A stretch of 64,000 nt of DNA from Auricularia sp. M13. Lineage: Eukaryota > Basidiomycota > Agaricomycetes > Auriculariales > Auriculariaceae. Within the stretch, counting starts at the first letter, position 1. Each line of letters begins with the position of its first letter. Of this stretch, positions 1 to 64,000 are shown in pieces. A program made the position numbers and the translations under genes. Location: assembly GCA_037042915.1 (NCBI GenBank), contig CM073195.1:3968001-4032000 (forward strand). The letters run 5' to 3'. The notes beneath the pieces were generated by a model. The model searched no databases and was not told the origin of the DNA. It was given only the letters and a program-made list of their open reading frames with translations.

Positions 1-3000
1 TCCAGCAACACACCCACCTGCGCGAGTTCGCTGGCAAGACTGTCGGCGTCGATGGCTACGTCTGGCTGCACCGTGGCGCCTACGCATGCGCTACAGAGCT
101 TGTGACCGGAAAACCGACGACCAAGTGCGCTTTACAGCGCTCCCAGCCGATTCCTACTGAACTCAGTGTCTGGCTGGCTACAGATATGTGCAATTTGCCA
201 TGGAACGGGTCAGGCTCATGCAGCACCATCACGTGATGCCGTATGTTGTCTTCGACGGTGGTCCACTCCCAGCCAAGCTGGGTACGGAGGAGAAACGCAA
301 GCAGTACGTGCATGGCTGTCAGTGGCACTTCCGGGTTCTGACCGTACCACAGGCAACGCGACGCGAACCTGGCTCAGGCGAATCTGCTCGCATCCCAAGG
401 AAGGCATTCGGAAGCTCGCGATCTCTACACGAAATGTTTGGACGTAACGCCTCAAATGGCATACCAAGTCATCAAGGTACGTTTCGCTTCGTTCCATTTA
501 GTCTCTCGAACTGCCCGCAACCACTGGCCATGGGAGGTCGCTAAGAACTGGGAAAAATTTTGCACGTGTTCGTTACGACCAGTTATGGGGCTGCAATCCT
601 GCGAGTGGTTGTTTCGACCGCGGCGTCAACGATCGGGACAACCATTCGCAGGGATTCCGTAACACTTCCCCCTTCCCGCCGGCCGTTCATCCCATTATTT
701 CTGCACCATTTACACAAAGTATTATGCGCCGTCGAAACTGCTGTCACAGGATGGAGCTGTCGGACGGTGCGACGAACTTTGCAGGGCCTCTCGCACTGCT
801 GTCTGCAACGGCGCTCATGATGCAGGCATTGCAATATTCCCTTACAGGCTCTTTTGCGACGCGCTGCGGTATGACTGGGACCTCTCTTACCGAGCGGTGT
901 CACAGCGCTCGCAACGAATCGTAACTCGAGCTTGCACGGCAATCCGTAATGGAAGTCGACACCAGTCGCGTCGGCTCGTTGCACCGTTGCGGGTTTCCAT
1001 CCCTCGCGTGGATGCCACAATGCTCGCGATGACTCTGAATGGCGCTTTGCCACCTGTTTGGCTTTCGCGAGCTTGCGAATCGCGATGCCGCAACATCCAT
1101 CCCCTTGTTCAATGTTGAATTCAGCATTTCTCCTCCATTCCTTCATTTTCCTGGTGCTTTGACCCTCGCGAAGCCCTTCAGTCTTGGACCGCAACAGCGC
1201 TCGCAACGCTGGTGTCGCGACATTTTGTTGCGGCCTCTGCTTACCGCGGGTTCGATGCCATGCGATGACTGTCGCATCGCTTGCCGCGCTCGCAACGTTG
1301 TCCTAATCTTTTTAAAGACCCTGTTAGCCCATAACTGACAATGCTTCAGGCCTTGCGCGCCGCGAACATACCCTACATCGTCGCACCATACGAGGCCGAC
1401 GCCCAATTGGCCTACCTCGAGCGCCAAGGGCTCATCGACGCGATCCTGACCGAAGACAGCGACCTGCTCGTCTTCGGCGCGCGCCAGGCGCTCTTCAAGC
1501 TCGACTCGTCCGGCGAATGCGTCTCCGTCTGCCGCGCGGACTTCGGGTCGCCTGCGCTGCCCAACCCGCTCGCGGGGTGGGGCGACGACCAGTTCCGATG
1601 GATGGCGATGCTCGCGGGGTGCGACTACCTCGACAGCATCCTGGGCGTCGGCCTCAAGACGGCGCACAAGCTGCTGCGCAAGTACCGCACGGTCGAGAAG
1701 GTCGTTCAGGTCGTGCGCTTCGAGGGCAAGATGCGCGTCCCGCGCGACTACCTCGACCGCTTCCGCGTCGCGGAGCTGGCGTTCCTGCACCAGCGCGTGT
1801 ACGACCCGACGACGGAGCGGCTCGTGCATTTCACGCCGCCGCCCGAGGGCGAGCTGGACGAGGAGAAGCAGGCGTTTGTGGGTGCGGATATGGAGCCCGA
1901 GCTGGCGCGCCGCGTCGCGCAGGGCCTCGCGTGCCCGATCAGCCTGGCGCCCATGGTCGACATCAACCCGGCCTTCGACCCGCAGACGAAACAGCTCAAC
2001 CCAGCCGTGGTCAGCACGGGCGGTGTCGGCATACCGGGCAGCAGCAGCAGCACTACTCCGGGCAGCTCGCAGAAGAAATCGGGCAGCCGCGGCGGCCCCC
2101 TTGACCGCTTTTTCGGTCCGTCCTATTTTATGGTCTGTCGGTAGCTGCGTCTGACACTCCTTCCAGCCAAGTCCAGTACAACGCCAACCCCACCCTCGAA
2201 GAAGGCAGTTAACGAAAATACCGCAGCGGTGTCGGGCATCAAGCGGCCGGTGGTGAACCCGCGCGGGAGCGGCAAGCGCACGCTTGTGGACATCATGAAC
2301 GAGGAGGCCGCCGCGCGCACTCCACCGACACCAACACCGACGCCCACCCCTGTCCTCAGCACGAGCGCGCTCTTCGCGGCGTCCGTCACGCCACGCAAGA
2401 AACGGCGCGTCAGCGCACCCCAAGACGAGGAACAAGAAACGCGGGACATGATCCTGGACCCCGTCGAGCAGGAAGATGGGTACGTCTCGCCCGCGGCGTC
2501 GCGCTCAGACTCGCCCGACGAGCTCAGCTCGCCCGTGCGCGGCACGAGCTGCGACGCCGACTTCCTCTCCTCGCCGCCTGCGCGCGTCCCGGTCCGGAAG
2601 CCCGTCTCCGCGGCGAAAGCGCGCGGGCGGACTGTGCACGGCGCCGATGTCGATTTGGAGGACGTGTTCACCGGCCGCGCGGCAGGGGATGCGTCGGATG
2701 GGGACGAGGACGAGGCTGTCACGCCGGACCAGAGCCAGAGCCAAATTCCGCGCGTGGACGTCGTGCAGCCCGAGTGCGACGTGGACAACGACCTGGACCT
2801 GGACAGCGACGAAGAGCAGGCTGCGCGGAGGGCGCGCATAGCCGTCGGGCGCGGGTGGCGCGCCAAGTTCGCGCTGCACCCTTCTGCCGTCGGTAGCCCT
2901 CGCACGCCGTTGCCGCTGTCGTCGTTCGCGCGGACGAGTCTGTCCGCACTTCGGTCTGATTCGCGCACACCGCTGTCGCTCTCGGCGCGGCAGCCGCAGG

Positions 3001-3200
3001 CGAAGGTGCTCGTCCAGGCGTCGTCGAGCGTGGAAGACTTGTCCGCGCCCGTCGAGCGCGTGTCCGAGGAGTTGGAGCGCGACTCCGAGTTCGAGGCGGA
3101 CGAGGCCATCGACTCTGAGGACGAGCCGGAGGACGTGTTCGTGCCGCAGACGCAAGGCCAAGGAAGGCTGATGCAGCGCTTTGCCTGTGCGCGCCGCTGA
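1..3200 (+). CDS. EXO1: Exonuclease 1 (Rad2/XPG family), 5' end outside window
   Basis: A 5'-flap and 5'-3' exonuclease of mismatch repair and resection. The exons read <1-124, 184-303, 353-476, 1350-2115 and 2167-3200, and all phases agree. The N-terminal XPG part is present (TVGVDGYVWLHRGAYAC, then YVVFDGGPLPAK). It is followed by the conserved YQVIK helix, the XPG-I core with APYEADAQLAYLER and TEDSDLLVFG, and the helix-hairpin-helix region with AGCDYL and GVGLKTAHKLL. The long, acidic, low-complexity C-terminal tail is typical of the family. It holds PLDRFF, which could be a partner-binding peptide (inference). Only the first dozen or so residues should be missing upstream. Intron 3 (477-1349) is 873 nt, against about 50-60 nt for the others. 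It still ends with a good branch point (AACTGAC at 1333) and CAG. Identification is secure. Confidence 0.95.
477..1349 (+). other. Oversized 873-nt intron in EXO1, probable insertion
   Basis: The donor GTACGT at 477 follows the conserved YQVIK codons, and the acceptor at 1349 precedes ALRAANIPYIVAPYEAD, so the intron position is the family's normal one. Its interior is GC-rich and has a recurring CGCTCGCAACG motif near 908, 1198 and 1288. No open frame in it resembles a known protein. An inserted non-coding element within an ordinary short intron is the simplest reading. Confidence 0.6.
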
Positions 3201-3998
3201 CAAGTCGTGAACGTGCTTGCAGTTGCAGTTGCTCTCGTCGCTTTGAAATCCGCATCGTGAAGTTGATTCTTGCTTTCCCCCTCGTTGCTTGTACACCCGC
3301 TCCGAACTCCATGTGTAAGTATCCATGACTCCGTTAAACTTTCATATGCACTTTTTTTATAGCTGCAGAATCAGCTGGAGGCTCGGGCAGTCAGATATCC
3401 GCTTCCGGACACTTTGTCGAACCTCACCTCTAGGTCTCACGGGGCCTTGGCATCCAATGGCGAGCTCCAGTGGCGCGCTTCCGACTTGGCTTCCAGAAAA
3501 ACAGGCAGCCAAGTCTTTTGGCGGGCGGGAGCTTTGTCGTGTCCTTGACTTGGGCTTGACCTGCCTGGTGGTCTCGAATCGGACCAAGCTTCAGCTGCTT
3601 CACTCAATGAATGCTCAGCACGCAATATGAATTTTCCTTGATCATTGCAATCAAGATTCGAGCTGGCGAGGCAGCGGGCGGGAGGTGGAGACTCTTCCCG
3701 AATCCTCCCGAACGCACGTGGAAAACCGGAATCGTGGGCGCCACTGCGCGTGGCGCGACCGGCCGACGGGATGAACTTTCTTTCCTTTCCGCCTCTCGAC
3801 GTACTCAACGTCGCTGCTGCAGGCTAGCTTGCTGGCAGTATTGACCTCGTGGCGTCCAAAATGCCAGCCGTAGCTTGTGACTGTGCGACTGTGTGGAATT
3901 TCGCGGTGGTTTACGATCTCCGAAGGCACTTCTGAGCGGGTGTCCGATACCGGAGGGTCGCGCCTCCCCGTTCGGGTATGCGTCCGAGGGTGGCGGGC
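3201..3998. other. Intergenic, EXO1 3' flank and upstream region of next gene
   Basis: No gene is supported here. The stretch covers the EXO1 3' UTR and the upstream region of the next gene, whose TATA box ends it. Confidence 0.5.
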
Positions 3999-4006
3999 TA
4001 TAAAAG
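3999..4006 (+). promoter_or_regulatory. TATA box of the DxFxEFR-repeat gene
   Basis: CTATAAAAG lies about 95 nt upstream of the ATG at 4098 and is followed by a pyrimidine-rich leader. This is a strong core promoter for a fungal gene and supports the chosen start. Confidence 0.65.
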
Positions 4007-4097
4007 CCCAGCCTTGTTCGAACTTTCCGTCTCAAACCCCAATAACCTCTCTAGCCGCCGTCTCCCCCTCCTCTCCAATCCTCTCATCCTCATCCTC

Positions 4098-4823
4098 ATG
4101 GACCCCTTCGCCGAATTCCGCAGTGGCTCTCAGCAGCGCGGCGCAGACGCCTTCTCCGAATTCCGTCCCCAACGCCAAGCCTCGCCTCACGACGCGTTTG
4201 CCGAATTCCGCTCGCGCTCGTCGTCGTCGAGCAGCTCGTCGATCGACGCCTTCCCCGAGTTTCGCGTGAATCTCTACGAGGCGCAGACGTCCGACCCCTT
4301 TGGCGAGTTCCGCCCCGCGTCCCACGCGCAGTACGGCCGCGACGAGTTTGCGGAGTTCCGCTCGCCGTCGAGTAAAGGGCTCTTCTCCATCCGCAAGCTG
4401 TTCAGGCGCAAACAATCGCAGTCGAGGTACACTTCATCTCTCACCCTTGCCTATGCTCTCGTTTCTCACCATCTGTCGTTAGCCTGAGCGCGCCCATAGT
4501 CGAGGAGGTGCCACAAAGCGACGACCTGCGTGTCACCGTCGCCCTCCCGGAGGCGGAGAACCTCAATGCGGGCAACGTCCATGTGCACCTGCATTCGTCC
4601 AACATCGTCATCGAGGCGCTCAGTTCTCCCGCCCGCAGTATCGAGCTTCCCTGTGCTGTATCGGTGAGTCTCCCCTCGCCGTGGCTACCTCATCGCAAGC
4701 AATGTACTCACGATGAACCAGCCCGATGCGGACGCCTCGCTGAAGGGCGGCAAACTATCCATCACGCTACACAAATGCGCATCGCCCGTGGACTCGGCGG
4801 TGCACAACATCATCGTCCACTAG
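4098..4823 (+). CDS. DxFxEFR-repeat protein with CS/HSP20-like domain
   Basis: Three exons (4098-4426, 4483-4663, 4722-4823) give 203 residues. The first 88 residues carry six copies of DxFxEFR, starting at residues 2, 17, 32, 50, 66 and 82: DPFAEFR, DAFSEFR, DAFAEFR, DAFPEFR, DPFGEFR and DEFAEFR. The linkers are short and polar, one of them a Ser run. A basic stretch (FSIRKLFRRKQ) follows. The C-terminal part (about 120-190) alternates beta strands (LRVTVALPEAENL, VHVHLHSSNIVIEA, GKLSITLHK) as in alpha-crystallin/CS folds. I know no named protein with this layout. DPF motifs recall clathrin-adaptor ligands, but a chaperone-related or adaptor role is only inference. The start is set by the TATA spacing and because the first repeat begins at residue 2. 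Confidence 0.8.
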
Positions 4824-5927
4824 CTGTCGGACTCTGCTTTCCGATTAGATTACATCGGCCTGGGTAATTGCATATTAGAGTAGAATATAGAGACTTTTCG
4901 ACACATTGGAGCTGCTGCTCATCGTCAACTGAGTCGAGAAAGCGTGCGTCGCAGTGCGTTTCACTGCAGGCCAACGTGGTCGAGATGTTCAAACACCATC
5001 GTGTGCGAGTGCTTGATGCACTTCAGTCAATTCATTCTCGCTGGGTGCAGTACCGGCCGTGCGTTCAATGAGGCTTGGTGAAGCTACAGGCCGAGTTGCG
5101 ATTCGGAAGATCAGTGAGCACATGCATTTGCGTAATCCAGTGAAATCGCCGCAATTCGGAAGCGTGGAAATAGGACTCAGTAGTTCCCTGGCGACAACCT
5201 GTGCTGTAGACTACCTACGACAGGAAGTTGGTCAAGAAGTGCATCAGGTAGGCTCATGTGATGTCGGCAAGCACAAGGGGGGCGCGGAAGCAAAGTTCCG
5301 GACCGGATCACCTCCGTCCGTCCGCGAGCTGCAGGATTTGGGAACTCAGGCTTGGCATTATCTCCGGCGGATGATCCGCGGATTTGGGTACTTATGTAAG
5401 CCTGTAGAGCACCTATGACCAGACCTCAAGCTGCAGTTAAGATCATGGAATATGCTTCTAAATCCTCAAAGGAGCATTTTTCAAGGCGGAAGCAACCACA
5501 GTGACGGGCCATACGGATAAGGAAAATGCGGTGGGTTGGTCGGAAGAAATCCGCAGGTCAGGTCGCGCTGGGCTTGCAGCGGATGCCGACCCCGTGCCAT
5601 TGATTTGCTTCCGCGCCCCCTTTGGGCAAGCAGGCAAGTTCTGCATTCAGAGCACAAGGCAGATGGTTGATTCGATAGGATCAAGGCAAGAAATCGTTCG
5701 TGAGGTCGAGAATCACGTCACACTGACAGTTTGTCCGGCATCTAAAGAGCGTGTTATTGAGAAAGAGAGTATGGATACAGATGAGACAGATAAGCACGTT
5801 ATAAATGAGCGACGATATACAGAGATAGAGAGTGGGATACCCAAACAGTGTAGGATAAAGCCCGAGGACAAATTCATCTTGAGGTAAAAACAGATTATGA
5901 CGAGAAATGAATAAGGATCGCGCGTAT
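4824..5927. other. Intergenic between convergent genes
   Basis: I see no supported gene or repeat. The flanking genes converge here, so the stretch holds two 3' regions. Confidence 0.5.
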
Positions 5928-8900
5928 TTACAGACATTGGGAGTAGTCTGAAAGACTGTCAGCGAAAGGAATCGAGGAATGATAGAGCAACTCACAATCG
6001 TTGGACTTGACGCAAGTGTACGGGCACGCGCACACCTTGCCACCAGTCCAGCCCTGGCCACCGCACTGGCCGTAGTGAGCAACAGCACTAGATGCCGATG
6101 AGCACGTCGCGGTCGAGCCGGCCGCAGTCGTAGTCGTAGTGGTCGAGGTTGACGCGGGCGCAGTGCCGTAGCGCGAGTAGTATGCGGAGGATGATTGGTT
6201 GGGAATGCACTGGCTCAGGTACTCGGAGATCCACTGGCAGTAGAACCCATCGACGCAGCAAGTCGAGCCGCCCCAGTTTTGCCCGCCGCACTGCGACCAC
6301 TGCGTGATGGGGTTGGTGCATGTGCCAGTCGAAGACGAGCCGGATGCCGTTGTGGTCATCGTGGCGGTTGTCGAGCGCGACGTAGTCGAGGATGTCATGG
6401 TCGTCGTCGTGGAGGTTGTCGTGCTCGTCGTAGCGGTCGTTGTGGACGTGGAGGTCGAGCTGCTCGTAGTTGTCGAAGTCGAGGTCGAGGTCGAGGCAGG
6501 CGCCGTTCCGTAGCGAGAGTAGAAAGCCGACGACGATTGATTGGGAATGCATTGGCTCAGATACTCGGAAATCCACTGGCAGTAGTATCCGTCGACGCAG
6601 CAAGTCGAGCCGCCCCAGTTCTGACCGCCGCACTGCGACCATTGCGTGATAGGATTCGTGCAGCTGCCGCTCGAGCCGGTGGAAGACGAGCCGCTCGTGG
6701 TGGTCGTAGTCGTTGCAGCGGTACCTGGCACGCACTGCGAGTAATATTGGTCCGAGAAGCGGCAGTAGTATCCGCTCGTGCAAGTCGTAGGACCGCTCCA
6801 GTTGACGCCCTGGAAGAGTTGTGAGTTCACGGCAAGCAGAGACAAAGTTAGGCACGTACTCCGCACTGGCCATATGCAGAAGCCGGCTGCGTCGCAGTGG
6901 AGCCGGAAGAAGTGGTCGTCGTCGTCGTAGTTGTCGTGCTGGTCGAGGTCGGCGTCGTACTAGCGCTGGTGCTCGTGGAGGTGGACGTGCTCGACGACGT
7001 GCTTGCGCTGGTGCTTGTCGAAGTAGTCGCGCTGGTAGTAGTGCTCGTCGAGGCAGTCGTGCTGGTGCTCGTAGCGCTGCTCGTGGTGCTCGTGGAGGTG
7101 CTCGTGCTCGTAGACGTGCTGGTAGATGTCGACGTCGAAGTGCTAGTGCTAGTGCTGGTGCTCGTCTCCGTGCTGGTGCTCGCCTCCGTACTGGTGGCCG
7201 TGGCCGAGTCAGTCGAGCTGCTCGTGGTCGGCAGCTCCGTGATCTCCGTCGTAGCAGGGACGAGCGCAGCGTTCTTCGTGTACAGCTGCGTGCGCCACCC
7301 CGCACCGCACATCAGCGCCTCGTCCCCAGTGCACACCTTGTCGCACTCGCTCGTCGGGCGCAGGACAGGCGTCCACGCGAACGCGTCACCGCACGAGCAC
7401 TCGCCGCCGTACTCGACGCCGGAGATGCTGAAGCCCTTGGCGTCGCACAGCTGCGCGCAGCGCGCAGGCGTGTTGTCGCTGAGCGTGTTGAAGTCCGGCA
7501 GGATGTGGGACGCGTTATCTTCGGCGCAAGCGTAGGCCATCGTCCAGCCTTCCGGCATCGCGGAAGGGTCGAGCGTGGGCGCAGGCGTCGCCGAGGAGGT
7601 AGTGGTAGTCGCGGTCGAAGTGTGGACGACGTCGACGAGCTGGAGGTCACCGGCGCGCCGACAATCTGGATACGCCAGCCAGCACCGCAGGTGTCGCCGT
7701 TATCGCCAGCGCAGAGCATGTTGCACTCCGAAGCCGGGCGGTCGACAGGCTCGATGTTGTACGACGACCCACAGTAACACTCGCGCCCGTACTCAGTGCC
7801 AGACATCGTAAAACCTTTGGAGTCGCACAGCGCAGCGCATGTTGAGGCGTGTTGGTGCCGTCGAGGTAGTTGACTTGCGTCAGAACACGCGCCGCAGAGT
7901 CCACCGCGCACGCGTGCAGGACCGACCAACCAGCGGGGAACGTCGCAGTAGGCGCAGCAGTGGTGGTAGTCGCAGTAGCCGACGCCTCAGGCACGCCGAC
8001 AATCTGAATGCGCCAGCCCGCACCGCAGGTGTCCGAAGAGTCGCCGCTGCACGGCATGTTGCACTCCGACGCTGGGCGGTCGACGGCAGGGAAGTTGTAC
8101 GACGAGCCGCAGTAGCACTCGCGGCCGTACTCGGTGCCAGACATGGTGAAGCCCTTGGAATTGCAGAACGCGGCGCAGACTGGCGGCGTGTTGTCCGTGA
8201 GGTAGTTGGTGTTCGTCAAGATGCGTGCCGCACTATCCACGGCGCAGGCATGCAGAACGCTCCAGCCAGCCGGGAAGGTGCTGGCGCTAGCGGAAGACGT
8301 GGAAGTGGCCGTCGTGAGCGTCGTAGTACCCGAGGAAATGAGCGACGGATTCTGCGGCGATACGTTGGAAGGAAGTTCTGTGAGGAAGGAACGCCGCACG
8401 TACCGAGTACAGCTGCGCGGCCCAAGGACCACCACATTCCTGCGTCGAGTCCCCGGAGCATTCCATGTAGCAGTCCGAGACAGGGCGGGGCGTGATGGAG
8501 TTGGCGAGGTTGCTGCCGCAGTAGCATTCGCGACCGTATTCGACAGCGGCGAAGGCAAAGCCCTCGCTTGCGCAGAGACTCGCGCAGTTATTAGGCGTGT
8601 TTTCCGTGAGGTAGTTGACCTGGGTGTCCGTGAAGAGACGCGCAGCATTGTCAAGAGCGCAGTCTGCTGCTGTCGACCAACCGGAGGGGAGCGTCGACGT
8701 CGGAGTGGTCGACGCTTCCGTTGTGTACAACGAAATGCGCCAGCCTGCGCCACAGTTCTGCGTAGAATCGCCGGAGCAAGGCTGGACGACAAGTAAGAAT
8801 ATGTTAACGCGGGCAGTTGATCGTTAGCTGACCATATTGCACGACGACACTGGAGCAGACTCGAGGTTCTTATCGACGGCTCTGCCACACCAGCCTGTCG

Positions 8901-9178
8901 GAGATGTGAGTGAATTCAGTGCCGCACAAAGTGAAGAACGTACACTCTACGCCATATTCGACACCGGCATAGGAATAGCCTTGTGCGTCACAGCTAGCAA
9001 TGCAGCTGGCCGGCGTGTTGCTGGTGCTGCGAGTCTGCTTGGGGCTCTTGAGGACTCGACTGGCGCTGTCGATAGCGCATTCGTTGAGCACGCGCCATCC
9101 GGTAGGAAGGTCGTCGTCCGCCGCGACCGTGCTCGCCGCGCCGGCGAGGATGAGAGATATAGCAAGGTTGAAGTGCAT
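5928..9178 (-). CDS. Secreted multi-modular WSC5-CBM1x4 protein (two frame breaks as sequenced)
   Basis: The start at 9178 gives a clear signal peptide (hydrophobic core about residues 4-20, then DDDLPTGW). Five WSC modules follow, each with the spaced Cys pattern (for example GVEYGRECYCG and PCSGD...CGAGWR). A long Ser/Thr-rich linker (about 6900-7260) follows, then four CBM1 cellulose-binding modules (QCGGQNWGGSTCC, YYSQC endings). Resolved exons from the start are 8944-9178, 8833-8894, 8404-8781, then 8351 onward. Further introns interrupt the first and last CBM1, the latter ending in YYSQCL and a stop at 5928. Two single-base frame changes separate WSC3, WSC4 and WSC5: one in WSC4 near 7845 and one in the Ser/Thr linker near 7640. 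Either the gene is starting to decay or these are sequence errors; alternatively two genes abut. WSC modules bind glycans and CBM1 binds cellulose or chitin. A wall- or lignocellulose-binding role is inferred. No catalytic domain is present. Confidence 0.75.
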
Positions 9179-11161
9179 GACGGGTGTAATTTCTTTGTTG
9201 AGATTGCAGACTTCACGTCGAGGCTTATCATCCCTTCGCGCAACGGGATTTTCGGACGGACCAGGAGTGCATCGCTGCGCGGACCGCGCGGGATCGTCGC
9301 GTTCGTCGATCACGCAGCTGGCTCGAATCCCAATCCTCGATCGGAAAATCCAGATGCGAGCCATGGCCTTGGTATCAGAGAAAAGAGCCGAAGAGCATGA
9401 CGGGTGCGTCTAGCGTGTAAGGGGAGCCCCAGCCTGGCCCGAGCCAGAAGTCATCGAAATATTCTATGAACAAGCCCAGGCAATATGTCGTCTACCCTGC
9501 GCTGCGCAGACATCGAGCAGGATTGTCCTTGAAAGTTAACCGTTGGCATGTTGACACCAGGACGTGGCATGGGCACGCATGTAGCTGAGGCCAACATTCC
9601 GGAAGGCAGGATAAAGTGGTTCGGCGGAACTTGAATCGCGTCGCGTCTCTTCCTCCCGCCTTGCACTCGGAAACATTTGCCTGCTTTTCCGCTCCTTCGC
9701 TATCGAGATGATCTCGCCACATTATACGCAAATGCGCTTTCCGTTAATGTCGCCTTAATTTCCCGGGCTTTTGAGGTTCACTTAGTAACCGTAGATTGTA
9801 CCCTTGCGCGTCATTTGGATCTGTCTGCCGCACCCTGTCCCATTCACCCACCACCCAACGCATAAAAAGGACCTCATTAAAGCGAAAGACAATGCGGCTA
9901 CATATTGCCAATGTCCATCTGGTCGAGTCGAATGAGCACAAGGTTGACTCTGCGACATTTAGACCTCACCCCTAGACCCCACCGATGGGTACGCTTCCAG
10001 TCGCCAGCCATAGCTCAACTACAGTAGCACTGGCGCTCCTCTGCCGTATACTTATGCACCGCTTAGGCTGAGCAGAAACTTTGCGACACACCTCGTTTAC
10101 TCGTTATACGGGCTCGACTCCGCTACCACCTTCGTTGGAAGAATAGCCGTCCTATCAGGAGAATCGTGAGCCCAACTTCGCTTTCAAATGAAAACCGGAG
10201 AGCATGCACTGACCAACCCTATCATTACAAAAGACACTCCTCCTCGAAGTGCCGAGTTCTTCGCATTGCCTAGCCAGTCAGTCGCGTTGCTCGTTTATCT
10301 ACAAAGTCGTGAGTAAAGTGTCCGGCTGGGAAATATCCGATATTGATACAGGGGACGAGGAAGCCAGATGGGGAAAACGGTGAAATGTGGATCAATGTGG
10401 ACGATGGGTTCTATACTGATACATGCGGCGGGGAAAGGGAACGGTTGCGAGATGAGATAAAAGAGGAATGAAAGTGACGAGTTCATGTGAGATTAGAAGA
10501 GGTACGTAGCTTATAATTATGTTCTCCACCGGCCTGAGATCCTCCATCATTACGACCAGTCGACCCCGGCGCCGTGGCGGGTACCGCGGGAGGAGGCGGG
10601 GACCGCTTCCGTTTCAGACCTGGGTCACGGTTCTCGCCTCCGTCCTTGCCTCTGCCCATGGAAGCCATACCTCCCGCTGCATCGCTCACGGTGGGAGTGG
10701 ACGAGGACGACATGATGGAGAATGAGGCGCACTCTCGCATTCGCCTTCTCTTAAATCTGTAAACGAGTTGCATATCATCTCCAAGTAGCGCAATCGCTGC
10801 TCATTGTAGCTGCCTTCTGGCAACGGTAATCGGCCTGTTGCGCCGCCACGCTGGCCATCGCAATTGTAACCTTCCGGTAAGAAGGAATTTGGACGTCTAT
10901 GCGCGAAGTAAGCAGGTGATGTTTAGCTCCAGTTGGCCTTACCTATTGTGACATTGTGCAATAAGCACACTGCGATTGTGTGCGGCCTCAACAGTCACCA
11001 TTGGGAATCGTCAGTGCAAGGAGAATGAAATATATTTCCGATATCATGGGATGATCATTGAAAGTGCAGCTTGGGCGACTGTGATTGGGCTCTGAATCGA
11101 TTTCTCGGCATTTGCCGATTACTAACTTGTGGCTTTCCTCGCATGGCAACGGTCCAGCGCC
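9179..11161. other. Intergenic, no firm gene
   Basis: Only one weak candidate is seen. This is a 76-codon frame on the minus strand from 10713 (MSSSSTPTVSDAAGG...), rich in Pro, Gly and charged residues, with no recognisable domain. Nothing else is supported. Confidence 0.4.
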
Positions 11162-11537
11162 CAAGGGGCATCCCGGATTGCGGATGGTGATTCCATGTCA
11201 CCAACCTGGCCCCGTGGGAAAATCAAATGTTTGGCTTTCAAGCCGGCGAAGCGCCCACCGGCGCCTCGCTGCGAGGACTGCACGGAAGCTCGAACACAAG
11301 GCCGTTCAGTACCAGACTCAACTATGCCGCTGATTTCACTATAATTCAGCTTTTTGTGTTGGTTCTGATGCAGACCGAACCGTTCTGAAGCAGTGAGTCG
11401 CGATGTCCAATGTAACGGCTCGGTATTCCGAGACTCGACCGGCTGCCGAAAAGGTCGGCTTGATGGCCGGGCACTGATTTCCCACGGGGCCAGGTTGGTG
11501 ACATGGAATCACCATCCGCAATCCGGGATGCCCCTTG
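11162..11537. repeat. 60-nt inverted repeat spanning an F-box start codon
   Basis: Positions 11162-11221 and 11478-11537 are reverse complements over 60 nt, with a 256-nt spacer. The right arm contains the ATG (11503) and first codons of the F-box gene, so the left arm is an inverted copy of that gene's 5' end. Homology stops abruptly outside the arms. Confidence 0.85.
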
Positions 11538-12921
11538 CCAGCGCCTTCCGATCGAGTTGATCACCGGGATATTCGACTTCCTTGAATTCAATGACCTCGT
11601 TGTGTCTGGCTGGGTGTGCCATCACTGGAGGCGCCTCGCCCGGAATCATCTGAACTTCTGGAGCGATATTCGCATCGATTGCCTAAGCCCTGCAGCACTA
11701 TTTTGGGCACGCCAGCGGCTCATATGGACCGACAAAAGACCTTTCCGCCTGGTGGTCGACTTCCAAGAACGCCATGTTCAGGTCGAACGGGAGCTACTTG
11801 ACCTTGTCTGCGCTACTTTGGGGACCGTCCGCGAGCTCCGAATCACTCTGGATTCTTTCTATGCTATCAGCATCTACGAAACTCTCCTGAATCGAGCTCA
11901 AAACCTCGAGAAGTTCAGCCTTTGTCTCGTACTGGGCCCCCAGGGCGAGCTGTTTGAACTTCAGGACCTACCGCTTCCGAGCGGCATTTTCGGCCGGACC
12001 TGCGACCGCCTGCGGAGCGTTTCCTTACAGAACGTAATTCTTACACATATTACGCCTATTACGGCGTTCAGCGCTGTGGAGATGGTTGCCATTACGTTCG
12101 GCGAGTCTGTCCGCTACCAGTTCCCAGTCTGGCTCTACGACTACTTCCCTGCCATGACTTGGCTCTCTTTATCTTCCGGAACCATCTTATTCAATGCAGA
12201 GTCACCGGTTTCCCTCTTAAACAGGTTCTCTCGGTTGAGTTATCTCGATCTGAGCTTCAGTGGCAGTTGCACTGTTGACGTATTCAGCCACATCGCCACG
12301 ACGAATATCCCGGAGATAACTGTCACCAACCCGAATGACGATGCCGTGTATGCTGCTCTGGGCCCGCTTCGCAGTCCATTTCACATGTTTTGTCAGACCG
12401 TCAGCTCACTCAACTGCGAAGAGCTGAACATCGCCATCTGGTCCTCGTCCACAAATCACTTGCGACATTTCGCCGAAAATCCTCAGAACTACGAGCCTGG
12501 AAGCGATAATGGTCCACTTACTCTCTTTGAGAACGAAGAATTTGCAGAACAAATCAGTTCTCTGACGATCTCAAGCTCGATTTGGTCGACCATAGTGCCT
12601 TTCCTGCCGTCGTATACAATTCTCACCGATCTCCGCCTCTGGATCATGGAATGGAGCTACCTGCCCCTGTCTCTGCCACAGGAACCACTCAGGCTTCCCT
12701 CTCTACATACGTTGCTATTTGAAGCAGTCCGCGGTGAAGTGCATATCGCTGCGGGCGAATTGGTCACATTTTTGGAGCGGACCTCGTCGAACCGTGTACA
12801 CTTGCGTTTGTGGCGCATCAAGCTAGTCGGGAATATAGACGAGCTGCAAGATCGCACACTGTCGGTCTCCCACAACTATCCGAACGAACTGGGTCGATTT
12901 CGCATACTACGACAACGTTAG
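11503..12921 (+). CDS. F-box protein (472 aa)
   Basis: A single-exon gene. An N-terminal F-box covers about residues 14-58 (LPIELITGIFDFLEFNDL, then CHHWRRLARNHLNFW). A leucine-rich, irregular C-terminal part follows, as in agaricomycete F-box/LRR-like proteins. The expected role is substrate receptor of an SCF ubiquitin ligase, with the F-box contacting Skp1 and the tail binding an unknown target. The start lies inside the right arm of a 60-nt inverted repeat. The gene converges on a second F-box gene about 120 bp downstream. Confidence 0.85.
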   Translation: MESPSAIRDAPCQRLPIELITGIFDFLEFNDLVVSGWVCHHWRRLARNHLNFWSDIRIDCLSPAALFWARQRLIWTDKRPFRLVVDFQERHVQVERELLDLVCATLGTVRELRITLDSFYAISIYETLLNRAQNLEKFSLCLVLGPQGELFELQDLPLPSGIFGRTCDRLRSVSLQNVILTHITPITAFSAVEMVAITFGESVRYQFPVWLYDYFPAMTWLSLSSGTILFNAESPVSLLNRFSRLSYLDLSFSGSCTVDVFSHIATTNIPEITVTNPNDDAVYAALGPLRSPFHMFCQTVSSLNCEELNIAIWSSSTNHLRHFAENPQNYEPGSDNGPLTLFENEEFAEQISSLTISSSIWSTIVPFLPSYTILTDLRLWIMEWSYLPLSLPQEPLRLPSLHTLLFEAVRGEVHIAAGELVTFLERTSSNRVHLRLWRIKLVGNIDELQDRTLSVSHNYPNELGRFRILRQR

Positions 12922-13043
12922 GTAAAGCATATTCCCTATTTCCGCGGAGTTAAGAGACCACGTTGTTGACATCAGAAGTTATCGACTCCAGGATATATGG
13001 TCAGGCTACGCTAGTCACTCTGTATCTCGGCGTGAGAAGCTGT

Positions 13044-14438
13044 TTATAGGTGTATAATGCAAGAACTGTCAGACATACCTTGGTGGTGTAGGTTTGTCCT
13101 CAGGATAGAAAAGAAATATGGCCGAAGTGTCTCGACCTCTCCCGACAAGACCACCAGATGCAGCTGGAGAGCGACGCAATGGGTCACTATGAGACGAGAA
13201 AATGCCACCAAATCCGCGACATTGAGGCGAACGAAGTCACCCATCGCCTGCACAGCAAGTGTCTTCAGTCGCGGACAGTTCAGGCTCTCCTTTGGAAGCT
13301 CCGCGTCCGAAGCGGGAAGCCCGTCATCGTCCATTAAAACAACTAGCTCCTCGACATGGTTCTCCGCTAGATGGAAAAACGAGCGCGCGATGGACCATAA
13401 CGACGTCGAGATGCGAAGGGCAGCTATGCGGCCGATGAAGGCAGAATCCGATAACATCGCCGTGGCAGCGTTCATCTGGTTGGGTAGGAAGTATTCGTCG
13501 GACTCCACGAAGGCACGAACGCGTTTCGCGTCTAGAGATGAATACATGATGCGGTAGTCGCCCGGCGATCTCGGAACTTTGAGGAAGACCATAAGCAAGC
13601 GAGGCGGCAGCTGAGCGAGCGCGGCCTTGACTGTCTCGCGATCCGAATGACTGCAGAGAACCTCGCGGATGGACGCGGTCGTGGGGAACGCGCGGAAGAA
13701 TTTGACAGTCTCTTCTTCGTAATACGCGATTTCGAGGATGTCGAGCTTGGCGAAGCCCGTAGCTACGTTTCCGGGGAGATTCTCGGGGACCTGCAGGCCG
13801 CCACCAAACATGGTGAGTCGCCGCAGGGATGGAAAAATGCTGAATAGCTCGGGTGGGAAATAATACCATGCGCCGTCTGGTCCTGACAGAAGAGCCGTGT
13901 CTGCACGCTGAAACGCAGGCACAAGCCTGGAGGGAAGTGTTACGCCTTCCAGGTGCACCTCTCGCAATGCGGGCGCAGTTCCAGAGAAGATGTTGACGGG
14001 AACACATATGTCTCGTGGATTGTCCAGCGGACAGGACATGTCCAAGCGGAAAAACTCGAGAATGGGCGCGGTGCCAATGAGAATGCTGCACAGCTGCTCG
14101 AAATGTCTGTTATGGACAACAATTGTCAGGTAGCGAGCGCGAACAAGCAGGCCATTGATCATGGGAAGGAGTATGGCTGTGACGGCAGGGCCGTCATCGG
14201 AGATTGAGATACGGAGGGACACTGGGCGAGCGTTGCCTGCGGCGACCCTCTTCGCGGCCCATTCCAGGTCGAGGAGAGAAAGGGATCTGATTTCAATCGA
14301 CCCCCAGAAAGAGGGATGATCGAATACGAGACAGCGCCAGTATGAGCAGACCTGGCTGGCGGCGTACAGTTCATGAAGGCTCAAGAACTCGAACGTCCCA
14401 GACCATAACTCGCTAGGCAAAGCCCGTGAGCGGTCCAT
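13044..14438 (-). CDS. F-box protein (about 464 aa)
   Basis: A single-exon gene, convergent with the preceding F-box gene. I prefer the start at 14438 (MDRSRALPSELW), because the F-box begins directly after it (LPSELWSGTFEFLSLHELY, then CSYWRCLVFDHPSFWGSI). An in-frame ATG at 14546 would add 36 residues. The remainder is a leucine-rich irregular repeat region with no separate domain. It is probably an SCF substrate receptor. Architecture and length match the neighbour (YW/HW...FW around residues 30-45), so the two are probably old paralogues, though the tails differ strongly. Confidence 0.82.
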   Translation of the reverse strand: MDRSRALPSELWSGTFEFLSLHELYAASQVCSYWRCLVFDHPSFWGSIEIRSLSLLDLEWAAKRVAAGNARPVSLRISISDDGPAVTAILLPMINGLLVRARYLTIVVHNRHFEQLCSILIGTAPILEFFRLDMSCPLDNPRDICVPVNIFSGTAPALREVHLEGVTLPSRLVPAFQRADTALLSGPDGAWYYFPPELFSIFPSLRRLTMFGGGLQVPENLPGNVATGFAKLDILEIAYYEEETVKFFRAFPTTASIREVLCSHSDRETVKAALAQLPPRLLMVFLKVPRSPGDYRIMYSSLDAKRVRAFVESDEYFLPNQMNAATAMLSDSAFIGRIAALRISTSLWSIARSFFHLAENHVEELVVLMDDDGLPASDAELPKESLNCPRLKTLAVQAMGDFVRLNVADLVAFSRLIVTHCVALQLHLVVLSGEVETLRPYFFSILRTNLHHQGMSDSSCIIHL

Positions 14439-14546
14439 GATCGACAAAAGTGCGAGTGAACGCAACGAGGCGCGGGGCAGCAAAGAGGATATAGCCTGCT
14501 CGGACGGGCTGCCATAGCGACCGAAAAACAACGTTGAAGAGAACAA

Positions 14547-15914
14547 CGACGTTGTTTCGGTTGCATCCCAATAAGTGCGAGCAGACGACAGCCCCTTGCA
14601 TTTGAGTGCTGAATAGCGGTGTTACACTGCCCGTGAGTCTAGCGGAACGTAGCTTTATGAGCGCAGGAGGCAAGTCTCGCGACGCGTTCCTCCGGAATTC
14701 GGGCCGGTCGCACCATGGCTTGAACAACTCTTGCGACCGTTCCTCAAAGACTTGAATAATTTGAATGAATGTTGTGGCAATTAAACTAAGCATCTTATTA
14801 TACTGCGTCTGTATCTCTGATGAAGAATTGTCGGGATCGCTGCGTTGTTAACATCCAACCCAATCGCAGAAACCGAAGCAAGCATCGCTCGCCAGTGCAA
14901 ATATTTCCAGTCCATACAGCCATACGGTGGGACATACTGTACATTGACGACGGCAGTTAGTTTGCTGAATAGAGAAGAAGGACCGCTCCAGCTCTGTCCC
15001 CTCCGTGTAGTCATAGGATAATCAGATGCAGGTCAAATGCGCTGAAACCGAGCATGAAAACTCCAGTTCACCGTGAGGTATCAGACAAAAATTTGTCCAT
15101 AGCTTGGATGGCAAACATTTTAAGACGAGAGGCAGAAGGAGGCCAGCGCTAGATACAGTAGTCGAGCAGACGCACTGGCTGAATTGTCGCATCATGAGCT
15201 CCTGGACTGTGGAATCGAAGAGAGGGGCGGGCAGCCATGGAGGGCCCCTGTCTGGATCGGACCTCTCATAGGATAAGCGGGCCTTGTGTCCTCATCATTC
15301 AATCGTCAGAGGAGCCCGAAAAGCAAGCGAAGTGACAGCACATTTTGGTTGGCTGCGCATGCTCTCCGCGTGTCGGCGCCTCTCTGCGATTCCACAGCCA
15401 CTGGCAACAGCGTCACGGTGGAGGAGCTGATGGACGAGTCGTCCGACTCGGAGCTTCTGAATCATCTGCTTATTCTATTGGGAGACCACACGGGGTCCTT
15501 CACCTCCTCGGTTCAGAAAACAAAAACAACCGGCCGTCGTCAATGTACTGTACGTGTCAACCGAGTTCACAACGACGAGGCAATGCTGCAGCATGGGCTT
15601 GAGATCTACTCCGAGTCGCGATCGGCTGGAGAGTGGTACATAGGTAGTGTCATACCCACTCTAATAGTAGCGAACCCGGAAAATGAAATGCCCCTTTTCG
15701 TGTTGAGAATGAGGGTGAAGTGTATGCTCGTGGATCCAAAGTACGGGAGTTCATACACCCCTATTGGTGGATGCCCTAATAATGCAATATGCACCTACAG
15801 CCTGAGCTGAAATTTTTAAATCGAGCGCGATATCAACTTTCAATGTCAGTAAAATAGCAATCCAAGGATACGGTAGTATCCTATATTATAATACATGATA
15901 ATAACAATATGGAG
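14547..15914. other. Intergenic, one weak frame
   Basis: An open frame at 15286-15810 (+, 174 codons) has a Ser/Asp/Glu-rich patch but no recognisable domain, and may be chance. Nothing else is supported. Confidence 0.35.
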
Positions 15915-16662
15915 ACCCCTACCTTATAGACCACACGAAACAGTTGCATCACCGCGGCGAGGGGTTGCACGCCCTGATAGGGCATTTCGGTCCTATCGGA
16001 CATTATCGGCATTATGCGACCTTATCGGCCTTATCGGCCTTATACGGCTTTTGCCCGCCCAGGCTCAAAAGATCCCTTTCTCTCTCTCTTCTTCCTTACT
16101 CACACCCCTCTTCACTTACCCTTACTCTCTTCAACTATTCCTATCTCGTCTTCATTTTACTTTTACTTATCTTCAAGTATCCTATAACCAATCTATTTCT
16201 TTACACTAGCTATCTCTATTAGACTTGTATTCTATAAAGTCCATGACCCGACCACCGTCAGCTCTGTTACTAGCATAGGAGAAGATCCGGAGGGTACCTC
16301 GATTGATGAGAATTAAAGCGCAACAGACGGCCGCAGTCACAAATGGTCCAGAGCAGCCCGCCGGTAGTATAAGCGCTATCTCCGCTGTCAAGCGATGCTT
16401 CCGGCTCTTGACAGGTTTACAGAACGAAATCCCACTGAAACTGAGACGATTATTGGTCTCTGACCCCACTTCTGTATAGATTATTGTCAGGGATAATACG
16501 GACTTGTAATCAGGCCAAGTCCAGATACACCTTGGGTGTCCTTATCCTGACCTTATGGGACTTTATGGGACCTTATCGGACCCTATCCTGAGCCAGCCTC
16601 AACATTATCAAACATTATCTTGTATTACTGGTTGGCATAACGTCATAATGTCCTGTAGGGGT
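15915..16662. mobile_element. Candidate non-autonomous DNA element with TTATCGG repeats
   Basis: The 8-nt ends ACCCCTAC and GTAGGGGT are inverted. Both flanks inside them are full of short TTATCGG/CCTTATGGG-type repeats (about 15990-16045 and 16540-16600). The interior is AT-rich and without a plausible gene. No clear target-site duplication was found, and 8-nt termini can occur by chance, so confidence is low. Confidence 0.3.
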
Positions 16663-17175
16663 GAATACTGGTTTTGCTGTTTTACTGACAAAGGTAAAGC
16701 GTGCGCGCGAAGCGAAGGTCCGATCGCGAGAAACTCAAATCGTGTACCATCCGGGATGTCGACGGACACACTGTACAGCGGTACATGTGCGGAAGCATGA
16801 GACGCTGCCAGGGGCCGTTAATTCCGAGTCCCCGCGATCGTCCGTCACACACCCAACGCTCACAACGCAGCTCACAAAAGTCCCAAGAAGAAAAATAAAG
16901 CGTCCAGCGCGCATCTTACTGTATACGTATCATATGAGGTGGGCCGAGTGAGCGACAGACAATGAAAGTGAAAGAAAGAAAGGATATCATCGTACCGCAA
17001 CATCCACAGCAACACCCACATGCGCGCAAGCGAATGAACAACGGAAAAATAACGCAGTTACGATAACGAGGATGACAAACGAATCGGACACAAGAGTCCA
17101 TGTGGTGTGTCCAGCAATGGGCGCTCATCGCTGCTCGCTGCCCATCTATAGCAGCGCCGCGGCTATGTACAGCAG

Positions 17176-18454
17176 CTACAGCAGCGCGACGACAGCCGCG
17201 CCCAGCCCGAGCGCAACGGCCGCCGGGACGAGCGCGACGCCGCCAGGACCCGACGGCGCCGAGTTGGTCGCCTCGGAGCGGCGCCGCAGCCGCGGCGGCG
17301 GCGTGGGCCCGCCGACGAGCGTCGTCGTGGGGTGCATCACCGGCTGCTCGTACCGCAGGATCATCTTGTTCAGCGGCGCGCCGTCGAAGCTGCACAAGGC
17401 GAAATGTCAGTAAAGGCGAGGGTTTGGAGGATGCAGGGTTGTTCGGTGCTCGCACCTGCCCGGCTGTTGCGCGATGCAGGTGGCCGGGCGGCGCGATGTA
17501 TCGACTGGCATGACTCGGGCGCACGCCAGGCGGGATGCCCAAGATGAAACGAGGAGCGCACGGCATCAGTCGTCGGTAACGACGTAAATAGCGCGGCATC
17601 GGGCTCTGCGTATTAGAGCAACCGTGCAAGCACGCGCTGGCCAGTAGAAGACGGGCGCCTACTGGCCAAGAATGCGCAGCGCCGGCGTTCCTCTCGGCGT
17701 GCACCAGTCGGGCAGCGGCCAAGACACCGACGCCAATACACCCACCGCCCCCGCAAAGAAAAAGGCGCACAAAACAGAACAGAGCTTAGAAACTCACCGG
17801 AAGAGATGCAAATGATAGCCTCCACTCGGCGGGTCGTAGAAGATGCGCCAGCTCTGGAAGAGGATCTGTGCGGAGAACTGCTGGATGGTGCTCGTCTTGC
17901 CGCCGCACGGGGTCTGGGTCTGGACGAGGCCGTCGGGCTCGAACGGGTTGAGGACGATGGAGCCGTTGTTCAGCAGCTCGTACGTCCCGTGCTGGAAGAG
18001 CATCGTCACGTTCGGGCATGCCGGCCGCGCCGCTGCAACGGGGCGTCAGCCTGCCTGGCGCTGGGTGCGAGGGATACTATAGGGCGTACGGTTGGAGCCG
18101 TAGCGGTACTCGGCTTGCTCGAAGAATCCATCTTCGGAGCTGCGGCAGAGTTGAGTATTAAGAGGAGGCGGCGACGGCGACGACGACGTACAAGGAGTAG
18201 GAGATGCCGCCGACCTTGGGCGGGTTGAATGTCTTGTTCTTCGGGTTCACAAAGTTCTAATCAAAGTCAATACAAGAAAGTAAGTAAACGGAAGAGCGGT
18301 GACGCACAGGGCCCGTCTGGACGAGGCCGGCGCCGGAGGACCAGGTGCCGTAGATGACGGTCGCGTTGTGCGCCTCGTCAAACCGGATCGAGTCGCCCTG
18401 CGCTAGCGCCAGGGCGAAGAGCCCGAACAGTGTCGTCGTCGGCGTCAGTCGCAT
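17176..18454 (-). CDS. ROT1: ROT1-like ER chaperone
   Basis: Five exons (18308-18454, 18192-18256, 18090-18139, 17798-18032, 17176-17389) join in phase to 236 residues. There is an N-terminal signal peptide (MRLTPTTTLFGLFALALAQG). The Rot1 core follows: GTWSSGAGLVQTGP, NFVNPKNKTFNPP, GISYSFSEDGFFEQAEYRY, MLFQHGTYELLNNGSIVL, and RFDGAPLNKMILRYEQP across the last junction. A C-terminal hydrophobic segment (ALVPAAVALGLGAAVVALL) fits the family's membrane anchor. Rot1 assists folding of glycoproteins and beta-1,6-glucan factors in the ER (established for yeast). Intron 4 is 408 nt, unusually long here. Confidence 0.9.
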
Positions 18455-18656
18455 GGTCGTGACGTGAGGGGGAGTGGCGGGAATGGAAGGAACGTCGGCG
18501 TATTTGTCCATGTTTGGTCCACCGATGCCCCCGAAAGTCCGCTCGTCGTGACGCAACCTCCCGCCGCTCCAACAGGTCCAGTGCTGGTTCTGCCCCTAGA
18601 GCCATGTGGACTTTACTATCGCTTCTCCAGAAATTTTTCTTTCTACGTCAGCTCCA

Positions 18657-19376
18657 TTATATATTCTGCAAAGCCATGGCATTCTCGGCGCTTGTCGCTT
18701 GGATACTGCTGGCTGGCGCTACACTTTGCATTTGCACGCTCGCATGCGTGTAGTGTAGACGCTCTAGCACACAGCGCCCGGTCCCGTGACTGGTGCACCG
18801 ACACGCCTCTCTCATAGACTTCCGCATCGCCGGGCGCCGGCAGTCATATCTTCTACATGACAGTCGCCTGGCCTTTGCTATCGACCACTTGCCCTTCGCC
18901 ACCCGGATCGTGATTCGTGATCTGCTCCGCGTCGTCGGTGGTAGCACCTGGCACCAAAGAACCGTTCTCGATATACATGAGCTGCGTAGCTGTATGAGAT
19001 TCCTGCCAGTGCGTGCCTGTCCGGCGTGTCTGCGCAGTGAGATGATCCTGTCATACACAAGACCATTTCCGACAAAGTTCGCTGGCAATTCATCATTACG
19101 AGAAGCCATGTGCTCGAGTTGACCCCAGTGCAGCCAGCCTCCGCCTTTCGCCATTGAGATCCTCCAACGTGTGCAAGGCCGTTTTTTCCGAAGGACTCTG
19201 TGGCGCCGCTCACCGTTCCCCAAAGCGCCAGAGCTTTCCAGAAGCGCTACCGTTCCCCATTCTAGGTGATTTAAGTGCCTTGCAAAGGCTTGGACATCGA
19301 TTTCTGACAGTGGCTTCGAATCTGCCCTCGCGCGGGCCTGGGCCAGCTGTCTGGCGCGCTTTTCCAATATGGGCAA
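18657..19376 (-). CDS. Hypothetical protein, weak
   Basis: An uninterrupted 239-codon frame upstream of ROT1. The first half is charged and helical (LEKRARQLAQARARAD, LSEIDVQAFARHLNHLEW). The second half is Arg/Cys-rich and looks less like protein. I recognise no family. It could be the first exon of a gene whose later exons I cannot place, or chance. Confidence 0.3.
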   Translation of the reverse strand: MPILEKRARQLAQARARADSKPLSEIDVQAFARHLNHLEWGTVALLESSGALGNGERRHRVLRKKRPCTRWRISMAKGGGWLHWGQLEHMASRNDELPANFVGNGLVYDRIISLRRHAGQARTGRNLIQLRSSCISRTVLWCQVLPPTTRSRSRITIRVAKGKWSIAKARRLSCRRYDCRRPAMRKSMREACRCTSHGTGRCVLERLHYTHASVQMQSVAPASSIQATSAENAMALQNI

Positions 19377-19599
19377 TAGCTGGAAAATACGCTCTCCGTC
19401 GATAATTGCAAGGCTCTCTGACCAAAAATCCGGACAGCATCACACTGCACGTCCCAGAGGCATATCAACAAGCGGACATCTTAATTCCCAATCGGAAAAC
19501 TCGAATGTGTATCAACCAAACCCCAAGTCACACGGTCGAGCCCTTCCAGCGACAACACTTGAGCTATACTTGTCGCACAACAGAAAGAGATCCAACGGC

Positions 19600-20087
19600 G
19601 ATTATTCTATTCGTGAACCTGGGTTCATGCATGAACCCCCGGGCTCATCAAGCCGACCGATGTGAACCTTTTCCGATCGCTTCCGAAGCCAGTGCCGGCA
19701 AACAGTAGGAAGCTCACTGTGCATGAAAATTGGACTCGAGGTTATCATAAAGTTGCATATGGTCAATTTTCATGATTTCAAAACTTCTGCGGTGGTCAGC
19801 GAGTTGTCCGGTCTTCAGCCGAGCACACCAGCGCTTGTGGCTCTGGGAAGTGGCAAACATCATCCCAAGCCTCTGAAACCGTGTAAAGCTGCCTGTAGCT
19901 TTAATATAGGTGCACATATAGCACGATGCGAATGACCCAGCTCCGTCAGGGTATTGGAGACGGCATTTTGGGTCGCACACCGCACTTCGGGCGAGAGACG
20001 CCCGTCTCCGAAGATTCGGCAGGATCGGATCAACAGGTCGGATGGCGATGAATCCTCATGAACCGGGGTTCACGAATAGAATCATCC
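19600..20087. mobile_element. MITE-like element with 30-bp terminal inverted repeats
   Basis: Positions 19600-19629 and 20058-20087 are inverted repeats matching at 27 of 30 positions. The inner part of each end (GAACC..GGTTC) is itself nearly palindromic. The 488-bp span encodes nothing recognisable. A target-site duplication was not clear. Size and structure fit a non-autonomous DNA transposon of unknown superfamily. Confidence 0.55.
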
Positions 20088-20164
20088 ACCGAACGGAGGG
20101 GTATGGCGTTCTTGAAAGGCGCAGCAGGGCGAGGAGGAGCGTGACATTTGAGGTGGAAGATGGG

Positions 20165-20300
20165 ATAGAGTGGGAGGGAGGGGGTAGACGCAGGTGAAGG
20201 CGCTCCCGGGGTTACCGATGGGTGTCACCTGCAACGTGGAGCTGAGTTGCTACCTCGACCACAACCCGTCTAGAAGCTCCTGTCAGTACACTCATCCCTG
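20165..20300 (-). pseudogene. Fragment related to the secreted Asp-run protein gene
   Basis: The minus strand reads STLQVTPIGNPGSAFTC, parallel to SAFQVTPIDDLDGAFT in the gene at 24287-25591, and the nucleotide similarity continues into the neighbouring intron sequence. Only about one exon is recognisable. It is a partial duplicate or remnant about 4 kb from its relative. Confidence 0.6.
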
Positions 20301-20417
20301 GTTTGAAATTTTTTCAGCTACGACTGAAGTGCTCCTCGCAATTAATTCTTCTGCCCCAAATCGGTCTTGTTCGCGCGCGATCCATACTATCTACTGACAT
20401 TTGCCGCCCACGCACAC

Positions 20418-23400
20418 TCATTCGTCTGCCGCAAGTCTCTCCGCTGCTCCAATGCGCCAGTCTCCTTTGATTTCTCCAAAGTACCGCAGAGCGTTCTGAG
20501 CACGCTTTTGTGCGAGCTCACGTTGTCCTCGATTTTGCGCTATCGTCGCCAAGCGTAGCTGTAATATGGCAAGCTCGTGGCTAAGGCCCATCCATTGCAG
20601 ACGCAAAAGCAAAGCCTCAACCAGACGTTCGGCAAAATCGTCATCGACGACTTCAGCGAGAATGGCCAGGCAGCGTACGCAGGTGACGGTGCTACCCTGT
20701 TTCCTGTATATGATAGCCGCACGGACCATCAGGGCTGCGGATTCGTCTCGGTTTCCTGCGGCGCATTCGACATCACCGAGGGAAGCGATGCAGTCAGCCT
20801 CAGCGTCCAGCATGTTTGTCCATTCTGGGCCGGAGAGGTCACTACCCCTCGTGATTGCCTCCCTCGCGAGGGTGAGTGCGACCTGAATAACAGCACGAGA
20901 TTCCGCAAAATCGCCACGAAGGACGCCCAGGTCGCTGCGGAGCGACAATGCCCGTATTTTCACGGACGGGGAAGCGTCCAGGGTAAGTGCGAGTTGATCG
21001 AGCTTTGCTAAAGCCACTGTAGCTTCATCGATATCTCCTGCTCGGAGGTGTGCCGTCGTGGAGAGCAATAGACACTCTGCATCGATACCAAGGTCTCCTG
21101 CCCCAGGTTTATCCGCTGCTAGTAGGATATCGGTGAGTTCGAGCGTCTTCCGTAGCTGACCGCGGAGCATGAAGAGCTCCGCCAGCTGCCAGCGAACATT
21201 TTCTACTCCTTGAGCATAAGATGTAGCCTCGAAGACAGACGACGCCTCCTGCAGCAATCCAATAGCAGCCTTTAAATCGCCCAAAAACACGAGGTTCCGG
21301 ACCATAAAGCACTTCCATCGACCGATGAAGTTGTCCTGGTAGTCAGCGCCCAGTTCCTTGTGCATGATGCCGATTGCGAACTCGAACTGTGCAATAGACT
21401 CCCGAGGCTGTCCGGAGAGATGTAGACAATAAGCTAAAGTGGCTGCGCATCGTGCCCAAAGTCGCGGATCCCCGCGAGGAGAGACCAAGTCAAGTAGTCG
21501 CTGAGACTCGAGAATGCCATCCGTCGGAGACATGTGCACTATCAAACGAAGACTGCATTCGACGACGCCTTCTTCGTTAGCGAGATGTTTGTAGATGTCG
21601 CGGGCCTCAGCAAGCAGAGTCTGCGGGTCTCCAGGTAACGCGTTATATTCCGATAGCCTGGCCCAGTGCATCAGCAACTCGGCGCGACAAACGTCAAGGC
21701 CCAGTTCCTTGGAATCTTTGACCGCGGCTGGCAGGAGCTCCGGTCCAGACCCCATACCGCAGATGTCGAAAAGGTTGCAGAGGGAGCAGACTGCTTTGAG
21801 GGCGGCGGTATGCCCGTCGTCGCAGTGACCGAAAACGTAGCGGATGACGGAGTCGATGTTAGCCAGTTCAGACGCAATTGCCGACAAATGAGCCTTAGTC
21901 GCAGACTGATGGAACTGTTCGGCAAGCTGAGCCAAGCCGAAGTAATGGTTGAACACGGGCGCTGCGCTCGCTTCCGACGGGCGATATTCGGCGAGCATGA
22001 AACTGCGGATAGGGGCCAGGACAGAGATGCGCTGAGCGCTGCTCCGCTCGACGAGCGAGGTCTGGGAGAGGACGGATAGCGCACGTGCGCTCTCTGGGAT
22101 GTTCCATAGTGCGATGTCGGTGTCAACAACACCACATGGAAGGAGCGCAAGGATGCTGAGTAGGTGCTGGCGGCGGGGACGGACTGCATTCGGGGCGATT
22201 GTAACGATAGAGTGATCGAGATGTTGAGACTGGAGAGCCGGTCCTGCGCATTGCCGCGGACGAGCATCGCAGTTTCGAGCGTGTCCCATCGACGCAGCAA
22301 GCTCTCCGCGGACTCCACTTGGGCGAGATTGGCCATCAGAACGACGGCCAACGGAATGTTGTCCAAGCGAGCAAGCAGCACATCGAGAGCCGTGTCAGTA
22401 TCAGGGCCTGTAAATTCAGCAATGGAGTGAAAGGTCTGCTTAGCAGCGGCCTCGCTAAGGGGGGCGAGGGGCGGGAAGAACGGCCGGCTCCAGCGGACCT
22501 GCCGGGGTCTCTCAGAGCCTCGAAGGGTGAGAACCAGGGATAGAGTCTCAATGGAGTCCAAGAACTGGAGGACGTCTTCGGCAGCGTGCCGCTTGTCTGC
22601 AAGTTCCCAAGCGGACTCGAAGTTGTCCAAGACAACGACGGCGGGCGCGGTGCCGATAATCTCGCGCAGTTGGACTCGTAGGATCTTTTCGTCAGAGGAC
22701 GCAATGCCGAAGGCGTCGGCGATGATGGTGAGACAGCTGGACTGCCCTTCTGCGGCATCACAGGGCACGAAGAATCGTTTAGAGCCGAAGTGCTCAACCA
22801 CCGAGCGGTCATGCAGCACAGCCAAAGACAGCGTGGTTTTCCCCATTCCTGGACCTCCGAGGATAGCCAGACGGCCGGGGAAGCACCTACAATCGCGCTG
22901 ACTGCGGCTTCTGTTTCGCTCGCGCGGCCAAAAAGCAGCGACGGCTTTGGCGGCAACTGGCATGCCGGAATTATGGAAGCGTGCGACGGTAACTCCGGCT
23001 CCGTCGCCTGCTTATCCGCCAGGGATTTAATGCGCAGCTCGAGGTTGCCAGCCATAGCAGTCGTCTGAATTTTGAGTTGGACCTGATTGAAGGATCAGTC
23101 TGCGGTCGCCACGCAAGCCTTATGCCACATACCGTGAGAATCTGGAATGCATTTCGTACGGTATCGGAAAGCTGAAGTAACTGCTCTTTGTCGCGCTGCT
23201 GATGAAGTAGCTGCGAGAGGTAGCTCTTCTTTCCCATCGAGCGAAGAGACTCGTTCACGTCGTTCAAGACACTGCTCGGGGTCAATATTTTCCACTCCCA
23301 TACCAATGCACGAGCTCACCTTGAAAATCTCATCAATGGCTCCAAGCGGCTCGGGTCGGCAGGCTGAGAGTTATCTTGGAGAATCGAGGCGATAGCCTCG

Positions 23401-23633
23401 GACATCCCCGTCACGCGTTGCGAGATTGCCAGCGCCGTCCTCGAGTTGACGCGCACACTCTATAAGATATCGATGTCAGCGCAACATCTATAGCACTGGC
23501 TGCAAACGCGGCGCGAACTTACATTGGCGCATTCAAATATTTCCTTGGCGAGACCGGAAACCGCGCGCACTGGACCGTAGCCCGAGATATCGGCAGCATG
23601 GGCCAGGACATTTCCTGCGGTAGCGAGCGCCAT
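20418..23633 (-). pseudogene. NLR-like gene remnant: MLKL-NTD-like, NB-ARC, TPR
   Basis: The minus strand shows, in order, an all-helical N-terminal region from 23633 (GYGPVRAVSGLAKEIFECAN..., SQLLHQQRDKEQLLQLSD) like the MLKL-NTD/Cbl-N type used by mushroom NLRs; an NB-ARC domain with P-loop GGPGMGKTTL (near 22840) and Walker B VVVLDNFESAW; and about 550 residues of TPR-like helices (21.9-20.4 kb). Several splice sites are intact. The reading frame is broken about four times along the locus, so it looks decayed, although sequence error cannot be excluded. Intact relatives are thought to sense non-self and drive heterokaryon or defence responses (established for fungal NLRs in general, inferred here). 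Confidence 0.75.
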
Positions 23634-24286
23634 GCAGCTGCGATTGGGGAATTGCGATAACGCCCCTAAGTTGTTCCCCTATGTACGAATCAGCGAAGGC
23701 GGTGAAGATGTCCGCAAAAGGAGCGGACGCCGGCGGCAGTGCAAATGAGAACTCACGCAGCGGCATACCAATTTTAACTCATCGTAAGTTGCGACAAATC
23801 CCAAGGGTGCAAACAGAGCATGGTCGGCTGAAAGGTTGACAATGGTCGAAAAGTGCCAGTGCACCGGGTTTTTACCCCATGGGGACGCGTGCCCGCAAGC
23901 ACCGGCTTTCAAATGGGGCCATCCGAGTCAGGATAAGAATGTGTACAGTCTGAGTACGCTTTTGGGGCGCTGAGCGGTAATATAGGGTAATAAGCACGCG
24001 GGACGAGGACGAGGTCAATGGCAACCGACGGCCTCTGCCGATTTGGTCCCGCTCAGTCCGAACTTCGGACGCGAATTCTTAATTCTCTAAGGCCATGACT
24101 GTAAGAAAACTCCGTCCAGGGAATACACAGAAGATAATCTTGCTATAGAAGTCTGATTTACCCGCCTCAGCTTGTTGAACCTAAAAATTCGATATTCTTT
24201 GATTTGATCCCGATTCCCAATAAACGAAAGCGACAGAAATTGAAAGTCCCACCGTGACCAAACACACCAGCTAATCGCTGCTAAGT
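23634..24286. other. Intergenic
   Basis: It may hold additional 5' exons of the NLR-like locus (23640-23780 has a short helical frame). Otherwise nothing is seen. Confidence 0.4.
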
Positions 24287-25591
24287 CTATGCTGATTGCG
24301 TATCTGCAGCGCTCGCTGCATTGGACGCAGCAATAGCTCCCTTCCCCCCCGCCGGCGCAAACGTCCCCTTAGCCGCCACCGGCGCACTCGTCCCATTCCC
24401 CGCCGCCTCTGGCGCACTCGTCTCATTCACAGCCGCAGGAACACCCGTCCCGTCCACCGCGTCAGGCGCAAAGTCGTCCGGGTCGGGCGGCAGCGGGCCG
24501 AACCTGACGAAGGCCCACTGCTGGAACGGGTTGAGCGCGTTGAGCGGCTGCAGCGTCAACTGGTGCATTATGGTGAGCGCCGCGGCGAAGCTTTCAAGTG
24601 CAACAGAGTGTCACGGTAGAGCATTTACCTGCTGGCCCGGGATGCTCGACGTCGTGATGGCCTCGTTGATGAATGGGAACGCAATTCTGCATCACGAGAC
24701 GCGCAGGGGGGGGGGGGGATGAGGTAAGTCACGGTGCACGGTGGGAGAGGGGACGCACGTGAAGGCGCCGTCGAGGTCGTCGATGGGCGTGACCTGGAAC
24801 GCGGAGCTGAATTGTTGGCCGGTGATGCCGCTTCCCCCTGTAAGGTTACAGTATGTTGAGTTGCAGGGAGAGACGAAGACCAAGACCGAGGGGGGATGGA
24901 GACGAAGACCAAGGGCAAACGAAGAGCAAAGAGCAGGAGAACGGAGGAAGGGCGCCGTGGGGAAGAGGAAGGAGAACGAGAGAGCGCGCACCGGCAGCCC
25001 AGTGGCGAAAATGCGGACGTTAAGCCCGGTGTTGACGAAATTGAACACGCTGCCGTCGTCGTCGTCCTCCCCTCCGCGACGAGCTCGACGGTCCACTAGT
25101 AGTACCAGCCATGCGCACATCAGAGAGTAGACGGACACAACCGACGGCGGCTTGGACTTGGACGCACCAGCTGCCCGCGCGGGTCGCTCGCGTTGATCGG
25201 CGTGCTGACGATCTGAAAGGTCGCGTTAGCCACGTAGGTCCGGTACTCGGAACGCAGCGCTCACGGGGAAACCGGGCACTGTTGATAGATAGAGAGAGAG
25301 AGCATACATGAGTCCCGATTGAAAGAAATACGTGACGAGTCGGACTCGCACCGGTGATGAGGTTCACGTCGTTGATGACGAAGCCCGTGACGGTGTTCTG
25401 CACGAAATACGTGACGCCCGGGATGGGCACGTCGTCGTCGTCGTCCTGGCCTGCCGGCAGAGAGGTCACCGTGTTCAGTTATTATACAGAACGAACCTGC
25501 CAGTGCGTTGGATAGAAAGCCTACCGAACGCGAAGGATGAGAGACGGGCAAGGGCGACGAGCGTCGCTGCGATGCGGATGCGGAGGAACAT
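24287..25591 (-). CDS. Predicted secreted protein with Asp runs, unknown family
   Basis: The start at 25591 opens a signal peptide (MFLRIRIAATLVALARLSSFAFG). Exons read 25525-25591, 25352-25450, 25265-25278 (14 nt), 25168-25212 and 24992-25095, then three more down to a stop at 24287. The product begins QDDDDDVPIPGVTYFVQNTV. Later parts are GLNVRIFATGLP, QQFSSAFQVTPIDD and FPFINEAITTSSIPGQQ, and it ends in an Ala/Gly/Thr-rich tail. The exon 4/5 junction does not keep frame with the GEDDDDGSVFNF part, so one boundary is unsure or one base is off in a G run. A poly-G tract lies in an intron at 24709. I do not recognise the family. A decayed partial copy lies at 20165-20300. Confidence 0.65.
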
Positions 25592-26673
25592 CCTGGGGAA
25601 CTCGAACTGCGAGTCTGCGGATGCGCCATCTCCGCAAAGAGCTCACGTTATATACGACGGCCGCCTTGGCACGCGCACGCGTGCGCAATGAAGTGGGGCC
25701 GAAGGGCGAATCAAGTGCAGGGCACTCGCAGAGGATTGGCAGAGGGATATTAACTCGTGAGAGCGAGCAGCAGCCTAATCGTGAGAGAGCACAGCAGATT
25801 ACTCGTCTAACACGTGGACGTCTAGACACGCAATTCATCTGGCGAGCAGAGCATGCAGCATGCGCGAGTTAAGCTGTCTGCACCCGCCGTCTGGTATTCA
25901 CGAGCGCGGGCGTCGGCGCGCCGATACTTCGAAAGGGACCTGTAATTCACTGTGCAGGCCGTATGAATGCCTGTGCATGGGCACGCAATAGGGTGCCATG
26001 AGCGTCGTGCGAGTCCACGTTACAGTAACCATGCGCCTGGTCCAGGGGACAAACGGTCGCGCTCCGTGAGAATGGTCATGATGTTAGGATACCGTGACGC
26101 GCCGCGAGTCATTCAGCGAAACGAGATCACCTGTGCAAGAACCTCCAAAGATATGTGTCAGTGTAGTCGCGAAGCTGAGCGTGCGGGGCCGGCGGTCGCA
26201 GCAAGCCCAAGCTCGAGTTTGAGAGTATGGCCGCCAGGATGTATAATAGCCAGAATCACCGGTTCAGCTGGAGACAGGGGAGATACACTGCGCAAGATCT
26301 ACTATAGATCGTGCCATCCAAATGCAGTTTTCTCCAACGCATTTCTCAAGTGGAAGGAATTCAGATCATAGCACGAGCCCGAGGCCGACCGAGCCGGGCA
26401 GGTCCCTGCAAAATCAGCAGCATTGCACGTACAGATTCAGGAAGCGCAAGCAGATACAGCAGCGGGTCAACATTCACGTCAGCTGAAAGGAAGAAGTCAG
26501 GATGCTGTGGTGACGATGGAAGATGAGCAGGAGGACAAAGGCGGGGATTGCCTTGCGGCGGCGGCGACAGCGGAGATGGAGTCCGGGGCTTAGGTAATCC
26601 GAACCGAACTCCGTCCCGCCACTTTTTGGCCTTCGTCGCCTCTTTGCAAGTCGAGATCGCAGCCGGGCACTAG
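25592..26673. other. Intergenic between divergent genes
   Basis: This is the shared upstream region of the secreted-protein gene (-) and the EB1-type gene (+). No gene or repeat was recognised. Confidence 0.5.
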
Positions 26674-27692
26674 ATGGGCGAGTCACGGACGGAGCTGATC
26701 CAGTGGATCAACGACCTGCTGCAGGTCAACTACACCAAGATCGAGCAGTGCGGGAGCGGCGCTGCCTACTGCCAGATACTCGACTCCATCTATGGTGAGC
26801 CAGCCAGGATACAGCGCAGAGCCAGGCGTTGACTAAGCGCATACAGGCGACATACCGATGAGCAGAGTCAAGATGAACGCGCGGCTCGAGTACGAGTATC
26901 TCGTCAACTACAAGATCCTGCAGACGGCCTTCAAGCAGCACAAGATCGACAAGGCGCGTCCGTTCTTCCTATCCTATCCTTCGTCCTTTCTGACTATCGG
27001 TACAGCCGATCCCCGTCGAAAAACTCACGAAATGCAAGATGCAGTGCGTGTCCGACGCGTCCCTTGCGCTTTCGCTCCTATTGACCGGGACGTTCAGAGA
27101 TAACCTCGAGTTCGTGCAGTGGATCAAGCGCTTCTGGGACCAGAACTACGGCGGCCACGAGTACGACCCCGTCGCCCGCCGCAAGGGCGTGCCCATGGAG
27201 ACCCCGGCCACCCTTGCGCCCATAGGCGGCGGCGGCGGCGGTGGTGGTGCCCGCGCGCCCTCTGCTGCAGGTACGCCGCGCACCCCGTCGTTCTCGGCTT
27301 ACTGTGACTGACGCCCACGCTCCGCGGCAGGCATGGCGCGCGGCAAAACGCCCGTGGGCGGCGCGCGCGTGGCGCAGTCGGAACAAGTGGCGAACCTGAC
27401 GGCGCAGATGCGCGAGATGAGCGCGCACCTGGAGGGCCTGGAGAAGGAGCGCGACTTCTACTTCGCCAAGCTGCGCGACATCGAGATCCTCGCCCAGCAG
27501 CAGATGGAGGTCCTCGAGAGCCAGGGCAAGGACGACGAGACGCTGCGCGAGATCCAGAAGATCCTTTATTCCACAGAGGCATGTCCTTCTCCCATATAAT
27601 ACCCCTGGTGCTGACGCGAGGCGCGTCGTGAATAGGAAGGATTCGAGGTACCGGACAACGGCGCGCTCGTCGACGAGGAGGAGACCTTCTAG
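26674..27692 (+). CDS. EB1-family microtubule plus-end protein (Bim1/Mal3 orthologue)
   Basis: Six exons (26674-26794, 26847-26953, 27006-27043, 27098-27270, 27331-27578, 27636-27692) give 247 residues. The N-terminal calponin-homology domain (about 1-110) has [30 protein letters not shown] and [19 protein letters not shown] Gly-rich linker follows, then the EB1 coiled coil and EB homology motif ([18 protein letters not shown]) and an acidic tail ending EEETF. The protein tracks growing microtubule ends and recruits CAP-Gly and SxIP partners (established for the family). Two introns (26954-27005 and 27579-27635) begin GC rather than GT. No GT alternative keeps the conserved HKIDK-PIPVEKL and ILYSTE-EGFEVPD sequences in frame. 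Confidence 0.95.
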
Positions 27693-29288
27693 CGTCGCCC
27701 GCCCGCCCCGCCTCACTCTGGTTCTCTCGCTCTTGCTGTGTACATCTTCACCCACTCCTCGCTTACACTATTGCCGCGCGCGTCTTGTACCTTCCTCCAC
27801 TACCACCGCAACCAAAGCCTTCCTTTTCCCTTTTCTTACACCCATAAAAACAATGGCTGTTTAGTACAATTTCCTCTCGGTGGCTGCGGCCTTTGCGGAC
27901 GTGACTGTGCAGTGCGCCGTGACCAGAACAGCTCGCCCGTCGCTCAGAAAAAGGTTTCGAGCGGAGCTCTGCCTCTTGGCTTCAACACTTCGCCGTGACT
28001 TCCAAGTTCCAACCGTTTTCACCGTCACCTGCTGCTCGGATACGCTGCGCAGAGATCTAATAAGCGCGTTAGCCGGCCACTGGCTGGCGTTCTCTTTCCT
28101 CTGGCTTTTCTTTCGTGCCATATCCACGCGTTCACAGCCCGGTAAAACTACAGCAACGTCACTCACTGGCAACAAACAACGCCTGCCTAGGGGCCAGGAT
28201 TTTTTTATTCTTATGCCTTGCGTGCCTGCTAATAGTGACCCGAAGAAGCATTATCATGATGTACTGTCTTGTTCTCGTGTACGCCACTGGTCGACTCTCA
28301 GCTGCGTCCGAAAATCGCTGCCGCACTGCTCTGAGTGTCTACCGGCAGCACTCGCTGGGCGCGTCGAGTTGTCATGCGCAGTTCCGGTTACTCTATGTCC
28401 TCCGACACCGCGTATACCGTTCGCCATATTTTCTTTTCGACACGCGCGTATTGAAGGCAGAGTCGTCCAGCAAGTGCTCAGTGCACATTCTGGCGCAGAA
28501 ATACTGTACTTGTACGGTCCAGATTGCAGGTGGCCGACACTTTGAAGGACTCGTGCGACGCGATGCCCTCGCAATTCGACTATTGTGTAAGGATAACATT
28601 CAACTATCGTGTAAGGATAATTTGATCCCCGGGCCGTTCATGAGCGGTGGACTCTCAGGCTGAGCTTGGGCCGTGGAGTTTTTGCGCTGGCGCAAGGCGC
28701 TTCGGACACAAGCTAAGCTTGCCAGCAAGTAAGTAAGTGTCACCTGACCCGCGCAGGCGGCAGCATATCATGATGCAGGGACCAGGCGGCCAGTGGAACG
28801 CGTCATGGCTCTCGCTCCCGCGATGCCAGCGGACGAATCTCTGACGGTGCGATACTGTACGTACAGTACGTGCAAAGCGTCCCCGGCAGCTTGAGTCTTG
28901 AACTGAAGCAATGCCTGCATCCCAGATCTCGTTCAAGCAATGCCTGCACTCCAGATCTCGCTCGCACTGCAAGCCTACCCTCCGACGCGATTCCTCGTCA
29001 ACCGTATACTGAATTTGAAATGGGATTTGCCAGTGCAATGCGTAATAGGCAGGTACGTAATACGGCTGTGCTGAGCCAAGTACTCCGATCCAGTACGCAT
29101 CGAGCGTCATCCCTATTTCGTTGACTTTTTCACCTACCAGTGCTACTGCTCACTAAACATAATCTAATATGTACAGGTCCGTCGTCCATCGCACCTCCAA
29201 GTTGGCTGATTAATCGTCCATCGCGGTTCCAATACTTGCAGGCGAATCCTGCCGGGATCGATGACGAAGCCTAAATTTCGAACGTGGC
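27693..29288. other. Intergenic
   Basis: Several open frames of up to about 220 codons occur here, but none resembles a protein domain and none has convincing splice context. No feature is supported. Confidence 0.4.
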
Positions 29289-29295
29289 TTAAATA
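29289..29295 (+). promoter_or_regulatory. TATA-like box of SDR gene 1
   Basis: TTAAATACCGA lies about 85 nt upstream of the ATG. The same element precedes SDR gene 2 at 33465, so the duplicated genes kept their core promoter. Confidence 0.5.
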
Positions 29296-29375
29296 CCGAG
29301 TTCCAGGACGAGGGCAAGGGCAGTTCCATCTCGAACTTCATACAACATCGAACAACCGTTACACTCACATTGACC

Positions 29376-30532
29376 ATGCCGTCCTACGCCGTCGTTGGTG
29401 CCTCCCGCGGAATCGGGGTCAGTTTCAACTTTAACTCCTCACCATCACGGTCCCCGTCTTCAGACAATCGCGGAATCGGTAAACTGATGATCTTTTGATT
29501 TTAGGCCGCATTCGTCGACGCCCTCTCCAGCAAGCCGGAGAACACCGTCTTCGCCGTCGCGCGCAACCCGGACGGCGCGCCAGACCTGCAGAAGCTCAAG
29601 GATAGGAAGAACGTGCATCTCGTCAAGGGCGACTTGACGGATGCCGCGTCGCTCCAGGTACGCCTTCACTTCGAGAGGAGAGTCAGTGGTTATGTAGGGA
29701 GATTGACACGGGGCTTCATATGTAGGCTGCTGCGGACGCCGTGGCGAAGGTAACGGGCGGCTCGCTCGACGTGCTGATCAACAACGGCGCGATCCAGGGC
29801 AAGGCGTGGACCGCCATTGACGAGTTGTGCGTGTCTCCGCCGCCCGTCCCATCTCATCTCATCTCATCTCGCCGCGCACGCAGCCCGACGCCCGAGGACC
29901 TCGTGCGCGACTTCCGGAGCACGTTCGACACGAACGTCCTCGGCGTGGTCCTCTCGACGAACGCGTTCCTGCCGCTCCTGCGCAAGGGCCAGCTGAAGAA
30001 GGTGCTCAACGTGAGCTCGGGCATCGGCGATGCCGGGAACGTGCTCCAGACCGGGCATCTGTACGCCCCCGCGTACTGTGTCTCGAAGGCCGCGCTCGAG
30101 ATGGTCGGCGTCAAATACGCCGGTGCGTCCGTGCTCTTATGCTGGCATTTCCTTGGCTGAGGCTGATGCATTATGATGGGTTTCAAAGTGAAGTATAAAA
30201 ACGAGGGTTTCGCATTCCTGACGATCTGCCCGGGGATTGTGAAGACGGACATGGGCGCGCCGCCGGGTACGCGTCGCATCCTCTTTCCCTCCTCCTTTCT
30301 CACCTACTCACTCTAATTTTGTCTCTTACCGAACCTATTAGAGGATCCGGAGGACCAAGCAAAGCTGCAAGCCATGATGGCCAGCTTCGCGGAGCAGATC
30401 CCGCCAAACTGGAAGGGGCCCATGGAGCCCGCGGAGTCCGTCAGCGCGATGCTCGCCGTCCTCGACCGCTGGACGCCGGAGGACTCGGGCAAGTTCGTGA
30501 GCCATAAGGGCAATCGCACCGAGTGGCTGTAG
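29376..30532 (+). CDS. Short-chain dehydrogenase/reductase (SDR copy 1)
   Basis: Six exons (29376-29417, 29505-29657, 29726-29826, 29884-30122, 30189-30266, 30342-30532) give 267 residues. The Rossmann motif GASRGIG is at 8-14. The usual NNAG is NNGA (84-87). The catalytic set is Ser at about 143-144, Tyr163 and Lys167 in AYCVSKAALEM. The segment ICPGIVKTDM after the active site is typical of C-factor-like SDRs. It should be a soluble NAD(P)-dependent oxidoreductase; its substrate is unknown. It is intact and the most upstream of four copies in the window, with the same exon phases as SDR2 and SDR4. Confidence 0.9.
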
Positions 30533-30971
30533 AGGATCTTGGAAGAATCGAATGCCTTGCTTTCCTGTAATGTACCATTCGGACTTGTCTTTTCCGAGCT
30601 CGCGAATATCAATTCCCCTTGAATTTGACTTTGCGCGCAGGTCACATGACCTGTTAAGTTGTGAGAGTGATTGTTGAGTGTTGAGTACCTACAGTACGTT
30701 GAGTTAGCTGCGCAACGGCTAAAAACAGCGTTATATCCGTTGAAACACCGAGCTGTCGGCCCAAATCGCGGAGAGCTCTCTTCGCTTGCCTGCGAGCGCA
30801 GCTGAGCAAAACCACGGCGGCGCGTTTTCACCAGGGTCAGATGTTGGCCATGGACGTCGTTCCGGTCCATAGACGACTGGTCAAATATTCGAAGGCTTTC
30901 GACCGTATGCCTGTCGTGTTTTTTCTACATCAACCTGAGGGCCAGAAGCGAAAGTGTCTGATTCGCGTTAG
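30533..30971. other. Intergenic, SDR1 3' flank
   Basis: The stretch lies between SDR1 and a long inverted repeat. No gene was recognised. Confidence 0.4.
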
Positions 30972-31690
30972 CTAAGGTAGACGACACGGAAACTCAGCAA
31001 ACCTACCAAATGCGGCAAGTGACGGCTGTCAGACCGCATTTTGAGGATTTCCCCTCCTTGTAGACACACTACAGAAAATTGGCTTCCAACAATCTTTTTG
31101 CGCAGCCCGTCGGATTCTGAAAGTGTAAGTATCAATGCAAACGGTGCTCGGGCTGTGCTGTTATCTTTTGTTTTGGTCCTGATCACTGCACTCGGGTGAG
31201 AGAACCATTGGGGCACACCAGAGGTCCCAAAACAGTATCTAAACGTATTCTGTACATCTATAAGTACCATTGACTCTTCCTGGCTCGAAATAATCCAGAG
31301 AGTCGTGTTCTTTCACTCCTCAAAACCGACTCTCACAAAATGGCAGGTCTTTTCACACATCCTCTGGATTATTTCGAGCCAGGAAGAGTCAATGGTACTT
31401 ATAGATGTACAGAATACGTTTAGATACTGTTTTGGGACCTCTGGTGTGCCCCAATGGTTCTCTCACCCGAGTGCAGTGATCAGGACCAAAACAAAAGATA
31501 ACAGCACAGCCCGAGCACCGTTTGCATTGATACTTACACTTTCAGAATCCGACGGGCTGCGCAAAAAGATTGTTGGAAGCCAATTTTCTGTAGTGTGTCT
31601 ACAAGGAGGGGAAATCCTCAAAATGCGGTCTGACAGCCGTCACTTGCCGCATTTGGTAGGTTTGCTGAGTTTCCGTGTCGTCTACCTTAG
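30972..31690. repeat. Long near-perfect palindrome, 329-bp arms, 61-nt loop
   Basis: The left arm 30972-31300 and right arm 31362-31690 are reverse complements. The segments compared base by base showed no mismatch, and both arms encode the same 100-residue translation in opposite directions. The spacer is 31301-31361. Homology ends sharply on both sides. The encoded frame resembles no known protein. Confidence 0.92.
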
Positions 31691-32145
31691 TGCAAAAAGA
31701 CGCCGTTAAGTCCGTTACGACCGGCCCCTGCCGCGAAAATGCTTGCTTGAAAACCGCTTCGAGCAACAGCAACTCAACAGGCCTCCCTGACCTGTGGCTC
31801 GACTACCGCGACGGTTGTTTGCCTTTCCAGATCTTGATCTTTGACTGCGCTTCCACCCGTGACATGGGCCACTTGGAAGAATCAACCGTTCTTCCGACCG
31901 TAAGCTCCGCATGCCTTGCCTCGCAGATGCACGCGCTACAGCTCATAAGCAAAACTGCAGGATGAAATAGCGTCAGTGACCGTGCCAGATCTAGTCATAG
32001 ATGAGAAGGGCAATCCATTCCAGCGCCATTCACGCGCAGCGGCAGGACTCCAGCCATGGACTTCGTGCACGTGTATCCGCTCGCATTCGAGAGCTCCAGA
32101 GCGCGATACCCTGCGCTCTAACGACTAGATGGCGCGCCTCCACGT
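31691..32145. other. Intergenic
   Basis: No gene or repeat was recognised between the palindrome and the frame at 32146. Confidence 0.4.
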
Positions 32146-33021
32146 TTGGTAATTACTCTTCCTCCGCCTGGCGATCTTCACTTGAATTTCGAACATGGTG
32201 CTGAGCTCGATAGCGGGCTCACCTCGCGAGTTTTCGAGCTTAACAACCGCAACTTGAAGCAGGCTATGGAATCTCGGGCCGTTCATACACGGCCGCCTCC
32301 CTCCCGTTGTCGTCAAAGTCAGTCGTCAGACTCGCTGCCTGTCCATTGCGCGCGAAGCATGGTTCTACGACCGTCGACGAGCTGGAGAGGCTGCAGGGCG
32401 TCGTCTTCCCGCGCTGATTTGGCTGGTTCGGGGTCGAGCTGCAGCCCTGCCGGCGAGTACATGCATGGGGGTTGCCGTTCAACATTTTGCCATCGATTCG
32501 GCGCCGACTCTGACCAGGAAGACGCAGATTCGGACAACGAAAAGGAACTGACCATCGAATACTCATTTTCCGTTGACCGTGCCGCCGTGAGGAGGCACGA
32601 CCCGCCGCCGCCGCGTCCTGTGTCTTTGCAAGTCGGCGCGGAACGGCAGCGCGTCTTCATCCTCGTCCTGGAGCTCGCTGGTCCCTGCATCCTCGACGAC
32701 CGGGCTGGCAAATCTGCGACAAGGATATACTCACATCACACGAGGATTTCCTCATTATTCTCGCGCCCCGACAGAAAGCAATTGGACGCTGCGTTCGGCG
32801 AACGAGCGACCCTGGGCGTAACCGTGGCCGTCGATCTTCGCCCCGACAACATCCTGTGTACGCTGGACTCCCCGCTCGGTTTACCCAGCCTACCCTCTCC
32901 GTATCCGCAGATTTTGCATGCCATCAGGACCATTGACTTTGGATTTGCGTGGAAGACGGACAAGACGCTGGACCTCATCCGACACGAAAATCGCTCATGG
33001 TACAAAACTCTTGTCCAGTGA
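32146..33021 (+). pseudogene. Possible protein-kinase-like remnant
   Basis: A 291-codon frame whose last third contains VAVDLRPDNILCTL and, about 30 residues later, RTIDFGFAWK. These resemble the catalytic loop (HxDxxxxN) and DFG motif of kinase-like folds. The upstream part is low-complexity and lacks a glycine loop or VAIK lysine. It is either a decayed kinase-like gene or a chance resemblance. Confidence 0.25.
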
Positions 33022-33066
33022 TCAATGGATCACGTCGCATCGGCCGATTTCTCCTTGAGGGATTCG

Positions 33067-33156
33067 GAGGAGCTATGTCTACGAATCAGCATGCTGTCTT
33101 CCGCAATTTCAGAGGAGCTATGTCTACGAATCAGCATGCTGTCTTCCGCAATTCCC
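33067..33156 (+). repeat. Tandem duplication, 45-bp unit, two copies
   Basis: Units 33067-33111 and 33112-33156 are almost identical, diverging only in the last few bases. This is a simple local duplication in non-coding DNA. Confidence 0.85.
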
Positions 33157-33464
33157 GTGGAGTGAACTACGTGCCACGGTGCATGATCGCAGCCTACGTG
33201 ATTTGAATTTCAGGTTGTCCGACCGGTGATTCCAGCCTTGTCTGGCAACGCATCCTGTTCCGGATTCTCGAAGTGTTACTAGATCTAGCTGATATAGCCG
33301 ACCGGGTCGTCTGGCTCGTCCAGTTTTATACTGGAAGCCATCCATTCTTTCGTCTTGGTGGTATTTACTCATATCGGCATCGTCATTGACTCTGCTGATT
33401 AACCGTTGTTCGCAGTCAATCGCCATTCATCCTTTGGACTGCTTACGAATCCAGATTCAGGAAG

Positions 33465-33472
33465 TTTAAATA
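33465..33472 (+). promoter_or_regulatory. TATA-like box of SDR gene 2
   Basis: TTTAAATACCGA lies about 65-70 nt upstream of the ATG at 33537 and is shared with SDR gene 1. Confidence 0.5.
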
Positions 33473-33536
33473 CCGAATCCGGCGGGAGGAGAATCTCTAG
33501 CTCGAAGAACTCAGGATCCAACTCGAACTTGTTACG

Positions 33537-34788
33537 ATGCCGTCTTACGTTGTCGCTGGCGCCTCTCGCGGAATAGGAGTCAGTCGGCTTGTTTCTCTCT
33601 CTCTTTATTCTGCCTCGTATTCATCTTAATTCAACTCATAGGCCGCATTCGTCGAGAACCTCTCCAGCAAGCCGGAGAACACTGTCTTCGCCCTGGCGCG
33701 CAACCCGGATGGCTCTCCGGACCTGCAGAAGTTGAAGGAACGGCCCAATGTGCACCTCGTCAAGGGCGATCTTACGGATCCCGCATCGCTGAAGGTACGC
33801 TTAGCTCGACTTCAGAGACGTGAATGATTGGAAAAAACGATAATATGCTTACAGGCCGCAGCGGACGCCGTGGCGAAGGTGACCGGCGGTACGCTTGATG
33901 TTCTGATCAACAACGGCGCCGTTCCGGGGATTGCGTGGAAGGCTATTGACGAGTTGTGCGTATCTTGCCGCAATGTTGCTTCCTCTGCCTTTTTGAGTCC
34001 CTTCTTCCCTCTCCCTTCTCCGCTCCCGCTCAGTCCGATTTCGTCTCCCTATCACCCTTGTCCAGCACACAACTTGATGCCTTTCATCTCTCACACTACA
34101 ACGCTCTGTTTCTCACGCCTTCTGAACCAGCCCGACACCCGAGGACCTCGTGAGCGACTTCCGGAGCACATTCGACACCAACGTCATCGGCGTAATCCTC
34201 TCGACCAACGCGTTCCTGCCGCTCTTGCGCAAGGGCCAGCTGAAGAAAGTGCTCACACTGAGCTCATTGGCTGGTGACGCCGCGTCAGTGCTCGCGGGTG
34301 GGCACATGTATTACCCAGCCTACTGCGTCTCGAAGGCCGCGCTCGAGATGGTCGGCGTCAAGTACGCTGGTGCGTCTCCTCTTCAGGCAGCTGATTGTGC
34401 GTGTCTTCTCTGACGCCGCTCTCAGTCAAGTATAAAGACGAAGGATTCACGTTCCTCACGATCTGCCCGGGTATGGTTAAGTCGGATGGCATGGCCGCCC
34501 CACCGCGTACGTCCTCTCCCTCATCGTCTCATCTTCTCACCTTCTGTTCCGCCTGTATTTTTACGGCTTACTTGCTGACCGGGCATCTCACCGTCAGAGG
34601 ATCCGGAGGACCAAGCGAAGCTGCAGCGCATGGTAGCCGGCTTCGCCTCGTTCATGCCGCCGGACTGGAAAGGACCGATGCCGCCCGCGGAGTCCGTCAG
34701 TGCCATGCTGTCCGTCCTCGACAGGTGGACCCCGGAGGAGTCGGGTAAGTTCGTCAGCCACAAGGGCAATCGCACCGAGTGGTTGTGA
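33537..34788 (+). CDS. Short-chain dehydrogenase/reductase (SDR copy 2)
   Basis: Six exons (33537-33578, 33642-33794, 33855-33955, 34131-34369, 34426-34506, 34598-34788) give 268 residues. It is the closest relative of SDR1, with the same exon sizes for the first four exons and the same motifs: GASRGIG, NNGA, and YCVSKAALEM with catalytic Tyr and Lys. It ends EEGKF-like as ESGKFVSHKGNRTEWL, identical to SDR1 from FVSHK onward. Intron 3 is 175 nt, longer than in SDR1. It is intact; substrate unknown. Similar coding sequence and a shared promoter element point to tandem duplication. Confidence 0.9.
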
Positions 34789-35435
34789 CTTGGATATGAA
34801 GCTCGAACGGGAATCCCTAAGGTCGCTGTAATTTGTCAAATGCAGCGCTGGCAAATATCATGTCTGCTTTCAATTTTCACTTGAGCGAATGCTCACACTT
34901 CAGAAACACTGCCGGGTACCCAGGGTATGAATACAATGTCATGGACAGCGCTTATGATTGCGTACGTCTGGTGAGCGGCCCTAGATCACAGAGAAACTTG
35001 AGAGTTAAGGTCAACGGCATGTTCGTCGATAAACGCATTCTTCGCGTCTGTCTCGACCTTCCCAACGCCTTGTACGGCATTTTGGTCGTCTCCCAGGCGG
35101 GAGGCGGTTCGTGACCAACATTACGCCTGGAAGTGGGCTCCAGAATGCACTTTCACCATCACGCCCAACGCCGCACAGTGGGGCCTCGTGTCCGAGGTAG
35201 CCAAAGGGTCTATTTTCTGGGATAACCCCCATAAACTTTGGGTACTACCTAGTATCTAGGGCCCCACATACTGGGGGTACCACATAGTAGGGGCCTCTTT
35301 CCTGCCAAAATTTTGAAGTCTCCGACCGAGTACATTGTAGGTATAATGCTAGACCGTGTCTGTGTGCCCGATTCCGCCCCAGATCGATTCAAAACCTGGT
35401 CTACACCGGGTAGTGCAGGCGCAGAGCCTCCGAAT
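34789..35435. other. Intergenic between convergent genes
   Basis: Short imperfect palindromes built on GGTACY and GGGGCCC occur at 35225-35290. No gene was recognised. Confidence 0.4.
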
Positions 35436-37618
35436 TCATTCGGTTTCCCCGTGAGAGTGCGAGGAATGCGAGCCCGCCCTAATATCTGGCGCTTCATCCT
35501 CCGGACCTTCAACTGCGATGCTCATCGACGCTGCATCTGGCTCTAATAGAGCCACGCGCTTCACCTCCTTAGCGGTTTCGACAAGCTTGAGGAACACTTC
35601 AGAGAAGCATGCAGTACTCGACGTCAGCCGAACGTGTTCCGTCAAAGGTGTCGACCGTCCACGCTCTTGCCAAGTTCGATCAATTGACGACGCCAGCGCC
35701 GCCAGGACACGCGTCCTCGGGTTCCTGGGCGTCATCTCACTTTGGTGGTCGATGCCGAGCAGCCGGCAGACGTCAGAAAGCATGTCTAAGACATCTGTGA
35801 TGAAATATGAGATCTCATAGGCCTGTGCCCACTCCACCAACCAACGGTGGATCAGTGGACAGGTAGACAGGACGAGATCCTTTCTTTCGTCCGATATCTT
35901 CGACTCGCTCATCCCCATGACGCGCAGCGCCGGCTTCAACGCCCTGAAGAGCTCGGGGCTGTGGGCCCAAAGCGTATTTCGCGCCAGCGTCGCGAATAAA
36001 GCTTTGCATGCGTAGTCGTCTACCTGCTCAGCCGAGTTAGCATATGAAGCGCCAGCAAGCACGAGCTGACGCACGTTTTTCGCGGAGCACCTTCCAATCA
36101 CCGCCAGTATGAACTTGGCCATAGATCGCGGTGGCAAGTTTTTCAGTCGGACACGGCCGGATGTCGCGGCAGCATCCTGGGCGAAGTGCGCTTCGAGAGA
36201 TAGCGCAACATCCTGAGCCAGGAGCAGTAACTCAAACGCCTGCCCTGGTGCAGCATCCGTGCCGCAGGAGTCCATGAAGAACATCATGCACTGAAGGATA
36301 GGATGACGCTCGGCATAATGACTTGGAAGCTCGAGATATTTGAGGATAGGCGACATCTGAGCAAGACGGAGAATAGGTTTACGGCCATCGTGTGGTCCCT
36401 CGAACGGCCAGAGACAGCGCCACGTCCATTTGGTGAGGTCAGAGTGGTCGAACCGTCTCATCAGCCACTCCAGCGCCACCTACTCGTATGGCATACGAAT
36501 TTCACCGTCACCATCGACCTGAGAGTGAGAGATGTCTGATTGACAGAGATATACGAACTCATAATCGTACTCGATCCACGAGGCTGCGCTGAGCACCCTT
36601 TCGAGGCCCGGCCTTCCTTTGTCGGACGGCAGAGGAGAGTCGGTCCCGGGATGTGAGAAGACATTGGTGGCTGCGAACAGCGCTCGAAGAACTAGCCAAG
36701 CCTGGGGTGACTTGTATGGGCTGAGGTTCCAAGCGGGTAGTTTGGTGGATAGATGTCGTCCGTAATGCCAGCATGCAAATTGTATGGAGGGAAGAACGGT
36801 CGTAATCAGATAGAAGGTGAGCAGCGCACACGATGTAATTATAGCGGGCACCGCTACGCATTTGTGTAGCATCCATAGTAGTTGGAGAATACCCAAGAAG
36901 AAAAGCGCAAGGGCAGCTTGGAGTAGCAACAAGGGGAGCGATGTGGCTATGCCTTCGACTTTCCACGATTCGAGTCCTGCCAGCTTGGCCTGCCTGACGG
37001 CAAGCCCGTCTCTGGATGACTGGCGGTATCGGTGTTCATATTCGGAGATCCACTGCTTAGAAACGATCGCGATGAATGCAGAGGAAAGACTGAGGAGCAG
37101 TGCAAGAAACCAGTAGACGTTGATGAGGACGGCCTCAGAATCCGGCACGGCAGAGACGCTGGGAGCGGGGCGAGCCGTGTTGTTCAAGGACCTAGCAATA
37201 TCAAGGAGCAGTTGCACAGTAGCGTCGCCTGAATCAGAATAGAGCCATTGGTAGCTCTCGATCGTGAATGCTGTCACGACGGCCGAAAAAAGTCCGGCCT
37301 TGAGGCGAATTTCAGCGCAGGCTTCTAAAGAATTAGACAGAAAAATTGCTCACAAAGACCAAGACAGTGTCAATTTGTTGATGGAAAGACTTGCACATTC
37401 CGTCGTCATACTTGTCCGCGACTTCGGAATACTTTTTCCATGCCTCGTTCGCATTGCTCGGCGAGGCGTAGCGCAAAGGCCTGTCACCTCTGACTTTCTC
37501 GGCGGTCTCTTGGAAGGCCCTCTATACGCAGCTTGAGCTGAAGTACGGATTATGGACTATCACATACCACCGTGGCCCACTGGATTAACCGCTCTTCCTC
37601 TGTCCCAAGGATAGACAT
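35436..37618 (-). CDS. DUF6535-containing membrane protein
   Basis: Four exons (37568-37618, 37354-37521, 36519-37298, 35436-36479) join in phase to 680 residues. The N-terminal part has the DUF6535 signature: AWKKYSEVADKYDDGM before the first membrane segment, AGLFSAVVTAFTIESYQW, then INVYWFLALLLSLSSAF ending SKQWI. Four membrane segments are visible, at about 74-92, 131-153, 191-215 and 222-246. A long soluble helical tail (about 350-680) ends in an acidic, His/Ser-rich stretch. This family is expanded in mushroom-forming fungi and has no established function. The third intron carries an in-frame stop, which supports its removal. Confidence 0.85.
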
Positions 37619-38079
37619 GGCGAGTGATAGTGGGATGGAGGGAAGCAATGCGGCTATTCAACTGTACAGCCTGTAGAGTTCCGTTCCCTGGCGCCTGCGA
37701 CTGTGAGTAGAAGGTAACAACACGGTGCCGTCCGTCGGACAGCCTCTCGGCGCACCGGCGGTTACAATGTATCCAGAGCTCTTGTTCGGGGAGTCCTCTC
37801 TTCGAGAAATACTATGCAAGATTGCGCGAAAGCAGGACTGCAAAACATCGATCGGTCGTACGGTCATACTACTTCCGTTGTGGTACTAAGCAAGTGCCAC
37901 CGACGCACCTCGCAATCTAGAACCGTTATCTAACCCAAAAGACCACTCCGCGTTCGATGCGGGCCCCGGGGCATCCATTTCAACCGGCTGGATAGAATTC
38001 GGACATTGCAGAAAATAAAAATACAATTCAAAGCCCGCCGTAACTCCACTCCGACCCGTCCGACACGTTGAGATGATGC
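37619..38079. other. Intergenic
   Basis: The stretch holds the upstream region of the DUF6535 gene and the unrelated flank at which the WSC/CBM1 partial copy begins. Nothing else was seen. Confidence 0.4.
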
Positions 38080-39642
38080 AACAGCGACAACACGCCCGCG
38101 CGCTGCCGCTGAGCGCAGCTGTGCGACGCCAAGGGGTTCAGCATCTCTGATGTCGAGTACGGCGGCGAGTGCTCGTGCGGTGACGCGTTCGCGTGGCCGC
38201 CCGTGCTGCGCCCGACGAGCGCGTGCGACATGGCGTGCGCGAGCGATGCAGCGCTGATGTGCGGTGCGGAATGGCGCACGCGGCTGTACACGAAGAACGC
38301 GGCGTTTGTCCCTGCAACGACGGACATTACGGATCTGGCGACCACAAGCGGCTCAACTGACTCGGCTACGGCGACCAGCACGGAGACGAGCACCAGCACT
38401 AGCATTAACGCTTCGACGTCGACGTCTACGAGCATGTCTACGAGCACGAGCACGTCCACGAGCACCACGAGCAGCGCTACAAGCACCAGCACGACTTCCT
38501 CGACGAGCACTACTACTAGCGCGACTACTTCGACGGGCACCAGCGCGAGGACGTCGTCGAGCACGTCTACCTCCACATCGACGTCCATGACCGCGAGCAC
38601 CAGCACTAGCACGACGCCGACCTCGACAAGCACGAGCACGACAACTACGACGACGACGACCACTTCTTCCGGCTCTACTGCGACGCAGCCGGCTTCGGCG
38701 TACGGCCAGTGCGGAGTACGTGCCTAACTTTGTCTCTGCTTGCTGTGTACTCACAACTCATCCAGGGCATCAACTGGAGCGGTCCTACGACTTGCACGAG
38801 CGGATACTACTGCCGCTTCTCGGACCAGTATTACTCGCAGTGCGTGCCAGGTACCGCTGCAACGACTACGACCACCACGAGCGGCTCGTCTTCCACCGGC
38901 TCGAGCGGCAGCTGCACGAATCCTATCACGCAATGGTCGCAGTGCGGCGGTCAGAACTGGGGCGGCTCGACTTGCTGCGTCGACGGATACTAGTGCCAGT
39001 GGATTTCCGAGTACCTGAGCCAGTGCATTCCCAACCAATCTTCTTCCGCTTATTACTCGCGCTACGGAACGGCGCCTGCCTCGACCTCGACTTCGGCAAC
39101 TACGAGCAGCTCGACCTCCACGTCCACAACGACCGCTACGACGAGCACGACGACTTCCACTACGATGACGACGTCTTCGACTACGTCGCGCTCGACGACC
39201 GCCACGACGACTACAACTGCATCCGGCTCATCTTCGACGGGCTCCTGCACCTATCCCATCATGCAGTGGTCGCCGTGCGGCGGCCAGAACTGGGGTGGCT
39301 CGACTTGCTGTGTCGACGGCTTCTACTGCCAGTGAATCTCCGAATACTTGAGCCAGTGCATCCCCAACTAATTCTCCTCCGTATACTACTCGCGCTACGG
39401 CACGGCGCCCATGTTCACCTCGACTACGACGACTATGACTGCGGTAGGCTCGACCGCGACGTGCACGTCCGCTTCTAGTGCCGTTGCTCACTCCGGTCAG
39501 TGTGGTGGTGGTCAGGGATGGACGGGCGGCAGGGTGTGCGTGTGCCCGTACACTTGCGTCAAGTCAAACGGTCGTGAGTTGACCATCACCCCTCTGTTTC
39601 CTCTTACTGACTGTCGCTCAGACTACTCTCAATGTCTCTAAA
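38080..39642 (+). pseudogene. Truncated inverted copy of the WSC-CBM1 gene
   Basis: The sequence matches the last half of the gene at 5928-9178, from mid-WSC5 (GDAFAWPPVLRPTS) through the Ser/Thr linker and all four CBM1 modules to the final YSQCL. It lies in the opposite orientation. It lacks the signal peptide and WSC1-4. In-frame stops interrupt CBM1-2 (near 38991) and CBM1-3 (near 39333 and 39368), and linker lengths differ. The intron inside CBM1-1 is retained, so the copy arose through DNA, not through a processed transcript. Confidence 0.9.
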
Positions 39643-40011
39643 CATCCATGTTCCTTCATCCTCTTTCGTCATAATGTATGTCTATTTCATACGGAATCGC
39701 GTCTTTTTCGGGCTTCATTTTACACTGCCTGTGTATCCCTCTGTCTCTATCTCTGTGCATCGCCACTCAACGTGTAGTTATTCGCCTCATCTGTATCCTT
39801 ACAAGTTACTCTCGTTCTCAATCTGACGCTCTTTGGATGCAGGACACACCGAAATGCGACTTCATAGTACATATTGCTCGCATTGTTCCTGGGAAGACAA
39901 GCTTCGGCCTTCTGCTTGAACCGATTCATGTTCGATGTATGTATTCAGAAGATCTCATCAACGGCATTCAGCTGCGTACTAGTCAGATACGTGTACTAAG
40001 TAACAATTCAC
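39643..40011. other. Intergenic
   Basis: No gene was recognised. This is the 3' flank shared by the convergent WSC/CBM1 copy and SDR3. Confidence 0.4.
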
Positions 40012-41090
40012 CTAGATCCAGTTGCGATCGCCGTGCTGGCTTACGAATTTCCCTGAGTCCTCTGGAGTGCTGCGTTCGAGAACGGCAAGCATCATACTGA
40101 CAGACTCAGGGGGTCCATGGGCCCCTTCCAGCCCGGCGGCGCAGACTTGACGGCGCTTGCGGCCATCTCCTGTAGTCTGGCAAGGTCCTCGGGGTTCTCT
40201 GCATAATCGTCAGGAAAATGTCCCTCCGGGGGACTGTGTAACATGAGGCTCAGTGCTCACTCGGCGGTGCGCTCCCATCCGTCTTCACCATGCCAGGAGC
40301 TATTGTGAGGAACGTGAAGCCTTCGTCCTTGTACTTGACTGACGATGATGCCTCGCGTTAGATATTCTGCATTGGACAGCTTGGCGACGCGATACTCACC
40401 AGCGTACTTAACGTTGACCATCTCAACGCCCGCCTTAGTAATGCAGTACGCCGGGTAGTACTTGTGCCCGGTCGCGAGCGCGAAGGCGGTATCGGTCAGG
40501 CCGGTGCTTAGGGTGAGAACCTGCTTGAGAGTCCCTTTGCGAAGGAGCGGGAGGAATGCGTTGGTCGGAAGGATGGCACCGAGCACATTCGTGTCGAACA
40601 ACTGCCTGAACTCCTGCACAAGGTCCTCCTGCGTAGGGCTGAGCAGTCTCAGTGTCAATGTGGAAGGTCCACGGCATAGATCGCACGCACAATTCGTCAA
40701 TCGCGGTCCAGGGGAACGCGCCCATGATGGCGCCGTTGTTGATCAGCACATCCAGCGTGCCGCCAGTCACTGCGGCCACGGCTTCGGCTGCGGCCTACGA
40801 GGAGACTCTCACTGATTTAGTCTGCAATAATGCGATGGCGCACCTTCAGAGATGTAGGATCCACAATGTCGGCTTTGAGGAGGTGGACGTTGTTGGACTT
40901 GCTCCTCAATGCTTGCAGGCCGGGCGCTCCGTCGGGGTTACGCGCCAGCGCGAAGACGGTGTTATCGGGTTTGTTGGAGAGCTGCACAACAAATTCGAGC
41001 TGTCGAGGATGTTAACGAGTATAACAATTCGGACAAGGCGTGTCTAACTCCGATCCCGCGAGAAGCGCCAGCGACGACGTAGGAAGGCAT
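40012..41090 (-). CDS. Short-chain dehydrogenase/reductase (SDR copy 3), C-terminal frame break
   Basis: The start at 41090 gives MPSYVVAGASRGIG (exon 41049-41090). Further exons encode FVVQLSNKPDNTVFALARNP, LDVLINNGAIMG, the LFDTNVLGAILPTNAFLPLL core and the active-site segment YPAYCITKAGVEM. Near 40115 the frame is lost in a run of five C. One more C would restore PESVSMMLAVLERSTPEDSGKFVS and a stop at 40012, matching SDR1 and SDR2. As sequenced the protein stops early, about 25 residues short. A homopolymer miscall is as likely as a real mutation. Catalytic residues are intact. Confidence 0.78.
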
Positions 41091-42034
41091 TGTAGAGTTG
41101 GGGGCCACAGATAACTGGACGCGCTTTTGAGTTCTCGTTCTCAGACAGTTAGTCAGCAACTAATTTGCGTTTTCGCTCTCAGATAATTAGTCAGCTACCG
41201 ATGACTAAGCCGTCTGCGAGGTCATTGTTCCGCCCCTGCGGACCAGTCGGTCAAGGTGCCTTGAAAATCTCAACTGGTGACGACTCTCACAAGAAGACGC
41301 ACTCGGTATCTACAGCCAACATGCGAATCGGCACTAGCACCGTCGCGTTGCCCTCCGGAATTAGCCAGAGTACCCACCAAGCGCCACTTTGGCGTTCTAT
41401 CCGAGCCCCTGAGTGCTGAAAAAGCCACGCTAGAGCCTGTATTGTGCAGGTTGTGTCGAGTACGCTGCGGAAATTCTCAACCAGAGCGTCGGATGTCTCG
41501 CTTCATACTCTTGCTTTCAATATGACAAGCAGTAGTCTTGTCAGAGGCGGGGAAGCACGTACTATTCGTCGATTTTGGCGGCACTCGTACCTTCAACGAT
41601 GCACGATCTGTGAGATTGCTTTCAACTAAGGAAGGGGCAAATCATCACAGCTGAATCAGAGCTGAGAATCATTTCGGGACGATTCACGTCCGGGCCGTCG
41701 GCTGGCACGGTCTGCAATGTGAATGTCATTATCTGCCCACTCTAACACTGGAACCGACAAAGACTCGCGGACGTTTCTACTTACTCTAAATCAAATTTGA
41801 CTAGATAGTCCTGCACGGCTGTTAGGCTCGAAGCTCACTATGATCGAAGCAACCTGGCGCGATGCTCTTCCTCTGAATCGGCTTATAATTGCTCAGCACA
41901 GCAATTACAGCCGTGTACCGTTGTGCGTCTCTCCCCGTCTGTGACCGGGAATCCTGGCTCAACTGCTCCCATTTCACATCATCCCATGGTAGTCTGCAAA
42001 ACTGATACTCTACACAAATCCTACGATTCTACGT
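41091..42034. other. Intergenic
   Basis: This is the upstream flank of SDR3 and downstream flank of SDR4. Nothing was recognised. Confidence 0.4.
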
Positions 42035-43205
42035 TTACAGCCACTGTCGGTCACCCTTATGACTGAGAAACTTGCCCGAATCCTCCACCTTCGCGTTATC
42101 AATGACGCTGAGTATCATCCGCACGCTCTCGTCCGCGTCGATCGGGCCCTTCCAGTCTGGCGCGTATTTAAGGAACGCCTGGCGCATCTCTTTCAGCTTC
42201 TGCATGACCTCCGGCGGCACTGAAAGTGCAAAATCAGCGGCGAGGAAATGGAGAAAAGTGAGGGGAAGGCGGAAACGCGCTTGCTTACGGTGTCCGAAGT
42301 CGCTCTCCGTCTTCTTGATGACGCCGGGCGAGACAGTGAGGAAGACGAAGCCGTCGTTTTTGTACTTGACTACTCCATTCCAAGTTTCAATTTAGCTTTC
42401 CGCACCCGGCAGCGAGGGAGCCAGTCGTGCCGCGCACCTGCATATTTGACCATAACCATCTCGACGGCCATCTTCGTAACACCATATGCCGGGGCGAACG
42501 CGTACTCCGCGGCACGCACGCACTCGGGATCGGCCATACCAGAGCTGATGGACAGCACTTTCTTCAGTGTGCCGCGTTTGAGGAGCGGGAGGAAAGCATT
42601 GGTGGTCAGGACGTAGCCGATGACGTTCGTCTCGAAGGACGTGCGGAAGTCATGCAGCAGGTCTTCAGTTGTCGGACTGTTGAGTTTCAGCATCGCAGTT
42701 AGACGTTAGTAGGCGCGGGAAAGGAAGGGGAAAATGCAAGAGCAGGTGGGAAATGAGGAGCATGATGAGGAGGAAGAGGGGACGCACTATTCATCGATTC
42801 CGATGAACGAGAACTGCTCGCTGACATAGATCGCGTTATTCACGAGCATGTCGAGTGAGCCGCCCGTCTTGGCCGCCACGGTGTCGGCAGCCGTCTCACA
42901 CGCGCAGAGTCAGTATCCCGCACACTCTGCTCATAAAACGCGCACCTGGAGGGCCGCAGCATCCGTGATATCCGCCTTGATAACGTGCACGTTGCTCGCC
43001 GCGGCTTGGAGCGCCTGCAGCCCCGCCGACTTGTCCGGATTGCGCGCGAGCGCGAAGACGATGCTGCCCGGCCGCTTGGACAACTGTGCGACGAACTCGA
43101 GCTACGTTCAGATTTGGTCAACGCTGACAGTTTGTGAGCTGAGTGGTGGGGATGGGAGCGCACCCCGATGCCGCGAGACGCGCCTGCGACGACGTAAGAT
43201 GGCAT
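42035..43205 (-). CDS. Short-chain dehydrogenase/reductase (SDR copy 4)
   Basis: Six exons (43164-43205, 42946-43101, 42788-42894, 42438-42676, 42289-42369, 42035-42219) give 269 residues. Motifs are GASRGIG at 8-14, VNNAI in place of the NNAG/NNGA turn, LSISSGM, and catalytic Tyr and Lys in AYGVTKMAVEM. The C-terminus EDSGKFLSHKGD is conserved with copies 1 and 2. It is intact and more divergent than copies 1-3. The same intron phases as SDR1 show common descent. It should be an NAD(P)-dependent oxidoreductase of unknown substrate. Confidence 0.88.
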
Positions 43206-44910
43206 GTTTCAACTTTCGCTGGGATGCAAGTGGGAGGTAACATTCCAAGGCCGCGCGCCGTCCCCCTTTTGTGTCGACCAGTAACATTGAAGCCGGCGCC
43301 GAGGCGAATCGTCATCCCCCATCCCGCAACGCTAAAATGGAAATGATCTCTGGAAACTCACCTCTGGGTTTCGCAGAAGGCCCATTCAGAGCCGCGAAGC
43401 GACGTGACCAGCGCAGCATACCTAGTGGATAATCTGCGAATCTAGGCGGTGTCGTCGATGCGTCCGATGCACCGGCGCAGCAGGGGCGCGAGTTCGAACG
43501 TGAAGCTTGAAGCTTGAAGTTTGGACGAGAGGGACTTTTGTCATCCTCCGAGCTTCCGACGTCGGCAATGGGGTTCCATACTGAGCACGAAGACTGGGAT
43601 AGTACCTATGCAAAGCCGTGAGCTCCCGGACACGCGCGAAAGAATGTGCAGAAACCTACCCATCCGCATATCACGCGCTTCAGAGTGAGGCATGCGGTGA
43701 AAGGGAGGGCTTCCTGGATTCTTTTTCTTTTTCTGTTAGAAGATAATCCTTCAAATTCTAATCAGCGCGTTTTTTCGAAGGTTTCTATGATTGGAAGCGT
43801 CTCCTGTACGTCCCACGTACGGGAAGAATGTTGGGCTTAGCATATCCGCGAAGATGACTGGATCCGCTTTGCGTGTTCCTGACCGGCAAGTCTCGGGACT
43901 CGCCTGACTTTCGGGTGACGCGTTTAGAAAGAACATTGGGCCAGTAACAATACAGTCGAGCGAAAAGAAAAAGCAGTGATGCACAAGTAAATGTACCTGC
44001 AGCGAGCACAGGGCGCAGGCTATATAGGGCGCTGGTCAAGCGGTGTGTGTCAAAGGAGCCGGAAGCGAACGAGGAGGAAGGTCGGGTTGGAACCCCGCTC
44101 TCCCACCTCCTCCTCCGACTAGGCACCGACAACACGAGCGCCGACGCGGATGAAAGCCCACGAACAGTCATTCGTATTGCGTACCCCGCGCAACATTGGC
44201 GTGTTCACCGTCGGCTGCTTAATGGCTCGTTCGAGACCGCGGTGGGGGTTTTGTCTAGCCATGCTGTCTGTTGCCATAGGATTTGCGTACCCGGGCCGCT
44301 GATTTGGTCGCTCTGGACACCTTGGAATACGCAGCACCTCCTCCTGCATCACGTCTGGTGCTACTGCGCTGCAGGCCGGGCTCCAAGGGCTCTCTCATTT
44401 CCTGTTAAAACCCGGCAGGTTGGACTCTGGAGTGTGCGTCTGGATATGACGGGGCTATGGAAAAGTTCTTCGCAGAGCCATTCGGATATCTGGTCCTCGT
44501 GCTGCTGCGAGTACAGATCCTGACCACGCTCAGCGCTTTCGGAAGGCTTGTAATGCTGTCCGCTGCCGGTGCTCTCCCGGTATTCTTCTCGACTGCTCGC
44601 TGCCAGATCTGAATTGTAACCCGCATTTTTGCGACCGCTCTGGTTCATATTCTGTTTAATGCTTGTTCCCTTGGTCGCGCGATCGCACTTGGCAGCACTT
44701 GCTCTCGCATTCACCATCGGTAGCTCTGTTGGGCTCCGAGCTGGTGTTTTCGCTTGTACTCTTGAGGCAGCGTAAACTGAGACTTTACGCTTCCTGGACC
44801 CTTCGGCGCTGGCAACAGTACTATTTGTTTGCAAGGCCCGTAATCTAAGAGAATGTTTTCGGAACTGCAGCAACCACTGTAATTCTCTGCGCTGCACTCT
44901 ACAGCCAAGT
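43206..44910. other. Intergenic, no firm gene
   Basis: Open frames on both strands (for example 44047-44523, +) lack recognisable domains. Nothing is supported. Confidence 0.4.
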
Positions 44911-45090
44911 GCGATATGTGATGGCTCACAAACTTGCCCGAGTCCGCCGGCGTGCTGCGCTCGAGCACCGCGAGCATATCGCGCACCGACTTCGCATGTT
45001 GCGCCAGCCCGTCCAGCCCGGAGGCGCGAGCTTCAGATGCTAGCTCGGATCGCGTGCGCCTTCGCGAACTTCGGCGAGTCCTCTGCGTCA
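44911..45090 (-). pseudogene. SDR C-terminal fragment
   Basis: The minus strand reads SVRDMLAVLERSTPADSGKF, the last conserved block of the SDR copies, within otherwise unrelated sequence. No Rossmann or active-site part is nearby. It is a relic of a fifth copy. Confidence 0.7.
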
Positions 45091-45493
45091 AAATTCTCAG
45101 CTTCCCGGGACTGCGACCAAAAGTGAACTTGTACTACGCACCGGAGGGCAGCTCTGTCACCTCCGAGGTCTGCACAGCGCCGAGACAGATGGAGGACAAT
45201 TCGGAGCATCTCAGTGGACGAAGATTCCGAGACGTCACCTATCAGTTGTTTTGCATGTTATTGCGTCGGCTCAGCGGGACAACAGCATGCGTGTGAGGGA
45301 CCGCGTTCCTGCAGCTTCCAGCGCTAATGGTAATGACTCCCCTGGACGACGGCCGAGCTCTACCACTGCTCTCGCTGAAGTTCAGAGGCCGGGACTCTTT
45401 GGCACTGTTGTTTCAGCGACCCAAAGCGTACATGTCATTGACCGTAAAATATCGCCTACAAGTCCGAGCGCCCCTCCTCATATACACCTTGAC
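45091..45493. other. Intergenic
   Basis: This is the XPB gene's 3' flank. No feature was recognised. Confidence 0.4.
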
Positions 45494-48440
<2,947 letters not shown>

Positions 48441-48557
48441 GGTGGTGCAAGACCAAGCTTCTGCGGGACCCGCCGAATCCTCGCGCTCACTTGGTTCCGG
48501 GTCGGAGTTCGGATCCGTGTGAGGACCCTGGCAACACACTGCCGCGACTGGAATAAC

Positions 48558-49080
48558 TCACGAGCGGTACGCTGGAAAGATATTATCATCATCGCGCTCA
48601 AGGGGGTTAACATTCAAGGCGTTGTGGAGCACAGGCCGCAGGCGTAGGCCATTTGAAAGCGCCGCATTCACAGCGACCCCTTTATCCGGCAAGCTGGGCG
48701 GGGTCGCTGCTTCGACGGTCGTGTACTGCAATATTTGGCGACGCCAGCCTCTAAACCGTTCCTGCTCACCCCGGAGCTGAGCGGGATACAGGTGGAGCTG
48801 CACGCCGTCTCTGGTTGCTTTGCCGCGTTACGGATCGACGTTCACTGTCTTCCTGCAGCTTGATGTGCTCAAACGCGTTAGGCTTTACATTGGCGTCTTG
48901 TCGCATCTGATCAACGACAACTTCGGGGCAAGGTGGTCCGCGTCGCGGTTTCATAGGCTCTTTCGATGGTATTGACGCGCTCGACGACCCTGTCTTGCGG
49001 GCATTTATTGAAGCTAGAAATTTTGCAGCCCGTGCGGACGCCAGCTTTCTCATCGTCGGCGACAATATATCAGGACGCAT
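48558..49080 (-). CDS. Hypothetical protein, two-part model
   Basis: One frame from 49080 reads [20 protein letters not shown] and then a Lys/Arg/Pro-rich stretch. A second frame ending at 48558 reads [19 protein letters not shown] and [17 protein letters not shown] with protein-like composition. A short intron around 48800-48835 could join them but no consensus boundary is convincing. I recognise no family. It lies between XPB (same strand) and a divergent WSC pseudogene. Confidence 0.3.
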
Positions 49081-49270
49081 CAGGATTTCAAAACGGACGA
49101 CTGGCCGTTCCCGAAATTTTTGAAACCGATCGACAACGAGAGTTGGAGTTGAAGTTCCGCAGGATGCCGCGCGGCCCGCTCCCCACACCCTCCAGCCCGT
49201 TCGCAAATCTTGCTCTATATGATGGCGCGGTGCATCATGGGTCTGCTATAATCCGATTCCCTGCACAACC

Positions 49271-50588
49271 ATGCTTCCTCGCTTCGCCACGCCTCTGCTT
49301 GTCGTCAGCGCCGCACGCGCCGTGGCCGACCTCCATTTACCCATCGGCTGGCGCGTTCTGAACGAGTGCGCCATTGACACCGACAGTCGTGTCATCACCG
49401 GCTTCGAAATGACCCGTACTACCGACAACACGCCTGCCAGCTGCATCGCAACCTGCAATGCCCAGGGTTACAGATATGCTGGCGTGGAAGACGGTCTGGA
49501 ATGTGGTATTACCGCAAACCATTGACTGGGATGCTCATTGGTAACAGGTGTCTGCGGCAAGGGAGTCGATCCTTATTTGGAGTCAGTACCGGCGTCCGAT
49601 TGCGATGTGGTCCGTTCGGTCCTGTTCGCAGGCATCGCAGACGATACTGACCCAGATGTCAGCCCTGCTCGGGCGACTCCACTCAAAAATGCGGGGCCAG
49701 CTGGCGCATAACGCTGTATACCACAGATTCCGAGCACGCTGCGCCGATTGTGCTCCCTCCGGGATGGGTCACAGTAGCCAGCTGCGCGGTCGACATGGCG
49801 GATCGTTTGCTACGCGACTCGCAGGCCAACTCGCTCCCGGACAACACGCCGGACAACTGCGCGTCGCATTGCGCCAACCAGGGCTTCGCGTTCGCGGCCG
49901 TCGAGAACGGACACGAATGCCACTGCGGGAGCAACCTCTCCAAGATGATCACGCCGCGCCCGGTGTCGACTGCTACATGCAAGTGTCCCGGAGACCCTTC
50001 CTGGAGTGCGGTGGCCCCTGGGCAGCTCAGGTTTTCTCGGTTCGTTTCAGTGCTCATTTCCTACATTTTGCTTACGCAGTGCCTCAGGATCCTTCCCTCA
50101 TCCGCAGCGAAACTTCCTCATCAGAAACCCCAACGTCAACATCGGTCGTGTCTCTACCGACTGCGAATCCCGATGATCACCTCGGGCTACCGCCAGCGTG
50201 GCGGACGGCATACGCGTGCGCGCAGGATGGGCCGGCGCGCATCCTGGCCAACGTAAACGTCTTGCGCGACAACACGCCCTCCCGGTGTTCCATGCTCTGC
50301 GAGGCCAAGGGGTTCAGCGTCGCGGGCGTCGAGTACATGGGCGAGTGCTCTTGCGGAGACGAGTTCGAGTGGGAGCCCGAGCTCCGCCCGACCAGCGAGT
50401 GCAACATGCGCTGCCCCGGCGACCATAGCAAGACGTGCGGCTCTGGATGGCGCGTCCAGCTTTACACGCGCAACCATGCGCTTGTTCCCGCAGTCACCGA
50501 GATGACGGAGCTGCCGCAGGAAACGGAGACCGCGTCGTCGAGTAGCAGCGCTCCTTCTGAACTTGAATCGACTGTCAGCATAGCTTAG
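49271..50588 (+). pseudogene. Three-WSC secreted protein, damaged
   Basis: The start gives a signal peptide (MLPRFATPLLVVSAARAVAD) and WSC1 (LPIGWRVLNECAIDTDSR, then PCSGDSTQKCGASWRITLYT). WSC2 (LPPGWVTVASCAVDMADR) and WSC3 (LPPAWRTAYACAQDGPAR, ending GSGWRVQLYTRN) follow, with a Ser/Glu tail. Introns inside WSC1 match those of the first WSC gene. At the end of WSC2 (about 49966-50012) three small indels relative to the paralogue change the frame, so WSC3 is out of frame with the start. It has no CBM1. It could still express a shorter one- or two-WSC product. Confidence 0.75.
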
Positions 50589-50759
50589 GCGACTCGGAAA
50601 ATGTAAACAGGAAGCATTAGGACTTAATCATGCCGAACAATGCATATTACACGCTACTGGTTCCAACCAACGCGCTGTTGTAAAAGGTAGATAAGTCGGA
50701 AATTCAGCGAACCAAGTTCTTATCTACGTCCATCGCTGGCAGCAATTGACTTTATGCAC

Positions 50760-51645
50760 TTATTCCCGCCATCGAATGCTCCAGTCGCCCTTCGCAAAGC
50801 TCGGCTCCACCACCTTTCCCAACATGACAGCCTCGCACTTCCTCCTCAGGATTTCCGAATCGCCCTTCTCCTTCGCGCTGCCGTCGACCTCCACGTCAAA
50901 CCCAAACGCCACGCCGCGTCTCGCCGCACATCTCACCATCTCACGCTCCTTCGCCCGCCGCTGCCCTTGCAGTCTCTTCTCCCGCATCTCCGCGGTCTCC
51001 TCGATCCGCTCTGCGCGGCCCTTCTCGCCGCCGACGCTGCCGTTGACCTCGGACACTGACTGCGGCGGACGCTTGCGCGTGCCGCTGCGGATGGACATGC
51101 GGGCCAGGACGTCGCCGTCGACGTATGGCGATGGCGTGAGTGCCGGGTTTTCGAGATTTCCTGCCATGGGGTTCATGGTCGTCGCCGTCTTCCTCGAGTG
51201 CACCTTGGTCTTCCGACCCTCCGTCCAGACTCGAAACCTCCGAATGTTGGTGACCGAAGAGCAGCTTCTCCACCGCGCTGCAAGGGACCAAACCCTCTGG
51301 TCGCCCTTCCTCTTCTGGGAGTTCTTGGCGTCATTCCGCGCTGTGCCCTTGCCTTTCCTTTCGAATTCCCATCCTCCTCCCGACTCGATGCCCGTTCAGC
51401 AGCCGCGCGAAAGCAGCTTCGATCTCCCGGTCGCGCTTCCCGGGCTTGTGGCTGCGACACCTGGCAGAACAATATTTGACGTGTTCAGCGCTGGCCGTGG
51501 TCGTCCGAGGCTGAATCCGCCGGGCGCCGATGACGCGGCCGCAGGAATGGCAGTACGGCGTGGCCTCGCCGCCCGGGAGGAGGTAATACGGCGCGGGCGT
51601 CGCTTGGCTCTTGGAGGGCCGTGACCAGCCGTCCATCCAGCTCAT
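50760..51645 (-). CDS. Putative zinc-binding protein, conserved in Agaricomycetes
   Basis: Three exons (51385-51645, 51204-51309, 50760-51160) join in phase to 255 residues. The N-terminus has PYYLLPGGEATPYCHSCGR followed by KYCSARCRSHKPGKRDREIE, a CxxC...CxxxC arrangement suggesting one zinc site, and a helix that recurs in mushroom proteins of this type. Exon 2 encodes GLVPCSAVEKLLFG. The C-terminal half is basic, with a coiled stretch (ERIEETAEMREKRLQGQRRA) and REMVRCAARRGVAFGF. Location and function are unknown; a nuclear role is only a guess from composition. Confidence 0.72.
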
Positions 51646-54130
51646 CTTCAATTGGCGCTGCGACTGCGACTGCGTGAAGACGATGGCTGAGCTCTGTGTG
51701 AGAAGGGTAGCCGTGAGACAGACTGAGATGGGTACCGTCGAGGGGTCGCCGGTCCGCTGGTGCACGACGTCATTGACAATCCGGCGGAGAGGCGCACTTA
51801 AGATGCGAGAGCTCCGTTATTAATCTGTCTGGTTCCCCGGGAGCTGCACACACTGGAGTATTGATTGTGGACCCTGGTAGAATGCTGTCCACATGAGGAT
51901 ACGGCCAGATGCACACTTTGTCGTCCCCAAGACCAGAGCAGGACACGACGCGTATCCCACTTGGAGATTTAAAGGGCGACAGACCAGTTGGTGCAGCCGT
52001 TGAGAACGCGGACCGAAGCGCCGGGGACAGAGTTGAGGGGCAGAGGTGTTCAGAATCATCATCATTGATAGCATACGCAAAACAACGGCTCTTTTGCCAC
52101 GCTCGGAAAAAAAATCTTTTGACAATGCAATTATAATTGACGACCTACAAGTTCCGGCAGTCATCGACCCCATCAGGCCTGGATTCCTGCTACTTTGGGA
52201 TAGCTCTACATAACACCAATACTGCAAGGATGACAGACTCAAAGGCGAGCCCACTATATTTGACGGCGCTGAGCCCCCTCTCAGCTCAAGCCTGACGAGG
52301 AATGCTAAAGACTATTGTCACCACTTGCTGTCTGAGTGAGTGGTTTGAACATCAGTCATTGCGCTTTTCCTATCAACATTGATCCCTTGAGCTATCCCGT
52401 CATGACCATACGGATGCACCCGAGCAATGGGTTGTAGGGTGCCCGAAGGATGGTGCGTATTCTCAGTTCCAGCCTGAGTGGCACCTCCGATGCCTCGTGG
52501 AGGCTCCATTTGCCGTCCGACCAAATGTGTTTTGACGTATGCATCCGGTAATAGCAGACGGTATGTCCGACCTTTCCACGTGGTCGTCTGAGGCAGAAGA
52601 AATGTGGTTGCCGTTCAGTGCGAGAATACGACGGGATTGAATAGCAGAGCAGCCAACACCTTAGTTTGTCATGGTCGCCGTTCGCCCAACGTAGGCGCTC
52701 CACCGCTCGGACGTGTGGGGGACTTGCCGTGCGGACGGGTTGCAGAGGATAGCCTTCACTTCGAACGATTATCTGCGAAGGAGACTAATAGCCGCGCAAT
52801 TGCATTATGTAGAGTATGACTGTCGGTGCACGCGACCACGTCTTAATGGCGCTGCCGCCGGACCAGCAGAGATAGACGAGACGATCGGATCAACGTGGTT
52901 GCCGATAGCGCTGGAACGAGTCGACGGTCGATCCGTTCCGATGCTTGTCAGTGCTCGGATACTGGTGGATGAGTCGCCCCTCATCACTGCGCTGGGGGTC
53001 GGACGATGGCCTGGCCCGGGCCGTGAATGCTGGTCTGCGTTGGGAGCATGTCTGCTCGATTAGTTAAGACGCAGTGGATGGACGGAGACAATGTTTCGAC
53101 GCGTGGCCGGTGAGTCGACAAAAATAGAGAGGTGGATGACGAGAAACCGTCGGCGCTATTGCCTCGCCAAGGTTGGCAGCAGGACGTGCATTTCTCGACG
53201 GTGCTGGCGCGTCCGGCGTTCGCGCTGGTGCCCGTCTTGAACGACTCGTAGCGGACATTAACGACGTCAGAAGAGGTCGAGACCAGCGACCGTTGACCTC
53301 GAGAGCGGCATGGCGGGAGGAAACTGAACGGCGGAAGAGCGTAGTCTGCGCGGAGGGAGTGGTGCGTGTCGCGGAAGCGAAAAGCGTGCAAAAATTTGGA
53401 AATTGAGAGACAGCGGCGCACAGACATACTGAGTACTCGCCATGCCCGGACCGGGAGCACAGACGACGAGTGGGGCGGAATCCGCACGCGGAACAGCTCG
53501 TCGTCGTCGTCCGAGTCATGGGGGTGCCCAAGTTCCCGATATTGCGCCCTGTCCGGCACGAGAATCGTGGTGGGAAAGGGAAGGTCGTGCATAGCAACAC
53601 GGACAGCGAGAACAACTGACGGAATGAGTCCGTCCATGAGGAGACCGCCGAAGATCCAAGAACGCATTACTATTGTGAACAGCAAGGGCAGACAATTTCA
53701 GGAACCAAAGTCGAACTCAACCCGTGCAGAATACGACGGTGTTTGAGGCAGCGGGTGGTTAAGGAAGCGCAACATGATCCGCAGGGCCTAATGTAGCGGG
53801 GCCGAGCACGTCTGCCGATGCTTCAAGCCAAATTAGTTATTCAGGGAGACGAGGGACATGGTTCCATTGTCGAGCAGTCAAGTCGAATTTGAAGGTTACA
53901 GACGGAATTCCAATGTCACGACACGATGCGGCTGAATAAAATAGCTGGGCGTTGTAGCGCGACGCGCAGCAGGATTACAGGGACATCATCCTGCGAAAGC
54001 GTATATGCACTGTGCAGCTACGCAGAGGCGGGCATTGGGCGGGCACTGGCAGGACAAGAGGCGCGCGGCGGAGTCCCAACGCTACCACACCTCTTGCACC
54101 CGACCTCGCCGCACCGTGCCCGTTGCAACT
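51646..54130. other. Intergenic, no firm gene
   Basis: A 233-codon minus-strand frame (52984-53685) has a partly protein-like start (ILVPDRAQYRELGHPHDSDD) but no domain I can name. The region is otherwise without recognisable genes. Confidence 0.4.
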
Positions 54131-56304
54131 ATGACAGACGCCCGCCTACGCCGCGTCAACAAGGAAATCGCAGGTGCGTGCTCACTGCAAGATCGCGACG
54201 GATCTTCTGAATCCAGTTGGGCAGACTGCAAGAACGACAAGTCCTCACGGATCTCGATCGAGCTCGTCGACGACTCGCCCTTCCACCTCATCGGCGCCTT
54301 CGACGGCCCCGAGGACACGCCGTACGCGGGCGGCAGGTTTCAAGTCGTGCGTCGTTCGGCAGCGTCGTTCGGAATGCATGCTGATAGGAAGGGTGTGGGT
54401 GGGGATAGGACATTGTGGTGCCGCCGACGTACCCGTTCCAGCCCGTCAAGATGAAGTTCATCACGTGCGTCCTCGTCTGCGTTACTTGTGTGAAAGGCTG
54501 ACGCCCGCAAAGGAAAGTGTACCATCCGAATATCTCCAGCGCTTCCGTACGTCTGCCTTCGCTCGTACTCTGCCGTGCACGCTGGCTGACGCCACACGCC
54601 GCCACGCCAGGGCGCAATATGTCTGGGTACGCTGCAGCGCCGCCAAAGCTGAAGTGACGCTGAAAGATCGCGCTGGCTGCAGATATACTGAAAGACGCAT
54701 GGTCGCCGGTCCTGACGCTCAAATCGACCCTCATCTCGCTGCAGTCGCTGCTCTGCTCGCCAGAGCCAAACGACCCGCAAGATGCTGAAGGCAAGCTACC
54801 TTTTCTTGCTTCCATCTCGGTCGCTCGCTGACGCGCGCCGCAGTGGCGAAGCACTACCTGACGTCGCGCGAATCGTTCAACGACACCGCGCGCTACTGGA
54901 CCCAGCTGTACGCCGGCGCGCCCGGCAAGCCGAAGCTCGACCCCGCCGCGATGGCCGGCATCGAGAAGGCGCATGTCGACCGCTTTATTGGGATGGGATT
55001 CGAGCAGGGCAAGGTGGTGAGTCCCGCGCGCTCGCTTGTTCTTCTTTCCTTGTCCACTGTTCCTTGTTCCCTGCACCTTGTTCGTTGCGTCCCTCCACAC
55101 CTTTCACTTTCGCTCTTATGCGCTCCGTGCCAGACGTGGTACCCGGACGCCGGTCGTCCCGGTCCTGGTTGCCGGACGTCAAGCTGCCGCCTTACCCCGC
55201 ACTTCCTGCCCGTCAGCCGTCTGTACCCGCGGTGTCACCTGGTTCTATCGTCGCAGTCGTCGATCCCCGCCGCCATCGACCATTGCGTCGGACGCAACCA
55301 TCCTGGCGCGCCTGGCATCCTCTTTCCAGTCACCTGCCGTCGCGGAGACATTCGCCGCATCCTTCGGTCTTCTCTCCTCGTCATATCGATCCGCGTTCAT
55401 CTGCGCTTCCATGCTGGCCATCGTCCATGCGTTCTAGGAGCGCCTGCTTCGCGCCCGTCGTTTGCCCCCGTCCTGCAGTCTTGCCGCGCCGGGCCGGGCT
55501 GTCTTCCATCTTGCATCCGTTTCGCCGTGCTGTCCGGCCGTCCGTCCCCCGCGCGCTGCTGCCAAATGGCGGATGCACGCCCCGCGCAGACATATCGCCC
55601 GCGCCCCGTCCGTTCTCCCTCCCCGCCTTCGCTCCCTCCCCGCCTTCGTGCCGTTTTTTTTTTTCCTCCCCCGCCCTGTCTTCTCGCTCTGCTTTGCTTT
55701 GATTTGCGCCCTGGACCGAGTAGACAGACGTCTGCCAGTATACCGAAGTGTCTGCCCCCGCGCGGCCTGCTTGCGCTGGATCGTAGCGCGCGTAGATACT
55801 AGCCGTTCGTGGAGTGCGCTGCTCTCCTTTCCTGCAGTCTTGCCGCGCTGGGCTGGGCTGTCTTCCATCTCGCGTCTGTTTCGCCGTGCTCGCCTTCCTT
55901 CCCTCGTTCTCGTGTCCGTCCATCCGTCCCTTCGCGCTGCTGCCTCATGGCGCATGCACGTATCGCGCAGACATATCTGGATGTTTTCGGCGCAGATTGC
56001 ATCCGTTCGGTCTTCTTCGCGCCCGCGCCCATCCTCTGTCGTTTAATATCTTCTCGCCGTCGCTCTGCTTATTGCTTTGATTCTTTCTGACACGTCGCGC
56101 CTAGTACCTTCTTTCCGCATATCTTGCGCGCCGCTGATTTCTGGTTTCATGTGTTCATCTCCCCTCGTGCCCCCACTTCTCCACCCGTGCTCCGTTCGCC
56201 GCTAACTGTCCGCACAGGTCGACGTCCTCCGCCGGCTGAACTACCGCGGCGCGAACGTCGCGAAGGTGCATGACGACCGCATCGTGGAGGAGCTGCTCAA
56301 GTGA
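54131..56304 (+). CDS. UBC1: E2 ubiquitin-conjugating enzyme with UBA domain (UBC1/UBE2K type)
   Basis: Eight exons (54131-54173, 54225-54343, 54409-54464, 54513-54546, 54611-54626, 54683-54790, 54844-55016, 56218-56304) give 211 residues, close to yeast Ubc1 (215). The UBC fold shows [27 protein letters not shown], the HPN triad in KVYHPNIS, and the catalytic Cys in GAICLDIL (about residue 88). [20 protein letters not shown] and [15 protein letters not shown] follow. A C-terminal UBA domain (GMGFEQGKV...[14 protein letters not shown]) binds ubiquitin and favours Lys48 chains (established for Ubc1). Intron 6 (54791-54843) is GC-AG. Intron 7 (55017-56217) is 1201 nt and splits the UBA. Confidence 0.95.
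55472..55976 (+). repeat. Diverged 125-145-bp direct repeats inside the UBC1 last intron
   Basis: Copies at 55472-55595 and 55831-55976 share long stretches (CCTGCAGTCTTGCCGCGC, GGGCTGTCTTCCATC, and GCGCAGACATAT at the end). They are separated by pyrimidine-rich sequence with a T run at 55650. An internal duplication accounts for part of the intron's length. Confidence 0.7.
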
Positions 56305-56412
56305 GCGGCGAGCGCGAGTCGCGACTCGTGAGTCGCGTGAGTCGCGAGTTGCGCGAGTTGCGAAATGTGCGAGTCGCGTGAGTTGCGAGTTGTGCGAGTC
56401 GCGAGTTATGTG
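56305..56412. repeat. GAGTCGCG/GAGTTGCG minisatellite-like tract
   Basis: About ten imperfect GAGTYGCG-type units lie directly after the UBC1 stop codon, within its 3' UTR. They vary by C/T at the fifth base. Confidence 0.75.
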
Positions 56413-59400
56413 CGGCGATAGTTCCCCTCGAGCCTGCCCGTTGTACTACGTATCAGCATCGTTCGGTTCCCTGTATCCCCTACTTACCCCTTGTTTAGTT
56501 TGATCTGGCTGTTTTGCGCGCGTTGACTTTGATGAATGAATGAATGAATGAAAGACAATTCCCCAACTCGCACTCTCTGTATCGCTCGCTCGGAGGAAAA
56601 TGGTGCTCTGACTGTGAACAGCTACTGTAGAGGTGTTTAGAAGGGACATCCGTCCTTTCCCAGCGGTGGACTCGGGGAGCCACCCAAAGTCTCGATGCGG
56701 CGAGTCGCGCGACCGTGACACCCATATGGCCGTGGACTCGGTCGCGAATTGACCTCCGCAGGAACCAACTCGCGCGCAGCTGTAAATCTAGCCTGTTCTT
56801 GCGGCTAGACGGCGCAGGCCTGCATAATGATGCTACCCGCGTAGCAGCTCGCCCTCTGACGACCACGACAATGAGGAAACACTCGAATGGCATTGGCGCT
56901 CGATTGCCCAGGAATCAGCTACAGGATTCTGGCGCTTTGCGTGTTGGGCAGGGCGCTCAGACTGTTTGCCGGTGCCAGGCGTTGAACGTTCACATTGCTA
57001 TTGCAGTGTCTCTGTCGTCTCGGTCGCGCCCACGATACTCAGGCCCCAGCGCTCAGGCTGGGAAACGCGTCTTTCCGCTCGCTCGCCGGCCTGTCGGGAT
57101 ATGCTGTCTCTTGGCCAGGATCACAGTCCCCGCGCCTTGCGAACCGAGCTCTTGGGTTCACAACGCATGGTGCCGAGCGACGGTGCGCGGTCGGACTCGC
57201 GCGCCTGGGCCACTCTCGTCGGATTTTGGAACGAAGGATGCTGTCGCCTTTCGTGAGGAACGGGCTTAGGATCGGCGCGCGGTGCGTCTGCGACGCTGCG
57301 ACGCTGCGACCTTCCCCCCCGCTCGCCTGGAGATACAGCGAGGCGTTCTGTCCAGACCCGGTGCGCCGTCTCCCTTTCTCCACGGTACGCATCTTAGAGT
57401 CGCAGGTGTTACTACAGTATGACGGAGACTGAACCTGGCAGATCCCTTTAATACTATGCGAGCAACCACTGGCACTGGCGGAGGACCGTCGAAAATCCGA
57501 CAAAGCTGTTGTGGGAGGCTCGCGGGCGGGGAGCTGACTGTGGGAGATATGATGCAGTCCTTCGCGCATGGAGGGCATCCCGACCAGATGGTGAGTCCCT
57601 CCTTGCTTATGTCTCGCGTATGCAGCGCTGACAGCTAAATTCATAACGATAGACCCCACGGCCGATTTCTACGGTTTGGCGCGGCGGTGGAAACGCAGTC
57701 TTCGAATTGCAAGACGACTTGGACCCACCGCCCTTCCAGTACCAACATATCCGTTTTGGGTGTCTGTGTGTGCTCGCTTTGTTCTACGCGCGTAGTGTAG
57801 GGGCTGATACTTTTCTTTTGGGTCGGACGAGCTGCATATCTTGCTGGGGTGCGTAGTCCAGACGGCGGGTGAAGATATTTTGCGCCGCGCACTGAGGTGC
57901 GCCCGCGCCCAATCGTATAGCACGATGCATGATGATCCTGACGCTGGTTGTGGGATGTAGGTGGTGGCTGGGCGCCGCTCCGCGCCGCCGAGAACGTCGA
58001 CATAGATCTACTGCGCGGGGTGCGGCTACGGCTCGTGCAAGATGCGACATACCCCGCGCTGCGCACGCTCAACCTGCGCCCTGAAACACCGCTCGTGGAG
58101 GCTGGACGCATATCATGATGCTATCTACGAGGCGCATGTCGACCGCGCCGCGCTCTACGCCCTTGCCAATTCCTCCTTCCACTCCTCAGACTCGTCGTTC
58201 AAATCTGCTGCTTTCCAGCATTGCGCCGTCGTTGCGGAGCTCAAGGACCCAAATTGCGGGGCGTTCTGCGACTTCGACAGCACGCTTCTCGCAGCTGACC
58301 GACGCTCACTTCTACCCGCTCTGAATCCCGGCCTCCATTCAGCGGTCGACGCGGTTGTCGCGCTCAACATGGTGCTGTAATAGGGCTTTAACAGCGCGAC
58401 GTTCGTCAGCAGTGGGGCGCGCTGAATGCGTGGCCGATGCATCAGCTCCTCGCGCTCAGAGCGCTGGAGAACTTACCCGCCAATGTGATGTGTAGGGGGC
58501 GCGATTCGACGGGGGATGGTGGTGCGTCGGCGTTGGCAGATTGGCTGTAGGAGCATGCAGATGCTTGCATGGAGTGACGCGCCAGTATTCGGGAACTTGT
58601 CGTCGTGGTATCCGCGGTCAAGTTGAAGAGGACTGAGCATCGCTTGAGAATGAGTAACCGAGTCGTCGAGTAGATTCTCAAAGCCCATCTCTTGGGGATG
58701 TGTGGCTAAACCTTGGCGACACCTTTTGCACCTCTTTCCAGCCTGGGACTACCAACCTGAATGCCGAAAAAACCTTCATCCGACTTGCAGGTTGCTTTCG
58801 ACCCCATTCTTGAATTCAACCCGGATTCACACAGTTTGATCCCGTTTGTCTGTTTGTTTGTTTGTTTTTCCGGCACGACCTCCTGGATCTCATGATCACC
58901 AGCAGATTCATCTTACAAGCTCGCTCTATTTTGCAGGCACGCAGGTCGCGCATGGATTGCGTCACCGCGGACGCAATGCCTCCAAATCCTCCAATGATCG
59001 TGGTTTCAGAATCGCGCGTTTCACGTTCGCGTCAGCCCTGCATCAGTGCATGGCCATACCTCCTCACCTCTTTTCACGTCCTATCGCTCATTCAGCTCTT
59101 CTGAAACTCTAGGCCTCCTATGCCGCTCGCCTTGATGAAGCTCCAGTCCCGCGTCCGACCTTGCCCAGTGGCTCAAGCGCTGCATCTAGCCTGCCCTGCA
59201 TCACGCGCATGGTCCAGGATCCTGGCCCGATGTGCTGCTGCCAAACTCGTGGCAAAATTGGCGCACATTGGGCAGCAAAACACGCTCGCACTGCTCTCGG
59301 TTCACGCGCACTATGCATGCCTCCCCAACGCCGCTGACGCCGCCGCTCCTATTCTTCGCTGTTTTGCGGATTCCGGGGAATGATGTCGCGGCCGAGTAGA

Positions 59401-60713
59401 TGCCGACATTGTCTCGTGCTCATGATGATGCCAGCTAAGTAACGGTCGGGCGTCCGCTGGCTTCCCTCGCTTCTGCTTCCGCCCCCAACGCCTCGTGGCA
59501 TGGTCGAGGCGTGCTGTTTGCGATGATCCTTCGGTCTCCCAGGGGCTTCAGAACCGCCGTTTGGATTGCGCCATCGAGAGCCGGCTGCTGTGTCCGCGTT
59601 CTCCATTCAACGAACCTCCCACCTTCCAATGAAATTTGCTCCCGTGACTGGTACTGTTTGTGATAGATGGACAAAGGCACTGCTGCTCTGTTTGTGTGCG
59701 ATATCGATGCCCCCTTGTGTGTTTGGCGTTGTTGCAGGCGTCACCGCGTCCCCCCTGGTGCAAGTGTCTCGTCTCGCTTGGCGCTCGTCTGAGACGATGC
59801 CGCGGGCTGCGCGCGCGCCGCGTCTTCTCTCGAGCCCTCCAGGGACCGCAGCGGCGAGCATCGCAGGCGCATGCCTAAAGCGTAAAGACCGCGGCAAGCG
59901 CGTCGTGTTCCGCTGGAGCGAGTGCTCATGTGAGCACCTCCAGCCGGCTCATTGGCCAGATTCGGGCGGACAATGGCTCTTCTCAGCGCGCTGCGACAGG
60001 AGCTGAGAAGACCAGCTCGGCACCCGCGTATCAAGTTTGCTGCTGTGCGTAGCGTATATTGCGAATTGCTGATATTTTCTGGGAACTAACAGACGCAGTG
60101 ACTCAGCAGAGCCTTGCAGATTCCCAGCCATGCAGCTGCTCGGCGTGACGTAGGAAGCGGACGCGAGGCGTGCAAAATCAAACACGTGCCCATCGAGAGC
60201 TGGAGCGCTCGCCCTGCCCGACCCCAGTCTCGCCTTGAACGTTGTGCCGACCGGGCCCGTGCTCCATTTCGTAACGGTACGCCGCAATTCAGTATTTCAT
60301 TCTGGATTGCTGATGTAGTATCCGGGACTATACAACCTCGATGCGTAAGTTAGACTATTCACTGCTTTACACTGATTCAGCTGGCATCGACGTGTTTGGG
60401 CAAGGATCCGTTCCGTGCTGGGAGGCATCGATGGGTTGCATCACGGCTCGATGTGGCCGGGCCGAGGTGCAGTAGAGCACATGAGCACAAGAAGCCATGC
60501 TAGGCATGCAGCACCGCAGTGTACATCCGCCATCTCCCCGCCATCCGGATATCTCCAGGGCGAGAAAAAGTCTAAACAGATCCTTATCAGGGTTGCAACA
60601 CAGTCAGCTGCTCCCACTGCCGCTCAAAATCGCGCACACGCCTGATGATGGTCAACACGTTCCCAGATCTCAGATAGGCTCTTTGCCATGCGGGACGCGT
60701 ACATGGAAAAACG
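56413..60713. other. Gene-poor stretch with possible F-box-like relics
   Basis: No intact gene was seen. At 57980-58110 (+) a short frame (LLRGVRLRLVQDATYPALRTLNL, cut here) resembles the leucine-rich tail of F-box proteins. Microsatellites occur at 56530 (TGAA) and 58847 (TTTG/TCTG). Frames at 56715-57269 and 59566-60006 have no domain I can name. Confidence 0.35.
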
Positions 60714-60720
60714 TATAAAT
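60714..60720 (+). promoter_or_regulatory. TATA box of the Cys-rich mini-gene
   Basis: TATAAAT lies about 105 nt upstream of the ATG at 60821 and is followed by a pyrimidine-rich leader, a good core promoter. Confidence 0.6.
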
Positions 60721-60820
60721 CGGCCACCCATTCAGTACCCCCTTCCTCTATCGTCATCTCGTTCTTCCCCCTCCGCCCGCCTACTGATCGAGAGCTCTCC
60801 TGTCCCATTCCTCGCCTGCC

Positions 60821-61326
60821 ATGTGCTGCTGGAGACGGTGCGTGGCTCGCCATGTGTTTCTGGCCTCGCTGACCCGGCATTCCGCAGCGTCCGTAACACG
60901 TTTATCTTGTGTGGACATTCCTATGATCTCGTGCGTTCCTCTGCCCCACTGCCTCGCTGTTCACTGACGAGTGCATCTAGCCCGAGGAGGAGGTCAGCAT
61001 CGTTGTGCGCTCCCCCGTCCCGCGTAACTAACGTCCCGCTTAGATAAAGTGCTCCAGCTCGAAGTGTCGCTTTAGCGACTACCACAACCCGAACTGTGTC
61101 GAGCCGGAGTGCAGGCGCACCTGCGCGCAGTAGTACGCTTTCATCGTTCGCCGGAGCCGCACCGAGCTGACCCTTGATCTCCTAGCCACACGTTCCCGCA
61201 GGTTTACAGTGCGTCGTCCTGTTATTCCCTGAAGTCAATTCTCATGCATTCTTTACAGACCCTCAGATCAACAGGCTCTGCCCCTTGTGCTACAACCACC
61301 AGATGCAAGCTGCTGCTCGCCGTTGA
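60821..61326 (+). CDS. Small Cys-rich CGHSY-type protein (83 aa, six exons)
   Basis: Six tiny exons (60821-60837, 60888-60930, 60981-60992, 61044-61132, 61186-61208, 61259-61326) join in phase to 83 residues. All use GT-AG, with clear branch points. The product has MCCWRR, FILCGHSYDL, PEEEIKCSSSKCRFSDYHNP, NCVEPECRRTCAQYHTFPQ, and a final CPLC pair, with about twelve Cys. I recall similar small proteins (CGHSYxLPEExIxC, CRRTC.QY) as recurrent in mushroom genomes, with no assigned function. The Cys/His pairs suggest zinc or disulfide sites. There is no signal peptide, so it is probably intracellular. The 12-nt exon 3 encodes only PEEE. Confidence 0.82.
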
Positions 61327-61968
61327 AGGCCCATCATCTCCCTGAACGTCGCCCTCCCCCGTAATGATCAACGTGCTCCGCTTCCTCGTCCACGCCTCCC
61401 CGAGTCTCGATGTAGCCGCTTGCAATGATTCTACCTTCACATTTGAGCTCTTCTTCTAATATACCTCTTCGCCTGCCTTGCCACATCAGGCCGTTCGATT
61501 AACGCAAATACTGTACATTGCCGAGCTTGCGAGGGAGCATTCGTGAGGATAGCGGTCGGACAAATTCGTATTTAGACAAGTCATACTGTGACAAGCACGC
61601 GTGCTAGGCGTCGGTACACGAGAATCGGAGCTCTGCGCGAAGCCCGAGTACCGTCTAAGTGGAAATCCGCGGCATTAGATAATGAGCCGGTGCTCTACCA
61701 GGATGCACGTATATACCATGCCAGACTGGGTCGTCGAACTCGTCTACGCCGTCAAAGAGACGCAAGAAACGGCGGGGGGCGGCCATGCTGACTGGCGTAG
61801 ACGACGGTGTCCTGTGGCTCCCCACACAACTCGAGACGTTCGAGGTCCGGCATCTTTGGGGTAAGGCGCCCTCCGGTTGAAGATGGCAGCGACGTCCGCG
61901 GGGAGAGCAGGACGCGCAGCGTGCGGATGTGGCGAAGGCGGCCGCGAGAGCGTGCGTCAGCGTCCTGG
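61327..61968. other. Intergenic
   Basis: No gene was recognised. A minus-strand frame at 61680-61760 (FDDPVWHGIYVHPG) may be the last part of the F-box-like relic upstream of it. Confidence 0.35.
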
Positions 61969-62990
61969 TTAAATGTGACGGCCAGCTGGCGCCGTGCATG
62001 GTGAGCACTGCGCACGACTCGGACGCCAGCGCCGGGCGTCCGGGCGTGCCAAAATCCAGATATTGTCCTTTGCGGCGACTAAGTTGCGCACGATGCCCGA
62101 GTCAGCATCCACCTTAAGGCACACTCCAGTTGCGAGACCATATTGGGCCACGGCTAGTCCAGCGCTTCGATCATGGTTCATCACTGCTCCGACCCGTGAG
62201 GAAGGGAGACCCCTCGCCGTCCAGCCCACCCGCTTGAGATACGCGGCGGCGTGGAGAAGTTGCGCGCCGTGCATGAATGCATATGTGTCGTCGATTTTCG
62301 GCGAGAGGTGGAACTCTTCCAATCCGAGACTCTGCGCGTCGTCGTCCATCAGATGCTCCAAGATGCTGATGTTCAGCGTGATGAGATTGAGCACGGCGAG
62401 CAGCGGGAAGAGGCTGAAGAGTGTCCGGACATTGGGCACAGTGACTTTGTCGAGCTGCAGACACAGTCGTTACGTCAACCGGGAAGTCGTCCATTCACTT
62501 CAGGGCGCGCATCTTCACCTGGATTCCGCACAGGTCGAGTGTGCGCAATCGTGGGGTGGTATCTGGCGTCGCCCAATACTGCCGTACACGCAGCTCCTCG
62601 ATATCCCGGGGCTCTTTAGCGGGATTCGGTCAAAAGGTGCCCCCGGGCGGAGATTGGCGGGAAAATGCATGCCGAAATGGCGCAGACAGGGACGCCTTCA
62701 CCCTTGAAGGCATCTACGAGGGGTCTCCAAGACGGATGGTGAGCGCGACGAGGCACAGCTGCCGCTCATAGACAAGTTCGAGGGCCGCGTCCACGCAATC
62801 ACCAGAATCGCAGAAGAGATCCATGGGCAATGGGCCCGCATCGCTGACTCGCTAAAGTATCAGGTAGAAAAAATCAAGGCCAGCCAAGCCGGAGAGCGTG
62901 ACGTCGTTCCGGCAAAGAGTTGAAGAAGTGAGAGCGATAGAGCGCCAGAGTCTGCTAATCCTAGAGACCGTGTTCATCGAGTACGGCGAT
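61969..62990 (-). pseudogene. F-box/LRR-like gene remnant
   Basis: Near 62980 the minus strand reads VSRISRLWRSIALTSSTL, the second half of an F-box. Leucine-rich pieces follow (ATPDTTPRLRTLDLCGIQ near 62550, TLFSLFPLLAVLNLITLNI near 62410). They lie in different frames with stops between and no good splice sites. It is probably a decayed member of the F-box family represented intact at 11.5-14.4 kb. Confidence 0.45.
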
Positions 62991-63099
62991 GAGCGTGTCC
63001 ATGTTCGTCGGCGCCGCGCGCGATCGCGCGACGCGGTCCGGCGGCGGCCATGCTGGTTCAGACATGTCGGGAGTAAGAGCCAATACGGGCGGCAGTCAA

Positions 63100-63991
63100 G
63101 TGATAGGTTTGAACGCGTTCCTGTTCGATATATACCATCCCCGCAGTGGCATTCATGTTCGTTCTCGACGGCCGCGAATGCGAAGCCCTGGCTGGCGCAA
63201 TGCGACGTGCAGTTGTTCCGGAGTGTTATCCGGGAGCGAGTTGGCCTGCGAGTCGCGTAGCACGATCCGCCATGTCGACCGCGCAGCTGGCTATCGTGAC
63301 CCATCCCGGAGGGAGCACAACTGGCGCGGTGTGTTCTGAATCCGCCGTATACAGCGTTATCCTCCAGCCAGCCCCGCATTTCTGAGTGGGATCGCCCGAT
63401 CAAGGAAAATATCCCTGTCAGCGTGGAATGCGATATGTCCGACAAGACTGAATGGACTACATCGCAATCGGACGCTGGTACCGACTCCAGATAAGGATCG
63501 ACTCCCTTGCCGCAGACACCTAGTACTATATGAGCATACAATCAAGGTGTCGATGTACTCGTTTAGGACGCGATGGAAATCGCACATGCGGCGCTCAAGA
63601 CCGTCTTCCAGGATATCAGTCGTTTTTTTGTAACCCCTCTAGGACTAACTAACTGATCTGCTTCCGGACTTACTGAGGTCGATCGATGCAGATCTGGACC
63701 AGGCGTGATTGAGGCTGAGGCCAGTGAACGGGTAATGTTCAGATGATTGGCTGGGCTCCTGTGATGCTCGGCAAGGTGTCGATGTCGCACTCGTGATATC
63801 CCGGAAGCAAAATGTGAAGACCCCTTGGGCGTGACGAGGAGAGGAAGCATGGTCGTGAGCATGGTGAACAGTAGCATTCCCATGAATCCAGGTGATATTC
63901 CATAGACGCGCCAGCCGATGGGCAAGCGGAGGTCGGCCACAGCGCGTGCGGCGCTGGCAACAAGAAGAGGCGTGACGAGGAGAGGAAGCAT
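63100..63991 (-). pseudogene. WSC gene remnant closely related to the 49.3-kb copy
   Basis: From 63991 the minus strand reads a signal peptide (MLPLLVTPLLVASAARAVAD) and the first WSC residues (LRLPIGWRV). It is then interrupted by roughly 400 bp of unrelated sequence. The rest of WSC1 follows from about 63520 (VCGKGVDPYLESVPASDCDV), and then part of WSC2 ending HECHCG. The first 22 bases of the coding sequence recur inside the inserted part (63830-63857), a short direct duplication about 138 bp downstream. The locus is truncated after mid-WSC2. Confidence 0.8.
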
Positions 63992-64000
63992 GGTCGTGCA

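Follow-up and report, generated by a model that had tools for sequence, protein, structure and literature searches.

Perfect Palindrome Between Two SDR Genes

Which process placed a perfect palindrome between two SDR genes of Auricularia sp. M13, and how have its arms stayed identical? Instability would be expected of a long perfect palindrome, yet foldback transposons retain such structures. The palindrome lies in a stretch of 64,000 nt (C3:3968001-4032000; hereafter the window) of a 52.1-Mb genome in 14 contigs. An inverted-repeat scan identified a left arm at 30972-31300 (forward strand) and a right arm at 31362-31690 (reverse strand), each of 329 nt as found and 100% complementary, separated by an asymmetric loop of 61 nt (31301-31361, forward strand), exactly as the original prediction had described. 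A chance origin is excluded for a 329-nt perfect inverted match; the next best inverted pair within 5 kb around it is 38 nt long and 71% identical. The predicted position between two SDR genes is also supported: the exon at 29912-30121, left of the palindrome, matches adh_short, and blocks of 29502-30530 are repeated at 33639-34786 with 80-91% identity. F-box and WSC are among the domain matches. Two other repeats were observed in the window: a 45-nt tandem duplication, 98% identical, at 33063-33152, and a pair of inverted segments about 31 kb apart (5988-7462 and 38107-39581) with main blocks 84-93% alike.

The arms end abruptly, and these ends are transposon ends. A TA is found one base inside each tip (30973-30974 and 31688-31689, neither assigned to a strand), and the outermost pair, a C on the left arm and a flanking G, is taken as a chance flank. 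Without this pair, the element is composed of two 328-nt arms and the 61-nt loop, and with both TAs it spans 717 nt (30973-31689, no strand).

The two arms had been noted to translate to the same 100 residues in opposite directions. This is correct as a consequence of the palindrome itself, but coding by the arms was rejected, since no protein family match passed the cut-off and no codon-position bias was found despite open frames. Six of eight arms are open from end to end, and 1.5% of shuffles of one arm contained any open frame. A Pfam scan of the two arm frames returned nothing over the curated cut-off and one weak match to DUF4400 (E 0.097). Among the variable sites of six arms from three copies, no codon-position bias was detected (12/8/16, chi-square p 0.26), and 24 of 36 fall in residue-changing codons. 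Thus, the element appears to carry no gene.

Dispersed Copies of the Element

A search of the genome with the palindrome (E <= 0.001) returned at least 16 match rows at no fewer than six places, both counts being lower bounds. Copies are named here after their contigs: c3 (the window), c10 (C10), c1 (C1), and c7 (C7). Besides c3, the full-length copies are c10 (96% identical) and c1 (95%), which are located on other contigs with different flanks, and the c7 copy is interrupted by an insert of 306 nt. Fragments of the element are present at C1:9073327 and C7:1773541; the former (locus L009, C1:9.07 Mb) retains about 144 nt of one terminus. The arms, the loop length and position, and the junctions are common to c3, c10, c1, and c7. 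Because of this, the very recent origin first suggested can apply to the insertion of c3 and not to the palindrome. The proposed search for a source copy or target recovered family copies only, and no host-gene target was found at E <= 0.001.

Two further structures were observed at these places. The c7 insert (L007 5522-5827) has ends CACTGGGAGCA/TGCTCCCAGTG with ATA on both sides, and we take it to resemble a short CACTA-type element. On the same contig, C7:1771776-1775683 (L008 3236-7143) forms a 3.9-kb palindrome with arms of 1,916 nt and three mismatches. Near its axis, one piece resembles arm positions 58-173 of the window-element family at 75-77%; the rest is unique in the genome search, a 49-nt dispersed repeat lies just outside, and an RPB2-like gene is nearby. 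Here, a larger inverted duplication may have grown from a palindromic element, or this structure may be an assembly error.

Element Ends and Target Site

Three copies (c3, c10, and c1) have the ends TA-AGGTAG...CTACCT-TA, whereas c7 lacks the TA at its left end and is altered at its right end. The c1 copy is inserted in one arm of a different repeat; eight copies of this repeat were seen over ten loci, one being c1's own. Five of the seven other aligned copies (L020, L021, L026, L033, and L034) have an empty site with a single TA, (TTCGT or TACGC)CAAG-TA-GCGG; L029 and L032 repeat two of these, and L028 and L030 do not align across the insertion site. The opposite arms of this host repeat have diverged at the insertion place. 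For c10, a relative of the host repeat on C6 reads CCAATAG-TA-CA (238 nt ungapped, 77%). A relative on C11 begins to match at the junction, is different in sequence before it, and therefore carries no information on the c10 site. Thus, the palindromic element inserts at TA, and duplication of the target is observed at two of four copies (c1 and c10). Since c3 has flanks that occur once in the genome, the window locus has no empty site, and its left and right TAs are putative target-site duplications by analogy with c1 and c10.

In the host repeat of c1, matches to two further copies are broken at query positions 251-263, about 10 nt from the c1 site, with an overlap of TA at C1:0.79 Mb and of GTAC at C1:4.94 Mb. 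This suggests other insertions, and a local insertion hot spot is possible.

These sites bear on a one-off local inverted duplication by template switching, with which the short loop and perfect arms are compatible. Such an event is extremely improbable as the origin of the palindrome, as dispersed copies have a common loop and common junctions and two of them have TA empty sites.

Classification and Source of Transposase

The window palindrome is very probably a foldback DNA transposon of the non-autonomous kind. It would have inserted at a TA between the two SDR genes, moved by a transposase encoded elsewhere, most likely of the Tc1/mariner type. A transposable element was not among the readings in the original prediction. 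Long arms make up almost the whole element around a short middle, and the copies are dispersed with a target duplication (at two of four), as in foldback elements. The Mutator-type foldback elements differ in having target duplications of 8-10 bp instead of TA and tandem repeats in their arms, and no tandem repeats were detected within 30900-31760 at a score of 30. As in miniature inverted-repeat elements (MITEs), the element is short, has inverted ends and a target duplication, and no gene was found in it. MITEs also have many copies and an identifiable parent; here, there are at least four copies plus fragments at a minimum of two places, and no parent was found, so the element is called MITE-like and not filed as a MITE.

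Tc1/mariner-type transposons typically combine inverted ends with a target duplication of TA. The same link is made for fungal elements in the cited excerpt of a study of Sclerotinia sclerotiorum (PMC4188875). In the genome, DDE_1 has 38 match rows and DDE_3 has 19 (15 over the cut-off), and both families are typical of TA-targeting transposases. The end sequence of the palindromic element, for comparison with the ends of DDE_1 and DDE_3 elements, is AGGTAGACGACACGG. A genome search with a 19-nt end motif (up to three mismatches, 26 matches) revealed no other element with the same ends, and the transposase partner is therefore inferred. Seven matches with zero or one mismatch are all in the four copies, one with two mismatches is the L009 fragment, and 18 have three mismatches, one of them being the right end of c7; the reversed control motif gave 21. 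The L009 fragment and a DDE_3 reading frame about 300 nt away were considered as the autonomous partner. The link was not accepted, as the adjacent stretch is reverse transcriptase-like; the sequence directly before the L009 arm reads by eye (VPIFVDDM) like what we take to be a copia-type reverse transcriptase. Elsewhere in the window (11154-11545) is an element of 376 nt whose 60-nt inverted ends (CAAGGGGCATCCCG...) are perfect. The 8-nt direct repeat CCAGCGCC borders it on both sides, its ends recur elsewhere, and it is presumably hAT-like.

Several known elements resemble the window element in part. Tc4 of Caenorhabditis elegans, a foldback element, resembles the window element in description: its arms are long and near-perfect, and its unique middle is short. 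Its target duplication is 3 nt (TNA) as opposed to TA. In the cited excerpts, Tetris of Drosophila virilis also has long inverted arms and no intact transposase, but differs in its 8-10-bp target duplications and the tandem repeats of its arms (PMC4079207), and Galileo also has long inverted arms, but has 7-bp flanks and arms that vary independently (PMC3573991). The Tc1/mariner-type MITEs of S. sclerotiorum (PMC4188875) and BogoMITE of Blepharisma (PMC9942856), as far as the cited portions describe them, are like the window element in being short, without transposase, with inverted ends, and tied to TA-targeting transposases. Unlike them, the window element has few copies, no end-matched parent among the search matches, and a body that is nearly all palindrome.

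Relation to RNA Silencing

Could the palindrome instead serve RNA silencing, as a locus that naturally produces hairpin RNA? Any transcript of it would have a predicted folding energy of -680.5 kcal/mol. Piwi-domain matches in the genome amount to 13 rows from about six places (11 rows over the cut-off) and indicate putative Argonaute-type genes. In addition, transcripts of fungal MITEs have been proposed to form double-stranded RNA that is processed to siRNA, according to the excerpt cited (PMC4188875). Conversely, a transposable element already explains the structure, and the genome search matched family copies only. Rfam gave no match in the window at the gathering score, and four sub-threshold miRNA matches are attributed to the hairpin. 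A dedicated silencing locus is therefore unlikely. Judging from the sequence, silencing by the palindrome is possible as a side effect and would not be needed to account for its structure.

Homogenization of the Arms Within Copies

The element can be compared arm by arm across its copies. The left and right arms differ at 0 of 328 sites in c3, 3 of 328 in c10, 18 of 328 in c1, and 11 of 316 in c7; comparisons between arms of different copies give 13 to 29 differences. The two arms of a copy are closest to each other in three of the four copies (c3, c10, and c7); the exception is c1, whose left arm has 14 differences from c3 and 18 from its own right arm. There are 53 gap-free columns with variation, and 21 of these are mirrored in every one of the four copies. 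Between c3 and c10, for instance, there are 14 differences in the left arms and 13 in the right arms, of which 12 are fully mirrored, compared with 0.55 expected to be co-located by chance. The other five pairs of copies have 7 to 20 mirrored differences against 0.85 to 2.39 by chance (P about 1e-5 or less).

The best tree of the arms groups them by copy, with support of 100 for c10, 100 for c7, and 50 for c1, and trees by side (left with left, right with right) are rejected (delta lnL 106, AU p 2.4e-8). A FastTree analysis with the L009 fragment added pairs the arms in c3, c10, and c7 and leaves those of c1 unpaired. Thus, the arms are homogenized within copies of the element, with c1 as a partial exception. 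Gene conversion between arms had been one of the original explanations for the absence of divergence, and the mirrored changes and the rejection of the by-side trees support conversion or an equivalent copying.

A by-copy tree would also be expected if the palindrome of each copy had arisen independently, out of a precursor with a single arm, and its arms matched without later copying. The L009 fragment, with its one terminus, could be a remnant of a single arm. Loop length and junctions are identical in four copies, however, and no intact single-arm copy is among the genome-search matches (E <= 0.001), which makes independent formation quite improbable.

The mirrored sites are also unevenly placed: 16 of the 21 fully mirrored sites are at arm positions 63-144, and unmirrored sites are nearer the loop (Mann-Whitney p 0.002, post hoc). 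Mirrored changes alone are found in c3, and c1 and c7 have both kinds, which fits arm copying before or at insertion and drift afterward. We infer this order from four copies, a number that suggests the timing and does not prove it. On the reading that arms drift after insertion, c3, with 0 arm differences in 328 sites, would be the youngest of the four copies.

Homogenization is not general in this genome. A 678-nt palindromic repeat near c10 (L005 2539-3216), with end-to-end matches at 11 places, served as a control, and six of its 11 copies, chosen from the closer ones, were treated in the same way as the window family. Their arms differ within a copy at 12-31 sites and between copies on the same side at 4-22 sites. 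The by-side tree equals the best tree, and the by-copy tree is rejected (delta lnL 129, AU p 5.8e-4). Thus, the control arms are not homogenized in the six copies compared and have the ordinary by-side pattern. The long inverted repeat that hosts c1 looks like this control: its own opposite end is 86% identical and the opposite ends of other close copies are 81-89% identical, whereas the same end is 94-98% identical in four copies and 77-90% identical in more distant copies.

These comparisons also argue against an assembly artefact, which the original prediction had raised. A single arm assembled twice head to head by a fold-back read error, or arms equalized by polishing, would yield two 329-nt arms without a mismatch. 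Nevertheless, arms, loop, and ends recur alike at four places, with precise empty sites at two, and the same assembly keeps the arm differences of c10, c1, and c7 and the side-specific arms of the 678-nt family. An artefact is thus very improbable.

Maintenance of Matched Arms

A foldback transposon with these properties could move and be renewed as follows. A transposase made elsewhere would bind the ends, which are identical, and carry the element to a TA. Since either strand would be able to form a stem of about 328 pairs, one arm could serve as template for the other, whether through hairpin-templated repair, gene conversion, or snap-back synthesis. A published account (PMC7999016) describes, in the part cited, hairpins, template switching, and conversion between palindrome arms. 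The copying would take place around transposition, in the lineage that is mobile or acts as source, and the arms would drift apart after insertion.

A stronger form of this model, which we offer tentatively and consider possible rather than probable, is that self-templated synthesis at or around transposition remakes the arms in full, one from the other, so that new copies start perfect and the arm difference is a clock of residence time. In the excerpt cited, a possible homogenization of arm repeats is reported within two of three complete Tetris elements (PMC4079207). The window element is of a known kind, a foldback transposon with a TA target, and has an unusually clear record of arm homogenization. 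Self-templated arm synthesis, if true, would account for the lasting perfection of such elements, and its action would not extend to all palindromic repeats of the genome. With four copies and a control from the same genome, in which the arms are homogenized in one family and not in another, the upkeep of matched foldback arms becomes testable.
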